Shown: in pieces, positions 1-64,000 of the stretch
Position numbering within the stretch: position 1 is the stretch's first letter
Layout of the letters: the number at the start of each line of letters is the position of its first letter
Source: Nitrospirales bacterium
GTDB taxonomy: Bacteria; Nitrospirota; Nitrospiria; Nitrospirales; UBA8639
Assembly (NCBI GenBank): GCA_031315865.1
Contig: JALDRJ010000002.1
Span: forward strand, 434,001-498,000
Length of the DNA: 64,000 nucleotides
Direction: 5' to 3'
The notes under the pieces: generated by a model
Told to the model about the DNA's origin: nothing
What the model saw: the letters and a program-made list of their open reading frames with translations, nothing else
Databases searched by the model: none
Made by a program: the position numbers and the translations under genes

Positions 1-861
1 TTCTACGGCTTCCGCACCAAAGGCCTCGAGGAGCCGGGAAAATTGAGGCGCTTGATGCTTCGGCCTCGTGACCAAAAGACGTTTTCCAAAAAGTGGACGC
101 CGCTCAAACCAATTCAATCGATCTCGCAACTCAACGACCCGGCCAATGACGATGGTCGTTGGGGGTTGCACATTCACCGTGTTCGATTTTTCAACGATGT
201 CGGCAAGTGTTCCCGTCAGGGACTGTTGGCTGAGGTACGTTCCCCAACGAATCAATGCTACAGGCGTCTGAGGATCTTTTCCTTCCGCCAAGAGCTTCTC
301 GACAATCGTGGGAAGATTCTTCACACCCATTAAAAACACCAGTGTCCCATCAACCGTCGCTAATCGTGGCCATTCAATGACACTTTCTGGTTTAGAAGGA
401 TCCTCATGCCCCGTCACAAACGTGACGGTTGACGCCAAGGTGCGATGCGTCACGGGAATACCCGCATAGGCGGGAACCGCGACTGCGGACGTGATGCCTG
501 GAACAACTTCATATGGAATTCCCGCATCGGCCACCACTTCGGCTTCTTCTCCTCCTCGTCCAAAAACGAAGGGATCCCCACCTTTCAGGCGAACGACGCA
601 TTTCCCTTCCCCCGCTTTCGTCACCAGGAGTTGATTAATCTCATCCTGACTTCTATAGGCCCCTCTTCCCCGTCGTCCCACATAAATCCGCTCAGCTTCG
701 ATTTGCGCATACTCCAACAGGACCGGATTCGCTAGGTAGTCAAACAACACGACATCCGCCTGTTCCAAGCACGCTTTCCCTTTAAGCGTGAGCAACGCCG
801 GGTCGCCAGGACCAGCCCCGACAATATACACTTTCCCCATTCGTTTTGGCGTTGATGTCAT
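1..861 (-). CDS. cobA-hemD: Uroporphyrinogen-III C-methyltransferase fused to uroporphyrinogen-III synthase (partial, cut by window edge)
   Basis: SAM-dependent methylation of uroporphyrinogen III to precorrin-2, the branch to sirohaem, cobalamin and haem d1, joined to the synthase that makes uroporphyrinogen III. The 287 visible residues hold the tetrapyrrole methylase signatures [12 protein letters not shown] (about 14-25) and [13 protein letters not shown] (about 94-106). After residue 258 a new domain begins ([20 protein letters not shown]), which is the typical HemD N-terminus; the rest lies outside the window. The ATG at 861 overlaps the hemC stop by four bases (ATGA), so the two are probably translationally coupled. 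It is the last visible gene of the minus-strand haem operon. CobA identity is clear; the HemD part rests on its first 30 residues and the fusion pattern known from other bacteria. Confidence 0.93.
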
Positions 862-1805
862 GCTGTTCCGTAAATCTCTTGAAGCACCGGCCTACCACCC
901 GAATCCAACAAACGTTCAGCCAGTTCCGCCCCAAGTGTCTCTGCTTCATCGAGAGCTCCTCGAATCGTCTCACGAAAGTATCGCTTGCCATCCGTGCTCG
1001 CGATTAACCCCTCCAACAAGATCTGTCCCTCATGAATGACCGCATGACCGGCGATTGGGACTTGGCAACCACCTTCCAACCGAGTAAGGAAGGCACGCTC
1101 GGCGTTGACAGTAACCCTTGTTGCATGGTCTTCCATCTGACGGATCATATCTTTAAGAAAGTGGTCATCTGAACGGCCCTCAAGCCCCAATGCTCCCTGG
1201 CCAATGGCTGGAAGGCTGACCTCCGTCGAAAGATATTCAGAAATTTCCTGACTCCACCCCAATCGTCGAAGGCCCGCAGCCGCCAGCACAATCGCATCAT
1301 ACTGACCCTGTTTGAGTTTTGTCAGTCGTGTATCGAGGTTGCCACGGAGCATGTGGATTGCCAGGTCTTCCCGACGATGCAGAAGTTGAGCTTGCCGCCT
1401 CAAACTGCTCGTCCCAACGGTAGCGCCTTTCGGCAAGGTTTCTAACGACAGACCATCACGACCGATCCACGCATCCCGCGGATCTTCCCGTTTGGGCACA
1501 CAAACGATTTCCAACCCATCGGGTAAGATCGAAGGGACATCTTTCATGCTATGAACCGCCAAGTCAATCTCCCCATTGATCAGCGCTTCTTCGATTTCCT
1601 TCACGAACAAACCCTTTCCACCAATCTTGGCTAAGGGCACATCAAGGATTTTATCTCCGCTGGTTTGAATGCGTTGAAGTTTGATGGATATGTCGGGAGC
1701 GATCTGTTGGAGTTGTTCCTTGACCCACTCTGCCTGCCACAACGCTAATCGACTCCCTCGAGTTCCGATGACGAAGGATGACCGAGACTTATTTGTACTC
1801 TTCAC
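858..1805 (-). CDS. hemC: Hydroxymethylbilane synthase (porphobilinogen deaminase)
   Basis: Joins four porphobilinogens into hydroxymethylbilane in the cytoplasm. The 315 residues are normal length for the family. Visible signatures are IGTRGSRLALWQ (13-24), the substrate-binding VHSMKDVP (84-91), GTSSLRRQAQL (131-141) and Cys247 in GGCQVP, the residue that carries the dipyrromethane cofactor. The start codon is GTG. It lies 53 bases downstream of hemA and overlaps cobA-hemD by four bases, which fits one haem-synthesis operon. Nothing is missing from the active site that I can see. Confidence 0.96.
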   Translation of the reverse strand: MKSTNKSRSSFVIGTRGSRLALWQAEWVKEQLQQIAPDISIKLQRIQTSGDKILDVPLAKIGGKGLFVKEIEEALINGEIDLAVHSMKDVPSILPDGLEIVCVPKREDPRDAWIGRDGLSLETLPKGATVGTSSLRRQAQLLHRREDLAIHMLRGNLDTRLTKLKQGQYDAIVLAAAGLRRLGWSQEISEYLSTEVSLPAIGQGALGLEGRSDDHFLKDMIRQMEDHATRVTVNAERAFLTRLEGGCQVPIAGHAVIHEGQILLEGLIASTDGKRYFRETIRGALDEAETLGAELAERLLDSGGRPVLQEIYGTA

Positions 1806-1858
1806 GACAATTCCTGACGAACGACAACAACGACTCCATCACATTCCTTGACTCATGA

Positions 1859-3220
1859 TTACTCATGAGTGTCCAACGAATCATTACTTTGGCAGGTTTT
1901 GGGCTCACGATTTACAGAATGATCCACCCCTGTCGAGCTGTGAGGGACATCGGCTTCTGTTAAATCGAAAAACCGACGCGCCGCCTCGATGAACGCAAAG
2001 CCGTTTTTTGATTGGGCTTCAGATTTCAGAGTGACGAGCGAACCATGCAACAATTTATTCACGATAGCTGAGGCTAACCCCTCGATGGCATGTTGATCTT
2101 TCTGCGTTATATGATCTAATCGACTCAGGACTTTTTCTACTTCGGCACGCTTGATCTCGTCTGCGCGTTTTCTCAGCGCCACGATCGTCGGCGTTGCCTC
2201 AAGACCTCGCAACCATGACAACATGACATCGACTTCTTCCTTGACTAATCCTTCGGCTTTATCTGCTTCTTTTCGCCGCTCCTCTTGATTTTGCCCGACA
2301 TGGGCCTTGAGATCATCGATATCGAAGACAAATGCGTTGTCGATATCTTTACCAGCTGGATCAATGTTTCGTGGAACCGAAATATCGATTAAAAACATAG
2401 GACGATTCATCCGCTGACGGACCGCCCACTGGATATCTTCTGATGAAATGACATAATAGGGCGCTCCGGTCGCGCAGATCACAATATCGGCTTTCGGTAA
2501 AGCTGTGCGAAACTCCTCAAAGGCAACGACGGTCCCATTAAATTGGCCAGCAAGGTTCATCGCCCGATGAGCGTTTCGGGTCGTAACCATAATATGCTTC
2601 ACGCCAGAATTGACGAGGTGACGCGCGGCCAACTTCCCCATCTCTCCTGCCCCAATGAGCAACACGGTTTGATCCTTTAAACTGGAGAAGATTTTCTTAG
2701 CCAGTTCAACACCAGCGTAGCTGACAGAAACAGCATACTCCGCAATCTTGGTTTGATTGCGAACGCCTTTTCCGACCGAAATAGCCTTTTTTACGAACTT
2801 GTTGAGGATGACGCCACTCGTTCGATGAGCCAGTGTCAGTTCGAACGCATCTTTAACCTGTCCGAGAATTTGAGGTTCCCCAATGACCATCGAGTCAAGA
2901 CTTGAAGCGACTCGAAAGAGGTGCCTAATGGTCAACTCATCAGCGTGACGGTAGAGACACGGAAACAGTTCTTCCGACGATAGCGAAAAATGCGTGGAAA
3001 CCAAAAAGTCTTGAACGTCTGCAAAACCCGCCTCTCTATCCTTAACCACCGCATAGACTTCCACACGGTTACAAGTCGACAAAAACATGCCTTCTTTAAT
3101 GTTGGGATAGGCCAGCAACCTGGACAACGCTTCGCCCATCCGACTTTCAGGAATGGCTAACCGTTCACGAAGTTCCACTGGAGCCGTTTTATGACTCAGA
3201 CCGACAACGATAATATTCAT
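1859..3220 (-). CDS. hemA: Glutamyl-tRNA reductase
   Basis: First committed step of C5-pathway tetrapyrrole synthesis: NADPH-dependent reduction of glutamyl-tRNA to glutamate-1-semialdehyde. I place the start at the ATG at 3220 (453 residues, MNIIVVGLSHKTAPVELRER), not at the longer open frame, because this matches the family N-terminus. Catalytic Cys50 sits in STCNRVEVY; the nucleotide-binding GAGEMG lies near residue 185; a C-terminal helical dimerisation region follows. The ATG overlaps the stop of the upstream ccsA-like gene by one base (TGATG), suggesting coupling. The C-terminal tail is polar and variable, as in relatives. Confidence 0.96.
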   Translation of the reverse strand: MNIIVVGLSHKTAPVELRERLAIPESRMGEALSRLLAYPNIKEGMFLSTCNRVEVYAVVKDREAGFADVQDFLVSTHFSLSSEELFPCLYRHADELTIRHLFRVASSLDSMVIGEPQILGQVKDAFELTLAHRTSGVILNKFVKKAISVGKGVRNQTKIAEYAVSVSYAGVELAKKIFSSLKDQTVLLIGAGEMGKLAARHLVNSGVKHIMVTTRNAHRAMNLAGQFNGTVVAFEEFRTALPKADIVICATGAPYYVISSEDIQWAVRQRMNRPMFLIDISVPRNIDPAGKDIDNAFVFDIDDLKAHVGQNQEERRKEADKAEGLVKEEVDVMLSWLRGLEATPTIVALRKRADEIKRAEVEKVLSRLDHITQKDQHAIEGLASAIVNKLLHGSLVTLKSEAQSKNGFAFIEAARRFFDLTEADVPHSSTGVDHSVNREPKTCQSNDSLDTHE

Positions 3221-4026
3221 CACGTCCCCAACGGCCCCTGGTTCTTTAACACGACGCCAACGAATGTCAGGATTACACCAGCAAAGCCGACGATGGTAAG
3301 GTAAGCCGCCTTTTTGGCGCGCCAGCCAACCGTGACTCGGCCAAGCAGGACTGCAAAATAAAAAATCCACGTTATCAGTGCCCAGACTTGCTCAGGATTC
3401 CAGCTCATGTAGGAACCCAAAGAGAGATGCGCGGACAGTGAACCGGTCAAAATGCCAAGAGTCAAAAGAGGGAAACCGAATAAAATCGAGCGCTGATTTA
3501 AAGCATCTAAGAAATCAAGAGGAGGAAGCTTGATATACACAGCATTAAACTGCTTGGATTTGAGCATACGATCTTGCATGATATACATGATGCCGGCAAC
3601 GAACGCCACAGCAAACCCCACCGTCCCCAACATACTCAACGTCACGTGTACCCATACTGTTTCAAATACAGGATGAAACCCCGGAGAACCGGCAGGCGCA
3701 ATACTCGCCGAAACCAACGAAAGAAACGATAACGGTAAGATAAACGCCCCGAGTACATGCAATCCCCGCTTCAGGACAACTCCCAAAAAAACAAGGACTA
3801 ACGTCCAGGCAAAAAAGGACATGGCCTCTTGGAAGGTCATAAGAGGAAGGTGGCCAAGGCCTACTGTTTTGACTAAGAGGGCCAGAGTATGTGATAGAAA
3901 CCCAAGGCCGGCTAAAGCCAACGCTCCTTTGGACAAAAATTCTGAGCGCCGTAATAAATAGATAAGAAACACGACGGTGCCGACAAAGTACAAAACCATC
4001 GTGACTCCGATAAGAGACTCAGCCAT
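3220..4026 (-). CDS. CcsA/HemX-like cytochrome c assembly membrane protein
   Basis: A 268-residue integral membrane protein with about eight hydrophobic segments, of the CcsA/HemX family that handles haem at the membrane (cytochrome c maturation) or modulates HemA level. A conserved periplasmic His is likely in WVHVTLSMLG (about 125-134), and the short tryptophan-containing motif SYMSWNPEQVWALITW stands where CcsA proteins carry their WxWDP-type loop. It is the first gene of the ccsA-hemA-hemC-cobA operon and overlaps hemA by one base, a gene order seen in several phyla. Whether it acts in cytochrome c assembly or as a HemX-type regulator cannot be read from the sequence. Confidence 0.85.
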   Translation of the reverse strand: MAESLIGVTMVLYFVGTVVFLIYLLRRSEFLSKGALALAGLGFLSHTLALLVKTVGLGHLPLMTFQEAMSFFAWTLVLVFLGVVLKRGLHVLGAFILPLSFLSLVSASIAPAGSPGFHPVFETVWVHVTLSMLGTVGFAVAFVAGIMYIMQDRMLKSKQFNAVYIKLPPLDFLDALNQRSILFGFPLLTLGILTGSLSAHLSLGSYMSWNPEQVWALITWIFYFAVLLGRVTVGWRAKKAAYLTIVGFAGVILTFVGVVLKNQGPLGT

Positions 4027-4312
4027 AATGCCTTCGTTGACAGAGAAATGCTGTGGGCCTTTTGACCCGATTTTTGAGTATAGACTTGAGCCAAAGGGAG
4101 GTCAAGGAAAAGAGAAGAGGTAAGAATGGAGGCGATAGGCGCGATCACATGGTCTCTCTAAGCACCTCAACACCACTGTGTACCTTCGCTATTCTAGACG
4201 GACAGATGACAGGCCATTGTTATGAACAAATACAGGACAAACAAACAGGCTCTGCATCAATTCGGGTCATAACCTACTCCTTAACAAAACCTCTTCCTTT
4301 CTCTTCTTAATC

Positions 4313-5011
4313 ATGACTGGAACACTCTTTATCGTCAGCACACCGATCGGAAATCTAGAAGACATCACGTTCCGGGCCGTGCGAACATTGAATGAGGTTG
4401 GAATCATCGCCGCTGAAGACACGAGAAGAACTCAAAAACTCTGCACGCATTACAATATTCATACACCATTAACCAGTTATCATGATTTTAATAAGGAAGA
4501 TAAAACCCCTATCCTCATCGCGCGCCTCGAGCAAGGAGAGAATATCGCGATCGTTTCGGACGCAGGAACGCCGTTAGTTTCAGATCCTGGGTACTTTCTC
4601 GTGCGTGCGACCATCAAGCAAGAAATACCCGTCGTCCCAATTCCAGGGGCTTCATCTATACTTGCAGCCTTAACAGCGTCGGGACTGCCACCTGACGCAT
4701 TTGTCTTTCAAGGATTTTTGCCAAGAAAGTCTGGTCAAAGAACACAATTTCTTACCCGCTTAGCGAATGAACCACGAACCATCATCCTTTTTGAAACCCC
4801 GTACCGCATTCGTTTGACCTTGGAAGCGATTCAGGAAATCTTCGGGTCTAGACAGATCGTGATTGCACGAGAATTAACCAAACTCAATGAATCATTCATC
4901 CGAGGAACTGCTGAAGCATTACTCAAGAACGGGCTTCCCTCTCGAGTCAAAGGAGAGATCACCGTATTAATCGAGGGTTTTCGAGAAAAGCATCGTGTAG
5001 GGCGTGAATAA
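4313..5011 (+). CDS. rsmI: 16S rRNA (cytidine-1402-2'-O)-methyltransferase
   Basis: Methylates the ribose of C1402 in 16S rRNA in the ribosomal P site, together with RsmH. The 232 residues carry the tetrapyrrole-methylase fold signatures STPIGNLEDITFRA (9-22), AAEDTRRT (33-40) and the SAM-binding SDAGTPLVSDPG (82-93). It is shorter than the E. coli enzyme (about 286) because the C-terminal extension is lacking, which is common. It is convergent with the TusA-like gene, which ends six bases away. Confidence 0.95.
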   Translation: MTGTLFIVSTPIGNLEDITFRAVRTLNEVGIIAAEDTRRTQKLCTHYNIHTPLTSYHDFNKEDKTPILIARLEQGENIAIVSDAGTPLVSDPGYFLVRATIKQEIPVVPIPGASSILAALTASGLPPDAFVFQGFLPRKSGQRTQFLTRLANEPRTIILFETPYRIRLTLEAIQEIFGSRQIVIARELTKLNESFIRGTAEALLKNGLPSRVKGEITVLIEGFREKHRVGRE

Positions 5012-5017
5012 AGTCTT

Positions 5018-5266
5018 TTATGTTGCGTCGTCCTTCTTTTTAATCAATACTCGAATGGCTTGCTCGCAAGCTTCTTGTTTAAGCACTGAATGTCCTTCAT
5101 TGATAACACTCTGGGGAACATTCTTGATGGGATCGCCATTATCCAATAATACCGCCAAGACAGCCCCAGGTGACATTGATTCAAGCTTCAACTTCGTTTT
5201 AACAAAATTGTACGGGCAAATTACACCTCGTAAATCAAGTTCCTCTTCAGGTTTTATCTGATCCAC
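5018..5266 (-). CDS. TusA/SirA-family sulfur carrier-like protein
   Basis: An 82-residue cytoplasmic protein of the TusA fold. The signature LDLRGVICPYNFVKTK (10-25) holds the single conserved cysteine, Cys17, followed by proline; in TusA proper this Cys accepts persulfide sulfur, in the form CPxP. Here the motif is CPYNF, so the second proline is missing, as in several TusA-like paralogues used in sulfur transfer or redox roles. It stands alone on the minus strand, downstream of a strong terminator. A specific pathway cannot be assigned; the two-domain rhodanese at 19.7 kb is a possible sulfur donor, by inference only. Confidence 0.85.
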   Translation of the reverse strand: MDQIKPEEELDLRGVICPYNFVKTKLKLESMSPGAVLAVLLDNGDPIKNVPQSVINEGHSVLKQEACEQAIRVLIKKKDDAT

Positions 5267-5290
5267 ATCATATATTCCATAAAAATAATA

Positions 5291-5323
5291 AAAGGGCGTA
5301 CTGGATTATCCAGCACGCCCTTT
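5291..5323 (-). terminator. Intrinsic terminator after the exported protein gene
   Basis: A 15-bp stem (AAAGGGCGTGCTGGA on the minus strand, one G-T wobble) with a 3-base loop, followed by a T-rich run. It lies between the stop of the exported protein at 5355 and the TusA-like gene. The wobble pairs only in the minus-strand transcript, which supports that direction, though T residues on both sides could make it bidirectional. Confidence 0.85.
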
Positions 5324-5354
5324 TTATACTGAAACCCTCAAGTATCTGCTTATT

Positions 5355-6107
5355 TTATTGAACGGTACCCTTGTTAAAATTCTTACGATCAGAACCATAG
5401 TCAGTAGCAATGGTATTGCTGGTCGGACCATTGACTGTTTCTGGCTGAGGGGCACATTGCCAGCAAGGTGCAGCACCGGTCATTTTCCCGACTGAGGTTG
5501 AGACTCCGGTATTAATAGCCCCCATTTGAATCCCACCCTCTGGAACGCCAGTATAGCTCCCACCAGTTGCGGGTAGCGCTGCTGAATTCACTGGATCTGG
5601 TCGTTGTCCTAACCCACCACCGAAATTAGGATTGTCTTGACCTCCAAGCAATTGACTTCCTTCAAGAACATACACTTCTCTAACCATTTTTCTGCCCGTG
5701 CTGAACTTGTGATTCGCATCGGTTTCTTGAATGGCTGAAATGGCGACAATATCACCTTTGCCGACCATTTTAATGCTCTCCATATTGGTGCCATTGTCGA
5801 AATACAAGGTCTGAAGGTTGAGAGAACCCCGTAATTGCCGTTCGTCATTTGAACTTCCACCCATGTCGAGGAAGAGCTTACCTCCAGCGTAGTCTACGCC
5901 TACGATTTCTCCTTGAACCGTTTCTGGCGCGGACAAATACCGCAACATGTCATCCTCGTCCATAACACGAGATCTCGTCCCAGAACCTTGAGATTCACCG
6001 ACGCCATTACCAAAACCCGAATGCTGTGGCACACGCTCTTGTGCCACTGCCACGCTCACCGAGCCTGCAAGAATGATTGCTGCTCCAAAGTACCCTAACT
6101 TCCGCAT
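5355..6107 (-). CDS. Exported protein of unknown function
   Basis: I do not recognise a family. The 250-residue product starts at the ATG at 6107, which is preceded by an AAGGAGGAG ribosome site and lies downstream of a near-consensus promoter; a longer in-frame start at 6227 would lie inside that promoter. Residues 1-22 are a Sec signal peptide ending AVAQ. The centre (about 60-145) looks like a small beta-barrel (GEIVGVDYAGGKLFLD, then KGDIVAISA), reminiscent of OB-type or DUF-style periplasmic domains. The C-terminal third is Gly/Pro/Asn-rich with one CWQC pair. Monocistronic between its own promoter and terminator. Confidence 0.8.
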   Translation of the reverse strand: MRKLGYFGAAIILAGSVSVAVAQERVPQHSGFGNGVGESQGSGTRSRVMDEDDMLRYLSAPETVQGEIVGVDYAGGKLFLDMGGSSNDERQLRGSLNLQTLYFDNGTNMESIKMVGKGDIVAISAIQETDANHKFSTGRKMVREVYVLEGSQLLGGQDNPNFGGGLGQRPDPVNSAALPATGGSYTGVPEGGIQMGAINTGVSTSVGKMTGAAPCWQCAPQPETVNGPTSNTIATDYGSDRKNFNKGTVQ

Positions 6108-6198
6108 GTGGCTCCTCCTTGGAAGTGTAAGTGAATAATCGGTAAAAATAATGGATTGCAACGAACTTGGTCTCTTTTTTCCGTTTTCAAGGGAACCA

Positions 6199-6227
6199 AC
6201 TATAGTCAACTGCCAAAGCCCTGTCAA
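6199..6227 (-). promoter_or_regulatory. Sigma-70-type promoter for the exported protein gene
   Basis: On the minus strand a perfect -35 TTGACA (6222-6227) and a -10 TATAGT (6199-6204) are separated by exactly 17 bases. Transcription would begin near 6192, giving a leader of about 85 bases before the ATG at 6107. This is the best promoter match in the window. Confidence 0.8.
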
Positions 6228-6329
6228 GTGTCTCGAAGTTGAGAAGTCAGACTATTTTTACGATAATCGTAGATTTCTTGAGTATAACATACGTTAAGAA
6301 GAAGCGTGGAATGAGCGACGTGCCTTTTT

Positions 6330-6416
6330 TGGTGCCCGGAGGGAGGGTCGAACTCCCACTCTCTTGCGAGAACTGGATTTTGAGTCCAGCGCGTCTGCCA
6401 GTTCCGCCATCCGGGC
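6330..6416 (-). tRNA. tRNA-Leu (anticodon CAA), CCA encoded
   Basis: Reads as an 87-nt class II tRNA: acceptor GCCCGGA pairs with TCCGGGC, the anticodon stem CTGGA/TCCAG encloses the loop CTCAAAA (anticodon CAA, codon UUG), a long variable arm follows, and the T arm has GTTCGAC. The 3' CCA is encoded at 6330-6332. It is transcribed on the minus strand, ahead of the exported-protein gene but separated from it by that gene's own promoter. Confidence 0.96.
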
Positions 6417-6430
6417 AGAGTTTACACGCC

Positions 6431-6459
6431 GTTGTAGCATGAACACTTCACCAGGTCAA
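6431..6459 (-). promoter_or_regulatory. Likely promoter of tRNA-Leu
   Basis: On the minus strand TTGACC (6454-6459) and TACAAC (6431-6436) stand 17 bases apart, and the -10 ends 14 bases before the mature tRNA 5' end. Match and position are good for a stable-RNA promoter, but the -10 box matches only four of six consensus bases. Confidence 0.5.
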
Positions 6460-6539
6460 ACCTGGACTTCATCTAAAAAACGTCGATAATTCAGAAATTT
6501 GCGAAGGATCAAGAAGTTTTCGAGATTGATAAAACTTTC

Positions 6540-9107
6540 TCAGCCGACCGAACTGAGGTCCAATGTTTTTCCCCATTTTCGAAGCATGGCTCTTTTTAAT
6601 TCCTGAAGCTCCGGCGCACGCAGATAGGGATCGTTAGCCAGTATGTGACTGACCATTTCCTTGGCCACACTCAATAACCGATAGTCACGATGGAGTTGGG
6701 CGACACGAAAGTCCATGATGCCCCATTGTTGCTCACCAAGTACATTCCCTGGGCCTCGAATCTTTAAATCTTCTTCAGCCAGCGTAAACCCATCTTGGCA
6801 TCGTGCGAATATTTTGAGGCGCCGGCTTTCTTGAGCCATCTGAGGTTCGGCTGCAAGAGGCATGTCCACTGACATCGTAGTATCGGATGAGTGAGGTGGA
6901 AACGGCAGCCGGGACTCCGCCGAATTCGTTTTTTCTCGATATGCGGGCTTGATATTCGATTGTACCAGAATACACAGAGCTTGATCCTGGCCCCTCCCGA
7001 CGCGACCGCGCAACTGATGCAATTGCGCCAGCCCAAAACGTTCTGCATGCTCAATCACGATCACTGTGGCATTCGAGACATCCACGCCAACCTCTATCAC
7101 CGTGGTTGTCACAAGGATGTCGATCTTCCCGTTTTTAAAGTCCGACATGGTCGTCTGCTTGTCTTTGGATTTCATGCGACCATGAAGCAAGCCAATCGTG
7201 TACTCTGGAAAGTGATCTTCCTTGAGTACGCGGGCAGCTTCGACAGCGGCTTGGAGATCGACTTTCTCCGATGGTTCAACCAGTGGATACACCACATAGA
7301 CCTGTCGCCCGGCCTCAACTTCCTGCCTGAGACGTGTATAGGCACGCTCCCGATCCTGCGCTTGAAAGACCAGGGTCTGTACCGGCTTTCGGCCAGGAGG
7401 AAGCGTGTCAATCAGGGAAACATCCAAATCACCATACACCGTCATGGCTAATGTCCTCGGAATAGGTGTGGCCGTCATGACCAAGACATCCGGATGATGC
7501 AGACTTTTTTCCCGCAGGACCGCGCGTTGAATGACGCCAAACTTATGCTGTTCATCAACCACGACAAGGCCGAGATTCTGAAACACCACCTCTTTTTGCA
7601 ACAAAGCATGTGTGCCAACGGCTACATGCGCTTTTCCCAGCTCTAGCTGCTTCAATACCTTGGCACGCTCTTGAGCCGGCTGCCCGCCTTTCACGAGTAC
7701 CGCTGTCAGGCCAAGTGCACGGAAATACGGCTGTACGGTCAGAAAATGTTGCTCACTAAGGACTTCCGTCGGAGCCATTAACACGGCTTGATAGCCGGAG
7801 CCACAAGCCAAAATCATGGCATGAAGCGCCACCATGGTTTTCCCTGATCCGACGTCCCCTTGTAAAAGTCGATTCATGGATGTCGGTCCCACCATATCAG
7901 CTTGAATTTCTTGAATGACTCGCTGCTGGGACTCCGTGAGTTTGAAAGGCATGAGATCTTGAAAGCGTTCCATCAAAACATCATGAGTAGTAAACCTGAT
8001 CGCCTTCGTCCCCTGCTTGACCTCACGCCGACGGACTGCGAGAGCCAATTGAAGCAGCAGTAATTCCTCGAACGCCATGCGCTGATGCGCACGACTGATG
8101 CCTTGATTGAGAGATTCCACGCTGTCCGTCTTTTCCGGGAAATGTAAGGCTTTGACTGCAGATTGAAGAGTCATCAGGCCCAAATCACTTCGAAGCCTTT
8201 CGGGGAGAATTTCTTGAATAGACTCCGCATAGCGTTCATGGAGACCGTGAAAAATTCGTCGAAACTGACGGGACGTCATTCCCTTAGTTTCATGATAGAC
8301 AGGGACAAGCCGACGCAACCCCTCACTCCCATTTCCTTCCCTGATGAGCTCATATTGCGGTGCCCGCATGTGAACAGGCTCCAAGCGGCTATGCCCCGCA
8401 CAGACTTCTCCACGTAGCATGACAGCAACGCCGGGCACAAAGATTTGCTCTAAGAAGGGCTGATTAAAAAACACCGCATCAAGATGTCCGGTCCCATCGT
8501 CGAGAGACACCGACACGATCACCATGCCCTTTCTTGAAGATCGTCTGGACCGGCAAGCCGTCACACATCCCACAATTATGGCCGTTCTATCGGGAATCAG
8601 CCGCTCAATCGGTATTATCTCCGTCCAATCCTCGTAGCGCCATGGAAGAAACCACAAGGCGTCTTCGACCGTGATAATACCGAGCCGCTTCAATACTTCC
8701 GCACGATTCGGTCCTATCCCCTTACCGAAACGAACTGGGATGTTCCAGAGGCCGTTCAGATCTACCTTATCGGGAATGTCTGAACCCCTCTCCGGTGCAA
8801 CCATTACAGTATCTTGGATGCGTTCGCGTGATTGTTGGGTCATTATTCGAGCTTGATCCTGTAACCGTTTTAAAATTTTTTGAGCCTGTGTGAGGCGAGC
8901 CTCTCTCTCTCGATGGGCTCGAATCTCTTCAAAATCCAAGAAGACTTGCCTTAACGTGATGAGGTCCGCCTCAAGCTTTGGCGAGAACGTCCGTTGTCCT
9001 AATAGCTCAAAGATTTGGTCTGCGATGTTACGGCTGATTGGTCCAGGGGGCAGGGAAGAATGCACGTGCACTGAGAAACTGCCTTGAAGTGGTTGCAACA
9101 GTATCAT
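6540..9107 (-). CDS. recG: ATP-dependent DNA helicase RecG
   Basis: Branch-migrating helicase that remodels stalled forks and Holliday junctions. The wedge/OB domain spans roughly residues 140-330 (with FLPWRYEDWT), helicase domain 1 carries Walker A GDVGSGKT (about 415-422) and the DEQH box (about 515) followed by KFGV, and domain 2 has VIEVGVDVSNA and the QLRGRVGRG motif. I chose the ATG at 9107 (855 residues); the open frame continues to 9311 but that would overlap rpmB on the other strand. No strong ribosome site marks the start, so it is uncertain. Compared with E. coli RecG (693 residues) there is an N-terminal extension of about 130 residues, as in some other phyla, and a polar insert between LVQSN and LKIFARCQDG. 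Confidence 0.94.
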   Translation of the reverse strand: MILLQPLQGSFSVHVHSSLPPGPISRNIADQIFELLGQRTFSPKLEADLITLRQVFLDFEEIRAHREREARLTQAQKILKRLQDQARIMTQQSRERIQDTVMVAPERGSDIPDKVDLNGLWNIPVRFGKGIGPNRAEVLKRLGIITVEDALWFLPWRYEDWTEIIPIERLIPDRTAIIVGCVTACRSRRSSRKGMVIVSVSLDDGTGHLDAVFFNQPFLEQIFVPGVAVMLRGEVCAGHSRLEPVHMRAPQYELIREGNGSEGLRRLVPVYHETKGMTSRQFRRIFHGLHERYAESIQEILPERLRSDLGLMTLQSAVKALHFPEKTDSVESLNQGISRAHQRMAFEELLLLQLALAVRRREVKQGTKAIRFTTHDVLMERFQDLMPFKLTESQQRVIQEIQADMVGPTSMNRLLQGDVGSGKTMVALHAMILACGSGYQAVLMAPTEVLSEQHFLTVQPYFRALGLTAVLVKGGQPAQERAKVLKQLELGKAHVAVGTHALLQKEVVFQNLGLVVVDEQHKFGVIQRAVLREKSLHHPDVLVMTATPIPRTLAMTVYGDLDVSLIDTLPPGRKPVQTLVFQAQDRERAYTRLRQEVEAGRQVYVVYPLVEPSEKVDLQAAVEAARVLKEDHFPEYTIGLLHGRMKSKDKQTTMSDFKNGKIDILVTTTVIEVGVDVSNATVIVIEHAERFGLAQLHQLRGRVGRGQDQALCILVQSNIKPAYREKTNSAESRLPFPPHSSDTTMSVDMPLAAEPQMAQESRRLKIFARCQDGFTLAEEDLKIRGPGNVLGEQQWGIMDFRVAQLHRDYRLLSVAKEMVSHILANDPYLRAPELQELKRAMLRKWGKTLDLSSVG

Positions 9108-9298
9108 ACGTGACCGTTGCCAATGTTTATACACATCTGAAAGGACTGCAGATTCTTGCCTCACGTGCACATTTCCTGGAAAATGAATAAGTGGGCTCAA
9201 GAAATACCAGATCCGAAGGGACTTGTCTTCAGTGAACAGCCTATGGTAACAAGGGGTGTTATGGCCTACAACTTTTAGAGGAGAGAGGAGCGTATCCC

Positions 9299-9490
9299 AT
9301 GGCCTTTGCATGTGAAATTTGTGGTAAGAATAGGCAGGTTGGAAATAATGTCAGTCACGCAAACAATCGGACCAAACGCGTATTTCGGCCGAATCTGCAA
9401 ACTGTCAAGGCTCTCTTGAATGGTGCGGCTCGTCGAATCCGGGTCTGTACTCGCTGTCTGAGATCAGGCCTTGTTCAAAAAGCTGTATAA
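9299..9490 (+). CDS. rpmB: 50S ribosomal protein L28
   Basis: A 63-residue large-subunit protein. The sequence opens [20 protein letters not shown] and keeps two CxxC pairs (Cys5/Cys8 and Cys50/Cys53), so this is the zinc-binding form of L28. A good ribosome site (AGAGGAGAGAGGAG) precedes the ATG. The gene is divergent from recG, whose true start must leave room for the rpmB promoter. Confidence 0.97.
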
Positions 9491-10022
9491 CGGGCGGTTT
9501 CACCACCTCAATCCCTACCCTTTCATCATCAACATCTTGTATTTAACAGCGATATACCAGCCACTTTTCTAAGACAACATAACAGTCTTTCTTTAATTCA
9601 TGATCAGATTTGTATTCCTGGTCATTCCAACTCACCACGTTGTCTGCCGCTAATCCGCTAACCGATGAAATGTTCTGTTCGTTCACTCACTTGACCTCAG
9701 CTAGGTTCCAGCAGACACGATCATCACTCACACGCTCACCCCACTGAGACTGATGAGAGCTGCCGCCGGCCAACAGACATGGATCGTCCAATGCGTGGCT
9801 GATCCCGGGTATGGTTGTCATCTCATGCCTCTGCGGATTAGTAGCCACCTTGTAGCATACGACCAACTTATCATGTTATTTCTTTTGTACTCATAACCGA
9901 CACAGCATACATCTTCATCATGATTCTTTTTTCATCGCTCTGCATCATATATTCAACGTACATTCTTTTTATATCCAAAACGTCTTTATATTCTTTCTAC
10001 CTCATCAAAAAGGCCTGTCATC
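9491..10022. other. Gene-free stretch between rpmB and a PEP-CTERM gene
   Basis: About 530 bases without a convincing coding frame. The second half becomes AT-rich towards 10022, as expected for a promoter region of the PEP-CTERM gene, but no pair of boxes is good enough to call. I see no tRNA, repeat or strong hairpin. Confidence 0.5.
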
Positions 10023-10700
10023 ATGAGCATCATCATTTTCCGTATGTTGTCACTCCTCGTTGTATGTTTAGTCGTAGTCTCACCGACATGGGCAACCTTG
10101 TTGGACTTTGAAAGTGGTTGCGGGACAAGGCCGGCTCCTACAGGGTGCATCGCGATTGTCTCGTCTCCGGGGTTTTCTGCGGATGTTCAGTTCGCACCAT
10201 CATCGCAGGGAACGAACATTGTCTCGCAACTCGGCGCTCCCGCCCCTCCCTTCAGCCCACCGCGATCTGCACAATGGGATCCGACGCAACCACTTCCTGA
10301 CGATCCGTTTCGGGCAGACTTTCTTATACCAAACGTCCATACCGTTTCCGTCGTGCTCGGTGACAACGGGATTGACTTTGATCAATTGTTTTTAAAAGCA
10401 TTTAATCGTGGCGGAACACTCCTCGACCATGACACTCAAGCATTGCCGGCAAATGTTCGAGGAGGATTTATGTTATCGGTCACCGCCCAAGACATCTCCC
10501 ACGTTGAATTTGGCCGCGTCATCGAACAGCCCGGTGACGGAAACAGTGTTCTTTTTGATAATTTCTTGTTTACCACAAAACCTCCCCCTGCAAATGCCCC
10601 ATTGCCTGAACCCTCGACTCTTCTGCTAATCGGGACAGGCATGCTTGGCTTATTCATCTGGAAAGGCAGAAAGCTTAGCCCTGCTAGGAAGAACGACTAA
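10023..10700 (+). CDS. PEP-CTERM sorting-signal protein, exported
   Basis: A 225-residue secreted protein. It has an N-terminal signal peptide (about 1-26, ending PTWA) and a C-terminal tripartite signal: the PEPS motif in APLPEPSTLLLIG, a hydrophobic stretch TGMLGLFIW and a basic tail KGRKLSPARK. In the PEP-CTERM/exosortase system such proteins are cut near the motif and sent to the surface, often in exopolysaccharide-producing bacteria. The body is beta-rich with no recognised catalytic motif. No exosortase gene is in this window. The start could also be the ATG at residue 8; no strong ribosome site decides it. Confidence 0.87.
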   Translation: MSIIIFRMLSLLVVCLVVVSPTWATLLDFESGCGTRPAPTGCIAIVSSPGFSADVQFAPSSQGTNIVSQLGAPAPPFSPPRSAQWDPTQPLPDDPFRADFLIPNVHTVSVVLGDNGIDFDQLFLKAFNRGGTLLDHDTQALPANVRGGFMLSVTAQDISHVEFGRVIEQPGDGNSVLFDNFLFTTKPPPANAPLPEPSTLLLIGTGMLGLFIWKGRKLSPARKND

Positions 10701-10897
10701 AAATCAGCTTTTCGATAATGGGATGTGGAGGGGAAGTTTTACTCTTAGATTTCCGAGCGTTGTCTTTCGGGCCACGCTAAGATCTGTCGTGAGTTCCCTG
10801 GTTGAGAGCATAGGTTTTCATCCAGAATCTTCTCTTTCTCGATAGGCTCTACTTGCAACTCCAGATAGATTCAACTATACCGTAGCCGGGTATTCAC

Positions 10898-12466
10898 GTG
10901 AATCTTCCTGCCACGCCACGTCTGCTCGCCGTATTCCTTACTGGAATATTGTACCCACTGTGCTTCCCCAATTTAAATTTCGGGTGGCTCGCGTGGTTCC
11001 TGCTCATTCCCCTGCATTTGGCCATCGAAGGCCTCTCCCCCAGACAAGCCTTTTGGTGGGGTTGGTTCGCTGGAACACTCGGATTTACCGGAACGGTCAG
11101 TTGGGTAATCACGGCCATGCATTCATACGGTCAGGTCCCACTCATCATCTCCATCTTTTTACTGGTCCTCCTTGCGAGTTACCTTGGTCTCTATATTGGA
11201 GTGTATACATGGGGCATCACCTGGTTTGGACGGACGGACGGCCTAGGACTCTACCTGTTCGCTCCATCCCTTTGGGTCTCACTCGAACTACTCAGGACCT
11301 ACCTGTTCAGTGGATTCCCATGGGCACTCCTGGGCTATTCGCAGCACCAGTGGCTTTCCGTCATTCAGGTTGTCGATATAACCGGCGTGTACGGTATCTC
11401 ATTCCTTCTTGTGCTGACGAATGTGACACTTGCACGCCTCGTGAGCTGGGTTCTGCAGAGCAAACGTCTCACACCGGCACCATGGGCCGCCGTCAGCATG
11501 TTGAGTGCCATCTTGACCATTACTCTCATGTATGGATTTTGGCAACTTCAAAAGATGGATGACTTACAGGCCTCTGGCGGCACCATCACAGTTGGTGTCA
11601 TTCAAGGCAACATTGATCAGGCTAGAAAATGGGACGAATCGTACCGTCAAGAAACCGTCAACCGCTATAACATGCTCAGTCGACAGGCGGCAAAGAACAC
11701 CGACTTGCTTATCTGGCCTGAATCAGCGACGCCCTTTTTTTTCGAACGGGAGCCCGACTACCAGTACCAGGTCGCACAGATTGTTCATGACACTCACACC
11801 CCCCTGCTCTTTGGTAGCCCCACGCTTCGACGGCATGCGGATGGCCGTCCTTACTTGTTCAATAGCGCTTACCTTTTGAATGCTCAGGGAACGATCGCCG
11901 GTCGGTATGATAAACGCCACTTGGTTCCGTTCGGAGAGTATATTCCACTCAAGTCCATCCTCTTCTTCCTCGAAAAAATGGTCGTCGGAATTGGAGACTT
12001 TGAAGTCGGCACGGGAGACTTGACCTTAACGTTACCCGCGCGGGATGGCCGGCCCGCAATACATTTTGGCGTGGCTATTTGCTTTGAAGTGATCTTTCCC
12101 GATCTGGTCAGACACATGGCCAAGGAAGGTGCTGATTTCCTCGTGACAATCACGAATGATGCATGGTTTGGCGACTCCGTGGCCCCGTATCAACATTTTG
12201 GAATGGTCGTATTCCGAGCCGTGGAAAATCGGTTAGCTTTCGCCAGATCTGCCAACACAGGCATCTCAGGATTCATCGCGCCCACTGGCCGCGTTCTTGC
12301 CACTACATCGATTTTTACCCAGGACGCGCTGACTGAACAGATTCCCCTGCGAACCACGACTTCATTTTATTCGCAATTTGGAGATGTGTTCGCCTGGGCT
12401 TGTGTTATAATGACGGCGGCAGTTGGCTGGACAAGACGTCGCCAGACCCGCCCCGGCACAAATTAA
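10898..12466 (+). CDS. lnt: Apolipoprotein N-acyltransferase
   Basis: Adds the third acyl chain to the N-terminal cysteine of outer-membrane lipoproteins, acting in the inner membrane on its periplasmic face. About eight N-terminal membrane segments (residues 1-215) precede a nitrilase-like domain with the catalytic triad Glu275 (in WPESATP), Lys339 (in YDKRHLVPFGEY) and Cys395 (in GVAICFEVIFPD). A last membrane helix ends the 522-residue chain. The start codon is GTG. With LolC and LolD encoded about 3 kb downstream, this is a lipoprotein maturation and transport neighbourhood. Confidence 0.96.
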   Translation: MNLPATPRLLAVFLTGILYPLCFPNLNFGWLAWFLLIPLHLAIEGLSPRQAFWWGWFAGTLGFTGTVSWVITAMHSYGQVPLIISIFLLVLLASYLGLYIGVYTWGITWFGRTDGLGLYLFAPSLWVSLELLRTYLFSGFPWALLGYSQHQWLSVIQVVDITGVYGISFLLVLTNVTLARLVSWVLQSKRLTPAPWAAVSMLSAILTITLMYGFWQLQKMDDLQASGGTITVGVIQGNIDQARKWDESYRQETVNRYNMLSRQAAKNTDLLIWPESATPFFFEREPDYQYQVAQIVHDTHTPLLFGSPTLRRHADGRPYLFNSAYLLNAQGTIAGRYDKRHLVPFGEYIPLKSILFFLEKMVVGIGDFEVGTGDLTLTLPARDGRPAIHFGVAICFEVIFPDLVRHMAKEGADFLVTITNDAWFGDSVAPYQHFGMVVFRAVENRLAFARSANTGISGFIAPTGRVLATTSIFTQDALTEQIPLRTTTSFYSQFGDVFAWACVIMTAAVGWTRRRQTRPGTN

Positions 12467-12509
12467 AGTTAAACCGATAACAAACTGTACCCCAGAAAAG
12501 GAGCACGAC

Positions 12510-13617
12510 ATGCTTGAGGATATCCGAACCCGTATGAACGCCATCGCCAGCCATATCACCGATCTACGGAGGTCTCTTTGACCTCCCTCGCCTAAAAACA
12601 GAACTCGACGAGCTCGAACAGGAAACAGCTCAACCTGATTTCTGGAAAGACGCCGATAAGGCTGCCAAGGTCGGCCGTCGCCAAGCGATGATTGAGCGCG
12701 ACATTCAACGAGTCACGGATTTTGATCGGCAATATAGCGATTTAGAAGCTCTCATCGAGCTTACGGGAGAAGAAGAAGACGCTGAACTCCAAGAAGAACT
12801 CTCGAAAGGGTTGAAACAGACCGAGGAAGCTCTCGAAGCCTGGCAACTTGAGCGACTGCTTTCCGGCCCACACGATAATCGACCGGCCATCTTGAGCCTT
12901 TTCCCAGGAGCTGGGGGAACTGAATCTCAAGACTGGTGCCAGATGCTCATGCGTATGTACGTGCGCTGGGCAGAAGATAGAAGGTTTAAGGTCGAAACCA
13001 TCGACCTGCAACCCGGTGATGAGGCAGGGATCAAGAGTGTCACGCTGGGTATTTCCGGTCCTCACGCATATGGCTATTTAAAAGCCGAGGCAGGCGTTCA
13101 TCGATTAGTCAGAATTTCGCCGTTTGACGCGAACAAACGACGCCACACCTCGTTCGTCGCCGTGGGGGTATACCCGGAACTCGATGACGATGTAGAAATC
13201 ACGATTGACGACAAAGACCTCAAAATCGATACATTTCGAGCCGGTGGAGCCGGAGGACAGAATGTCAATAAGGTCGAAACCGCCATTCGTATGACCCATA
13301 TCCCCACAGGCATTGTTGTCCAATGTCAAAACGAGCGATCGCAATTACAAAATCGGATGGGGGCCATGCGAGTCTTGAAAGGCAAATTATTCGAACTGGA
13401 ACAACAGAAAAAAGAAGCCGAGTTTCAGAATATCGTGGGTGAAAAAAAAGACATTGCCTGGGGAAGTCAAATTCGATCCTATGTCTTTCAACCCTATCAG
13501 ATGGTCAAAGATCATCGTACGAACCATGAATCCGGCAATGTTCAAGCCGTGATGGATGGCGCCTTAGATCCGTTTATTGAGGCCTATCTTCGAAAGGCCA
13601 TCACGCAAGAATCGTGA
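12510..13617 (+). CDS. prfB: Peptide chain release factor 2, with programmed +1 frameshift
   Basis: Recognises UGA and UAA stop codons and triggers peptide release. The reading frame starts at the ATG at 12510 (ribosome site AAAAGGAG) and runs 23 codons to an in-frame TGA at 12579; slipping one base forward continues without break to 13617, giving 368 residues. The domain order is normal: N-terminal helical domain, the SPF region where RF2 reads stops, and the peptidyl-tRNA hydrolysis motif GGQ at 248-250. A simple frame search starting at 12688 would miss the first 60 residues. Coordinates cover both frames; join is 12510-12578 with 12580-13617. Confidence 0.95.
12567..12582 (+). other. Programmed +1 frameshift site of prfB
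   Basis: CGGAGG (12567-12572) acts as an internal Shine-Dalgarno element three bases before the slippery CTT, followed by TGA and C (CTTTGAC, 12576-12582). This is the classical RF2 autoregulatory layout: when RF2 is scarce, the ribosome pauses at UGA and shifts forward. Compared with E. coli the SD-like element reads CGGAGG instead of AGGGGG, with the same spacing. Confidence 0.93.
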
Positions 13618-13769
13618 ATCTGATCTCCCGAAAAAAGTACTGAGAGATGACGAGGCTTGCGTGACGAACGCCACACAATCCCCTGCAAGCGATCGGGCAA
13701 ATGTGAACAGAGACAGGCATTTTCTTGATAAGACACGAACGACTGATTGAATGATTGACGAGAGAAAAC

Positions 13770-15257
13770 ATGGATGAGTTAAACGATCAACAACGCCAAA
13801 GGCTGGAAAAACTCGACTCCTTAAAAAGTCTAGGCGTCGCTCCCTATGGGACGCGGTACCAAGTGACTCACACGGTGTCGGACATCCTCACAAAGTATCA
13901 GACACAGCTAAAAGAAGAGTTGGAAGCTCATCATATTGATTGCCAAATCGCGGGTCGCATCGTCGCGCTTCGCCGTTTTGGCAAGGCGGCCTTTGTCACC
14001 GTGCAGGATGGTGGAGAACGGCTTCAATCCTACTTCAAACAGGACATTGTCGGACAGGATGCCTATGCTCTCTCGAAGGAATTCGACCTTGGGGATTGGA
14101 TTGGCGTGTCGGGGAGATTATTTCGGACCAAAACTGACGAGCTCACCGTCGAAGTCCATACCTTTACGTTTCTCGCCAAGGGACTCCGCCCGCTCCCGGA
14201 GAAATGGCATGGACTCACCGACATCGAAACTCGCTACCGGCAGCGCTACGTCGACCTCATCGCCAATCCTGACGTGCATCGGACCTTTCGAGCGCGCAGC
14301 CAGATCATTTCCTACATTCGCGCCTTCCTGACAGATCGCGGATTTCTGGAAGTTGAAACTCCCATGATGCAACCCATTCCTGGCGGAGCGGCAGCCCGTC
14401 CGTTTGTGACGCATCATAATACGCTCAATATCGATTTATACTTACGCATCGCGCCGGAGCTCTACTTAAAACGCCTGATCGTCGGTGGATTGCGCCGGGT
14501 CTTCGAAATTAACCGAAATTTCCGGAATGAAGGGATTTCAACGATCCACAACCCGGAATTTACGATGCTGGAGTTTTATCAAGCATATGCGGATTATCAC
14601 GATCTCATGACTCTCACGGAAGAGCTGTTTGTGGGTCTGGCCAATACCATCTGCAAGACCACAAACATTGAGTACCAGGAGCACACGATCAATCTCACTC
14701 CACCGTGGCGTCGGCTGCCTTACCTTGAGGCCATCGTCGAAGTGAATAAGGCAGATCCCGCGATTTTGAGTGACCTAGGAAAGGCGGTCGAACTGGCAAA
14801 ATCTCTCCAGATACATGTTGAACCCGACAAAGGACTCATGACCATTCTCACGACCCTGTTTGAGGAAACGGTCGAACCCACGCTGACGCAACCGACGTTT
14901 GTCACCGATTTTCCACTTCAGATTTCGCCCCTCGCAAAGCGAAAGACCGAAAACCCCGAGTTGACCGATCGCTTCGAATTATTCATCGGCGGCAGAGAAT
15001 TGGCCAATGGGTTTTCCGAATTGAATGATCCGATCGATCAACGACAACGGTTTGAAGCCCAGGTGGCACAACGTGATGCCGGCGACGAGGAGGCCCATCA
15101 CCTGGACGAAGACTTTTTACGCGCACTGGAGTATGGCATGCCACCCACGGCTGGCGAAGGTATCGGCATTGACCGACTTGTGATGCTGCTCACCAATCAG
15201 GCCTCGATTCGGGATGTCATTTTGTTTCCACAACTACGCCCGGAAACGTCTCAGTGA
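13770..15257 (+). CDS. lysS: Lysyl-tRNA synthetase (class II)
   Basis: Charges tRNA-Lys. The N-terminal OB-fold anticodon-binding domain spans roughly residues 50-150 (VALRRFGKAAFVTVQDG), followed by the class II core with motif 2 FRNEGISTIHNPEFTMLEFY and motif 3 GIGIDRLVMLL near the end. I use the ATG at 13770 (MDELNDQQRQ); an upstream TTG at 13755 is in frame but less likely. The stop overlaps the GTG of lolC by four bases (GTGA), so prfB, lysS, lolC and lolD may be one transcript. Confidence 0.96.
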   Translation: MDELNDQQRQRLEKLDSLKSLGVAPYGTRYQVTHTVSDILTKYQTQLKEELEAHHIDCQIAGRIVALRRFGKAAFVTVQDGGERLQSYFKQDIVGQDAYALSKEFDLGDWIGVSGRLFRTKTDELTVEVHTFTFLAKGLRPLPEKWHGLTDIETRYRQRYVDLIANPDVHRTFRARSQIISYIRAFLTDRGFLEVETPMMQPIPGGAAARPFVTHHNTLNIDLYLRIAPELYLKRLIVGGLRRVFEINRNFRNEGISTIHNPEFTMLEFYQAYADYHDLMTLTEELFVGLANTICKTTNIEYQEHTINLTPPWRRLPYLEAIVEVNKADPAILSDLGKAVELAKSLQIHVEPDKGLMTILTTLFEETVEPTLTQPTFVTDFPLQISPLAKRKTENPELTDRFELFIGGRELANGFSELNDPIDQRQRFEAQVAQRDAGDEEAHHLDEDFLRALEYGMPPTAGEGIGIDRLVMLLTNQASIRDVILFPQLRPETSQ

Positions 15258-16528
15258 GTATGCCATATGAAATATTCGTCGGACTGCGATACTTGCGAGC
15301 CAAACGACGGCAACGGACGATTTCGCTCAACACCTTCATTTCTATCGCCGGCATTACGCTTGGTGTCGCGGCACTCATCGGCACATTAGGCATCATGACC
15401 GGGTTTAAAGAAGACCTGCAATCCAAGATTCTTGGAACGACCGCGCATATCATCGTCCAGGAGCGAGGCATGCCAAACATGAGCCATTACGAAGGCCTGC
15501 TCAAAAAAATTGAACAGATCCCACATGTTCTTGCCGCCGCGCCGTTCATCTACAAACAGGTGCTCTTGTCATCAAAGACCGGAGTCCAGGGCATCATCCT
15601 GCGCGGAATACATCCAGAAAAGGAAACTCAAGTCACAGAGTTATCCGCCAACCTCAAGTATGGAGCATTCTCAGACCTTGAAAACCCGCCAGCATCCGAT
15701 TCGCCTCACACCGACTCATCGTCCAAGTCCTCCCAACAGGCTAAACCAGGAATTTTTCTCGGCAAAGAATTAGCCGCACGACTTGGACTCTTCCTTGGCG
15801 ATCCGGTGAACGTAGTCTCTCCGGTCGGTCCGATTAATGCGCTCTCCATGACGCCAAAAATCCGGCCGTTTGTGGTCGCAGGAATATTTGAATCCGGCAT
15901 GTACGAATACGATTCATCCCTGGCCTATATTTCGCTCAAACAAGCGCAATCCTTTTTTAACCTGAATGACACAGTGACGGGAATACAGGTTAAAGTCGAT
16001 GACGTGTTTCAGGCCCAGTCCATCGCCCGAGACATTGAAGTCACTCTCGGCCCCTCCATCACCGCTCGTGATTGGATGCACCTCAATCGAAACCTGTTTT
16101 CCGCGCTCAAACTCGAAAAAACGATGATGTTTCTTTTACTCGTGCTGATCACACTCGTCGCCTCCTTCAATATCGTGGGAACATTGACGATGATCGTGAA
16201 CGAAAAACAACGGGAGATCGCCATTCTCAAGGCCATGGGATCCACGCCAACATCCATCATGTTGATATTCATGCTCAATGGTCTCGTGATCGGCCTAACG
16301 GGAACATCGATCGGGATACCGCTCGGCTACACATTCCTCTGGCTAATCCAAAATTATTGGACCTTTGACGCCTCCGTGTATTACATTTCGCGCATCCCGG
16401 TCCATATCATCGGCCTAGATGTCGCACTTGTGGCGATTTCCGCCATCCTGATCAGTTTTGCCGCAACCCTCTATCCTTCTTGGCAAGCCGCGAAACTCAA
16501 TCCCGTGAACGCCCTTCGCTATGAGTGA
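15254..16528 (+). CDS. lolC: Lipoprotein-releasing ABC transporter permease (LolC/LolE family)
   Basis: Inner-membrane part of the LolCDE machine that hands mature lipoproteins to the periplasmic chaperone LolA. The 424 residues show the family layout: one N-terminal membrane helix after FVGLRYLRAKRRQ, a periplasmic domain of about 220 residues, then three FtsX-type helices including FNIVGTLTMIVNEKQREIAILKAMG split over residues 300-325. Only one permease gene is present, so it may act as a homodimer in the LolCDE role, as in bacteria with LolF-type permeases. Start is GTG at 15254 or ATG at 15260. Confidence 0.92.
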   Translation: MSMPYEIFVGLRYLRAKRRQRTISLNTFISIAGITLGVAALIGTLGIMTGFKEDLQSKILGTTAHIIVQERGMPNMSHYEGLLKKIEQIPHVLAAAPFIYKQVLLSSKTGVQGIILRGIHPEKETQVTELSANLKYGAFSDLENPPASDSPHTDSSSKSSQQAKPGIFLGKELAARLGLFLGDPVNVVSPVGPINALSMTPKIRPFVVAGIFESGMYEYDSSLAYISLKQAQSFFNLNDTVTGIQVKVDDVFQAQSIARDIEVTLGPSITARDWMHLNRNLFSALKLEKTMMFLLLVLITLVASFNIVGTLTMIVNEKQREIAILKAMGSTPTSIMLIFMLNGLVIGLTGTSIGIPLGYTFLWLIQNYWTFDASVYYISRIPVHIIGLDVALVAISAILISFAATLYPSWQAAKLNPVNALRYE

Positions 16529-17246
16529 CCCTATCGTCCCCCAAGCCCCGCTCAGGACTCCCTTGGTCGAAATCCTCAACCTTCATAAGTCCTACAAACT
16601 CGGGACACAGCAGATCGACATTCTGAAAGGCATTTCATTGACAGTCCATCGCCAAGAGATGATCTCCATCGTTGGGGCATCCGGGGCGGGCAAAAGCACC
16701 CTGCTTCACATCGTGGGGACTTTAGACCAACCGACCCAAGGCACGATCAGGTATGACAACCAACAACTCACCAGTATGTCAGAATCAGCCTTGGCAGATT
16801 TTCGAAACCGGCGGCTCGGGTTCGTGTTCCAGTTTCACCATTTGCTCCCTGAATTTACCGCCTTGGAGAACACATACCTGCCGGCACTGATTCAGCGACA
16901 GCCCAAAGAGAAGGCCCGTGAAGACGCAAAAGCCCTCTTAAGCGAAGTCGGGCTCGCTCATCGGATGAATCACAAACCAGGCGAACTGTCCGGGGGAGAA
17001 CAACAGCGGGTGGCCGTGGCGCGGGCACTCATTCGGCACCCGGATCTTGTGCTGGCTGATGAACCAACGGGAAATTTAGATAGTCATACCGGGGAAACGT
17101 TGTTTGAAATTCTGCGAAATTTAAACCAACGACTCGGGACAGCATTCGTGATCGTCACCCATAACGAAAAACTATCGGCACAATCCGATAGACTGGTTCA
17201 CTTGGAGGATGGGGTGATTACCGAAGACCGGATGTTACACGTGTAA
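16521..17246 (+). CDS. lolD: Lipoprotein-releasing ABC transporter ATP-binding protein
   Basis: ATPase that powers release of lipoproteins from the inner membrane with the permease just upstream. Walker A is GASGAGKST (52-60), the ABC signature [15 protein letters not shown] lies near residue 152 and Walker [14 protein letters not shown] follows. The length (241) is normal. The gene overlaps lolC by eight bases, which is strong evidence that the two products work together. Confidence 0.95.
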
Positions 17247-17255
17247 GCATACGGG

Positions 17256-17987
17256 TCAGCGAGCTGCGGTAATACGATCTTTGATCGCATCAAAGGTGGC
17301 CTTAGGAACGACCTGCTTCGCTACAAGCTCTCCGCGCAAACGATAGGGACGGTTGGCCACGACCTCATGCGCCACCTCTTTCGAGAGTCCCAAGTGCAAA
17401 ATCAGATCGGTAGCCGTCGCGTGATTAATATTAATCAATTGTATTTGCTTCTTCGGCGCCGAGGCCATGTGATCCTTGGGAGGCACCGGCGTTTTCATGT
17501 CTAGCATGGAGGTTGATTCAATCGGCTCTTTTTTCGGAGATGGCAAGGCCACTTTCGCCATCTTCTTTTCTCTGTTTGCTTTGAGCTCCTTTTGATAGCG
17601 GACCACGGTCTCTTTCAGCGCGGCATTCTGACTTTTGAGCTTTTTATATTCGTTGACGAGTCTGGCATTCATGACCTGCAGTTCCTTCTGCTGGCTCTCA
17701 AGCTCTTTTTTCTTGTTCTGGAGGAGCGCCTGTTCCCCCTTTTGTCCTTCTGTGAGCCGCTGGACTTCGGCTGTCGACAATTCCAAGTCCGTTGACAATT
17801 CCTCCTTCTCCCCCTTCAGGGATTTCATCTGTTGTTCCAGCGCATCGCGATGCATCCGCATCTTTTCGAGCTCGGCTTTAGCTGATTCCATATCCGAAAC
17901 CGCAGCCTCATATTTGGTCTTCGAGACCATACATCCCGGTAACACCAGAACGAGGACGATGGCGCTCAATTTCATCCACATGCCCAT
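17256..17987 (-). CDS. Coiled-coil lipoprotein with C-terminal helix-hairpin-helix (ComEA/PsbU-like) domain
   Basis: A 243-residue lipoprotein: the signal ends in the lipobox LPGC (Cys19). Residues 24-150 form a long, charged coiled coil (heptads rich in Glu, Lys, Leu). The C-terminal 60 residues start LININHATATDLILHLG and continue SKEVAHEVVANRPYR, the helix-hairpin-helix pattern of ComEA and PsbU, which in ComEA binds DNA in the periplasm. A good ribosome site (GGGAGG) precedes the ATG. It is convergent with lolD, ten bases apart. The function is unknown; DNA binding at the envelope is a possibility, protein binding as in PsbU another. Confidence 0.82.
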   Translation of the reverse strand: MGMWMKLSAIVLVLVLPGCMVSKTKYEAAVSDMESAKAELEKMRMHRDALEQQMKSLKGEKEELSTDLELSTAEVQRLTEGQKGEQALLQNKKKELESQQKELQVMNARLVNEYKKLKSQNAALKETVVRYQKELKANREKKMAKVALPSPKKEPIESTSMLDMKTPVPPKDHMASAPKKQIQLININHATATDLILHLGLSKEVAHEVVANRPYRLRGELVAKQVVPKATFDAIKDRITAAR

Positions 17988-18229
17988 GAACTGCCTCCCT
18001 TTCTTAGCAAGAAATGCCAGAACAATTTACGATTGAGAATCTCCAACAACCTCATTTCAAACAATCCCTGTCCTCATGACAGAAGTCCTCTACCCTACAT
18101 ACCGAACTTACCAGTTAGGATAGCCGGAACATGGCTATTTGGCAAAACCAGAGCTCACGACATCCCTTTTATTCCAGGAATTGCAGAGAGAGAATTTCTC
18201 CAGAGAAAAGACCAAAGGCGACTGATCAA

Positions 18230-19018
18230 TCAGACATAAAAATGTGGTCGTCGGTCTCGTAAGAGGTCATTATAGGGGTTTAAGGCTTTGTCCCGAGCTT
18301 CGACAGGATCGACATCCAACACCAAAAGCTCCTCTGTGTCTCGTGGAGAGCGATGAAGGATCTTCCCTTTTGGAGACACGATCTCGCTACTGCCAATAAA
18401 TCGCAAGGACGGTTTTCCTCCCCGCGCTTCTTCCCCGATACGATTGGCCGTAATGCTAAACACGCCGTTTTCCAAGCTGCGCGTGACCATGGCATCCGGA
18501 CAATGTGGAAGGACCAGATTTGAAGGGTGACACAGGATATCCGCGCCTTTAAGCGCTAACGATCTTGCGACTTCGGGATAAAACCAATCAAAACAAATGA
18601 GCAACCCGATACGAGCCTGACCGATATCCCATACCTCAAAAGCCAAGTCGCCCGGCGAGAAAAACAAGGTTTCTTCGAAGAAAAGGTGAACTTTTCGATA
18701 GACACCGAGAAACCCCGTGGGTCCCACCAACACAGCAGAGTTAAAAAACTTTCCTGCTTGCTCCTCTGGTAAACCGGCCACGATATGACAATTTCGCTTC
18801 TTGGCCAATTCTGATAATCGGCGTGTCGTGACTCCGTTGGGGACGGATTCGGCCAGATGAGCCACTTCTTCTCCAGAGCAGAATTGATACCCTGACATCG
18901 CTAATTCCGGCAACACCAGCAAATCACACTCAACCGATTCCAAGCGAGCCGTGACAGCATCGAGATTGTCGTTGACCTGCCCAAATTGAGGGCAATATTG
19001 ATAGTACCCGATTTTCAT
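18230..19018 (-). CDS. Carbon-nitrogen hydrolase (nitrilase superfamily)
   Basis: Cytoplasmic amidase-type hydrolase with the complete Glu-Lys-Cys triad: Glu38 in LVLPELAMSGY, Lys109 in YRKVHLFFEE and Cys142 in LLICFDWFYPE. I take the ATG at 19018 (MKIGYYQYCPQFG), three codons inside the open frame, giving 262 residues. The pattern PELAMSGYQF and ICFDWFYPE is typical of the branch that holds omega-amidases, N-carbamoylputrescine amidases and Nit proteins. The substrate cannot be named. Flanking genes give no pathway hint. Confidence 0.88.
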   Translation of the reverse strand: MKIGYYQYCPQFGQVNDNLDAVTARLESVECDLLVLPELAMSGYQFCSGEEVAHLAESVPNGVTTRRLSELAKKRNCHIVAGLPEEQAGKFFNSAVLVGPTGFLGVYRKVHLFFEETLFFSPGDLAFEVWDIGQARIGLLICFDWFYPEVARSLALKGADILCHPSNLVLPHCPDAMVTRSLENGVFSITANRIGEEARGGKPSLRFIGSSEIVSPKGKILHRSPRDTEELLVLDVDPVEARDKALNPYNDLLRDRRPHFYV

Positions 19019-19206
19019 CAATGACATCTTATTGTTATTGCGACTCTCCCGTTATCAAGTCCCCGAGGACTTTCTCTGCCACTTCGGCGACGAAGCAATT
19101 CGTATTCTTTTTCGCCAACACGAGACTCACCGGCAATATCGCTCCACTGAGTGGGAAAGCCCCTGGGACTCTTCTGTATCTCATATCATATACACTTTCG
19201 TAAAAA

Positions 19207-19241
19207 AATCGGGTAGGGGGTCATACGCCCCCTACCCGATT
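19207..19241 (-). terminator. Intrinsic terminator after the SmbP gene
   Basis: A perfect 14-bp GC-rich stem (AATCGGGTAGGGGG with its complement) around a 7-base loop. On the minus strand it is followed at once by seven T residues, directly downstream of the SmbP stop at 19265. It closes the deacetylase-cytochrome-rhodanese-SmbP gene run. Confidence 0.93.
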
Positions 19242-19264
19242 ATTCGCGTTCCCGAGCTCTCTAA

Positions 19265-19621
19265 TCAATGAACCTCTTTCATATGCATCACCGCGCTGTT
19301 GGCATGCTTGGTTCCGACTTCTGCATGACCTTCCTTACCGTGAGCGATCGCTTCTTTCAACTCATTCACGCCTTCATCAAGATGTGGATTCTTGACATCT
19401 TTTTGAGCAGCCATCGCATGAGATAAGGCTTCTTCCGCATGAGACACCAAGGCATCAGCATGCCCCATACCCCCATGTTTGGCAGCACCTTGTGCATGGG
19501 CAATCGCCTCGGCAACATGAGGATTCCCACCCGCCATCGCCAATGAAGAAAACGCCGTTAAGGAAAGGATCGCGAACAAACCCGCGATCATCATGCCTTT
19601 AGTCACAATAGTTCTACTCAT
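19265..19621 (-). CDS. Small periplasmic metal-binding protein, SmbP-like
   Basis: A 118-residue exported protein. Residues 1-30 are a signal peptide ending LAMAGG, and the mature part is a four-helix-type chain of regularly spaced histidines (AHAQGAAKHGGMGHADALV, SHAEEALSHAMAAQKD and similar). This matches SmbP, the copper-binding small protein first described in Nitrosomonas europaea. The ATG at 19621 has a strong ribosome site (AAGGAGG) and fits the signal peptide; the longer frame does not. It follows the rhodanese gene by 81 bases and ends at a strong terminator. Metal buffering in the periplasm is the likely role. Confidence 0.88.
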   Translation of the reverse strand: MSRTIVTKGMMIAGLFAILSLTAFSSLAMAGGNPHVAEAIAHAQGAAKHGGMGHADALVSHAEEALSHAMAAQKDVKNPHLDEGVNELKEAIAHGKEGHAEVGTKHANSAVMHMKEVH

Positions 19622-19702
19622 CTGCAACCTCCTTGATGGTGAGTAAGTATATGATAAATTCTGTCTCAACTCATTCTATAGTCGCATGCCGGTCCCATAA
19701 GA

Positions 19703-20572
19703 TCAAGACGGTTTAACTCCTTCCGGATTGTTGACTTTGTGTAACAACTTCACGTCTTTTTCGGCCGGGGCGGCAAAATCGCGGCTCCATTCCCACCAGG
19801 ACCCCGGGTAACATTTGACCTGTTCAAAGTCGATCAAGCGTAGGATGAAATACAACCAGGCTGCGCGGACCCCGCCCAGGCAATAGGTAATCGTCTCTTT
19901 CTGACGATCAATACCACGATCTTCAAAAATCTTTCTGATGGCATCCAGGTCTCTGACTGTGGCATTGGCGTTGAGAAATCCGCTCCAAGGAATGTTGAGT
20001 GCTGATGGAATATGTCCAGCTCTCGGTAACCCATCAACCTCTTTCCCTGCATATTCTTCCACACTTCGTGCGTCGAGAATTTGAGTCTCAGGATGAGGGC
20101 GTTTTACCAATTTCTTGAGTTGATCCTTCGAAATAATGAGCTCTGGATTCACCGTAGCCTTGAAGTCACCAGGAGGAAGTTTGACCCGGTCATGGGCATA
20201 CGGCCGTTGCTCGGCAACCCATTTGACCCACCCCCCGTCGAGCACACGAACGCTCTGATGCCCCAAATAGTGAAGCATCCAGTACATACGTCCCTCGTCT
20301 CCCCAATTGTCAAACGGGTTCGAGTAGATCACCACATCGCTATCCTGATGAATCCCTAAAGATTGGAGCCGCTGTTCAATGAATGAGACATCCGGGTTCA
20401 GCAAGCCTTTCGCGACAGCTTGCGGATCACTGTATTCATGCCACGTGCTGTGAACCGCTCCAGGAATATGGGATGAATACGCGGCAGCGCCGCGTACATC
20501 AATAATCACTAAACCTTCACGGCCAAGATTTTGAGACAATGTTTCCGTGTCAATTAAAAAATCCTCAAGCAT
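19703..20572 (-). CDS. Two-domain rhodanese (thiosulfate/mercaptopyruvate sulfurtransferase)
   Basis: Sulfurtransferase of 289 residues with two rhodanese domains: an inactive N-terminal copy (about 8-122, IIDVRGAAAYSSHIPGAVHS) and an active C-terminal copy (about 145-280, ILDARSVEEYAG). Catalytic Cys231 sits in the loop CLGGVRA, which differs from the CRxGxR and CGSGVTA loops of the classical rhodanese and mercaptopyruvate enzymes, so the sulfur donor is unsure. No signal peptide. A strong ribosome site (AAAGGAG) precedes the ATG. It starts ten bases after the cytochrome stop, so it is in the same transcript. Confidence 0.92.
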   Translation of the reverse strand: MLEDFLIDTETLSQNLGREGLVIIDVRGAAAYSSHIPGAVHSTWHEYSDPQAVAKGLLNPDVSFIEQRLQSLGIHQDSDVVIYSNPFDNWGDEGRMYWMLHYLGHQSVRVLDGGWVKWVAEQRPYAHDRVKLPPGDFKATVNPELIISKDQLKKLVKRPHPETQILDARSVEEYAGKEVDGLPRAGHIPSALNIPWSGFLNANATVRDLDAIRKIFEDRGIDRQKETITYCLGGVRAAWLYFILRLIDFEQVKCYPGSWWEWSRDFAAPAEKDVKLLHKVNNPEGVKPS

Positions 20573-20582
20573 ATGATCTCCT

Positions 20583-21875
20583 TTAACCTACCGGGCCTGT
20601 TTGCATTGGTTTGGCACAGCCTACTCTCGGGTCTGGGGACTCGGCGTCTAACGCAGCGGCCAATGTCTCATTCAATGGATACTCCCGTTCATAGACCGTA
20701 AATACATAGGGGTCATCCTCAGTCAATCCATACCGTTCACGCAACATTTCATGTTGACCATCGGTCAAAATATGATAACGAATCCTCATCTGCACCTTCC
20801 AATCGGTGGCCTCTTCCGGCAGATGGTAGCTGAACCGATAGTCACGGCTGGCCAGGGGTAAGAGGCGATTATCATACACTTCCCAAATCACCGGTTGCCA
20901 GAGTATCCATCGGCCCATGGTTTCGACCTGCTCGGTGATCACCTTTCCCTGACCATCGCGAACGTAGAATTCCACTGAAAAATGCCGATCCGGATCCCCA
21001 GTCGGAATTTTATGACCAGCCCCGGCATTAATGAGTGTCAACGAAAAATCCACCCGTTCGCCTAAGACCGGTTGCGGTGGATCGGCCGCGACCTGAACAG
21101 CGATCGCCCGCTTGATCATGTCAGCATCATGTCCTCCCCGCCACAAGTGGCGTCGCCCATGGCGAATAGGCCCGCCTTTGGCCACGGGTCTCGTGACTTC
21201 CGGCATGTGACAGCTCTGACAGATTAAGCCTTTTTCTTTCATGAAGAACTCGCCCTCATATTCAGCATAGGTGCCGCAGGGCCCGCCGTTATAAAATTGA
21301 AAAGGCCCTGACACCACGCTATGACATCGATGGCAGATTTCGGTGCTACGAAACGCCGGGTCAAACTTCGTGGGATGTGGCGCGGCAGAATCACCGAATG
21401 GCCCATGGATCACGCCATCACGAACATGACACACCGCACAGGTTACACCCTCACGCTCAAACGCCTTGTCATACCGATAATTGGGAATTTGGATAGCACG
21501 TTCGACCCGATTATCGGGAATATCTTGAATTAACATGGGCTGTTGATTTTCAAGAGGCGCATGGCAATTCAAACAGACAAACACATGCTGATCTTTTTTC
21601 CAATAGGCTTGAAAAAACGGATCGTCAAAGGCATGAGCATGGATACTGGTCTTCCACTCTTCATAGATTTCTTGATGACACGTCCCACAATCCTTCGCCT
21701 TTAAACTACTCAATCCCACAGGAATTTTCTGAAACGGAATCGCTCGCGCATAGTCCTCCCGAAGCCCGAATATGACCGTCGGCCGAAACTCCGTATAAAA
21801 GACGTAGACTCCCACCGCCAGCAAGAGCGTGATAAAAATATACAGAGGGCCACGAGCCAATCGTTGTCGCTTCAC
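20583..21875 (-). CDS. Five-haem cytochrome c, membrane-anchored (cytochrome c554-like)
   Basis: A periplasmic electron-transfer protein of 430 residues. One N-terminal membrane helix (11-28) is followed by five CxxCH haem sites at Cys63, Cys101, Cys146, Cys181 and Cys219. The region around the first site (CGTCHQEIYEEWKTSIHAHA) resembles cytochrome c554-type multihaem proteins. The C-terminal half is beta-rich, with the GHKIPTGDPDRHF motif common in multihaem cytochromes that carry an Ig-like tail. The start is GTG and overlaps the upstream deacetylase-like gene by four bases (GTGA). The redox partner is unknown. Confidence 0.93.
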   Translation of the reverse strand: MKRQRLARGPLYIFITLLLAVGVYVFYTEFRPTVIFGLREDYARAIPFQKIPVGLSSLKAKDCGTCHQEIYEEWKTSIHAHAFDDPFFQAYWKKDQHVFVCLNCHAPLENQQPMLIQDIPDNRVERAIQIPNYRYDKAFEREGVTCAVCHVRDGVIHGPFGDSAAPHPTKFDPAFRSTEICHRCHSVVSGPFQFYNGGPCGTYAEYEGEFFMKEKGLICQSCHMPEVTRPVAKGGPIRHGRRHLWRGGHDADMIKRAIAVQVAADPPQPVLGERVDFSLTLINAGAGHKIPTGDPDRHFSVEFYVRDGQGKVITEQVETMGRWILWQPVIWEVYDNRLLPLASRDYRFSYHLPEEATDWKVQMRIRYHILTDGQHEMLRERYGLTEDDPYVFTVYEREYPLNETLAAALDAESPDPRVGCAKPMQTGPVG

Positions 21876-22822
21876 CGCTCCCCCTCTATCATGGTCGCCA
21901 AATGCCGCTCAACCGACGCAGACAACCCCTCCAGATGATATCCCCCTTCTAAACAGGAAATGACTCGACCGGACGCATGACGCAAAGCAATATCAAGCAC
22001 GATTTGCGTGAGTGCGCCATACCCGTCTTCGGTCAAACACATACTGGCTAACGGATCATGTCGATGCGCATCGAATCCTGCTGAAATGAGCACACAATCC
22101 GGCCTAAATCGATCTGCGGCAGGCACTAACACGTCTTGAAAAACCTGGCGATACTCTTCATCTCCCTGCCCGCCTGACATCGGGACGTTAATCGTCAACC
22201 CGTTTCCTTTCCCTTGACCGGTTTCAGTCGACCGTCCTGTGCCAGGATAATGAGGAAACTGGTGAGTACTGAAAAACAAGACCGTTGGATCATCATAGAA
22301 CGAATGTTGCGTCCCATTTCCATGATGAACGTCCCAATCAACGATTAAAATACGTTCCAAGCCATATTGCCCCTGCAAATACTTGGCGACGATCGCGACA
22401 TTATTAAACAGACAGAATCCCATCGCACGATCGGCTTCGGCGTGATGTCCCGGCGGACGTACCGCACAGAATGCCTGATCGACTTCTTGAGCCATGATGG
22501 CGTCCGCTGCGGCTAACGCCCCTCCCGCCGCAAGGTAGGCCGCCAAAAGAGAACCTGGACAAAGCGTGGTGTCTGCATCCAAAGATGCATACCCGGCTTT
22601 TGGCGATTTGGCTTCGAGTTTTTCTACGTAGGAGTGAACGTGGATTTTTTCAATCCAGTTTCTGTCTGCTGGCTTTGGAGAAATTGGGACGAGCCGGTCC
22701 CATATTCCCGTCGAAGCCAAGCGTGCACGAATGGCTCGTAGCCGTCCAGGCGATTCCGGATGCCCAGGACCCATTTCATGTTCCAAATAGGCAGGATCAG
22801 AGACTATCCCCACACGTCCCAA
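21872..22822 (-). CDS. Histone deacetylase/acetoin utilisation-family deacetylase
   Basis: A zinc-dependent deacetylase-fold enzyme of 316 residues. Family marks are HPESPGRLRAI (about 20-30), RPPGHHAEADRAMGFC with the catalytic His pair, the zinc ligands in DWDVHHGNGT and GFDAHRHDPLA, and the final SCLEGGYHLEGL. In bacteria such proteins act on acetylated polyamines, acetyl-lysine or other amides. I choose a TTG start at 22822 because GGGAGAT stands six bases upstream. It is the first gene of a run and overlaps the five-haem cytochrome gene by four bases. The zinc ligands look intact. Confidence 0.93.
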   Translation of the reverse strand: MGRVGIVSDPAYLEHEMGPGHPESPGRLRAIRARLASTGIWDRLVPISPKPADRNWIEKIHVHSYVEKLEAKSPKAGYASLDADTTLCPGSLLAAYLAAGGALAAADAIMAQEVDQAFCAVRPPGHHAEADRAMGFCLFNNVAIVAKYLQGQYGLERILIVDWDVHHGNGTQHSFYDDPTVLFFSTHQFPHYPGTGRSTETGQGKGNGLTINVPMSGGQGDEEYRQVFQDVLVPAADRFRPDCVLISAGFDAHRHDPLASMCLTEDGYGALTQIVLDIALRHASGRVISCLEGGYHLEGLSASVERHLATMIEGER

Positions 22823-23155
22823 GAGTTATCTCCCAGAAATCACAATCTCAGAAATGATACCCATGCCGGGTCAGCACAGGCCGAAAGAAATCCTCCGATA
22901 GACACATCGCCACCCTACCACCAGGCCTCTGGCTGATTCAATGCGCTTTCCATTGCACGACGTATCGCCCATACTTGCTGACCGCACGACGGTCACCCTG
23001 CTCTCATGAGGATTCTCGCAGGCGTTAGACAACGAGAAGCGCCTCATGATAGCCTGATTCACGACTGATTTTGACAGCGATGAGTAATGATAAAAGAGTG
23101 AGAGCTCTCGAACCTCTGTTCACACTCTCATCATGCATGAAGTTTCTCTTGCCTT
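22823..23155. other. Divergent intergenic region
   Basis: About 330 bases between the minus-strand deacetylase gene and the plus-strand TPR gene. It must hold promoters for both directions, but no box pair is strong enough to call, and I see no repeat or RNA gene. Confidence 0.45.
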
Positions 23156-23470
23156 ATGGCCAACCCCAAAATAGAACAATTTAAAAAAGTTTTAGAGCTC
23201 GACCCGCATGATGAAACCCTGTGGTTTGGCCTAGGAAAGGCCTACATGGGCGATGAAAACTGGGAAGAAGCCATTCCTGCGCTCGAACGGTGCATAGAGG
23301 TCAAACCCGCGTACTCAGCCGCATACCTCGCTCTTGCCCAGGCCTTGAAAAACAACGAAAATATTCAACGCTGTCTTGAGGTTTGCACGAAGGGGGTGAC
23401 CGTTGCGACTGAAAACGGTGACCTCATGGTCATCAAAAACCTCGAAGAACTCAAGGCCTCTCTGCTTTAG
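23156..23470 (+). CDS. Small TPR protein
   Basis: A 104-residue protein without signal peptide. It is made of tetratricopeptide helices: FKKVLELDPHDETLWFGLGK (8-27), EAIPALERCIEVKPAYSAAY (38-57) and a third helix pair. TPRs mediate protein-protein contacts; no partner is evident. It stands alone on the plus strand and is convergent with the unknown gene that ends at 23495. Confidence 0.85.
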   Translation: MANPKIEQFKKVLELDPHDETLWFGLGKAYMGDENWEEAIPALERCIEVKPAYSAAYLALAQALKNNENIQRCLEVCTKGVTVATENGDLMVIKNLEELKASLL

Positions 23471-23494
23471 CTCCTTGAATCTTCATGCGCTGGC

Positions 23495-24346
23495 CTACAA
23501 CGCCGCTCTTAGCGCATGTACCTCTTGTTCCTCTAGACCATAGGCCGCTGAAGGATTCATCACCAACAGTCGGATTCGAGGAAAGGCTGACCCTCCTTTC
23601 GATCGGGTCACCCAATAGGCATTGTGTAATCGGATGTTGGAACGGGCCGGCATCGGAGTGAGATTCCAACAGGTCAAGAGAACAGCCGTGAGTTGGGGAA
23701 ACTCGTGTAGAGCCGTGCTGAGCAGCCCGGCCAACCGGTGAAGATCAACCTGGTCTGGTTCACGGGCTTCTTCTTCCTGCCGCTCAATCGTCGGGATGGT
23801 GATCGCCAGGAGGATGGGAGCGCAATACCGATTCAGCTGTCTGGCTTTTTCAGCCATTCGAGCCATGAGACGTCGAGCAAGCGCATCCTGGTGGGCGTCC
23901 CCTTCTTTCAACCGTTGGGGACCGTTATGGCCCAAAGCCATGTCTCCTTCTGGCCGAACTTGATTTCGAAGAATCGCGGTCGCTTCCACGAATAAGCGAT
24001 GTTCGCCCAGATAACACTCCAGGTCGGCAGTCCGGATTGCTGTTTCCTCTAAAAAGGCCACCGTGAAGCCAGCCAGCAGCATGAACGAGGCCACCTCAGT
24101 TTCAACTTGCGCAGGCTCCGAGACACCTAGTTGCCGCCGTTCATACTGTTCGCGTAATCCTACCAACCGCACATGGCTGCCAGGGTCGGAACATTGGTCA
24201 TACAGTTGTTGCCATTGCGCGTGAAAAATATCACGTTGCCGAATGTCCCGTTTCGCCCGGACGTGCGTGGCTTGCCAATTTCTATGAGCATGATCGCGCT
24301 TGGCCTCATCTGAGGTGCGGCCCTTTCCTCGGAAACGCTTTTTCAT
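23495..24346 (-). CDS. Conserved-looking protein of unknown function, possible PD-(D/E)XK-like core
   Basis: I do not recognise the family. The 283-residue product has a very basic N-terminus (RFRGKGRTSDEAKRDHAHR), a helical middle, and around residues 85-130 the pattern FLEETAIRTADLECYLG then EHRLFVEATAIL. An Asp on one strand followed by Val-Glu-Ala on the next resembles the PD-(D/E)XK nuclease core, but the final Lys is replaced by Thr, so catalytic activity is doubtful. No signal peptide or membrane segment. It precedes no obvious partner; the next minus-strand gene upstream starts at 25120. Confidence 0.6.
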   Translation of the reverse strand: MKKRFRGKGRTSDEAKRDHAHRNWQATHVRAKRDIRQRDIFHAQWQQLYDQCSDPGSHVRLVGLREQYERRQLGVSEPAQVETEVASFMLLAGFTVAFLEETAIRTADLECYLGEHRLFVEATAILRNQVRPEGDMALGHNGPQRLKEGDAHQDALARRLMARMAEKARQLNRYCAPILLAITIPTIERQEEEAREPDQVDLHRLAGLLSTALHEFPQLTAVLLTCWNLTPMPARSNIRLHNAYWVTRSKGGSAFPRIRLLVMNPSAAYGLEEQEVHALRAAL

Positions 24347-24439
24347 CGCCAGAAGACCTAGGCATACACAGACTGACCAACATGCTTACGGCTCACCAAG
24401 CAGCGTAACACATCTCAGGAACATCGACGAGCGTAGCAT

Positions 24440-25120
24440 TTAATCGTCAGAACGCTGTAACTCTTCTAGAGTGACATGCTTCGGCAGGAGGACAGGAAAC
24501 ACAATCCCGATGGGATCTCCGCGCAGAATTGTCGTCGGCTTTTCGAGTTGAAGGAGAAAGTTGGTCACGAATGCGTCATAGTCGGGGAGGAAATCATACA
24601 AATTGGGCGTACGCTTGTATTCTTGCGACTTAATCCCCTCCCAAATCGAATAGGTTCGCTTCGGAAGATGGTAAAAATGATTGGGAATATCCTTCATCAT
24701 CATGCCAAGTTGCTTCGGATAGTAAAAGCGAATTCCGCAGCAGAGTTTGGGGTACCCGCTATTCAGGATGGAATCGACATACATGCCGGAAAAGGACTTA
24801 TAGCCAAGCAACCGCTCTTCCGCCAAAATCTCCGGAGATTGCCATTCAAACCCCGTCGCCGACCGTCGAATGCGACAGTCAGCCGGGCTGCGGATGACCC
24901 AACCGTACTGTCCCACCGTTCGCACCGGCCCACAGTCATCAGGGATGACTGTGTACCCACTGGCCGCAAGTTCTCGTTGTTCTGGCAGGGACATGTTGGT
25001 CATCAAGGGACGGTGCGGATGAAAGTCTAATTTCAGACGTTCCGGGGCAAACGCGGTCGAGTATTCGCGTTCCCAGTAAATAGTCCATTTGTGTTCAGCG
25101 AGATCCTGTTGGTCACTCAC
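24440..25120 (-). CDS. Protein of unknown function (possibly DUF6065-like)
   Basis: A 226-residue soluble protein with no signal peptide. It has a tryptophan-rich N-terminal half (VGQYGWVIRSPADCRIRRS at about 68-86), then GYPKLCCGIRFYYPK and a proline-rich end FPVLLPKHVTLEEL. The overall look recalls DUF6065 proteins of unknown function, but I cannot check this. Start codon is GTG with no clear ribosome site. It lies 17 bases downstream of the exported flavodoxin gene, so the two may be co-transcribed. Confidence 0.6.
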   Translation of the reverse strand: MSDQQDLAEHKWTIYWEREYSTAFAPERLKLDFHPHRPLMTNMSLPEQRELAASGYTVIPDDCGPVRTVGQYGWVIRSPADCRIRRSATGFEWQSPEILAEERLLGYKSFSGMYVDSILNSGYPKLCCGIRFYYPKQLGMMMKDIPNHFYHLPKRTYSIWEGIKSQEYKRTPNLYDFLPDYDAFVTNFLLQLEKPTTILRGDPIGIVFPVLLPKHVTLEELQRSDD

Positions 25121-25137
25121 AAATCACGGCGCCTCAG

Positions 25138-25791
25138 TCATTCCAGTACGTTGTTAACATTTTGACCCCGCTTCACCATCTTCGCCACTTCGGCAACGCG
25201 TTGGCCGAGAGCCTTGGCGCTGGCGAATTCCTCTTCGTCAATCCCAGGACTCGCTCCCTCGGTTGAGGCTGAAGCGCCGAAGGCGCCTCCTTCACTGACT
25301 ACGATCATCTTATTACCCAACATCGCGGCCAAAATCGTCAGCATGGTCACTTCTTTGCCGCTCGAGACTTGCCCTCCTGTCGCGAAGGCCGCCCCAACCT
25401 TATTCTTCATCTTGAACTCTGGGAATACTCCAAACTTGAATTGCCAGTCGTCAAAGAATGATTTGATAGCGCCAGCCATATTGGACCAATACACCGGAGA
25501 TCCGACAATCACCGCATCACTGCTAAATAATAAATCTGCCGTCACGTCCCCTACACGTTTCATGATCACGACGGACCCGGGGACTGCCTGAGCGCCCTCC
25601 ACCACTCCTCTCGCCATGTTTTCCGTGTTCCCGGTCAACGAATGGTAGGCGACGAGAATCTTGACTATGTCTCGATCGCTTTGTGGAGATCCGACTTGCG
25701 CGTGGCCTACCGTAACCCACACGGTACCCAAAAGGCTTATGCATAGGCAGGCACGAATGAGCAAAGCCTTATTGCAGAAACGGGTAGTCAT
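25138..25791 (-). CDS. Flavodoxin/WrbA-like protein with an N-terminal signal peptide
   Basis: FMN-binding flavodoxin-fold protein, 217 residues. Residues 1-32 look like a Sec signal peptide (ALLIRACLCISLLGTVWV, then GHAQ), and the fold follows: phosphate loop YHSLTGNTENMARG (49-62), then VGSPVYWSNMAGAIKSFFDD and the GGAFGASAS region typical of NAD(P)H:quinone oxidoreductases of the WrbA type. WrbA enzymes are normally cytoplasmic and have no such extension; exported flavodoxins are unusual because FMN is loaded in the cytoplasm. No twin-arginine motif is seen. Confidence 0.85.
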   Translation of the reverse strand: MTTRFCNKALLIRACLCISLLGTVWVTVGHAQVGSPQSDRDIVKILVAYHSLTGNTENMARGVVEGAQAVPGSVVIMKRVGDVTADLLFSSDAVIVGSPVYWSNMAGAIKSFFDDWQFKFGVFPEFKMKNKVGAAFATGGQVSSGKEVTMLTILAAMLGNKMIVVSEGGAFGASASTEGASPGIDEEEFASAKALGQRVAEVAKMVKRGQNVNNVLE

Positions 25792-25907
25792 ATCTGGTGA
25801 ATCACGGTTGAACCTCAGCCGGGGGCAATGCCAAACAATGAAGAATCAAACCCGGAAAGATGTAGAAATTGTGATGATAGAATCTGCACTGATTTTTGCG
25901 GCAACAT

Positions 25908-26093
25908 TCAGCGACGTTCAATTTCTTCATCCATATGCTCTTCGACTGAAACATGCGTTAACGTGCCTCGATAGTCACATTTATGGCACCGCACCCGCCA
26001 CTCTTCAAGCCACTTCTCTTGAACGAAGGTCTGATGGCACTTCGGACATGTAAACACACCTTTTACGTAGTGAACCTGCTTTCTGTATTTCAT
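25908..26093 (-). CDS. Small zinc-ribbon protein
   Basis: A 61-residue protein with two CxxC pairs in the order CPKC (about 16-19) and CHKC (about 36-39), a zinc-ribbon arrangement. I place the start at the ATG at 26093 (MKYRKQVHYVKGVFTCPKC), with AGGAGGAG about 12 bases upstream; the longer frame gives an unlikely N-terminus. The C-terminus is acidic. Role unknown: such ribbons occur in RNA- or DNA-binding and in assembly factors. Confidence 0.68.
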   Translation of the reverse strand: MKYRKQVHYVKGVFTCPKCHQTFVQEKWLEEWRVRCHKCDYRGTLTHVSVEEHMDEEIERR

Positions 26094-26359
26094 ATACCAA
26101 TGCTCCTCCTCGCATAAAAAGTTTGAAAGAAAGGTAAAGCCTGCCACAAGCCTTTTTCTGATTGCAACTCAAGGCCGTTTGCTTGAAAGAGCTGAATCGG
26201 CTGTCTACAGCCAGACCCGTAGTCGGATTGGGAACAAAGGGGGGCAGGGTTAAAACGAGATAGGGAAATTTCTTGATTGAGGCATTCATAAAGGCATACC
26301 ATACTGCCTGATCACCTTGCTCGCTTTTTCTCCTTCTCACAAACTCACAAAGGACAATC

Positions 26360-27307
26360 ATGAAAATCCACATACGTGTTTTACTCGTGGCCTTGCTTAT
26401 TCTTGTCTCCGGATCCGGGTGCAGTGTATTTTTTGAAAAACCACCTCCACCTCTCGAGGCCCCAATCCCGACATTTTCAGACCTGTGCCAACGACCGACC
26501 ACGATATTTTGTCAAGACTTCGATCAGCTTCCCCCAGAAGATAGCCAAGGCGCGGAAGGCATATTTCACAATGCAGGCAGTTGCGAAAAAGTCAAACATA
26601 ACCCCAGCCAAGCATGTCCTGAAATTAACGAGGGAACCTTGAAATTTACCGTCCCGTCTAAAAGTGGCGGCGGAGCATCCGGCCAATACTTTATCCGTTT
26701 TGCTGACTTCAATGATGGGAAATCTATCGGGCCTGGCGAAGAAGTGTTTATTCAGTGGAAGCAGCGATTTTCAGCAAGTTTTTTGGATACCCGGTATAAG
26801 GGCGGAAGCGGATGGAAACACGGCATGGTCGGAGCAGCCGATGAAGGCTCATGCTCCAGCAATGAAATTGTCCTGCAAAACACACTGCAACGAGGATTTC
26901 CGCAAATGTATCACGCATGCGGGAAATTTTATTTATTCGAACAGGGATCGGACCGCTTCGGTAAAGACTATCAACCGGGAGGCCCCGGAGGAATGTGCTC
27001 CTATTCTCGAGGCCTCATGTCTTCCGGCTGCACGCAATACTATCCGGACGAATGGCTGACCTATCAAATCGGCATTACCCATGGCCTGCCAGGCGAACCA
27101 AGCCGCATTCGTTTATGGGTTTCACGAGAAGGCCACCAGAGTAAATTGGCTATCGACTATCAGAAAGGCCTGCGCAATAACAAAGGGTATGGCAAAATGT
27201 GGCTCTTGCCCTATCACACCAACAAGAACAAAAATCAAGAACACCCCACTGGATATATTTGGTACGATCAACTCATCATCAGCCGCACCCAGTTGCCGGA
27301 CCGATAA
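26360..27307 (+). CDS. Lipoprotein with a probable concanavalin-like beta-sandwich
   Basis: A 315-residue envelope lipoprotein with signal and lipobox ending SGSGC (Cys21). After a proline-rich linker the chain is beta-rich with many paired cysteines, and ends in GYIWYDQLIISRTQ, a pattern seen in the last strand of polysaccharide lyase and ConA-like lectin domains. VFIQWKQRFSASF and GGSGWKHGMV would be inner strands and loops. No catalytic residues can be named, so a carbohydrate-binding or degrading role is inference. Monocistronic. Confidence 0.72.
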   Translation: MKIHIRVLLVALLILVSGSGCSVFFEKPPPPLEAPIPTFSDLCQRPTTIFCQDFDQLPPEDSQGAEGIFHNAGSCEKVKHNPSQACPEINEGTLKFTVPSKSGGGASGQYFIRFADFNDGKSIGPGEEVFIQWKQRFSASFLDTRYKGGSGWKHGMVGAADEGSCSSNEIVLQNTLQRGFPQMYHACGKFYLFEQGSDRFGKDYQPGGPGGMCSYSRGLMSSGCTQYYPDEWLTYQIGITHGLPGEPSRIRLWVSREGHQSKLAIDYQKGLRNNKGYGKMWLLPYHTNKNKNQEHPTGYIWYDQLIISRTQLPDR

Positions 27308-27735
27308 GCTCAAGAACTAAGCACGAAAGAATGTTCTTAAAGTAATGAAATGACTCCTTTTGACAATCCACATCCCCAAGCAGACTTTGCATTCTTTGAG
27401 ATACGGTCTACTTTGACCGATGCATAGGCCATACATCATATCCATGTATCAAAGTTAGCAAGTCGTACACACCACCCTGGCCCCTGAAGAGAAACTCGTT
27501 TCAGAACTCCTGAGAGTCGTCGAGCCCCAAACAAGGCTATTCACTTGGCTATGACGGATCTGATTCGCCACAAAAAGCATGAAAGATTTGGATAAGTAGG
27601 AAGTTAAGTATTTCCTATCTCAAAATCAATAAAAAGAAGGGCTTAAGCGAAGCCGAAAGGTAATGCAAATGGAAGAGCCACCATGCCCTTTCAACTCATC
27701 GCAAATATTATTTTCGAATATAACTTTTGGGGCCA
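27308..27735. other. Gene-free convergent region
   Basis: About 430 bases between the lipoprotein gene and the convergent recombinase gene. There is no plausible coding frame; only a weak AAGAAC/GTTCTT inverted pair near 27314-27340, which is too short and lacks a T-run to be called a terminator. Confidence 0.45.
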
Positions 27736-28650
27736 TCAATGGCTTCTACGTTGTTTCCGCGGAAAGAGCTCTGAATGAATACGTTTAAGTCGGGCTTGTT
27801 CGACATGCGTATAGATTTGTGTGGTGGTGATGCTGGCATGGCCGAGCATGATCTGGACGGAGCGCAGGTCAGCTCCATGCTCTAACAGATGCGTGGCAAA
27901 GGAATGCCGGAGCATGTGGGGTGAAATCGACTTTGCAATGCCGGCTCGAAAAGCCCGCTCCCGTAACATTTTCCAAAATCCCTGTCTCGTAAACGGTTGA
28001 CCAAGCCGGGTCAGAAACAAGGCCTGCGACACACGTGCTTTGAGGATCTTGGGCCTGGCTTGGTTGATATAATCGGCAAGCAACGAATTGGCATGGTCCC
28101 CAAGCGGGACGACACGTTGTTTATCTCGTTTCCCTGTAGCTAGCACATACCCCACCTCTCTATTCACATGAGACACTTCAAGATGAATTAATTCTGATAC
28201 GCGCAACCCGGTAGCATACAGCACCTCCACCATCGTCGCATCTCGAAGATCTTCCGGATTTCGTCGTAGGGGTAGTTCTAGAAGGCTCGTCACTTCAACT
28301 TCACTCAAGACTTTGGGAAGGCGCGACCATCGCTTAGGCGCCCCGGCAAGCGGAGCCAACATGCCAGGATTTTTCTGGTTCGACCCGAGAAACCGGTACA
28401 GACCTCGAATGGCAGCTAAGCAACGAGCGACGGACGAAGCGGCAAGCTGTTGCTCCCTGAGTTCGTGGAGAAACTCTTGAAGCAGTTCTTTTGACACATC
28501 GACAAAGTTACCCACCTGTTTCGCTTCGAGAAAATTTCGCAGTTTTAACAAGTCCCGCCGGTACGCCATCAATGTATTCGCAGCCAATCCGCCTTCTATT
28601 CTCAATGAAGTCAGGTATTCCTCCATCACGATGTCTTTGTCATTTACCAT
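27736..28650 (-). CDS. xerD: Tyrosine recombinase XerC/XerD
   Basis: Site-specific recombinase that resolves chromosome dimers at dif. The 304 residues hold the N-terminal SAM-like DNA-binding domain (YLTSLRIEGGLAANTLMAYR, about 12-31) and the catalytic domain with Arg in YATGLRVSELIHL, Lys in TGKRDKQRVVPLG, the HxxR motif in SPHMLRHSFATHLL, His in LGHASITTTQ and the nucleophile Tyr in IYTHV. Length and motifs fit XerD rather than an integron or phage integrase. No attachment site or integrated element flanks it, so this is the housekeeping enzyme; XerC versus XerD is not certain. Confidence 0.92.
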   Translation of the reverse strand: MVNDKDIVMEEYLTSLRIEGGLAANTLMAYRRDLLKLRNFLEAKQVGNFVDVSKELLQEFLHELREQQLAASSVARCLAAIRGLYRFLGSNQKNPGMLAPLAGAPKRWSRLPKVLSEVEVTSLLELPLRRNPEDLRDATMVEVLYATGLRVSELIHLEVSHVNREVGYVLATGKRDKQRVVPLGDHANSLLADYINQARPKILKARVSQALFLTRLGQPFTRQGFWKMLRERAFRAGIAKSISPHMLRHSFATHLLEHGADLRSVQIMLGHASITTTQIYTHVEQARLKRIHSELFPRKQRRSH

Positions 28651-28778
28651 GATTATCTGGGAGTGAGGTTCTCTATTCCCACCCTCATGTTAGCGCTAAT
28701 CACGTTCATTTGGTACACTGATGAATGAACGGCTGTTGAAAAAATGCTCACTCTCATGCACCAAAAACTCCTGTAATT

Positions 28779-28808
28779 CTGACATGACTATTCGTTAAAA
28801 GGTAGAAT
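28779..28808 (+). promoter_or_regulatory. Promoter for the TPR/periplasmic-binding protein gene
   Basis: CTGACA (28779-28784) and TAGAAT (28803-28808) each match five of six sigma-70 consensus bases and are 18 bases apart. The ATG at 28844 lies about 30 bases beyond the predicted start. This would drive the gene run through trpS. Confidence 0.6.
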
Positions 28809-28843
28809 TCAGAGAACACATCCACACATCGTCTCGCCTTTTC

Positions 28844-30775
28844 ATGTACCTCATTTTTTTTCTCCTGGTCAGTGTCTGGTTCCTAGGTGGCCACTGGCAG
28901 GCATGGCCTGCTCACGCCGAACCTGATGAATCTCCTTCCCCTCTCCTTGTAGAACAACAACAGGACTCGGGGAACCAAGCACTCCTCGATAAAGCGAAGA
29001 CCAGTTTTGAAATCCAGGAGTTTGATGAGGCCCTCGCCACCCTTGAATCCCTGATCGAGCGGGAACCATCCGCGCCTCTTCTGGAGGAGGCCTACTTCCT
29101 CCAGGCCGCCATTTTACGGACGACTAACCAAGAGCGTGGGGCCGCCTCCATCATGGAACAATTGCTCGATGAATTCCCGATGTCACCCTTGGCCAATGAA
29201 ACACGCCTCCTGCTGGGACAGCTCTACCTAAACCTCGAAAAACCCGAACGTGCCATCAAGGTCCTACAACAAGTGTTCGACTTTTCTACCGACCCGGCGT
29301 TACGGCAAGAAGCCTTGGAACAAATTCGAGAGGCCTATGTCTCGCATGAACAATTCGTCGAGGCGATTCAAACCACGATGGATGAGATCGCCCTGGTAGA
29401 TTTGGGGCAGCAGGCTGAACTCAAGACCATTATCCAGGACCTGATCCTGCAAAAGATGGATCAAACTTCGTTACAGGACCTGATCGAGGCCTATCCCAAC
29501 CGCTATCCAGGAGACCTGGCCACGATCCGATTGATTGAACTCCATACCGCTCACGGAGATGAAGTGTTGGCTGAACGCGACATTCGGACCTTCCTTCAAC
29601 ATTTTCCCACGCACCCTTATGCACAAACGGCCATGGCTTTGCTTCAATCGTTCATGCATAAGATTAAGATCAATGCCCATGTCATTGCCGCCTTCCTGCC
29701 GTTTTCTGGGCCGATAAAATCTTTTGGAACCGACTCGCTCAACGGCATTCGGCTTGCTCTAGAGGATGGCAAAGAACAATTCGGCCTATCTTCCATCGGC
29801 CTAGTCGTCAAAGATACGGCCTCAACGACGGGATCATTGCGTTATGAACTGGCGCAAGTCCTGAATGACTTCACGCCAATCGCCGCCATCGGCCCTCTGC
29901 TCTCCCGTGAAATCCAAAGCGTGTCTCACCTTGCCGACGATTATGAAATTCCGATTTTAACGCCATCCGCGACGCTGCTCGACGTTCGCCGCTTTGGCTC
30001 ATACTGGTTCAGCACAGCCTTGACCGCGACATTACAAGTTCGACAACTCGTGGATTACGCCATGACCCAACTTGGGTACACTCGATTTTGCATCATCGCG
30101 CCACAAACGGCTTACGGTCGTGAAATGAGTCAACTCTTTACGCAAGCGGTCGAATACTTCGGAGGGAAACTGATCGCGGTCGAATCCTATTCTGAGCAAG
30201 AAACAGACATCGCAGAGCAGATCGTTCGGTTAAAAGATACCGATCTTGCCAATGATGGAGAGATGACCGAAGAAAAAATTTCTCAGAAGAAAATACGTAA
30301 AATCTATACGCCGGGGTTTGATGCCGTCTTCGTCCCGGGAAAACCCATCAACCTCGCGTTGATTGCCTCTCAACTCGCCTTCTATGACATTAATGTTCCA
30401 CTGTTAGGAGCCAACAGTTGGCACGATCCAGACATTTTTCGCTGGGCCCGGCATGGCATTGAAACCGGTGTATTTACAGACGGGTTTTTCCTCAATAGTC
30501 CCGATCCCTCAATCCAAGCCTTCACGCAACGATACAGAGCCCGCTTTGGGACTGACCCTTCACTATTCTCAGTTCAAGCCTACGATGCCACGTGGCTTAT
30601 TCTTGATGCGATACGTAAAGGCGCGGTCTCGGGAAAAGATGTCCGAGAGCAATTTCTTCGACGGCACGACCTTCCAATCCTCAATAGTTTCGCCTCATTT
30701 GGTTCAACTGGCGTCCTCAATCGAAAAATTTATATACTGCAAGTGCGAAAAGGACAATTCGTCCAGATTAATTAA
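28844..30775 (+). CDS. TPR plus periplasmic-binding-fold protein (LpoA / penicillin-binding-protein-activator type)
   Basis: An exported protein of 643 residues. A signal peptide (1-25, ending PAHA) is followed by about five TPR helix pairs (45-260, for example EEAYFLQAAILRTTNQERGA), then a type I periplasmic-binding domain (about 275-640) with IAAFLPFSGPIKSFGTDSLN and AAIGPLLSREIQSVSHLAD. The same architecture, TPR then periplasmic-binding fold, occurs in LpoA, an activator of peptidoglycan synthase PBP1A, and in many branched-chain-type binding proteins of Deltaproteobacteria and Nitrospirota. No permease or ATPase lies nearby, which favours a non-transport role, but this is inference. Confidence 0.85.
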   Translation: MYLIFFLLVSVWFLGGHWQAWPAHAEPDESPSPLLVEQQQDSGNQALLDKAKTSFEIQEFDEALATLESLIEREPSAPLLEEAYFLQAAILRTTNQERGAASIMEQLLDEFPMSPLANETRLLLGQLYLNLEKPERAIKVLQQVFDFSTDPALRQEALEQIREAYVSHEQFVEAIQTTMDEIALVDLGQQAELKTIIQDLILQKMDQTSLQDLIEAYPNRYPGDLATIRLIELHTAHGDEVLAERDIRTFLQHFPTHPYAQTAMALLQSFMHKIKINAHVIAAFLPFSGPIKSFGTDSLNGIRLALEDGKEQFGLSSIGLVVKDTASTTGSLRYELAQVLNDFTPIAAIGPLLSREIQSVSHLADDYEIPILTPSATLLDVRRFGSYWFSTALTATLQVRQLVDYAMTQLGYTRFCIIAPQTAYGREMSQLFTQAVEYFGGKLIAVESYSEQETDIAEQIVRLKDTDLANDGEMTEEKISQKKIRKIYTPGFDAVFVPGKPINLALIASQLAFYDINVPLLGANSWHDPDIFRWARHGIETGVFTDGFFLNSPDPSIQAFTQRYRARFGTDPSLFSVQAYDATWLILDAIRKGAVSGKDVREQFLRRHDLPILNSFASFGSTGVLNRKIYILQVRKGQFVQIN

Positions 30776-30777
30776 CG

Positions 30778-31488
30778 ATGGATGCACTCGCTCCAATAAT
30801 TAACGCCATTTCTTATGGCGTCTTACCGCTTATCTTTGCCATGGTGCTTCATGAATATGCCCATGGCTGGGTTGCCAACCACTACGGTGATCCAACCGCC
30901 CGTCTCGCCGGACGATTAACCATGAACCCGCTGGCCCACATCGACCGCGTGGGAACCATCATCGTTCCCCTTCTGTGTTTTATCATGCAGACAGGATTCT
31001 TATTCGGATGGGCCAAACCGGTCCCGATCAACATGCGGCAGTTACGGAATCCTCGACGGGACATGGCTTTGGTCGCTGCCGCAGGCCCTGCGATGAACCT
31101 GGCCTTGGCGATCCTCAGCACGCTCGTGTTAAGCGTGATTGTCTCTGCGGATTCGTTCCATACCGCGACAGGCGGCATGGGAGGAGAGAAGGATCTCGTT
31201 GACATGATCCTGGTTCCCCTTACGGCCATGTGTGTCGTTTCCATCTCGATTAACATCGTGTTGATGGTCTTTAACTTAATCCCAGTTCCGCCTCTTGATG
31301 GAGGACGCATTCTTACCAGTCTCCTGCCTCCGGCATCCGCATTGACGTTGAGTCGCGTGGAGCCGTATGGCATGTTTGTGATCCTTGGCATTCTCATGAT
31401 AGAACCACAGGTTGGTGTTATTTCAACAATCATCGGGTCTGTTCGCCATTTTCTGCTGGCCACAGTCCTTCCCGAGCAAATTTTCTAA
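30778..31488 (+). CDS. Site-2 protease family membrane metalloprotease (M50)
   Basis: An intramembrane metalloprotease of 236 residues with about five hydrophobic segments. The zinc-binding HEYAH (25-29) lies in the first segment, and the third ligand is in NLIPVPPLDGGRI (about 168-180). This is the compact, domain-poor branch of S2P (no PDZ), whose substrates are mostly unknown. The start codon lies two bases after the previous stop and the gene is followed by trpS within 22 bases, so all three are likely one transcript. Confidence 0.92.
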   Translation: MDALAPIINAISYGVLPLIFAMVLHEYAHGWVANHYGDPTARLAGRLTMNPLAHIDRVGTIIVPLLCFIMQTGFLFGWAKPVPINMRQLRNPRRDMALVAAAGPAMNLALAILSTLVLSVIVSADSFHTATGGMGGEKDLVDMILVPLTAMCVVSISINIVLMVFNLIPVPPLDGGRILTSLLPPASALTLSRVEPYGMFVILGILMIEPQVGVISTIIGSVRHFLLATVLPEQIF

Positions 31489-31509
31489 CGAAGACGAAAG
31501 AGACGAGCT

Positions 31510-32490
31510 GTGGCGAATCGAGTCTTAAGCGGCATGCAACCCAGCGGGCGCCTTCACTTGGGCAATCTGTTAGGCGCTCTCGATAATTGGAAACAGCTTC
31601 AAGATGATCACGAGTGTTATTTTTTCGTCGCCGATTGGCATGCGCTTTCGACGAATTACGCCGATACGAGTCGAATCAAGGAATTCTCGCAAGGCCTGCT
31701 GATCGATTGGCTCGCAGCAGGCATTGACCCGAACCGCTCGACGGTTTTCGTCCAATCCTCGGTTCCCGAACATGCGATTCTCCATCTTCTCCTCTCAATG
31801 ATTATCCCGGTGCCCTGGCTGGAGCGCAATCCGACCTACAAGGAGAAACAAGAAGAAATCAAGGAAAAAGACCTCTCCACGTACGGGTTTCTAGGGTATC
31901 CGGTCCTCCAGGCTGCGGACATTCTCTTGTACAAACCCGACATTGTTCCAGTGGGAAAGGATCAACTGCCGCACCTTGAACTCACACGAGAAGTGGCAAG
32001 ACGATTTAACAACCTGTACCGGCCGGTCTTTCCAGAGCCCAAAGAATATTTAACGCAATTTCCAAAAGTCACCGGTACAGATGGCCGAAAAATGAGTAAG
32101 AGTTATCATAATACGATCAATTTATCTGACTCCGAGCAAGAGGTGCGAAAGAAACTCAAAACAATGGTCACCGACCCCGCCAGAGTTCGCCGGACCGACA
32201 AAGGCAATCCCGAAGTCTGCCCGGTCTATGACTTTCACAAAATCCTTTCTACCCAAGAAGTCCAGAAGCAGGTCGATCAAGACTGCCGGACCGCGGCCAT
32301 CGGCTGCATCGACTGCAAAAAACTCGTCGCGGATGCGATGGTGAGTCGCCTGGCCCCTTCATGGGAAACTCAAGCCGCCTTATCAACCAAACCCGACTAT
32401 CTTCAGGACATCATTCTTGACGGCCAACGCAAAGCGTCTCAAGTAGCGAAAACGACGATGCAGGATGTTCAGGAAGCCATGAAAATATAA
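31510..32490 (+). CDS. trpS: Tryptophanyl-tRNA synthetase
   Basis: Class I synthetase that charges tRNA-Trp. The 326 residues hold the HIGH-like motif SGRLHLGNLLGAL (12-24), the ATP-binding YPVLQAADILLY and the KMSKS motif in GRKMSKSYHN. The start is GTG at 31510. It ends the run that begins with the TPR/periplasmic-binding gene. Confidence 0.96.
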   Translation: MANRVLSGMQPSGRLHLGNLLGALDNWKQLQDDHECYFFVADWHALSTNYADTSRIKEFSQGLLIDWLAAGIDPNRSTVFVQSSVPEHAILHLLLSMIIPVPWLERNPTYKEKQEEIKEKDLSTYGFLGYPVLQAADILLYKPDIVPVGKDQLPHLELTREVARRFNNLYRPVFPEPKEYLTQFPKVTGTDGRKMSKSYHNTINLSDSEQEVRKKLKTMVTDPARVRRTDKGNPEVCPVYDFHKILSTQEVQKQVDQDCRTAAIGCIDCKKLVADAMVSRLAPSWETQAALSTKPDYLQDIILDGQRKASQVAKTTMQDVQEAMKI

Positions 32491-32557
32491 ATATAACAGC
32501 CTAGTAAATACAATCTAAATCCATAGGAAGAATCTCAAAATTCCCTCAGCATACTTC

Positions 32558-32586
32558 TTGACTTAGGTTAACGCTGTCAGTACCAT
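32558..32586 (+). promoter_or_regulatory. Promoter for the glycolytic run gap-pgk-tpiA
   Basis: TTGACT (32558-32563) and TACCAT (32581-32586), 17 bases apart, about 50 bases ahead of the gap ATG. The -35 matches five of six, the -10 four of six. Confidence 0.55.
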
Positions 32587-32628
32587 CCAATCACATTGCG
32601 ACTTATTAATGATGCAATAAAAACGTAA

Positions 32629-33648
<1,020 letters not shown>

Positions 33649-33718
33649 CCGGGAACCGCTCTCTTGGGTTCTGCCTTGCGCATCGATGGTCTCTTTCGCA
33701 TGAGATAAAGGAGGTCTC

Positions 33719-34915
33719 ATGAATCTGACGAAACAAACGATCGACGACATCGAACTTGGCAACAAACGCGTCATTATCCGTGTTGACTTCAACGTTCCTC
33801 TGGACGACGCCTGCCAGATCACTGACGACTCCCGGATACGCGCCGCCCTTCCGACGATCAATCATATCGTGGATGAAGGCGCCAGCGTGATCCTATGCTC
33901 CCATTTAGGACGCCCGCAAGGCACACCAAATCCCAAGTTTAGCCTGGCCCCCGTCGCCAAACGTCTTCAACGCCTTCTCGATAAACCTGTCGTCTTTGCC
34001 CACGATTGCATAGGACCGGAAGTGGAATCTTTAGTAAGCCAGATGAAGCCCGGAGACGTGTTACTCCTCGAAAACCTTCGTTTTCATGAAGAAGAAGAGC
34101 AGAACGATGACAAATTTGCGGCCCAATTGGCTTCACTCGGAGAAGTGTACGTAAACGAAGCATTTGGGACCGCCCATCGCTCTCATGCCTCAACCGTGGG
34201 AATCACGAAATTCATGAAAGTGGCCGCCGCCGGCTACCTCATGAAACGGGAAGTTGAAGCGCTTGAAGGTGTCGTAGAAAACCCGATACGCCCCTTCGTC
34301 GCCATCCTGGGCGGCGCCAAAGTGTCAGGAAAAATTGGCGTCATAGAAAATCTCGGTAAGCGCGTCGACAAGGTCATCATCGGGGGAGGTATGGCATTCA
34401 CGTTTATCAAAGCAATGGGCCATGAAATCGGGAATTCCTTAGTCGAGAAGGACATGTTAGATTTCGCCAAAGGCATTCAGGAGCATGCCTTGAGTCGCGG
34501 AGTGAAGTTTTACTTGCCTGTCGATTGCGTCGTTGCGGCCAGTCAAGACGTGGGAGCTGAGACCAAAATCGTTCCTATCCAGGAAATCCCGGAAGGCTGG
34601 TATGGCATGGATATTGGCCCCGCCTCGGTAAAACTGTTCAGCGAAGCGGTAGAAAACGCGAAGACCATATTATGGAACGGTCCAATGGGAGTCTTTGAGC
34701 GCGATGCGTTTTCACGAGGCACCTTGTCGATGGCCCATGCCGTCGCCAATGCCTATGCCAAAACTGTCGTCGGTGGCGGCGATACTGCCCTGGCCGTCCA
34801 TCGAGCTGGGGAATCCGACAGTATGGCGTTTATCTCAACCGGAGGTGGCGCGGCCCTTCAGCTCCTCGAAGGCAAGCACATGCCCGGGCTAGCGGCTTTG
34901 CCGAACCGTGTATAA
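33719..34915 (+). CDS. pgk: Phosphoglycerate kinase
   Basis: Interconverts 1,3-bisphosphoglycerate and 3-phosphoglycerate with ADP/ATP. The 398 residues start with RVIIRVDFNVPLDD (18-31), continue with SHLGRPQG and the nucleotide-binding GGAKVSGKIGVIENL, and end with TGGGAALQLLEGK. A clear AAAGGAGG ribosome site precedes the ATG. It follows gap by 70 bases. Confidence 0.97.
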   Translation: MNLTKQTIDDIELGNKRVIIRVDFNVPLDDACQITDDSRIRAALPTINHIVDEGASVILCSHLGRPQGTPNPKFSLAPVAKRLQRLLDKPVVFAHDCIGPEVESLVSQMKPGDVLLLENLRFHEEEEQNDDKFAAQLASLGEVYVNEAFGTAHRSHASTVGITKFMKVAAAGYLMKREVEALEGVVENPIRPFVAILGGAKVSGKIGVIENLGKRVDKVIIGGGMAFTFIKAMGHEIGNSLVEKDMLDFAKGIQEHALSRGVKFYLPVDCVVAASQDVGAETKIVPIQEIPEGWYGMDIGPASVKLFSEAVENAKTILWNGPMGVFERDAFSRGTLSMAHAVANAYAKTVVGGGDTALAVHRAGESDSMAFISTGGGAALQLLEGKHMPGLAALPNRV

Positions 34916-34975
34916 GACGATCTAGATAGACTCCATGATGTTCCCACCTTTGTCATTCTGAGCCTGAATTTTCAC

Positions 34976-35746
34976 GTGCACCCTATGCTCATCGTCGGCA
35001 ATTGGAAAATGCACAAGACGGCCTCGGAAGGCATGCGTTTGACTCAAGACTTCCTGAAGCTGTACCGCCATTCGTCCAACAGTGAAGTCGTATTGGCTCC
35101 ACCGTTTACGGCCCTTCATGCCGTCCATGAGATCGTTCGATCAACGCCGGTCAAACTTGCCGCACAGAACGTCTACTACCAACAGGAAGGCGCGTACACG
35201 GGCGAGATCTCCCCTCCGATGCTGAAGGACCTCGGTTGTCACTATGTGATCCTCGGACACTCCGAACGTCGTCAATATTTTGCCGAAACGAACGATCTTA
35301 TCAATCAGAAAGTGCGTGCCGCCTTGGCTCATGGCTTGTCACCCATCCTGTGTGTTGGAGAATCATTGGAAGAACGAGAAACGGGGAAAACCCACTCGTT
35401 GATCCAACAACAACTGCTCGAAGGATTACAGGACGTCACGGCCGATGAAATGCAACAGGTCACGATTGCCTATGAACCCGTGTGGGCGATCGGAACCGGA
35501 AAAGCCGCGACGGTGGAACAAGCCACGGAGGTTCATACGGCAATCAGTCACAGTATTGAAGAAAAATGGGGAATGGACCGAAACACGAATCGTGTCATCT
35601 ATGGCGGAAGCGTTAAACCTGACAATGCAGAGCAACTTTTTGCATCACCGAAAATTCATGGGGCACTGGTAGGAGGCGCTTGTCTGGATCCTGAATCATT
35701 TGCTAAAATCGTTTCCTTCGCCCAACGCATAGCCAATTTCAATTAA
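34976..35746 (+). CDS. tpiA: Triosephosphate isomerase
   Basis: Interconverts dihydroxyacetone phosphate and glyceraldehyde 3-phosphate. The 256 residues carry the substrate Lys in VGNWKMHKT, the electrophilic His in VILGHSERRQ, the catalytic Glu in AYEPVWAIGTGKAA with loop 6, and YGGSVKPDN near the end. I keep the GTG at 34976 because it places the GNWK motif at residues 8-11, as in E. coli; the ATG at 34985 would give a very short N-terminus. Confidence 0.96.
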   Translation: MHPMLIVGNWKMHKTASEGMRLTQDFLKLYRHSSNSEVVLAPPFTALHAVHEIVRSTPVKLAAQNVYYQQEGAYTGEISPPMLKDLGCHYVILGHSERRQYFAETNDLINQKVRAALAHGLSPILCVGESLEERETGKTHSLIQQQLLEGLQDVTADEMQQVTIAYEPVWAIGTGKAATVEQATEVHTAISHSIEEKWGMDRNTNRVIYGGSVKPDNAEQLFASPKIHGALVGGACLDPESFAKIVSFAQRIANFN

Positions 35747-35779
35747 CAATTAACGTCGAAACGTTAAAGGGACCTCCTG

Positions 35780-36184
35780 ATGTATACGCTGACCGTCATC
35801 ATTCATCTCATCGTGTGCTTCCTGATGATTGCCGCAATCTTACTTCAAGCCGGCAAGGGTGCTGAGATCGGTGCGGCGTTTGGCGGATCGAGTCAGACGG
35901 TGTTTGGAAGTCGTGGCCCAGGTACATTCCTCAGCAAGGTTACGGTAGGAGCCGCGATTATCTTCATGTTGACGTCACTGAGTTTAGCCATGCTCTCCAA
36001 GAAAGAAAGTGCAGCTTCCGCCATCATTGATTTTTCGACTCCAGCTCAAACAGATTCGACTCCAAAGAAAACCGAGACGCCGGCAACCGCACCTGCTGAA
36101 AGCCCCGCTGAGCCAACCCAGTCCTCATCGGAATCCACGGAGACCTCGCCAGAGCCAGCCCCCGCATCAGCCGGAAAAGAATAA
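35780..36184 (+). CDS. secG: Protein translocase subunit SecG
   Basis: Small accessory subunit of the SecYEG channel. Two membrane helices (3-22 and about 50-72) enclose the conserved loop LLQAGKGAEIGAAFGGSSQT. The C-terminus carries an extra 55-residue Pro/Ser/Thr/Glu-rich tail that is not part of the core. It follows tpiA by 33 bases, a gene order found in many bacteria. A 7-bp hairpin (TTAACGT, loop CGAA, 35750-35767) stands just before its ribosome site. Confidence 0.93.
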   Translation: MYTLTVIIHLIVCFLMIAAILLQAGKGAEIGAAFGGSSQTVFGSRGPGTFLSKVTVGAAIIFMLTSLSLAMLSKKESAASAIIDFSTPAQTDSTPKKTETPATAPAESPAEPTQSSSESTETSPEPAPASAGKE

Positions 36185-36246
36185 CACATGTACAGATTGT
36201 GTGGCGGATTATCTCGCAAGACAGCCTGACGGCCGTCAAGAGCGAT

Positions 36247-37164
36247 TTAGACCACTGGTGTCAACCAGTGAGAATAGGCAGGATCTTTTCCTTCGACAAT
36301 ATCAAAAAACGACCGTTGCAAGGCTGACGTAATGGGACCGCGCCGTCCCTCACCGATGGCCCGGTCATCAAGTTCACGGACAGGTGTTACCTCTGCGGCT
36401 GTGCCTGTCAGAAAGATTTCGTCCGCTACATACATCGCATCTCGCGTGAACCGTTCCTCCAGGACAGGAATATTTTTGGCTTTGGCCAGTTCTAGGATGA
36501 AATTTCTCGTAATGCCTTCAAGAATGGAAGTAAGCGGAGTCGTCTTGAGAATACCCTTATTCACAATAAAGACATTTTCGCCAGTGCCTTCGGCCACGTA
36601 CCCATCAGGATCAAGAAGAATACATTCTGCGTATCCAGACTTTTTGGCCTCCCATTTGGCCAATATGGAATTGACGTAGTAGCCTGAGATCTTGGCCCGG
36701 GTCATCGATACATTCACATGGTGACGGGTAAACGAGGAAATTTTAGCCCTGATTCCGTTCGACAATGCGTCTTCACCGAGATACGTTCCCCAGGGCCAAG
36801 CCGCAATGGCGAGTTGAATGGGATTGTTCCCAGGATAGAGTCCCATTTCCCCGTAGCCGATGTAGAGAATTGGCCTGATGTAACATGATTTAAGCTCATT
36901 GACCCGGACCGTCTCGACAATCGCCTCACTGACTTCCTTTTTTGAGAAAGGCACGGGCATCATCGTGATGTGAGCGGACTCGAAAAGGCGGTCGACATGC
37001 TCCTTAAGTCGAAAAATTGCCGACCCATGTTCACCTTGATAACAACGAATGCCTTCGAATGCCGATAAGCCATAATGAAGCGAGTGGGTGAGAATGTGGA
37101 CAGACGCGTCATTCCAATCGACAAATTCACCATCCATCCATATTTTCTGGCTCGGGACAAGCAT
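36247..37164 (-). CDS. ilvE: Branched-chain amino acid aminotransferase
   Basis: PLP enzyme for the last step of valine, leucine and isoleucine synthesis. The ATG at 37164 (MLVPSQKIWMDGEFVDW) fits the family start and has GGAG seven bases upstream. FEGIRCYQGEHG, the PLP-lysine region SGYYVNSILAKWEAKKSGY and the late EIFLTGTAAEVTPV are all present in the 305 residues. It is convergent with secG; a 12-base palindrome (TGACGGCCGTCA, 36228-36239) lies between them. Confidence 0.94.
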   Translation of the reverse strand: MLVPSQKIWMDGEFVDWNDASVHILTHSLHYGLSAFEGIRCYQGEHGSAIFRLKEHVDRLFESAHITMMPVPFSKKEVSEAIVETVRVNELKSCYIRPILYIGYGEMGLYPGNNPIQLAIAAWPWGTYLGEDALSNGIRAKISSFTRHHVNVSMTRAKISGYYVNSILAKWEAKKSGYAECILLDPDGYVAEGTGENVFIVNKGILKTTPLTSILEGITRNFILELAKAKNIPVLEERFTRDAMYVADEIFLTGTAAEVTPVRELDDRAIGEGRRGPITSALQRSFFDIVEGKDPAYSHWLTPVV

Positions 37165-37271
37165 CAACACACTCCAAACAGGTGATGTACATCTAGACTA
37201 AACAGCTATATAACAGCGGGTTAGGAGACTGTCAACGAATGTATCGGCAGGCATTGCATTCGGCTAAAATC

Positions 37272-37301
37272 TTGACACCTTTTCGAATACCATGGTAGAA
37301 G
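37272..37301 (+). promoter_or_regulatory. Promoter for rplU-rpmA
   Basis: A perfect -35 TTGACA (37272-37277) and TAGAAG (37296-37301) 18 bases apart, 27 bases before the rplU start. It probably serves the ribosomal protein pair and perhaps obgE and genes beyond. Confidence 0.6.
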
Positions 37302-37328
37302 CGAAGACAATAAAAGGGGAGAATATGT

Positions 37329-37643
37329 ATGTATGCTATTGTTGAAACAGGTGGAAAGCAATATCGCGCAGAACCAGGGGGCATTCTTCAGGTAGAATCG
37401 CTGGAGGGTGACGTTGGGACTGTGGTCGAGCTCTCAGATGTTCGTTGCATCCATGGTCAAGATGGGCCGGTGTGGGGTCGTCCAAAAATTGAGAGCGCTT
37501 CGGTCAAAGCAGAAATTCTTCGTCAAGGCCGCACCAGAACTATTCGAGTGTTCAAGAAAAAACGCCGGAAGAATTACCGCCGGACAAAAGGGCATCGGCA
37601 AGGATTCACTCAAATTCGCATCGCTGAAATTATCACAGCCTAA
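37329..37643 (+). CDS. rplU: 50S ribosomal protein L21
   Basis: A 104-residue large-subunit protein. MYAIVETGGKQYRAEPGG is the standard start, and KKRRKNYRRTKGHRQGFT is the conserved basic RNA-contact region. An alternative ATG lies four bases upstream in another frame and is not used. It heads the conserved order rplU-rpmA-obgE. Confidence 0.97.
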   Translation: MYAIVETGGKQYRAEPGGILQVESLEGDVGTVVELSDVRCIHGQDGPVWGRPKIESASVKAEILRQGRTRTIRVFKKKRRKNYRRTKGHRQGFTQIRIAEIITA

Positions 37644-37674
37644 TACGCATTCAACTGTAACGGAGAGTTAACAC

Positions 37675-37929
37675 ATGGCACATAAAAAAGGTGGAGGTTC
37701 CTCGCGAAACGGACGCGACAGTAACCCGCAATATCTTGGAGTAAAAGCATATGCAGGCGAGGCCGTCAGTGCCGGCAGCATTATTGTCCGGCAGCGAGGG
37801 ACAAAGTTTTATCCGGGCCTCAATGTTGGCCTCGGAAAGGATTACACCCTGTTTGCAAAAGTCGACGGTACCGTCAAATTTGAAGGCAGTAAGGCCCGAC
37901 GGAAGGTGAGCATCTATCCACTCGCCTAA
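37675..37929 (+). CDS. rpmA: 50S ribosomal protein L27
   Basis: An 84-residue protein near the peptidyl transferase centre. It begins [20 protein letters not shown] without the Firmicutes-type cleavable N-terminal extension. The later [15 protein letters not shown] is the family core. It lies 31 bases after rplU. Confidence 0.98.
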
Positions 37930-38017
37930 CTCTGGCTAGCATTTTCCTCCTTCCTGGTATTCCTCTTGTCCCTTCGTTGATTTCGGCCTATCATTCCACA
38001 GCACAAGAGACCGCCGC

Positions 38018-39040
38018 ATGTTCATCGATCAAGCTCGTATCTTAGTGAAGGCTGGCTCAGGCGGCCACGGCGCATGTAGCTTTCGCCGGGAGAAGTATGT
38101 GCCGCGCGGCGGTCCTGATGGCGGCGATGGCGGCGATGGCGGAAATGTCCTCCTCAAAGCTTCAACTCGCGTGGCGACGTTACTGGACTTTCGGTATCAG
38201 CGGCATTACGAAGCCCCTTCAGGATTACCTGGTCAAGGCTCAAATAAGTTTGGCAGCACGGGCGAAGACATTATCATTCCCGTTCCGGTCGGCACGATCG
38301 TGAAAGATGGTCACACTGAAGAGATCTTGGCGGATTTAGTCGAAGATCAACAAACCATCGTGATTGCCCATGGAGGAAAAGGGGGACGGGGCAATTCACA
38401 TTTTGCGACCTCCACTAATCGTGCTCCACGTCAATTTGAAACCGGAACGCCCGGAGAGGAGAGGGCTCTCATCCTCGAGCTGAAACTCCTGGCCGACGTC
38501 GGACTCGTCGGATTTCCGAATGCCGGTAAATCGACGTTCATTTCTTCTATTTCTTCTGCCCATCCTGAAATCGCCAGCTATCCATTCACAACGCTCCGCC
38601 CACATCTTGGCGTCGTTAGAGTGACGGAAGATCACAGCTTCGTGGTCGCGGATATCCCTGGCCTTATTGAAGGGGCACATGAAGGAAAAGGACTTGGCTT
38701 TCAATTTCTTCGTCATATTCAACGAACAGCCTTCTTACTGTTCCTCATCGATATTTCCGAATGGTCAGCCGACAGCCCCGTCACGACACTCGAAACTCTC
38801 AGGAAAGAACTCGAGGCCTATGATGCCGATCTCGCCAAACGCCCATTTGCCGTCGTGGCAACAAAAATCGACAGCCAGGGGACGGGAGAACTTCGAGAGC
38901 AGCTTTCCACCCACTGTAAAGCCCGAAACATCGCTTTCTTTCCGATTTCCGCCGTGACACAAGAAGGGCTTCAGCCACTTCTGTCCTTTTTAGACAAACA
39001 TGTGTCACAGATGAGAAACCCATGCGAGACCAACTCTTAG
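38018..39040 (+). CDS. obgE: GTPase Obg/CgtA, ribosome assembly
   Basis: Essential GTPase of late 50S assembly and stress response. The glycine-rich Obg fold (1-158, with GGDGGDGGNVLL) precedes the G domain with G1 GFPNAGKST (about 168-176), G3 DIPGLIEGA and G4 VATKIDS. The C-terminal OCT domain is absent (340 residues), as in many Gram-negative relatives. It overlaps proB by 19 bases. Confidence 0.96.
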   Translation: MFIDQARILVKAGSGGHGACSFRREKYVPRGGPDGGDGGDGGNVLLKASTRVATLLDFRYQRHYEAPSGLPGQGSNKFGSTGEDIIIPVPVGTIVKDGHTEEILADLVEDQQTIVIAHGGKGGRGNSHFATSTNRAPRQFETGTPGEERALILELKLLADVGLVGFPNAGKSTFISSISSAHPEIASYPFTTLRPHLGVVRVTEDHSFVVADIPGLIEGAHEGKGLGFQFLRHIQRTAFLLFLIDISEWSADSPVTTLETLRKELEAYDADLAKRPFAVVATKIDSQGTGELREQLSTHCKARNIAFFPISAVTQEGLQPLLSFLDKHVSQMRNPCETNS

Positions 39041-40143
39041 CAAAGGCCAAGCGCCTGGTCATCAAGATCGGAAGCAGTCTGGTCGCTTCACGTGATGGAG
39101 GTCTCCGCACTTCACACATCATGTCAATCACCAAAGTCCTGGCCAAGCTACAAGCCGATAACCGGCAAATCGTCATCGTGTCTTCCGGGGCGATTGTGGC
39201 GGGTATTCAGCATCTCCAGCTCAAGAACTATCCCCGTTCTATCCCGATGAAGCAAGCCGCGGCAGCCGTAGGGCAAAGCCGACTCATTCGGGCCTATGAA
39301 AAATCTTTCGAAAAAACAGGAGACAAAGTCGCTCAAATTCTTCTCACGCACGAGGATCTGGCTGACCGAAAGCGATTTCTGAACGCGCGTCATACGCTAA
39401 CATCACTCCTGCGCCATCGTGTCATCCCTATCATCAATGAAAATGATTCGGTGTCGGTAGATGAAATCCGATTCGGCGACAATGACAACTTGGCCGGCCA
39501 GGTCGCCCATGTAGTGGACGCCGATCTACTCGTCATCTTCTCAGACGTGGATGGTCTCTTTACGGCAGACCCCCGTCAAGACTCCTCGGCCACCTTAATT
39601 CCAACAGTGACCAAATTCACGAAATCCTTAGAACAATCAGCGGGAAAATCTCGAAGCGAGGAGAGCCGGGGCGGGATGATCACCAAAATTCAAGCGGCGA
39701 AACATGTGGCGAGATTTGGCGTTTCAACACTTTTGCTGAATGGTGAGACGCCGGAAATACTCCACGAGGTATTACAAGGCGCTCCTGGCGGAACATTGTT
39801 CTTCCCTCACCAAAGCCCATTGACCAGCCGCAAGCAGTGGATTGCCTACACACTGCGCCCCAAAGGCCAACTGCTATTGGATCAAGGAGCCGTTGATGCC
39901 TTGCGCCAGCATGGGAAAAGTCTTCTTCCATCAGGAATACTCGAGGTGAAGGGACAATTCAACGCAGGCGATGCCATTCTCTGTCTCGATAAACAGGGGG
40001 AAGAATTTGCGAAGGGACTCGTCAACTACTCCGCCCAAAATCTTCAACAAATCAAAGGGCATAATACGCAGGATATTCAAAAATTGTTTGGTTCACGAGA
40101 ATACGAAGAAGTCATCCACCGGGACAATCTGGTCATCCTGTAA
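39022..40143 (+). CDS. proB: Glutamate 5-kinase
   Basis: First step of proline synthesis. The amino-acid kinase domain (VIKIGSSLVAS at 13-23; VSSGAIVAGIQHL; NENDSVSVDEIRFGDND) is followed by a C-terminal PUA domain (about 280-360; GKSLLPSGILEVKGQFNAGD), as in E. coli. Length 373. The start lies inside the end of obgE, suggesting coupling. Confidence 0.96.
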   Translation: MRDQLLAKAKRLVIKIGSSLVASRDGGLRTSHIMSITKVLAKLQADNRQIVIVSSGAIVAGIQHLQLKNYPRSIPMKQAAAAVGQSRLIRAYEKSFEKTGDKVAQILLTHEDLADRKRFLNARHTLTSLLRHRVIPIINENDSVSVDEIRFGDNDNLAGQVAHVVDADLLVIFSDVDGLFTADPRQDSSATLIPTVTKFTKSLEQSAGKSRSEESRGGMITKIQAAKHVARFGVSTLLLNGETPEILHEVLQGAPGGTLFFPHQSPLTSRKQWIAYTLRPKGQLLLDQGAVDALRQHGKSLLPSGILEVKGQFNAGDAILCLDKQGEEFAKGLVNYSAQNLQQIKGHNTQDIQKLFGSREYEEVIHRDNLVIL

Positions 40144-40250
40144 TACAAGAGTTTCTAACTGACAGTTCACGAGTTCACAGTCAAGAGTCCATACGTGACG
40201 TTCAAGACTTTACGCGAGAAACATTCTTGCCCTCTCGTCTAACCTTGCCC

Positions 40251-40922
40251 ATGCATATTGGGGTGCTTGGTGGGACGTTTAACCCGATTCATCGTTGCCA
40301 CCTTCACGTCGCCAAGTTCGTTCGACGAACTTGCAAGCTCAGCCACATCCTCTTCATTCCAACCGGAGATCCCCCTCATAAGGCCGCTAATTCATTGGCT
40401 CCTTCATCTCACCGACTCAAAATGGTTCAATTAGCCCTCAAGACTCAGCCACACTGTAAAGTCTCAGATATTGAAATTCAGCACCAGGGAGTGTCTTACA
40501 CGGTGGAAACCATCTCCACGTTGCAAGATGAGTATCCCGATACCACACAATGGTCATTCATCATCGGGCTTGATGCATTTTTAGAGTTCCATACCTGGAA
40601 AGCAGCCCCCCGGCTTTTAACACTCTGTCATTTTATCGTCTGTTCAAGGCCGGGAGCAGAATTTTCGGCCCTCAGGTCGGTCGATGGCCTGCCGCCTCTG
40701 CCGGCTCAACGACTGCAAGATATCGACCAGGGACGTACCAGCCGTGTCGATATTCCTCTGCCGTCCTCCACGAAGCAGCTCACCCTGCTCTCCATGCCTC
40801 CATGTGACGTGTCTGCTTCGTTAATTCGCACACGGCTGCGAGAGGGCCGTCCGGTCTCACATTGGTTGCCGCCCTCTATCGAATCTTATATAATTCAACA
40901 TGGATTGTATCAGGATCATTAA
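40251..40922 (+). CDS. nadD: Nicotinate-nucleotide adenylyltransferase
   Basis: Makes deamido-NAD from nicotinate mononucleotide. The ATG at 40251 gives MHIGVLGGTFNPIHRCHL with the nucleotidyltransferase motif GGTFxPxHxxH; an upstream in-frame TTG at 40227 is less likely. FIIGLDAFLEFHTWK and the final SASLIRTRLREG (ISSTxIR-type motif) confirm the family. 223 residues. Followed by rsfS after three bases. Confidence 0.94.
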   Translation: MHIGVLGGTFNPIHRCHLHVAKFVRRTCKLSHILFIPTGDPPHKAANSLAPSSHRLKMVQLALKTQPHCKVSDIEIQHQGVSYTVETISTLQDEYPDTTQWSFIIGLDAFLEFHTWKAAPRLLTLCHFIVCSRPGAEFSALRSVDGLPPLPAQRLQDIDQGRTSRVDIPLPSSTKQLTLLSMPPCDVSASLIRTRLREGRPVSHWLPPSIESYIIQHGLYQDH

Positions 40923-40925
40923 CTC

Positions 40926-41372
40926 GTGAATTCAGTCATTTCACCAGTTCAACAGCAAGCACTCTCCATTGGCCAAGCGGCCTTAAGCAAAAAAGCTTTG
41001 GATCTCGTGATTCTCGATGTCAGGGAGTTGACGTCCATCGCCGATTTTTTTATCGTGGCTTCCGGAGAGTCTGAACGCCAGGTGAAGGCGATCGCCAACC
41101 ATATCGTAAAAGACATATCCTCTGAATATCACGAGACGCCACAAATCGAAGGTGCCGGGACGTCTACATGGATTTTGCTCGACTATGGCAACATCATCGT
41201 CCATGTATTCAAGACTGAAATTCGCGAGTTTTATAGCCTCGAAAAAATGTGGGCGGACGCGCCGCGCGTGCCGTTACCTGAACTTGAACAAGAACGCTTG
41301 ATAGGCCCACGACCTGGTCTTCGCTATCAACCCAACCACCATTCAACACCTCTCGCCACTCGGGTCCGGTAG
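40926..41372 (+). CDS. rsfS: Ribosomal silencing factor RsfS
   Basis: Binds L14 and blocks subunit joining under poor nutrition. LVILDVRELTSIADFFIVASG (22-42) and WILLDYGNIIVHVF are family marks. 148 residues with a charged, proline-rich C-terminal extension beyond the usual 110-120. The start is GTG. nadD-rsfS adjacency is widely conserved. Confidence 0.95.
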   Translation: MNSVISPVQQQALSIGQAALSKKALDLVILDVRELTSIADFFIVASGESERQVKAIANHIVKDISSEYHETPQIEGAGTSTWILLDYGNIIVHVFKTEIREFYSLEKMWADAPRVPLPELEQERLIGPRPGLRYQPNHHSTPLATRVR

Positions 41373-41431
41373 CCATACAGCGAGAGTGAGACAAACGCCA
41401 ATTTTCATCCACCGGGAAAAAGGAATATCTG

Positions 41432-42442
41432 ATGACGGATTTGATGGAGCTTACTGACCGCGTCTTAACCGAGCAGGCTCCCAGCCGGAGAGAATGCCTG
41501 GATGTCCTCAGTACACCAGACGATGAATTGCTCGAACTGATTCAGGCCGCCTATCGTATTCGAAAAAGACATTTTGGCCAGACTGTCCGGCTCCAAATGT
41601 TGTTAAACGCAAAAAGCGGGGCATGCCAAGAAGATTGTCACTATTGCTCTCAGTCCTCGATCTCTACCGCCAACATCGATCGATACGCCCTCGTTTCTTC
41701 TCAAGACATGCTGCAAGGCGCACGACGTGCGGCAGACGCCAAGGCTCAACGCTTTTGCGTGGTAATCAGCGGACGCGCTCCACTTGACCGGGAAATTTCG
41801 CACATCTCAACAGCCGTCAGACAGATTAAAGAAGAAGTCCCCATTCAAGTTTGCTGCTCGTTGGGGCTCCTGAATGAACAGCAAGCGAAGGAATTAAAGG
41901 CTGCAGGAGTCGATCGCATCAATCACAATCTCAACACGAGCGAGGCGTATCACTCGTCGATCTGTACGACTCATACCTTTGCCGATCGAATTAACACATT
42001 GAAACATGCGCGAGCGGCCGGCCTCGAACTGTGTTCCGGCGGGATTATCGGCATGGGCGAGTCTGATGAAGACCTTGTCGACCTGGCCTTTGCGCTCGTA
42101 GACCTCGATCCTGATTCGATTCCATTAAATATGCTACACCCTGTCCCAGGAACACCCTTTGAAGGGAGACACCAACTCACTCCCCGCCGCTGTCTTAAGA
42201 TTATGTGCATGTTTCGAATGGTTCATCCGCGGAGAGAAATTCGCGCGGCAGGAGGACGCGAGTGGAATCTTCGATCGTTACAACCGCTGGCCCTTTACGT
42301 CGCCGATTCACTCTTCGTGGACGGCTATTTGACCACGCCTGGCCAACCTGCTTCGGAAGTCCAACAAATGATCGAAGACCTTGGGTTTACGGTTGAAGTG
42401 AACTATCAACCCCACGTGACCACGACCCACTTCACGGTCTAA
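41432..42442 (+). CDS. bioB: Biotin synthase
   Basis: Radical SAM enzyme that inserts sulfur into dethiobiotin. The [4Fe-4S] ligands are Cys65, Cys69 and Cys72 in GACQEDCHYCSQSS; the second cluster site includes the CCSLG and YHS regions and the Arg in EIRAAGGRE. 336 residues. A GGAAAAAGGA ribosome site precedes the ATG. No other biotin gene lies nearby. Confidence 0.96.
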   Translation: MTDLMELTDRVLTEQAPSRRECLDVLSTPDDELLELIQAAYRIRKRHFGQTVRLQMLLNAKSGACQEDCHYCSQSSISTANIDRYALVSSQDMLQGARRAADAKAQRFCVVISGRAPLDREISHISTAVRQIKEEVPIQVCCSLGLLNEQQAKELKAAGVDRINHNLNTSEAYHSSICTTHTFADRINTLKHARAAGLELCSGGIIGMGESDEDLVDLAFALVDLDPDSIPLNMLHPVPGTPFEGRHQLTPRRCLKIMCMFRMVHPRREIRAAGGREWNLRSLQPLALYVADSLFVDGYLTTPGQPASEVQQMIEDLGFTVEVNYQPHVTTTHFTV

Positions 42443-42576
42443 GGCCTTCTCAATCTCACGTTGAGAAATTCCCTTAGCTCATGCCGTAGATTGTCATGTG
42501 CGTTCCGCGGCACGCAAACTTTTCCTGCCCCTAGCCCCTGAACGGTCTTTATCTCTTCAGACCGCTGGACAGTCAA

Positions 42577-43860
42577 TTAAAATTGTATCAGGCCATTGAT
42601 CGCCAATAGCGTTTGGTTTTTCTCTTGGCCATCGTCAAAAGGACGTTGATTACCAGTGAACCAATCATGGCGCACTTCCGGGCGTAGAAGGACATTGGGA
42701 TGCGGAGCATAGTTCACGCCGAAAGAAAGGGAATAAAAGTTTCCTTTGAACGACCCGACATTGACGTTACCGCGAAAAGGAGATCCTGAAACACGCGTCC
42801 CGTCATCATCACGAAGCCATTCGAAACGAACGCCCCCTTTGACGCGTTCCGTCACCTGATAGAACAGATACTGATCAATCCCATACCATTGGGCCGTGCG
42901 CCCGGAAGCCTGTCCATTCTTCTGGAACGCGTAATGATGATGAAGCACGTACTCTATCGGGCGGACGGGACGAAGCTTAAAGATCACGCTATATCGAGTC
43001 CGGTTACCCACCGATCTCGGATTCGCGCTGGGTTCGCTTCCAGTCGTAAGCGCCGCCCCAAGGCTCCACAGATCAGACACTGGAGTATAGTCCACTCCAA
43101 ACAGCCCTCCGGGACGGTTTTTTCGGTTTCGCTTCAACGTATCCCACCCATTGTGCACGCCGGCCTTAAAACTCCATTCAGAACTCGGGCGCCAATCCAT
43201 CAGACCGCCCCAATGCGTAAAGGGGCCGGCGAATTGATATGAATACGATTTGGAATAAAAGAAATTCGACAATGCCGGAACGCCTTCATAGCCGATAATC
43301 GTGTAAAAATGGCCTAATTTGAGCGAGACATCGCGAAAACCCACCTCAGCGTACATTTGGGGCAAAACCACGCCATATTGCCCTTGGTTCCAGCCCGGCG
43401 TGCCATTCTCATCTCGCTCAAATCCTTTGCTCTCAGCCAGGTAATAGTCATAACCCCAGAGAAAATCGACACGTCCTCCCAGGCTCCACTCTCCCGACAC
43501 CCGCCGTAACGGACTTTCAAGGATAAAATACAGCTGATTCAGTTGGGCAATATCCCGATCGATGGCGTTGTATGGGCCATTAAACGCGCTGCTCGGCGAG
43601 TCAGTATTATAGGTGTATCCTCCGTCAATCCACCCTCGAATCCGAAACAACGAGTCCTGAGGCCAGACATGGACCACCCCATTTGCGTCCGGCTGAAACC
43701 ATTCTTGACCGTTCAACCATCGCTCTCCGGAGTCAACGGAGTCTGCCGAAGAGCTTTGCTCACCCGAAAACACCTCTTCCGCGAATGACAACTGCGCCGT
43801 CATCATACTGACACAACAGATGAAACCCATCACATACTTGAACGCAGGACGAATCACCAT
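42577..43860 (-). CDS. Outer-membrane beta-barrel porin (BBP2-like)
   Basis: A 427-residue outer-membrane protein. The signal peptide spans 1-27 (MMTAQLSFAEE). The rest is alternating beta-strands with aromatic belts (RIRGWIDGGYTYNT, RVSGEWSLGGRVDFLWGYDY, GVNYAPHPNVLLRPEVRHDW), ending in Phe (NGLIQF), the usual Bam recognition end. The layout with GYEGVPALSNFFYSKSYSYQ fits the DUF1597/BBP2 porin-like family common in Planctomycetes and Nitrospirota. A good ribosome site (AGGGAGG) precedes the ATG. The substrate is unknown. Confidence 0.87.
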   Translation of the reverse strand: MVIRPAFKYVMGFICCVSMMTAQLSFAEEVFSGEQSSSADSVDSGERWLNGQEWFQPDANGVVHVWPQDSLFRIRGWIDGGYTYNTDSPSSAFNGPYNAIDRDIAQLNQLYFILESPLRRVSGEWSLGGRVDFLWGYDYYLAESKGFERDENGTPGWNQGQYGVVLPQMYAEVGFRDVSLKLGHFYTIIGYEGVPALSNFFYSKSYSYQFAGPFTHWGGLMDWRPSSEWSFKAGVHNGWDTLKRNRKNRPGGLFGVDYTPVSDLWSLGAALTTGSEPSANPRSVGNRTRYSVIFKLRPVRPIEYVLHHHYAFQKNGQASGRTAQWYGIDQYLFYQVTERVKGGVRFEWLRDDDGTRVSGSPFRGNVNVGSFKGNFYSLSFGVNYAPHPNVLLRPEVRHDWFTGNQRPFDDGQEKNQTLLAINGLIQF

Positions 43861-44090
43861 AAGACTTTCCTCCCTTACGAATTATGAACAATGACTGAAA
43901 GACAGAACGAAGAAGTCATGGGAAGCTTCGCTCGAGGGGGAAAGTCAAAGCAATTGAAACTTTTTCAGTACTGTTGAAAATTCTGCACTTGAAAGAGTGC
44001 GTTACGATTTTTGCGGAAAAAGAGAGGGTAAAACTGAGTATAAAATACCCAAACACCTATGGCAATTTTGCGAAGCAAATCTAACAGGGA

Positions 44091-46670
44091 CTATTCATAG
44101 CGTAGCCCTTCGGCGATGCGTTGACTCGCAGCCCACCGAGCGGGAAGGTACCCCGCCAACAAGCCTGCCACGGCGGCAACAACAACAGCCTCAAGGATTG
44201 TCATGGAGGGTATCTGTAACTGAATCGTCCAGCCGAATGATTGTTTATTAATCACCTTGACGAGCAACACGGATAGAGCCAGTCCGCCAAGCACGCCGAG
44301 TATCGTGCCCAGTGAAGCCAGGTACCCCGACTCCCAAAACACGATTTGTTGAATTTGTCGGCCGCTGGCCCCTAACGACCGTAAGGTCGCAAATTCGCGT
44401 TGCCGTTCCAGAATGGCCGTGATCAACGTATTCACGATCCCAAGGACTGCGACACAGAGCGCAATCAACTCCAGCACGTACGTGACCCGAAAGGTCCGGT
44501 CAAAAATTTCTAGGATTTCGGCTCTCAGTTCTCCGTTACTGATCGTGGTGATTGTGTCTCCTCCAAGCTTTTCCAAGATATCTGCACGGACCGATTCAAG
44601 CCTGACTCCGGGGCTCAGGTACACAGCGAACACACTCGCTTTCCGGTCAGTCCAGTATTCCTGGTATACCTGTTGGTCCATGACGATTTTACCGCCATCG
44701 GTCGCGTAGTCGTAAAATATTCCCAGGAGAGGAAATGTTTTCAAGCCGTGAGGAGTCGCGATCGTCAGGGTGCTCCCAGGTTGAACGTTCAAACGTTCAG
44801 CCAGCACTTCCGAAACGATGACACCTCGCTGTTCAAGCATGTGTCGTAAAATATGTTTCGAATCACCCATCGTGAATAGATAGTCGCTCTGGGTGGCATG
44901 CAGTTGAATATCGCGAGACACGAGAACAACCTGCATACCTTCGGCGACAGCTTGCCTCTCACGATAGGGATCAACGGCCATGACCCCTGGAAGAGCCCGA
45001 ACGACCTCGAACGCCTCAAAAGGCAGGCCTGAAATCTCTTTGTCTTGATCATTTCCCTCCCACCAGACAGTCGGAGCCACGATGAGGTCAGCCATCATCG
45101 TCTGATCAATCCACAGTTCCACAGTGTGCCGAAAACTCTGAATCATCGCTCCCACTCCGACCATAATCGCCAATCCAATCACCAGCGCGGAGAGCGTCAC
45201 GCTACTTCGACCGGGATTTCGCAATAGTTGTCCGACCGCTAACGAACTGGCAATATCCCAATCTGTGGCAGCTCCATCATGGCTGAATAGCCGTAAACTG
45301 CGGATGAACAAAGGGCCCAACAGGATGCATCCCAGCAACACCAAAAACACCGCGGCATACCCGAAGAACGGAATGCCATGAATGGGGTCAAGCGTACCGA
45401 GAAAACCTGCCGCCACAAACAGCCCGCCGGCGACCCAAACCCAATGCCCGCTTTTTTGACTGATAGCTTCTTCGTAATCTCCTGGAGCGAGCGCTCGCGT
45501 TGGAACCGTTCCACTGGCCTCCAAAGACGGCTTCAATGCTCCCATCAGTGCTACACCAATCCCCAATCCCACCCCCTCGAACACCATCTCCCAAGATATC
45601 AAGAGCTGACCCACCGAAGCCGCTCCGTATAATTCCGTCGCGCTTTGACTGACGAGAGTGGTCAAAGATTGGGCCATGAGAAACCCCAACCCGCACCCGA
45701 GCAAGCCACCCAGGAAACCGACCGTTAGCGCTTCAGAAAGAAAGACGAGACACACTTGAGCACGAGACATGCCGATGGCGCGTAAGATCCCGATTTCCTG
45801 CCGGTGCAGAACGACCGAAAACGCAATGGCGTTATACACCAGAAAAAGCCCCACCAGCAGGCCAATCGTACTCAACATCGTCAAGTTGAATTGAAAGACC
45901 CTTACCATCGCATCGACTTGACGAGTCCGCTGACTCGTGCGGCTCACGGATATCGTTCCAGGAAGCATCGACTTCAAATTTTCGAGAACCTCTGAAACAG
46001 CAAATCGCTTCTCCAACACCAGATTAATGTGATCAATTCGTCCCAGATAGCCAAATAGAGCTTGGGCCGCGGCAATATCCATGATGGCCATCTTATCCAG
46101 CCGCCTCAGATTCGGGCTGGAGGCCGACACGACCCCTTGAATGCGAACATTGAAGACTTGTTCTCCGAAATGCATCCGTAACGTGTCCCCCTCCCCCAAC
46201 TTAAGCCTTTCCGCCAATTGATGCCCGAGGAAGACCGCGTCGTTGTCCAATAGGAAGTCAAAACCTCCCTGTTTTTCCAGAGATGCCCCCATATTCAGAC
46301 CATCTCTATTCGAGAGCTCCAGGAGATCCAATCCAAGCACGGGAAAGAATTGCTCTTGTTGAGGACCGGGCAAACTGGCTTGAATCGTTACAATGGGATG
46401 CGCCTCACGAATCGCTGGATGTTCGCGAATCGTGAGCAAGATCTGCTCGTTCATCCCATCCGCGCCTCCAGAAACTTGAAGAGACGCCTCACCAACAACG
46501 GTCTCGACCGAGGTCTCAAAAGATCGAAACACTTCGGTATTCGCCAGCCGGATGGACAGCCAGGCTGAAACGCCAATCGCCACCCCGAGAATGGTCAAAC
46601 TGGTGCGGAGAGGGCGTTGCCGGAGATGCTCGTAGACGAGCAAGAATAACCCTTTAAACACTGCGTACAT
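44091..46670 (-). CDS. FtsX-type ABC transporter permease, two-module
   Basis: A large inner-membrane permease of 859 residues with two FtsX-type modules, each one helix, a periplasmic domain, then three helices: RTSLTILGVAIGVSAWLSI (20-38) starts the first; QREFATLRSLGASGRQIQQI sits in the last group of helices. Such 800-900-residue permeases pair with a MacB/LolD-type ATPase and handle lipids, lipoproteins or lipophilic export. The probable ATPase is at 47977-48639, separated by pyrD and a LuxR-type gene. It is divergent from the LuxR-type gene, which starts 65 bases away. Confidence 0.88.
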   Translation of the reverse strand: MYAVFKGLFLLVYEHLRQRPLRTSLTILGVAIGVSAWLSIRLANTEVFRSFETSVETVVGEASLQVSGGADGMNEQILLTIREHPAIREAHPIVTIQASLPGPQQEQFFPVLGLDLLELSNRDGLNMGASLEKQGGFDFLLDNDAVFLGHQLAERLKLGEGDTLRMHFGEQVFNVRIQGVVSASSPNLRRLDKMAIMDIAAAQALFGYLGRIDHINLVLEKRFAVSEVLENLKSMLPGTISVSRTSQRTRQVDAMVRVFQFNLTMLSTIGLLVGLFLVYNAIAFSVVLHRQEIGILRAIGMSRAQVCLVFLSEALTVGFLGGLLGCGLGFLMAQSLTTLVSQSATELYGAASVGQLLISWEMVFEGVGLGIGVALMGALKPSLEASGTVPTRALAPGDYEEAISQKSGHWVWVAGGLFVAAGFLGTLDPIHGIPFFGYAAVFLVLLGCILLGPLFIRSLRLFSHDGAATDWDIASSLAVGQLLRNPGRSSVTLSALVIGLAIMVGVGAMIQSFRHTVELWIDQTMMADLIVAPTVWWEGNDQDKEISGLPFEAFEVVRALPGVMAVDPYRERQAVAEGMQVVLVSRDIQLHATQSDYLFTMGDSKHILRHMLEQRGVIVSEVLAERLNVQPGSTLTIATPHGLKTFPLLGIFYDYATDGGKIVMDQQVYQEYWTDRKASVFAVYLSPGVRLESVRADILEKLGGDTITTISNGELRAEILEIFDRTFRVTYVLELIALCVAVLGIVNTLITAILERQREFATLRSLGASGRQIQQIVFWESGYLASLGTILGVLGGLALSVLLVKVINKQSFGWTIQLQIPSMTILEAVVVAAVAGLLAGYLPARWAASQRIAEGLRYE

Positions 46671-46676
46671 AGCGTG

Positions 46677-46706
46677 TTGTCTCAGGATATCAGCTTATGG
46701 TAAATT
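46677..46706 (+). promoter_or_regulatory. Possible promoter for the LuxR-type gene
   Basis: TTGTCT (46677-46682) and TAAATT (46701-46706) 18 bases apart in the short divergent gap between the permease and the LuxR-type regulator. Both boxes match four of six bases, so this is tentative. Confidence 0.35.
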
Positions 46707-46734
46707 ATCTAGACAAAGATGCGTGAGTTCATAG

Positions 46735-47019
46735 GTGAAAATTGACCAAAACGATGTTCCCGGGTGGGATTTAGGTGTGAATGATTCGATCAACCACAAT
46801 GATGCGCAATCATTAACCAGTAGACAAAAAGAAATCCTTCGACTCGTGGCGCAGGGCTATACAAATCGAGAAATCGGCGAGCGTCTCGACATCAGCGTCC
46901 GCACGGTAGAAGTCCATCGCTTCAACCTCATGCGCCGTCTTCGCGTACGAAACGTCGCCCAACTCTTGAGGCAGGCGCTCGCACTTCGACTAATCCCCAA
47001 AAACACAGTCGCCAAATAG
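46735..47019 (+). CDS. LuxR-type helix-turn-helix protein, DNA-binding domain only
   Basis: A 94-residue transcription regulator. Nearly all of it is the LuxR/FixJ C-terminal domain: LTSRQKEILRLVAQGYTNRE (27-46), then IGERLDISVRTVEVHRFNLM as the recognition helix region. There is no receiver, PAS or autoinducer domain, so it resembles GerE-type single-domain regulators. The start is GTG. It is divergent from the FtsX-type permease and convergent with pyrD; control of the permease is a reasonable guess, not shown. Confidence 0.88.
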   Translation: MKIDQNDVPGWDLGVNDSINHNDAQSLTSRQKEILRLVAQGYTNREIGERLDISVRTVEVHRFNLMRRLRVRNVAQLLRQALALRLIPKNTVAK

Positions 47020-47045
47020 TCGGAATCTCCTTAAAAATTCGGTTC

Positions 47046-47972
47046 CTACAACTCCTTGAGCTTTCCCCGGCAATCGGCGACCGTCTGATATCCTTTTTGC
47101 TCGAAACATTCCGCCAACTCCCGTTCGAGACGTTCAAAAACTCCACATTGCTCCTCCACCAGGACGGTTCCGATTTGCACAGCCGAAGCTCCACATAAGA
47201 GGTGCTCGAAAATATCCCGTCCGGTTTCGATTCCACCGGTTCCGATAATTTGCACCTTATTCCCCAAGAGTTTCCAAAAGGCTCGAACATTGGCCAATGC
47301 CACAGGCTTGATGATTCGCCCCCCGAGCCCCCCGAATCCGCCCTTGGGTTTTATCACGACGGATTCCGTGTCAGGGTCCACGACCAGCCCATTGCCGACA
47401 GAATTAATGAGCGTGACAAAGGAGACGCCAACACGACTCAGAACCTCCGCCATGGCCTGCTGATGAACAGGATCGAAATACGGCGGCAATTTCACCCCGA
47501 TTGGCGGAATCGCAAGATCACGAACTTTCAGTAACAATTCTTCAGAGGCTTGAAAGTCGTATCCGATCTGGGGCTTACCAGGGATATTGGGGCAAGACAA
47601 GTTAATTTCCATCAAATCCGGCCGAGCCTCGTTTATGGCTTGCACGGCTTCCAGAAAGTCCCCAGGCTGGAGCCCGGCGATACTCGCCACGATCGGTTTC
47701 TCATACCGTCGAAGTTCGGGAATCAGTTTCGCATAGACAGGATACCCCAGATTTGGTAACCCCATGGAATTAATGGAACCACCATCAAATGACACATAGC
47801 GAGGCTCCTGGTTTCCGCGACGTTCCAACGGCGTCATCGACTTGGTGACGATAGCCCCTGAACGGGATTGTCCCAACTTCTGAAGCTCTTCTTGAGTGAC
47901 ACAAAGCGCCCCCGAGGCATTCATCACACATCTCGGAAGCCGCACACCCGCAATAGTCGTCGAAAGGTCCAT
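47046..47972 (-). CDS. pyrD: Dihydroorotate dehydrogenase, class 1A-like
   Basis: Oxidises dihydroorotate to orotate in pyrimidine synthesis; FMN-dependent, cytoplasmic. MNASGALCVTQEEL (18-31), SFDGGSINSMGLPNLG and the active-site loop INLSCPNIPGKPQIGYDF (Cys in SCPN) match class 1A enzymes, which use fumarate, rather than class 1B with its PyrK partner. IIGTGGIETGRDIFEHLLCGA is the FMN phosphate site. No pyrK lies nearby. It starts four bases after the ABC ATPase stop. 308 residues. Confidence 0.9.
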   Translation of the reverse strand: MDLSTTIAGVRLPRCVMNASGALCVTQEELQKLGQSRSGAIVTKSMTPLERRGNQEPRYVSFDGGSINSMGLPNLGYPVYAKLIPELRRYEKPIVASIAGLQPGDFLEAVQAINEARPDLMEINLSCPNIPGKPQIGYDFQASEELLLKVRDLAIPPIGVKLPPYFDPVHQQAMAEVLSRVGVSFVTLINSVGNGLVVDPDTESVVIKPKGGFGGLGGRIIKPVALANVRAFWKLLGNKVQIIGTGGIETGRDIFEHLLCGASAVQIGTVLVEEQCGVFERLERELAECFEQKGYQTVADCRGKLKEL

Positions 47973-47976
47973 GAGG

Positions 47977-48639
47977 TTACGTCAGACGTCCGTCACACAA
48001 TGTGAGTTCAGAGTCTGCCACCGCTGCGGCAACTTGAGAATGTGTGACCATGATCACGGTTTGACCGAATTCTTGAGAGCAGCGTTTTAGAAGCGAGACG
48101 ATTTCCATGCCATTTTGTGAGTCTAAGTTTCCCGTCGGTTCATCAGCCAGGATAAGTTGCGGTTGATGAATAAAAGCCCGGGCAATAGCTACCCGCTGTT
48201 GTTCTCCGCCTGAAAGTTCTCCGGAACGATGTAGAGCACGGCTCCTCAGCCCTACGATTTCTAGCATATTTTCAACAGATTCGCGAATCACCCGTAAAGG
48301 TTTGTCCTGCAACCGAAGGGGGAGCGCGATATTGTCTTCCGCGGTGAGGCCCGGGATGAGATGAAAGGCCTGAAAAACTATTCCAATCCATTTTCTCCTC
48401 GCCATCGTCCATTCACGATCGCCAAAGTTCCGCGTCGAACGGCCATGCAACAGAAGATGACCAGACGTTGGGTGATCCAACCCCGCGATCAAGTTCAAAA
48501 ACGTGCTCTTACCACTTCCACTCGGTCCAGTGATCGCAAAAAATTGACCATCTGGAATATCGACACAGATATCAGACAAGGCCGTGATCGTCGAAGTTCC
48601 CCGTACGTAGTCCTTCCCCACATGTTGAAAACTGACCAT
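47977..48639 (-). CDS. ABC transporter ATP-binding protein (LolD/MacB type)
   Basis: ATPase of about 220 residues with Walker A GPSGSGKST, signature [16 protein letters not shown] and Walker [15 protein letters not shown] prefer the ATG at 48639 (MVSFQHVGKDYVRG), which has AAAGGAAG eight bases upstream, over a GTG at 48663. This subfamily works with FtsX-type permeases; the only unpaired one here is at 44091-46670, so the two probably form one exporter although pyrD and the LuxR-type gene lie between. Confidence 0.9.
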   Translation of the reverse strand: MVSFQHVGKDYVRGTSTITALSDICVDIPDGQFFAITGPSGSGKSTFLNLIAGLDHPTSGHLLLHGRSTRNFGDREWTMARRKWIGIVFQAFHLIPGLTAEDNIALPLRLQDKPLRVIRESVENMLEIVGLRSRALHRSGELSGGEQQRVAIARAFIHQPQLILADEPTGNLDSQNGMEIVSLLKRCSQEFGQTVIMVTHSQVAAAVADSELTLCDGRLT

Positions 48640-48769
48640 TCGCGTGGCTTCCTTTCCGCTCACATCGCCATCTTCCTCGGGTTTCTTGGGAACGTCCGAT
48701 GGCTCGCGGTATCATGCTTCATATATCATAGGTTTGACTTTCCCTCCAACGATTCAGGATCTACGAGTG

Positions 48770-49555
48770 ATGCCTGGCCAAACCACAGACGTGAAACGCT
48801 CGGTACTGCAACGTCTCACACGACACTCACCCAAAGCTCTGGCCCGAACATGCTCACATGCCCTACTACCGGTAGAATGCGCAAGTTGTGGAAAATCCCT
48901 CTGGGGCGATATGACTCCGTTTTTGTGCGATCAGTGCTGGGGTTCAATCACATGTCTCTCTGGGCCCCATTGCCCGCGTTGCTATCGCCCATTTCACTCA
49001 CGCATCAGTTTACGATACAGCCCCCATCACCGTTGCGCCGCATGTCGAATGCACCCGCCAGCATTTTCTGGAGCATGGACATTATATCCCTATGAATCCT
49101 CCCTCAAGAAAGCGATCGGCCTGCTGAAATACCGGGGGAAGGTCTCTCTGGCAAAACCGATGGCTCACCTGCTCGCCACCGGCCTTCCTTCTCTGCCAAC
49201 AATTGACCTCGTCATGGCTGTGCCTTTGCACTCGGCTCGTCTTCGTGAACGAGAATACAACCAATCACTACTTCTTGCCTATAATTTAAGCAAAATCATT
49301 CAACTTCCTCTTGACCATACAACCTTGATCCGCACAAGACAGAGCACACCCCAAACCCTTCTTTCACGCAAAGAACGCTTGAAAAATCTTCGCCGAACGT
49401 TTGCGGTTAAAACCTCACGGGACATCACCGGGAAATCTATTTTATTGGTTGATGATGTGTACACGACAGGCACGACCGTCAATGAATGCGCCAAGGCACT
49501 TCGAAAAGCCGGGTCGGGAGATGTCTATGTCGTGACACTGGCCAGAATGTTGTAA
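48770..49555 (+). CDS. ComF-family phosphoribosyltransferase-like protein
   Basis: A 261-residue protein of the ComF/GntX family, linked with DNA uptake in naturally competent bacteria but of unproven reaction. The N-terminus has a zinc-ribbon set (CASCG, CDQCW, CPRCY, CAACR), and the C-terminus the PRPP-binding site in ILLVDDVYTTGTTVNE. I chose the ATG at 48770; the longer frame from 48644 overlaps the divergent ABC gene and lacks family similarity. Confidence 0.88.
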   Translation: MPGQTTDVKRSVLQRLTRHSPKALARTCSHALLPVECASCGKSLWGDMTPFLCDQCWGSITCLSGPHCPRCYRPFHSRISLRYSPHHRCAACRMHPPAFSGAWTLYPYESSLKKAIGLLKYRGKVSLAKPMAHLLATGLPSLPTIDLVMAVPLHSARLREREYNQSLLLAYNLSKIIQLPLDHTTLIRTRQSTPQTLLSRKERLKNLRRTFAVKTSRDITGKSILLVDDVYTTGTTVNECAKALRKAGSGDVYVVTLARML

Positions 49556-49628
49556 TTGAATTGCCGATGGAAATTTTCAGCATTGCCCAACTTTTGTGCA
49601 ATTGACCAATTTCACCATCCCAGACAAC

Positions 49629-49656
49629 TTGACAATTTCGATTCTTGAGGTATGCT
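49629..49656 (+). promoter_or_regulatory. Promoter for mraZ
   Basis: A perfect -35 TTGACA (49629-49634) and TATGCT (49651-49656) with a 16-base spacer, about 50 bases ahead of the mraZ ATG. Confidence 0.6.
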
Positions 49657-49689
49657 ACGATCGAGGTTTTAATGAGCAATAAACGTTCA

Positions 49690-49704
49690 TGGGATACGTA
49701 GGGT
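49690..49704 (+). promoter_or_regulatory. Possible MraZ-binding repeats
   Basis: TGGGA (49690-49694) and AGGGT (49700-49704) are spaced by exactly ten bases, just upstream of mraZ. MraZ of other bacteria binds direct repeats of TGGGN with five-base gaps in its own promoter. Only two units are visible and the second is imperfect, so this is a hint. Confidence 0.35.
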
Positions 49705-49711
49705 AAAGAGC

Positions 49712-50152
49712 ATGTTTGCCGGCCAATACACCTGCAAGTTGGATGAGAAGGGACGCTTTCTGGTCCCGAGTCCAATTCGTGAGCAGCTAGAAGCTCAAGG
49801 ACAGGGCGTGGTCTTTTTGAAGGGACAGGATCTTCCTCTTTCAGCCTATTCACCCGATGAATGGCAAAAGGTCTTAGAACGTGCGCGAGAAGCTTGCGAT
49901 GAGGACCAGAGCCGTCTGTTCATGCATTATCTTGTGTCCGAGGCGACCCCATCGGACCTGGATAAAACCGGGCGAATCCTCATCCCCGGAAAACTTCGAA
50001 AAACCATTCCTCTCGAAGATGACCTGGAAATCGTCATCGTCGGAATGTACCACCGACTTGAGATTTGGAATCCTTCAGATTGGCGACGCTTTGTCATGAA
50101 GAATGAAGAAAAGTTCGAAGAAATCCACAGCAAACTATTGAGCCTTCTGTGA
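49712..50152 (+). CDS. mraZ: Transcriptional regulator MraZ
   Basis: A 146-residue DNA-binding protein of two SpoVT-AbrB-type halves, with the paired motifs DEKGRFLVPSPIR (11-23) and DKTGRILIPGKLR (about 87-99). It normally heads the division and cell wall (dcw) cluster and represses it. Here the next gene is a RusA-like nuclease, not rsmH (mraW) or ftsL, so the gene stands apart from the dcw cluster. It forms rings in other species; nothing in the sequence speaks against that. Confidence 0.95.
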   Translation: MFAGQYTCKLDEKGRFLVPSPIREQLEAQGQGVVFLKGQDLPLSAYSPDEWQKVLERAREACDEDQSRLFMHYLVSEATPSDLDKTGRILIPGKLRKTIPLEDDLEIVIVGMYHRLEIWNPSDWRRFVMKNEEKFEEIHSKLLSLL

Positions 50153-50218
50153 TGGGCTGAATTCTTCGTCACTGATAATCGCTCAGGATTCTCGACCGAT
50201 TCATTTCCGTTTATCCTC

Positions 50219-50836
50219 GTGGCCCGTCTAATTCGAATAAAAAACTTTCTGAATCTATCAGGCCAGCCTATCCCTTCTCTCAACAGGGCTTCTCGTCCTC
50301 GATCGTCTCACCTAATTGGCTGTTCACGTCTCGAAGTACACCACGAAAACTTTCCATCCAGAGTGTCTGCACAAGAGCTCTTTCTGACGTTACCCATTCC
50401 TCCGAGTATCAATCATCAATATGCCACCGTGAACGGAAGACGCATTCTATCATCCAAAGGCCGTCACTATAAGACCACCGTCGCTCAACTCATCATGTCC
50501 ACGCTCACATCGTCTTCGCTCCGCTCGGTTCTCCTGGAAAACCTACATACCCATACCCTGACATTATCCGTCTGGTTTTACTTTACCTCTGCATTAAGGC
50601 GAGACATCGATGGAGGACTCAAAATTGCTCAGGATGCCATTTGTAACGCCATGGAAATCAATGATAACCGCATCACCACACTCCATCTGTATAAAGCCAT
50701 CGACAAAGACTCTCCTCGAATGGAATGCGCCCTTTCAATCGTACAATCTTCTCCTCTTTCTCGCCAAAAGAGAAAAACCGCTCAACGTCAATCCAGTCAG
50801 CCTTCCCATTTTCCCTTCCATCGGACACGCCAATAA
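50219..50836 (+). CDS. RusA-like Holliday-junction endonuclease
   Basis: Metal-dependent resolvase fold, often prophage-borne but also chromosomal. The core starts ELFLTLPIPPSINHQYATVN and holds the acidic motif RRDIDGGLKIAQDAICNAME followed by INDNRITTL, where the three conserved Asp of RusA should lie (about residues 129-150). The start is unsure: GTG at 50219 gives 205 residues, GTG at 50363 gives 157 and would suit the family better; neither has a ribosome site. No phage genes flank it. Confidence 0.82.
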   Translation: MARLIRIKNFLNLSGQPIPSLNRASRPRSSHLIGCSRLEVHHENFPSRVSAQELFLTLPIPPSINHQYATVNGRRILSSKGRHYKTTVAQLIMSTLTSSSLRSVLLENLHTHTLTLSVWFYFTSALRRDIDGGLKIAQDAICNAMEINDNRITTLHLYKAIDKDSPRMECALSIVQSSPLSRQKRKTAQRQSSQPSHFPFHRTRQ

Positions 50837-50929
50837 TAAATCCCTCAGCCTGCATAGAGGCCAAGACCATTACAGTTCTTCACGAATCGATTTTTCCAGG
50901 AGGAGGGTTGAGCAGGTAAAAGGAGGGTA

Positions 50930-51364
50930 TTATTGGGCTTTCTGCCGAAGCCAGCCTCGCTCGACGGCTCGTAAAATTCGAGAGATGATCTGGGCAGTAG
51001 AGTGAGTACTACGGTGCATAAACTCAGGGAAATAGATTCCGACACGATTTCCGCGTTGGTGCCGCACGACTCCAGGAACCCAGACGATATCCTCATGACA
51101 ACAAAGTTTAACCGACACTTTGTCATCCACGATCACCGAAGGAACACTGCCTTTCGGAAATTCCAGTAGAACACCCTGTTGACTAAGGTTCAAGGCCTTG
51201 CTTGGCCAAACCTTGTTTTTCGAACAACGTAATTCCGATTCAAGATTTAAACCGTGAACCACACGGGCCCGAAATCCGTCTCGTCGATCCTTGCCCTGGA
51301 ACACGGCTTCGCTTTTCGTGTTCCCTCCCTTGATCGTCTTTGGCTTAACCTGAGTCGTTTCCAT
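50930..51364 (-). CDS. PilZ-domain c-di-GMP-binding protein
   Basis: A 144-residue PilZ protein. The c-di-GMP-binding RxxxR is Arg28-Arg32 in DRRDGFRARV, and the second motif is NLSQQG (about 59-64). Both are intact, so binding of the second messenger is likely. It abuts the upstream STAS gene with no gap (stop 51365-51367, ATG 51362-51364), so it is almost certainly co-translated with it. Role unknown: motility, attachment or exopolysaccharide are typical. Confidence 0.85.
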   Translation of the reverse strand: METTQVKPKTIKGGNTKSEAVFQGKDRRDGFRARVVHGLNLESELRCSKNKVWPSKALNLSQQGVLLEFPKGSVPSVIVDDKVSVKLCCHEDIVWVPGVVRHQRGNRVGIYFPEFMHRSTHSTAQIISRILRAVERGWLRQKAQ

Positions 51365-51715
51365 TCAAGCAGATACCCTGTGTAGCGAGGACAGTGCGTC
51401 TTCTTCTGTACGGAAGACCGGAATCCATTCTGAAATTTCCGTCAAATCCAGGATATCGTGGACAAATCCTTGCTGTGTTACGATACAGAGTTTCCCGCCG
51501 ATTCGTTGAATCCGGCGTTGTGTCAGCACTAACCATCCCAAGGCAGCGCTATCGATGAATGACACTTCGGTCATATTCAGGATGATATAGCGAAGACCGT
51601 CATTAACAGCCACGTCGATTCTCCATTTAAAATCCTGACGAGCGTTTTGATCAAAACACCCGACAAACTTTTCGACGATGACCTGATCATTGACCCTGTT
51701 TTCAGAAATAACCAT
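51365..51715 (-). CDS. STAS-domain anti-anti-sigma factor-like protein
   Basis: A 116-residue single STAS domain. The phosphorylation site is intact: Ser56 in VSFIDSAALGWL, so it could be an anti-sigma factor antagonist controlled by a serine kinase. No kinase or sigma factor gene lies next to it; the partner is the PilZ gene that follows without gap. 51716-52140 upstream is gene-free. Confidence 0.88.
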   Translation of the reverse strand: MVISENRVNDQVIVEKFVGCFDQNARQDFKWRIDVAVNDGLRYIILNMTEVSFIDSAALGWLVLTQRRIQRIGGKLCIVTQQGFVHDILDLTEISEWIPVFRTEEDALSSLHRVSA

Positions 51716-52140
51716 GTAGACCTCAGCCGTCTATAGATTCATAGTTCCTTGCCCTTAGTGTCTGTGTCGGTGAATCTAGATTACGACTTGAGATCCACCT
51801 CCCTACCGGGATGCTGTATCCATCTACTAATCCGCTGAGCCATTCGATGACAGCCATACCCTGATTCAGCCACGCATCCGACGATCCGTGTCTGCTGGAA
51901 CCTGGCTGAGGTCATATAAGTGAACGAACAAACCTGGCATTGGTTAACGGATGAGTGGTTCATGAAGTCACAGTTTTCACTTAGGTATTTTCACCTCTTC
52001 CATGACTCCAAACGTTGCGCTCGTGGGAAGGGAGTTGGTATAGAAAATTCATGTGTCACACATGGCATCGAACGCACTATCCAACCCTGGCAAGACCATC
52101 CCACCTCATCAATGTGTCGTAAAAGCAAGGAGTAAGTAAT
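51716..52140. other. Divergent gene-free region
   Basis: About 425 bases between the minus-strand STAS gene and the plus-strand HEAT-repeat gene. An open frame at 51920-52135 has no recognisable content and no ribosome site. I see no repeats or RNA gene; promoters for both flanking genes should lie here. Confidence 0.45.
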
Positions 52141-53214
52141 ATGTGGTTAAGAAGCCTCTTCATTTCACTGGTACTTTTTACCCTCACCATTCAAGCTGGC
52201 TTTCCCAGAGATCGCACCCTATCGCCTGAGGAACGAGATCAGTTGAAACAGGCCAAAACCGTGCTCATAAAGACTGTGGCGCTGACCGAATTAGGCAATG
52301 CCAATACCGATAAGATTCAACAGGTCGTGAGTCAACGCTTGAGGGCCTTGGGATTCATCACACATCAAAACTCCAAGACCCAACACGATGTCCTCGTGAA
52401 AGTGAAATGTGAAGAGCGAAAGACTCGAAGAGGGCCTTCGACTTACGGAGGGGATGCCGATTCACTTCATGCGCCGTTACGAAACTGGACAGGCCCAGCC
52501 TGTCTCATCACCTATGGGTTGCATGGACATGACATCGCTTGGCAAACAGAAGTTCGAACGACCTTCGACGATGCGCGACGATCGGCTCAAAAAGCTCGCG
52601 TCAAGAATTCCGGCGACTATGCTTTATCAGAACTCGCAAAACTCCTGGAACATGATGATTTCCCCTATCTTCTCGTCACAGAATGGGGACAAACGCAACG
52701 ACTCAGCCGAATGATACAGCACGAAACCACGCCTCAAGCACTCAAGCTCAAGCTCATTTCTTTACTTGGAGAAATTCCGGACCCGGAAACCTTGCCAATC
52801 CTTGAACAAGCACTCCAGAACCCTCATCTCGCCACATCTGCGGCCATCGCCATGGGACGGCAAGGCGAACAAGCCACCAAGACCTTGCTCAAGGTCCTCC
52901 AAACCACCACAAACTCACAACTGAAAATCGCTGCGGTCCAAGGGCTTGGGGAAATCGCCACCCATAATTCCCAGACTCCAGTTTTCTCTCCGTTTTTATC
53001 GACCCTTGAAGAACCGACGACTGAACTACCCGTTCAAACAGAAATCGTACTTGCCCTGGGAAAGCTGGCAGATAATCGTGCCATCGAACCCTTGTCAGCC
53101 CTGAATCAAAAGGTTTGGACCGATCCGTCTCGAGACCCAGAAATGCAAAAACTCCGTGAAGCCCTCTCCTGGAGCTTGTGGCAACTCAATCCCAGTGCCC
53201 ACACTGGAGAATAG
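52141..53214 (+). CDS. Exported protein with HEAT repeats
   Basis: A 357-residue protein with a signal peptide (1-23, FTLTIQAGFP). An N-terminal alpha/beta part (about 28-170) holds LIKTVALTELGNANTDKIQ and VLVKVKCEERK, followed by HEAT-type helix pairs (about 195-350: LISLLGEIPDPETLPILEQA, AAIAMGRQGEQATKTLLKVL, AAVQGLGEIATH). HEAT repeats bind partners; none is named. The next gene on the same strand, a TPR-oxygenase fusion, begins 61 bases after it, so the pair may be one operon. Confidence 0.8.
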   Translation: MWLRSLFISLVLFTLTIQAGFPRDRTLSPEERDQLKQAKTVLIKTVALTELGNANTDKIQQVVSQRLRALGFITHQNSKTQHDVLVKVKCEERKTRRGPSTYGGDADSLHAPLRNWTGPACLITYGLHGHDIAWQTEVRTTFDDARRSAQKARVKNSGDYALSELAKLLEHDDFPYLLVTEWGQTQRLSRMIQHETTPQALKLKLISLLGEIPDPETLPILEQALQNPHLATSAAIAMGRQGEQATKTLLKVLQTTTNSQLKIAAVQGLGEIATHNSQTPVFSPFLSTLEEPTTELPVQTEIVLALGKLADNRAIEPLSALNQKVWTDPSRDPEMQKLREALSWSLWQLNPSAHTGE

Positions 53215-53275
53215 ACTCCCATCATTGCTACGATTGAGCCGATTATCCGAATGACCACTTTTTCTTCAAACGCTC

Positions 53276-54985
53276 ATGAACCGAACCGCACGGCGACGCC
53301 AAGAGAAACTCCGAACACAGATTGGATCGGGAAGTCTTCCGCCCAAGCTTCATTCCGTGTTCGTTCAGGCTGTCGCTCAACATAAAGCCCTGCAATTTGC
53401 CGAAGCCGACTCGTTGTACCGTCAGGTGCTGGGCCAATGTCCCTCCCACCCGGACTCTCTGCATCTGCTCGGATTAACCCACTTTCAGCGGGGAAACTTA
53501 CAGCAGGCTGCAGAATTCATCACCAGCGCCATTGCCTCGGATCAGTCAAATCCCCTCTACCATTTCAACCTGGGGCTCGTCCACGAACGAAGCGGCCAAC
53601 TCTCTATGGCAGCCTCTGCTTACCAACGGGCCATCCACCTCAACCCTTCGTACATCGAAGCGCAAAGTAACCTGGGAAATGTTTTTCGCTTACAAGGCAG
53701 ACTGGATGATGCCGTGCGATCATTCCAAGAAGTGTTGCGACTAAACCCTCAATCAGCGGAAGCGCAGAATAATCTGGGCGTAACCCTGAAAGAGCAAGGC
53801 AAAACGGCTGAAGCCATCACCGCCTACCGGGCGGCCATCGAGATCAATCCGTCGCATGCCGAAGCCTGGAATAACTTGGGGGTCGCGCTCAAAGGAGATG
53901 GGCATGTTTCGGAGGCGAAGTCGGCGTTTCAGGAAGCCGTCAAGGCAAAGCCGAATTACGCGAACGCGCATTATCATCTTGGCTTGACGCTGTTATGGCA
54001 ACAGCGAACTCAAGATGCTTTGGCTTGTTTTCACCGCTCTGCGGAACTCACGCACAACCATGGAAACCCCATACAGCGAAATGTCACGACACCATCACGT
54101 ATTAAGCATGACCTTGAACAACTTCGCTATCTCCATCGACAAGGCATTTCCGTTGAGGTCCCACAGCCGTATCTTGAAACGTTAGAACGGCTCAGTCCCG
54201 TTCCGATTTCCCAAGCTTCAGGGGCGAGGATTGTCACGCTCTCACAGGATGATCAAAGACACCTTGCGCCGTCGTTCAGCCGAATTCTGCATCACGGCAT
54301 AGCTCACGGCTTGTCGGGTGGGACCCTAAACCCCGATCTTGATGTCACATCCATCGAAGCCCGGTATCATGAGAAAAAGCCTGAAATCACCTACCTCGAC
54401 CACCTTCTGAACGAGGAAGCATTGAACAGGCTCCGCCGGTTTTGCCTTGAGGCCACTGTTTGGAAAAAAGACTATCACAATGGCTATCTCGGAGCCTTTT
54501 TAGCCGAGGGGTTCGCAAGTCCTCTATTGTTACAGATTGCCGAAGAGCTGCGGCTTAGGTTGCCAAACATCTTTCAGGACCACCAGCTCGCTCAGGCCTG
54601 GGCCTTTAAATATGACAGTACCCTGCAAGGCCTCAACCTTCATGCGGATGCGGCAGCCGTAAATGTCAATTTTTGGATCACCCCAAATGAGGCCAATCTT
54701 GACGAAACAAGCGGGGGCCTCGTCGTGTGGGATCAGGAAGCCCCAGATGACTGGGATTTCAAGACTTATAACAGCGATCAGAACAAGGAAAAGATCCGCG
54801 AATTTCTACACCGCACTCACGCGCAACCTGTCACAGTGCCTCACCGACAAAATCGCGCACTCATCTTCAACTCAAACCTCTTCCATGAAACCGACACCTT
54901 GTCGTTCAGAGATGACTATGAAAGCCGGCGCATCAACGTCACGTTACTCTACGGCTACCGCCAACAGGCGCATAGGACTCATTGA
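53276..54985 (+). CDS. TPR protein fused to a 2-oxoglutarate/Fe(II) oxygenase domain
   Basis: A 569-residue cytoplasmic protein. Residues 20-270 hold about seven TPRs (AEAQNNLGVTLKEQGKTAEA, AEAWNNLGVALKGDG). Residues 370-565 hold a double-stranded beta-helix oxygenase core: the iron triad is His456 and Asp458 in LNLHADAAAVN and His537 in LFHETDTL, and the 2-oxoglutarate Arg is likely Arg551 or Arg552. TPRs probably present a substrate to the oxygenase, as in prolyl/asparaginyl hydroxylases and glycan-modifying enzymes, but the substrate is unknown. The catalytic residues are all present. Confidence 0.83.
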   Translation: MNRTARRRQEKLRTQIGSGSLPPKLHSVFVQAVAQHKALQFAEADSLYRQVLGQCPSHPDSLHLLGLTHFQRGNLQQAAEFITSAIASDQSNPLYHFNLGLVHERSGQLSMAASAYQRAIHLNPSYIEAQSNLGNVFRLQGRLDDAVRSFQEVLRLNPQSAEAQNNLGVTLKEQGKTAEAITAYRAAIEINPSHAEAWNNLGVALKGDGHVSEAKSAFQEAVKAKPNYANAHYHLGLTLLWQQRTQDALACFHRSAELTHNHGNPIQRNVTTPSRIKHDLEQLRYLHRQGISVEVPQPYLETLERLSPVPISQASGARIVTLSQDDQRHLAPSFSRILHHGIAHGLSGGTLNPDLDVTSIEARYHEKKPEITYLDHLLNEEALNRLRRFCLEATVWKKDYHNGYLGAFLAEGFASPLLLQIAEELRLRLPNIFQDHQLAQAWAFKYDSTLQGLNLHADAAAVNVNFWITPNEANLDETSGGLVVWDQEAPDDWDFKTYNSDQNKEKIREFLHRTHAQPVTVPHRQNRALIFNSNLFHETDTLSFRDDYESRRINVTLLYGYRQQAHRTH

Positions 54986-55048
54986 TCTTGCAATATTTCA
55001 GGCTTCATGAAGGCCAAAAAATACATAAAAAGGATTTATTAAGAGAGG

Positions 55049-55519
55049 TTATTGGGAGAGGTACTGAATGGACATGATTTGGGCATCAACATATAATTCA
55101 AGACTGGCGCCTTCTTCTAGGTGATCAAACCCTTCATTAATTTTTCCACCTATGGCCGTAAGATAAAAAGTTTTGCCCCAGTTACTGACCTGGCTGGGAA
55201 TCGTCACGGACTGCATGACACTCATTAGCGTATCATCTTTCCCATCCTCGCCCATCCTCGATCCGCCAGAATCACTATCAAAGAATGTAAAGAGGATATT
55301 CACCTTCACGTCCACGCTCGCGTCATTGTCCCACTGCGTCCATACCTCGAACGTGCGTAAATAATTATTATGAAACGGACCCATTTCGTGAAGGGCCAGA
55401 GAAATGGGAAACGCCTGTCGGTTGAGAAACGTCGGACCAGCCCAGAGTTGTGTCGTGGAAGCAAGAAGAACCACCAGGCATGCACTGCACACCAACGAAG
55501 CATACACTCGAAACGACAT
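55049..55519 (-). CDS. Exported protein of unknown function
   Basis: A 156-residue product with a signal peptide (1-28, ending TTQLWAG) and a beta-rich mature part with no family I recognise. It starts VRTNQ-free and polar, with LHEMGPFHNNYLRTFEVWTQ near residues 43-62 and LEEGASLELYVDAQIM near the C-terminus. No cysteines apart from those in the signal region. It is convergent with the TPR-oxygenase gene. Confidence 0.62.
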   Translation of the reverse strand: MSFRVYASLVCSACLVVLLASTTQLWAGPTFLNRQAFPISLALHEMGPFHNNYLRTFEVWTQWDNDASVDVKVNILFTFFDSDSGGSRMGEDGKDDTLMSVMQSVTIPSQVSNWGKTFYLTAIGGKINEGFDHLEEGASLELYVDAQIMSIQYLSQ

Positions 55520-56203
55520 CGGACGACCTCGTGATACTACCCTAATATCAGTCGTTTGTCGGCCATTCTAAGCGAGAAAATTAAAGGAACGGAAGAACGG
55601 CACAGAACCCATCACTATTCGCTTGAATGATCAAAAAATAGCGAAAAGATCTAAGATACGTTTGACACAGATGAAAAGTTAAGAGGCTCTTGGGAATGGG
55701 CAAGAAATGAGTGAGGGCCTGAAGCGGATACGTCTGCACGTCTTTTGTACAGGAAAGCGAATGAGGATTTGAATCAGCATGGAAGCGGGGAGTACAATAA
55801 AAATACCCTACTCAGGAGCACTCCTCCTCCAAGGGTGCAACTTTCGAAGAGTCGGGTCTTCGGAGTTGCGGTTGCTCGGCGATCCACTCACCCTACGATT
55901 CATCGCTGAGCAACCAGGCTTTATCTCAATCGGGCAGGGTCAGTTACGAGAGAGAGTCTATCGCCGTTCTTTCGTCTATCGAGCCCTGCCCTTCTCACTC
56001 TTCGTGAGTCCTTCCACTCCATCTTGCCAATATCGAAACGTTGCTCGCGGCACAGACTGAATGTTCCCTGGGAAGGGCAAGCAATCTTGGAGGACCAGAG
56101 CAAACTCAAATAACTTTCAGCTGATGCAATGCAACTACCCACGCACAATAGCGAATCTCAGACGTATGGAATTTATTTGAAACGGCTCTAGTGGCTGAAG
56201 AAG
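55520..56203. other. Gene-free stretch before tRNA-Arg
   Basis: About 680 bases with no believable gene. Short open frames on both strands have no ribosome site or family resemblance. It holds a 14-bp hairpin (55870-55915), listed separately; otherwise nothing is seen. Confidence 0.5.
55870..55915. repeat. 14-bp inverted repeat with an 18-base loop
   Basis: Left arm GGTTGCTCGGCGAT (55870-55883) pairs with right arm ATCGCTGAGCAACC (55902-55915), one G-T wobble in the plus-strand RNA. It lacks a following T-run, so a standard terminator is unlikely. It may be part of a small structured RNA or a remnant of an element end. Confidence 0.55.
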
Positions 56204-56279
56204 TGGCGTGCCCGGAGGGAGTCGAACCCCCAACCTCCTGATCCGTAGTCAGGTGCTCTATCCATTGAGCTACGGGCAC
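56204..56279 (-). tRNA. tRNA-Arg (anticodon ACG), CCA encoded
   Basis: A 76-nt tRNA on the minus strand: acceptor GTGCCCG, D arm TAGCTCAATGGATAGAGC, anticodon stem CCTGA with loop CTACGGA (anticodon ACG), T arm with GGTTCGACTCC and 3' G-CCA encoded. The ACG wobble base is expected to be edited to inosine by TadA. Its frame mimics a protein (VAQWIEHLTTDQEV), a well-known false call. Confidence 0.97.
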
Positions 56280-56891
56280 TAGATGTGATGTATCAATTTT
56301 TTCTTGAAATGTTTGAGGCAGGACCTTATGAGATCGACAAAGAATTCTCTCTACGGCCCGTGAGTATACCTGTTTTCGACCCTGAATGTCTTTATATTTC
56401 AGCACCGTTTGGCAGAATTACACAGAACTGATTCGGATGCATCTATGCCCTCCAACATACCTAGGCAAACACAACTAAATTAAAACTTAAAACTTTGTTA
56501 TTGATGTTTCAGACAGCAGGCAGTATAATTTATTTTCATTAAATTCGAATCCGTTTATAGGTTTTATTTCTATGCTGTTATTAAGACTCAAATCCGAAGA
56601 GGAGACAACATAGAGAAGGGAATATAGAGAAGGAATTAATGAGAGAATACAACGTGGCGAGGCTCATAAGATTAAATTTATAATGCCCTCATCGTTTCTA
56701 ACGACTTACTCGCTGCACCACACAATCCGTTAATTCAGTTGACCCGTCAGTCAGCACATCCCCTCCTCTCACAAGCAATTTCCATTTGATTTTTCTTGTT
56801 ATTCATTTTTTCAAGAAAATGAAATTTTTCTGTTTTTAGCACCCACAGGCAGTACATTTAATTCATCACATGGTTCGGAAGGAGGAAGTAT
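56280..56891. other. AT-rich gene-free stretch upstream of a PEP-CTERM gene
   Basis: About 610 bases, strongly AT-rich from 56460 to 56880. No coding frame, repeat array or RNA gene is visible. It should contain the promoter for tRNA-Arg (to the left) and for the PEP-CTERM gene (to the right), but no box pair is convincing. A sigma-54 type -24/-12 element was looked for and not found. Confidence 0.5.
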
Positions 56892-57704
56892 ATGAAACAC
56901 ATCGCAGCAACCGTAGCAGTGATACTCGCCATGACGAGTCCTGTTTTGGCTGCACCGTTTGAGCTTAATTTCATGCCAGGGTCTGCATTAGAATTTATTC
57001 AAAATGGCCCAGCCACAGATCCTGATGGACATGGCAACAAGGACGTCGATCGGCTAATAGTAAATGTCGGCCCAGGTGCCCCAAGCACCACAACGGCCAC
57101 AACCTCAGCTTGGTCGGCGAAAGACGATTCCTCATCGGCCAAGTGGTCAGCCTCCCAGCTATATGGTTGGAACGGTGGCCTTGGCATTTGCAATCAAGGT
57201 GAAGGACTAATTATCCCAAGCCCTTATAATGACTCGTGCAGTAGCAGCAGTTCAAATGTTGAACATCCAGGCGATAATAGTGGTCGTAAAGATTTTTACT
57301 TGATTGAATTTTCTAAGCCAGTCGTAATCACTTCAGCGATGCTAACTGTCTGGGATCCAACTAATTATTACGATTATGATCTTTCCTACTGGCAAGGGAC
57401 TGGTCCCGCACCTGATTTCGCATCAAACACAGGTTATGGGTTCTTAGGCACAGAGCAAACTTTTTTTCAGAACGCAAAAAACAGTTCGGGTTCTCTTCAC
57501 ACAGCCAACCTATCCGGAATCCCAGGCGGAGGCGGGGCGGACTGGCTTCTCATTGGTACCAAATATGACCATAGTAATGACGCTATTAAACTCAAGAAAC
57601 TGTCATTTGCCACAGTCCCGGTTCCACCCGTTGCCATTCTCTTTGGCACTGGGTTAGCAGGCCTCATCGGTCTCGCGCGACGCAAAGGCCTACTCAACAA
57701 ATAA
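56892..57704 (+). CDS. PEP-CTERM sorting-signal protein, exported (VPxP variant)
   Basis: A 270-residue secreted protein with signal peptide (1-20, MTSPVLAAP) and a C-terminal sorting tail: VPVPPVAILFG (the VPxP form of the PEP motif), hydrophobic TGLAGLIGLA and basic RRKGLLNK. The body is rich in Ser, Gly and Asn. A very strong ribosome site (GGAAGGAGGAAG) and a strong terminator suggest high expression. Its exosortase must lie elsewhere in the genome. Confidence 0.87.
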   Translation: MKHIAATVAVILAMTSPVLAAPFELNFMPGSALEFIQNGPATDPDGHGNKDVDRLIVNVGPGAPSTTTATTSAWSAKDDSSSAKWSASQLYGWNGGLGICNQGEGLIIPSPYNDSCSSSSSNVEHPGDNSGRKDFYLIEFSKPVVITSAMLTVWDPTNYYDYDLSYWQGTGPAPDFASNTGYGFLGTEQTFFQNAKNSSGSLHTANLSGIPGGGGADWLLIGTKYDHSNDAIKLKKLSFATVPVPPVAILFGTGLAGLIGLARRKGLLNK

Positions 57705-57735
57705 TCGCCGACGCGACAATATTCGTTTCTCACAT

Positions 57736-57772
57736 AAAAGGCAGAAGGTGAATAAATCACCTTCTGCCTTTT
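57736..57772 (+). terminator. Intrinsic terminator after the second PEP-CTERM gene
   Basis: A perfect 16-bp stem (AAAAGGCAGAAGGTGA with its complement) around a 5-base loop ATAAA, followed by T-rich sequence, 32 bases after the stop codon. It is symmetrical enough to work in both directions. Confidence 0.92.
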
Positions 57773-58015
57773 CCTTTTCCACCAATGGAGTCAAGTCTAA
57801 AGTTTAATAGTTTTAGCTGTTTTGACAGTTTCAAAATTTTTATTGAAATCAGATCTATGTATAAAAAATTCTCGTTTTGACTCGAATTTTTCAGGCTTCA
57901 CCCAAAGGCCCAAGAGTCACCTAGGCCTTTTGGGGAATAGTGAATGGATTCCCGTCTCATGTGTACTGAAAGCTCATCCATTCATCTTGCTCATTCATCC
58001 CTCAGGGAGGTCTCC

Positions 58016-58315
58016 ATGACTATCACAGAACATATTCACCAAGACCGGTTAGAGGTGCGATTCAAAGGAATTCTCGATCATACGGTGGGACCGGCCTGTG
58101 AACGCGCCATTCGGCATGCCCATGCACTGGGCCACAAACGGCTTCAACTCAACCTCGCGGATGTCACGGCTGTAGAGAAGGTCAGCTTAGGCACGCTCTG
58201 CTTTGCGCTTCATACTGTCCGACAACTTGGAATCGAAGGCACCGTCTTGAACGCTCCAGATGACATCAAAACCATTCTGTCTGAACTGGACAGTACCGCG
58301 ATTGGCCGGTGTTAA
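58016..58315 (+). CDS. STAS-like protein with altered phosphorylation site
   Basis: A 99-residue STAS-type domain: RLEVRFKGILDHTVGPACE (11-29), then LQLNLADVTAVEKVSLGTL (43-61). The position of the canonical Asp-Ser-Ser/Ala-Gly reads Glu-Lys-Val-Ser, so the phosphorylated Ser is replaced by Lys and the domain is unlikely to be switched by a serine kinase. The ATG at 58016 has a good GGGAGG site; the longer frame does not. It is convergent with the caspase-FGE gene, 11 bases apart. Confidence 0.78.
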   Translation: MTITEHIHQDRLEVRFKGILDHTVGPACERAIRHAHALGHKRLQLNLADVTAVEKVSLGTLCFALHTVRQLGIEGTVLNAPDDIKTILSELDSTAIGRC

Positions 58316-58326
58316 ATATCTGGCCG

Positions 58327-60480
58327 TTACTTTACGCTTTTCGCACATCGAAACCCTGTTTGATCATCGGAATTTTCGGGAGGTTGTGAAGCACGGGTTT
58401 TGATCGAGTGATAGGTATACCAAGATCCACCCCGTTTAACTTTTTCAGTCCCTGTTGCCGGACCTTGAGGATTCTGGGAAGGACTTGCATGATAATAGCG
58501 AAGTTCATACCAATCCGCCGTCCATTCCCACACGTTGCCGGTCATATCATGGAGTCCCCAGGGATTGGGGTCATAGGAGCCAACCAGCGCCGTGCGCTCA
58601 TACCCGTCATCATAGCCAGGGAAACTCGGTTCAACTTGAAAAACAGTGTTTGCGTATGCATCAGCCATGTTGCCTACCCGGCGCGTGCCTGGAGCGTCAC
58701 TCCCCCACCAATGTTCTGACTCTGTTCCCGCGCGCGCAGCATATTCCCACTCCGCTTCCGTGGGAAGCCGCTTTCCTGTCCATCGGCAATAAGCCTCAGC
58801 ATCATACCAGGACACTTGGACGACCGGATGTAAGTCCAACCTCACGTCCGACTGACTGTTTGAACCCGAAGGTCGCTTCCATGTAGCCTTTGGAACTTCT
58901 TCTATCTCCCATGTCGTGCCGGAAAAAAAGCCCGTTGATTTGACCAGCGCCGAGGCGGTGCCTTTCTGACCGACGGTGCTCTGATAATTTTCTCCATCGA
59001 CAAACTTTTGAAAATCCCGGTTCGTCACTTCATGCCGATCCAAATAATAGGCCGGCAGGGTGACTCGATGCCGTGGAGCATAATCGGCATTGCGGACTGG
59101 CAGACAAAACTCGACTTTAAAAATGGAGTCCCACTCACACACCTCTTCCGGCGCAGAGCCCATCCAGAATTCGCCTTGTTCGATGAGCACCATGCCCTCC
59201 GGCGCTTTTCCAATCACAGTGGTTATATCAGCGGGCAAGGCAGGTCGCTGTGGACGCACACGAACTTCCCGCACTGGTGCAGACGGATCGTTCTGGACCT
59301 GATCAAGGTGCACGTCAGCCTCCCTTAACCCTTCGAAAGCCTGCAAAGCATCTGGCCGATGAGGATTTTCATCGGGGAAATCTTGCAAAAACTTCGAGAG
59401 TGCTGAACGACGTTCATGCTCTGGGATCACGGTCTGCCTAACATAGGCTTCGACGGACTGCCAGGCCTGCTCCAGATTGGCAAAATACTCCGATCGCTTC
59501 TCGAGATTTCGATACGTCTCGAGGTTAACCGGAGCTATCGCATCAGCTTGCTGCGCACGACCCAAATCACCAACCGCATGTGCCAATGGCAAACGATTAT
59601 CATACCGCCCCTCGATCGACGGATGTTGGCTGCTCTTCGTACTGGCCTTGACCAGCCGATACGTGTGATCGAAGAGTTCTCGTAATTCGACGATCCCATT
59701 GCGGTTTGTATCGGCCGATCCTTCCAGTCCGGTCAATAAGGCACAGGTAAACGCCCCATGTCCACCACAGAATTGCCGGCCCTCTTGGGAAAACTCTGCG
59801 GCGGTCGAAGATGACATTACAGCCACACCATCCTGAGCTTGTCCCATGGCCTCGAGCAAGCGATTAATATCGGCAGCTCCAGCCGACCGTCTGGTCAACA
59901 TCGTCTGTGAAGCGGCAAAGGCTCCAGTATGACAGGCGTCGAGCAACAACACGATTTTCCTCGCCTTGCTGCGCTCTATTTGTCGAATCAAATCATGTCG
60001 GCTAATCCCTTGCGCCTCCGGCAGGTTCGGATCAGCCTCATGCGTGAGAAAATAGAGGTCTTGCCCACTCGAGTCCAAAAGCCCATGCATTGCCAAAAAG
60101 AGTACGACCAAATCTTCCGGTTCCGCACGGCGTAACACTTCCCTTACCGTCTGCAAAAAACCCCCACGCGTCACTTGTTCATTTACCAAGACCTGAAAGT
60201 GATCCGATGGAATGTGACTCGTAAAATGCCTAACGTAGAACTGGTGCAAGGCAGTGGCATCATCGTCGGCATATTCAAGCGTCAAACCAGCATGCCGGTA
60301 GATCGAGACTCCCACAAACACGCCCCACACTGAACCAATCTCTTCGCCAGTGCTCGGTGAGGCCAGAATGCCTCGCTCATCGGCATAGAGCGGTGTTGTC
60401 CCGAGCACGATCGCGCAAAAGAACGCAAGGCAGATGCCACAATCAGACTTGCCGCTCCATCGTTGAAAAGAGACTTCCAT
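58327..60480 (-). CDS. Exported caspase-like (C14) protease fused to an FGE/sulfatase-modifying-like domain
   Basis: A 717-residue protein. A signal peptide (about 14-33, ending PLYA) is followed by a caspase p20-like domain (about 50-290) with the catalytic His132 in LAMHGLLDSSG and Cys183 in LLLDACHTGAF. A linker (300-420) leads to a domain of the formylglycine-generating-enzyme fold (about 425-717): PEGMVLIEQGEFWMGSAPEE, YYLDRHEVTNRDFQKFV, RLPTEAEWEYAARAG, NVWEWTADWY and the final TGFRCAKS. The cysteine pair that makes true FGE active is absent (RGGSWYTYHSIKTR), so this domain is likely a binding module. Metacaspase-FGE fusions exist in other bacteria, but exported ones are unusual. Confidence 0.88.
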   Translation of the reverse strand: MEVSFQRWSGKSDCGICLAFFCAIVLGTTPLYADERGILASPSTGEEIGSVWGVFVGVSIYRHAGLTLEYADDDATALHQFYVRHFTSHIPSDHFQVLVNEQVTRGGFLQTVREVLRRAEPEDLVVLFLAMHGLLDSSGQDLYFLTHEADPNLPEAQGISRHDLIRQIERSKARKIVLLLDACHTGAFAASQTMLTRRSAGAADINRLLEAMGQAQDGVAVMSSSTAAEFSQEGRQFCGGHGAFTCALLTGLEGSADTNRNGIVELRELFDHTYRLVKASTKSSQHPSIEGRYDNRLPLAHAVGDLGRAQQADAIAPVNLETYRNLEKRSEYFANLEQAWQSVEAYVRQTVIPEHERRSALSKFLQDFPDENPHRPDALQAFEGLREADVHLDQVQNDPSAPVREVRVRPQRPALPADITTVIGKAPEGMVLIEQGEFWMGSAPEEVCEWDSIFKVEFCLPVRNADYAPRHRVTLPAYYLDRHEVTNRDFQKFVDGENYQSTVGQKGTASALVKSTGFFSGTTWEIEEVPKATWKRPSGSNSQSDVRLDLHPVVQVSWYDAEAYCRWTGKRLPTEAEWEYAARAGTESEHWWGSDAPGTRRVGNMADAYANTVFQVEPSFPGYDDGYERTALVGSYDPNPWGLHDMTGNVWEWTADWYELRYYHASPSQNPQGPATGTEKVKRGGSWYTYHSIKTRASQPPENSDDQTGFRCAKSVK

Positions 60481-60651
60481 TGGACAACGCCCTTAAAAAC
60501 GACCGAGAATTTTCCGGAAACCCGGAAGAGATGGTGCGTGCGTATTGTGACGCACTCATGAAACATCGTCAATCATCTCAAAAGTTGGAAACCCTAAGAT
60601 TGACTCTATGTCGCGCGACTGGGGAGACAGCAAGAAAAGGAGCGAGAAAAT

Positions 60652-61581
60652 CTAAGAGGGAACGGCATTCAAGAACGAGTGTTCAGCCATGTCGACGACA
60701 TGCCGAATGTCTTCATCATTCCCGAGATTCATCTGAAAAAATGACGCGTATTCAGGAATAGCTTCGGCGATGTTCGAGAGGATCGTCACGAGATCCTGCG
60801 GAGTCAGGGCAAAATACTGTTGACCGAGAATCAGCAACTCATGAAGTCGCTGCTCATCCGTGGGATCACACCACAAGTCGGCTAACCGGCCAGAGATCAT
60901 CACACATACGACAATCATTTGATGTTCGTCGGACGCTTCAGCCAACACGACATCATGGCTCCCACGAACAGCAACACGCATCACATCTGGCAATTCCCAC
61001 ATTTCGGCAAGCCAACTTCCGACTTCGCTATGATCGCTGCCGAAACGTTCCCGTTCATATTGTTGAAGCAATTGGTGATTGGAGCCCGCATGGCTGTAAA
61101 TTTCCCCGTACTCGCCGCCAAACACTTCACTGAGGACCAACATACCCAAATCCTGCAACAGCGCAGCGAGGAATATTTCTTCGTAGTGGGGCACTTGCGC
61201 CCACCTGCCGAGGATCCGCGCGGCCACACTGGACAAAATGGAACGATGCCAATATCGAGTCTGGTCGAATGACACGCCCTGCTTCTTCTTTAGATCGCGA
61301 TACAAGGAAAAACAAAAGGCCAACGTGGCAATGGAGTTCATGCCTAATAATGTCACGGCTTGCGTCACAGTCGTGACTTTATGTCGCGCCCCGCCGTAAA
61401 AGCTCGAATTGGCGACATTCAGGAGCTTCGCGACAAAAGATGGATCTTTACTGACCGTATCTGCCATTTTTTGACAGTCGACCGATTCGTCTCGACACAT
61501 CTGCAGGACTTGTAGCGGAAGACTGGGAATGGCCGGCAATGTCTTGCAATTCTTGATGCGCTGCAGCAGTTGCTGATCCAT
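60652..61581 (-). CDS. HDOD-domain signalling protein
   Basis: A 309-residue HDOD protein: the domain spans about residues 10-210, with LPAIPSLPLQVLQMCRDES (14-32), VANSSFYGG, TVTQAVTLLGMNSIATLAFC and later LLQDLGMLVLSEVFG. HDOD proteins occur in c-di-GMP and two-component networks, but lack HD hydrolase residues and have no known reaction. It lies upstream of the caspase-FGE gene on the same strand with 171 bases between. Confidence 0.9.
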   Translation of the reverse strand: MDQQLLQRIKNCKTLPAIPSLPLQVLQMCRDESVDCQKMADTVSKDPSFVAKLLNVANSSFYGGARHKVTTVTQAVTLLGMNSIATLAFCFSLYRDLKKKQGVSFDQTRYWHRSILSSVAARILGRWAQVPHYEEIFLAALLQDLGMLVLSEVFGGEYGEIYSHAGSNHQLLQQYERERFGSDHSEVGSWLAEMWELPDVMRVAVRGSHDVVLAEASDEHQMIVVCVMISGRLADLWCDPTDEQRLHELLILGQQYFALTPQDLVTILSNIAEAIPEYASFFQMNLGNDEDIRHVVDMAEHSFLNAVPS

Positions 61582-61885
61582 AGGGAAGTTTCTCTGTAAC
61601 TACTTTTGCAGAGAGGAGGCTGAGTCACCCTCCTGTTGACTCACAATTGGTACTCCTATTCATCGGTCATTGTGAATCCAACTTGAGCTATGTTTTTCCA
61701 TTTCATCGTCCTTGTTTTTCATTGTTTTGATTCCCGTAGACTCCCCGGACCTCGTTCTCATTCGAGGACACTCTTACCTCACCTCGACGCTTCGCGGACC
61801 ATGCCAGTCCACGGCATGCGTGTGATCTGGAGCTCCTCTTGTGTATGAACGTTTAAAGGGTTAGAAAATGTGTGAAAACGAAAAA
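61582..61885. other. Gene-free stretch
   Basis: About 300 bases between the HDOD gene start and the miaB stop, both minus strand. It is T-rich on the plus strand at 61685-61745. No coding frame, hairpin or repeat is clear; a promoter for the HDOD gene is expected. Confidence 0.4.
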
Positions 61886-63268
61886 CTAAAGAGGGGCATC
61901 GATGGGGCGCCCGAATAACGTGGAGGCCGAGGCATCTTTCACTATGATCGAGAGAAGTTCTCCCGGCCCACAGATATGAAGCGATTTATCCCACACAACC
62001 GTGGTGTTGTGTTCCGTATGCCCCACCCATTGTGAAGAGGATTTTTTCGCATCGCCTTCAATCAATACTTCAACCGTCCGTCCGATCCACTCGCGGTTTT
62101 TCCGAAGAGAAAACTGTTTTTGGAAGTCTATCAGTTCCGCAACCCGCTCGATCTTGACTGATTCAGGGATATCATCGGAAAATTTTCTGGCCGCAATCGT
62201 ATTTTTTCGTTCAGAATATTTAAAGACATACGATGAGAGATATCCGACCTCCTCCATGAGACGATAAGTGTCTCGAAATTCTGTGTCCGTTTCCCCGCTG
62301 AACCCACAGATGATATCGGTCGTAATGGGAATGTCTCCCCGTCGACGAATCTCTTCGACGAGATGAAGGTATTCCGCCCGAGTGTAACACCGGCCCATCG
62401 CTTCCAACACACGGTCATTCCCTGATTGAACCGGCAGATGAATATGACTACAGACCTTTGGATGCTGTGCCACGGCATCTAGCAAGGCGGGAGGAAAGTC
62501 TTTCGGATGCGGAGACATAAACCTCACTCGTTCTATACCTGAAAGATCAGCGATGGCGACAACCAACCGGGCAAAGTCCCAATCCTCAAATCGATAAGAA
62601 TTGACGTTTTGCCCGAGGAGCGTGATCTGTTTGTACCCCTTTTCGACAAGGTGTTGCGCTTCATGCAGAATGCCCCGTGGGTCGCGCGAACGCTCCCGCC
62701 CTCGAGTGTACGGCACGACGCAAAACGTACAAAAATTGTCACACCCGCGCATCACCGCGATCCAGGCATTTACCCCTTCGGTACGCTCAGGGATGATGCG
62801 CTCATAGGTTTCATACTCCGAGAGATCGACGGAAAGTCCCTGCGTTTGAGTCTCGATGGCCTTGGTCAACAACTGAGGCAATTGGCGATAGCCATCAGGG
62901 CCAACCAGCACATCGATAAAGGGCTGTGTTTCCAGCAATTCTTGCTTGAGATTTTGCGCCATACATCCCAGGACTCCGATCACCAGGCCTCGTTCCTTCT
63001 TCAGATTCTTGAGGTTCCCTAGATGACCGTATACGCGGTTGTGTGCGTTTTCACGAATTGCACAGGTGTTCAATAAGACGACATCCGCATGGTCGCAATG
63101 ATCGGTGAAGGCAAAACCCTGTCGTTTGAGGAGCGACCGCACCAACTCCGTATCATACTCGTTCATTTGGCAGCCGAACGTCTCGATATACACATGACGC
63201 GTATCCTGAGAAGACTCTGGCGCCGGAACGTCGGTCTCGAACGGATGAATGAGTTCTTGATGGATCAT
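61886..63268 (-). CDS. miaB: tRNA-2-methylthio-N6-dimethylallyladenosine synthase
   Basis: Radical SAM methylthiotransferase that adds a methylthio group to i6A37 in tRNAs. The N-terminal UPF0004 domain carries Cys33 in ETFGCQMNEYDTE and the Cys in LNTCAIREN and GVLGCMAQN; the radical SAM cluster is in GCDNFCTFCVVPYTRGRERS; a C-terminal TRAM domain ends the 460 residues. It begins 18 bases after the mtaB stop, so the two sister enzymes are co-transcribed. Confidence 0.95.
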   Translation of the reverse strand: MIHQELIHPFETDVPAPESSQDTRHVYIETFGCQMNEYDTELVRSLLKRQGFAFTDHCDHADVVLLNTCAIRENAHNRVYGHLGNLKNLKKERGLVIGVLGCMAQNLKQELLETQPFIDVLVGPDGYRQLPQLLTKAIETQTQGLSVDLSEYETYERIIPERTEGVNAWIAVMRGCDNFCTFCVVPYTRGRERSRDPRGILHEAQHLVEKGYKQITLLGQNVNSYRFEDWDFARLVVAIADLSGIERVRFMSPHPKDFPPALLDAVAQHPKVCSHIHLPVQSGNDRVLEAMGRCYTRAEYLHLVEEIRRRGDIPITTDIICGFSGETDTEFRDTYRLMEEVGYLSSYVFKYSERKNTIAARKFSDDIPESVKIERVAELIDFQKQFSLRKNREWIGRTVEVLIEGDAKKSSSQWVGHTEHNTTVVWDKSLHICGPGELLSIIVKDASASTLFGRPIDAPL

Positions 63269-63286
63269 GGCAAGACTGCGCGCGAA

Positions 63287-64000
63287 TCAACTAGGCAAGA
63301 GCGACAAAGGAGAGACAGAAATCCGTTCAGCGGTCGAATCATTCGACGGGTCATCGGTCAATTGACCAAGAGCTAAGCCGTCAATCAGCCCGGAAATCCT
63401 AACCGGTCGGATCGTATTCGCGAGATCTTCCTCCGAACGCACGCCAACCTTCACATAGTGGTCGGTCAGGCCGGTCCAAAGGCCTGAAGCCTTTTGCGTT
63501 TCAAATAACACGGAGACATCCTGAAACATCATACGCCGGTAAAATTGAAGACGCTTCTCTCGTGAGACCGCCGCGAGCGCCTGACTTCGTCGCCTGATGA
63601 TCGCCGGTGAGACCGGGTTGGAGTGTTTGGCTGCGGCTGTACCAGGCCGACTTGAAAAACTGAACACATGCAAATAGGCAAAAGGAAGGTCGTTGATCAA
63701 CGATTGCGTGTTGGCAAATTCCTGCTTACCCTCACCCGGAAATCCAACCATGATGTCCGTGCCGACGCAAAGATCAGGGATCACGCGAACGGCTTTTTCG
63801 ATGAATAGGGAATACTCACGAGCAGAATACCGGCGATTCATCGCCTTCAGGATTCGGTCATCACCACTTTGCAGCGGGATATGCAGGTATCGACATAGCT
63901 TCTCCGAACTCCCCATATACTCCAACAATCCATCCGGCACCGTCGTGGGTTCTATCGAGGAAATACGAATACGGTCAATTTCAGGAAGGTCTTCAAGTCG
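63287..64000 (-). CDS. mtaB: tRNA (N6-L-threonylcarbamoyladenosine-C2)-methylthiotransferase MtaB (partial, cut by window edge)
   Basis: The C-terminal 237 residues of a second radical SAM methylthiotransferase; the N-terminus lies beyond the window. ISSIEPTTVPDGLLEYM, LCRYLHIPLQSGDDRILKAM and MVGFPGEGKQEFANT match MtaB, which modifies t6A37, better than RimO or MiaB. The C-terminal region (about 170-237 of the visible part) resembles the TRAM domain. It lies directly upstream of miaB. Confidence 0.85.
   Translation of the reverse strand, partial: RLEDLPEIDRIRISSIEPTTVPDGLLEYMGSSEKLCRYLHIPLQSGDDRILKAMNRRYSAREYSLFIEKAVRVIPDLCVGTDIMVGFPGEGKQEFANTQSLINDLPFAYLHVFSFSSRPGTAAAKHSNPVSPAIIRRRSQALAAVSREKRLQFYRRMMFQDVSVLFETQKASGLWTGLTDHYVKVGVRSEEDLANTIRPVRISGLIDGLALGQLTDDPSNDSTAERISVSPLSLLPS

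Follow-up and report, generated by a model that had tools for sequence, protein, structure and literature searches.

The gene analysed here encodes a 717-aa protein in which a caspase-like protease is joined to an FGE-fold domain. Our favoured reading, towards which we lean with modest confidence, is that of an accessory exported sensor-protease from a modular family, in which ligand binding by the FGE domain would switch on the caspase. Both domains are present, the protease residues are intact and the cysteines needed for formylglycine formation are absent; effectors have been exchanged recurrently among the relatives, and signal-peptide-like N-termini are conserved.

The reading frame that the earlier note had described is real. 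It occupies positions 58327..60480 of the window (the whole stretch of 64,000 nucleotides that was analysed) on the minus strand, as do the other features of the window given below unless stated otherwise, and Pfam recognizes a C14 and an FGE-sulfatase domain in it. A likely ribosome-binding site, AAGGG (60490..60494), lies 9 nt ahead of the ATG. The protein is organized into a signal-peptide-like N-terminus, the C14 caspase, a helical linker and the FGE fold. According to a hydropathy scan and the sequence itself, the N-terminus (residues 1-33, MEVSFQRWSGKSDCGICLAFFCAIVLGTTPLYA, 60382..60480) has a hydrophobic stretch at residues 14-28 followed by a cleavage-like motif (...PLYA/DE). The linker (residues about 320-397, 59290..59523) consists of three predicted helices with an AlphaFold pLDDT of mostly about 50-73.

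Hydropathy reveals an equivalent segment after the start codon in all seven caspase-FGE proteins and in seven of eight trypsin-FGE proteins, L159 being the unclear one. Judging from these N-termini, the site of action of the protease is probably extracytoplasmic, as had been proposed. Export is not a special trait of this protein, however. All five C14 homologues of the window's genome look exported or lipid-anchored, with signal-peptide-like or lipoprotein-like N-termini (G000:C2 1542155, 1900344, 1782473 and 1895114; window 59611-60321), and Asplund-Samuelsson et al. reported N-terminal signal-like helices in 46 metacaspases. The TIR-FGE proteins begin with a cytoplasmic TIR domain; a membrane helix precedes the FGE domain in L161 and L206/L238, and none does in L164 and L183/L227.

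A pair of cysteines in the FGE domain can be set beside these topologies. Cys448 and Cys459 (59104..59139) sit in an insert after MGS and possibly form an extra disulphide. The pair is retained by the clade members with a signal peptide or membrane helix (about 22 proteins) and is absent from the two TIR-FGE proteins without a membrane helix, a distribution that appears compatible with an oxidising compartment. The absence from both cytosolic cases may represent a single evolutionary loss. One protein (L230) has the pair and no visible signal peptide, and is a possible exception. We also considered the Cys565-Cys712 type of pair as a topology marker; it does not track topology.

The caspase domain (Peptidase_C14, residues 54-290, 59611..60321) is matched by Pfam with an E-value of 2.6e-13. 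Because the first full-length AlphaFold model gave low confidence in this part, it was refolded with its own alignment, which raised the pLDDT to 88.5. Foldseek matches the resulting model to MALT1, Arabidopsis metacaspase 9, Geobacter GSU0716 and yeast Yca1, in support of the p20 fold assumed before; when the caspase part was compared by sequence with the PDB on its own, no meaningful match emerged. The intact motifs claimed for the catalytic residues are borne out by the alignment: His132 (60085..60087) and Cys183 are invariant in 39 of 39 homologues. The protein thus has the caspase-fold p20 with a His-Cys dyad that is characteristic of C14 orthocaspases and metacaspases, and its caspase domain is probably an active protease.

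In metacaspases the S1 pocket is acidic, and Asp95 of TbMCA2 (PMC6426788) is the counterpart of Asp74 (60259..60261), a predicted S1-pocket acid that is invariant in the 39 aligned homologues. The equally invariant Asp181 of the Asp181-Ala182-Cys183 motif (59932..59940) would be the second acidic residue of the pocket. Since both positions, assigned by motif after PMC6426788, match the acidic S1 pocket of metacaspases, cleavage after Arg or Lys is predicted. A flexible loop with Arg197-Arg198 (residues 189-201, 59878..59916), of low pLDDT where the rest of the model is confident, is a candidate site of self-cleavage.

The second domain (residues 428-714, 58339..59199) is a complete FGE/SUMF1 fold, as had been claimed from the sequence. 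Pfam FGE-sulfatase (E 1.8e-62), a phmmer alignment to human FGE (E 5.5e-46) and Foldseek matches to the human and Streptomyces FGE structures (TMt about 0.81-0.84) all agree. The fold of a formylglycine-generating enzyme is therefore present, but its copper-binding catalytic Cys pair is not. The lost site lies at residues 684-698 (GGSWYTYHSIKTRAS, 58387..58431), as seen in the alignment with human FGE and with relatives. The description of this pair as replaced by Tyr, Thr and Ser was correct as to the absence, but rough in wording: C336 of human FGE corresponds to Thr689, and the segment bearing C341 is missing. Cys712 (58345..58347) is the likely disulphide partner of Cys565 according to the human FGE alignment, and we take this pair to be the equivalent of human FGE Cys218-Cys365.

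Among 126 distinct FGE-domain sequences, 52 have both catalytic cysteines and 71 have neither. All effector-fused FGE domains examined belong to the latter kind, so that loss of the pair accompanies the recruitment of the domain into fusion proteins. Judged by these sequences, the loss is not peculiar to the caspase-FGE gene but typical of FGE domains fused to effectors. A binding module is a better description of the domain than an enzyme, in line with the earlier proposal.

The same domain order does occur elsewhere, but among 296 Nitrospirota genomes we obtained no other full-length match to the protein. The best identity elsewhere in these genomes was 37% for the caspase part and 57% for the FGE part. 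The nearest FGE domains (57–58% identical) are carried by a trypsin-like protease in three genomes of the same genus, G241, G411 and G412, the latter two being assemblies with 7-8% contamination. In the FGE tree the window's domain groups with this trypsin trio (support 100/99), and the effectors need repeated changes: five for five caspase rows, six for eight trypsin rows and three for four TIR rows. One tight clade comprises a caspase (L158), a trypsin (L159) and a TIR protein with membrane helix (L161), the FGE domains of the latter two each being 80% identical to that of L158. That close relatives carry the same FGE domain on different enzymes suggests interchangeable sensor-plus-effector proteins with a role outside the cytoplasm. 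The tree of the caspase domains requires four changes for the seven FGE-fused caspases, with several rows being long branches; the sister group of the window's caspase in this tree consists of caspases located at the C-terminus of long proteins. Another caspase homologue of the window's genome (L241) is a WD40 protein.

Several further loci were seen in the course of these searches. The three same-genus genomes share a cluster consisting of a TIR gene with membrane helix, an exported trypsin-FGE gene and an exported trypsin-PEGA gene (L155:10760-15438, L223:3303-7839 and L224:92-4769), which may constitute a membrane-spanning TIR/protease system. The TIR gene of this cluster is absent from the window's genome, except for a TIR match of 28%. 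That genome also holds, at L173:6871-8121 (G000:C2 about 34.9 kb), a caspase fragment (VVVYFPGHG...HGAFTY) followed by an intact FGE domain, by its sequence a decayed caspase-FGE fusion. In G141 a second caspase-FGE gene, apparently split by a frameshift (L157:9786-11599), adjoins the intact copy. A 1346-aa protein found at L163:2352-6389 and L240:4722-8759 contains a membrane helix and ends in an FGE domain; its N-terminal 1000 residues are without clear Pfam match.

An HDOD gene lies upstream on the same strand, as claimed (60652..61581, Pfam), at a distance of 171 nt. A STAS-domain ORF on the plus strand (57944..58315), 11 nt away, does converge on the gene, but its description as degenerate is not established, since the frame is open and its 25 bits exceed the Pfam STAS cut-off of 22.6. 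Neither neighbour proved to be a conserved partner. The HDOD-miaB block is retained in two genomes of the same genus (G204 and G241) that are missing the caspase-FGE gene; HDOD and STAS were therefore rejected as operon partners, and the caspase-FGE gene is to be regarded as accessory. We found no conserved operon partner for it. A tRNA-Arg (ACG) gene is located about 2 kb away (window 56204-56279, minus strand).

We also considered whether the protein is the variable protein of a DGR. The only reverse transcriptase match in the window's genome (L014, G000:C2:1508860-1509528) has the motif QGxxxSP, with SP rather than SQ, and by this motif is not DGR-like. A blastn search of the genome with the 3' segment of the gene did not return a second copy, although a diverged template could escape blastn. 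The C-terminal segment, which would be hypervariable in a DGR target, is conserved among same-genus relatives. With this conservation and no sign of a DGR, a sensor of diversified antigens is unlikely here.

From these data we infer a protein that is secreted, binds a ligand, is activated by it and acts on a substrate, perhaps in a stress or conflict setting. The N-terminus would direct its export through the inner membrane. In the periplasm or on the surface, a ligand would be bound by the FGE-fold domain, whose origin lies in the FGE family, and the helical linker would relay this event to the caspase domain and activate it. The caspase would cleave after Arg or Lys, perhaps first in its own Arg-rich loop. 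More broadly, one FGE sensor lineage would have been joined repeatedly to different effectors: extracytoplasmic C14 or S1 proteases, and cytoplasmic TIR domains that may or may not be accompanied by a membrane helix. The FGE domain might also merely tether or target the protease.

The protein could instead be a protease for housekeeping or quality control in the periplasm, similar in function to HtrA, whose FGE domain serves for substrate binding or anchoring and has no link to sensing, conflict or cell death. Consistent with this, its same-genus counterparts are HtrA/trypsin-like proteases on the same FGE lineage, their presumed ligand face is conserved, and every caspase homologue of the window's genome looks exported. 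However, the patchy presence, with no full-length orthologue in the phylum genomes, and the repeated exchange of effectors, TIR included, fit an accessory sensor-effector module better, and we consider the housekeeping role rather unlikely. A wider view, in which Nitrospirota possess a repertoire of extracytoplasmic receptors built by recombining one FGE lineage with caspase, trypsin and TIR, for periplasmic sensing akin to innate immunity but with no need for NTPases or DGRs, seems doubtful to us; that the proteases of such a repertoire would be placed outside the membrane and the TIR inside is an equally doubtful part of it.

It is less probable still that the FGE domain recognises a molecule of an invader, be it a phage or a rival cell, and that the cell is killed or lysed by the protease from within its periplasm. 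A role as conflict sensors has been proposed for FGE/FGS domains that go with caspase, trypsin or TIR effectors (PMC8195603, PMC10907252), PADLOC reports its caspase model with an E-value of 2e-9, and the trypsin-FGE gene adjoins the gene for TIR with membrane helix in the three same-genus genomes. Yet the PADLOC match is limited to the caspase part, so we did not assign a known defence system; the neighbours are HDOD and STAS genes, most of the known systems that have been proposed operate in the cytosol, and there is no STAND NTPase, MoxR, adapter domain or DGR. Finally, we regard it as highly improbable that the FGE domain is still an enzyme (an oxidase similar to EgtB, SenA or PvdO) acting on a periplasmic substrate whose product the protease processes: PF03781 takes in iron and copper enzymes, and the NCBIfam models for SenA, EgtB and PvdO match the domain with E-values of 4e-18 to 3e-30, but their 66-106 bits are far under the equivalog cut-offs of 360-500 bits, which argues against a known EgtB, SenA, PvdO, GldK or active FGE, and the copper-binding cysteines are missing.

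If the sensor-effector reading is true, caspase-type proteases could be ligand-controlled enzymes outside the bacterial cytoplasm, and the swapping of effectors (caspase, trypsin, TIR) on a common sensor lineage would allow a direct comparison of what is sensed. The findings also argue against the published idea that such fusions make formylglycine.

The fusion is not an unstudied family. The caspase-FGE architecture is known, with the Bac_PepC14/FGE-sulfatase fusion found in 33 of 671 bacterial metacaspases by Asplund-Samuelsson in 2012 (PMC3501461) and archaeal examples reported in 2019 (PMC6426788). FGE-fold ("FGS") domains have likewise been put forward as the sensing part of conflict systems whose effectors are caspase, trypsin or TIR domains (PMC8195603), within work from 2020 to 2024 on caspase or other effectors with FGE/CLec sensors (PMC7159879, PMC8195603, PMC10907252). 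In the literature open to our search, which leaves many subscription papers outside, there was no account of exported proteins in which an exchangeable protease is fused directly to an FGE domain. New in our data are the lack of a full-length orthologue in the sampled phylum, with trypsin on the nearest FGE domains instead; the five separate changes for caspase-FGE on the FGE tree, and caspase, trypsin and TIR with membrane helix on near-identical FGE domains; the apparent signal peptides throughout caspase-FGE and in all but one of the trypsin-FGE proteins, with TIR predicted to be cytoplasmic; and a Cys pair present in no effector-fused FGE domain, yet in 52 of 126 relatives.

The Bac_PepC14/FGE-sulfatase metacaspases (PMC3501461, PMC4933709, PMC6426788) have the same two domains in the same order, and some have likely N-terminal signal-peptide helices. 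In those papers formylglycine formation is ascribed to the FGE part, whereas here the cysteines are absent and relatives swap the protease. With the FGS-domain conflict sensors (PMC7159879, PMC8195603, PMC10907252) the protein shares an FGE/C-lectin-fold sensor and interchangeable effectors of the same kind, and the FGS sensor with caspase, trypsin or TIR effector that defines FGS-centred systems (Kaur 2021) is present. Those systems, however, work with NTPases (STAND or others) and adapters, and in many cases with DGRs, unlike the direct and apparently exported effector-FGE fusion described here; Pfam returned no match to a STAND or other regulatory NTPase, an EAD or a Death-like adapter, either in the protein itself or in those neighbouring genes that were scanned, EAD models being only partly represented in Pfam. 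The cyanobacterial DGR variable proteins (PMC7517822) also combine an orthocaspase N-terminus with a C-lectin-fold C-terminus, but they have a DGR, of which there is no sign here. Closest of all in their FGE domain are the same-genus trypsin_2-FGE proteins (G241, G411, G412), which have the same FGE lineage and a signal-peptide-like N-terminus, but carry an S1 instead of a C14 protease and lie in a conserved neighbourhood with the TIR and trypsin-PEGA genes.
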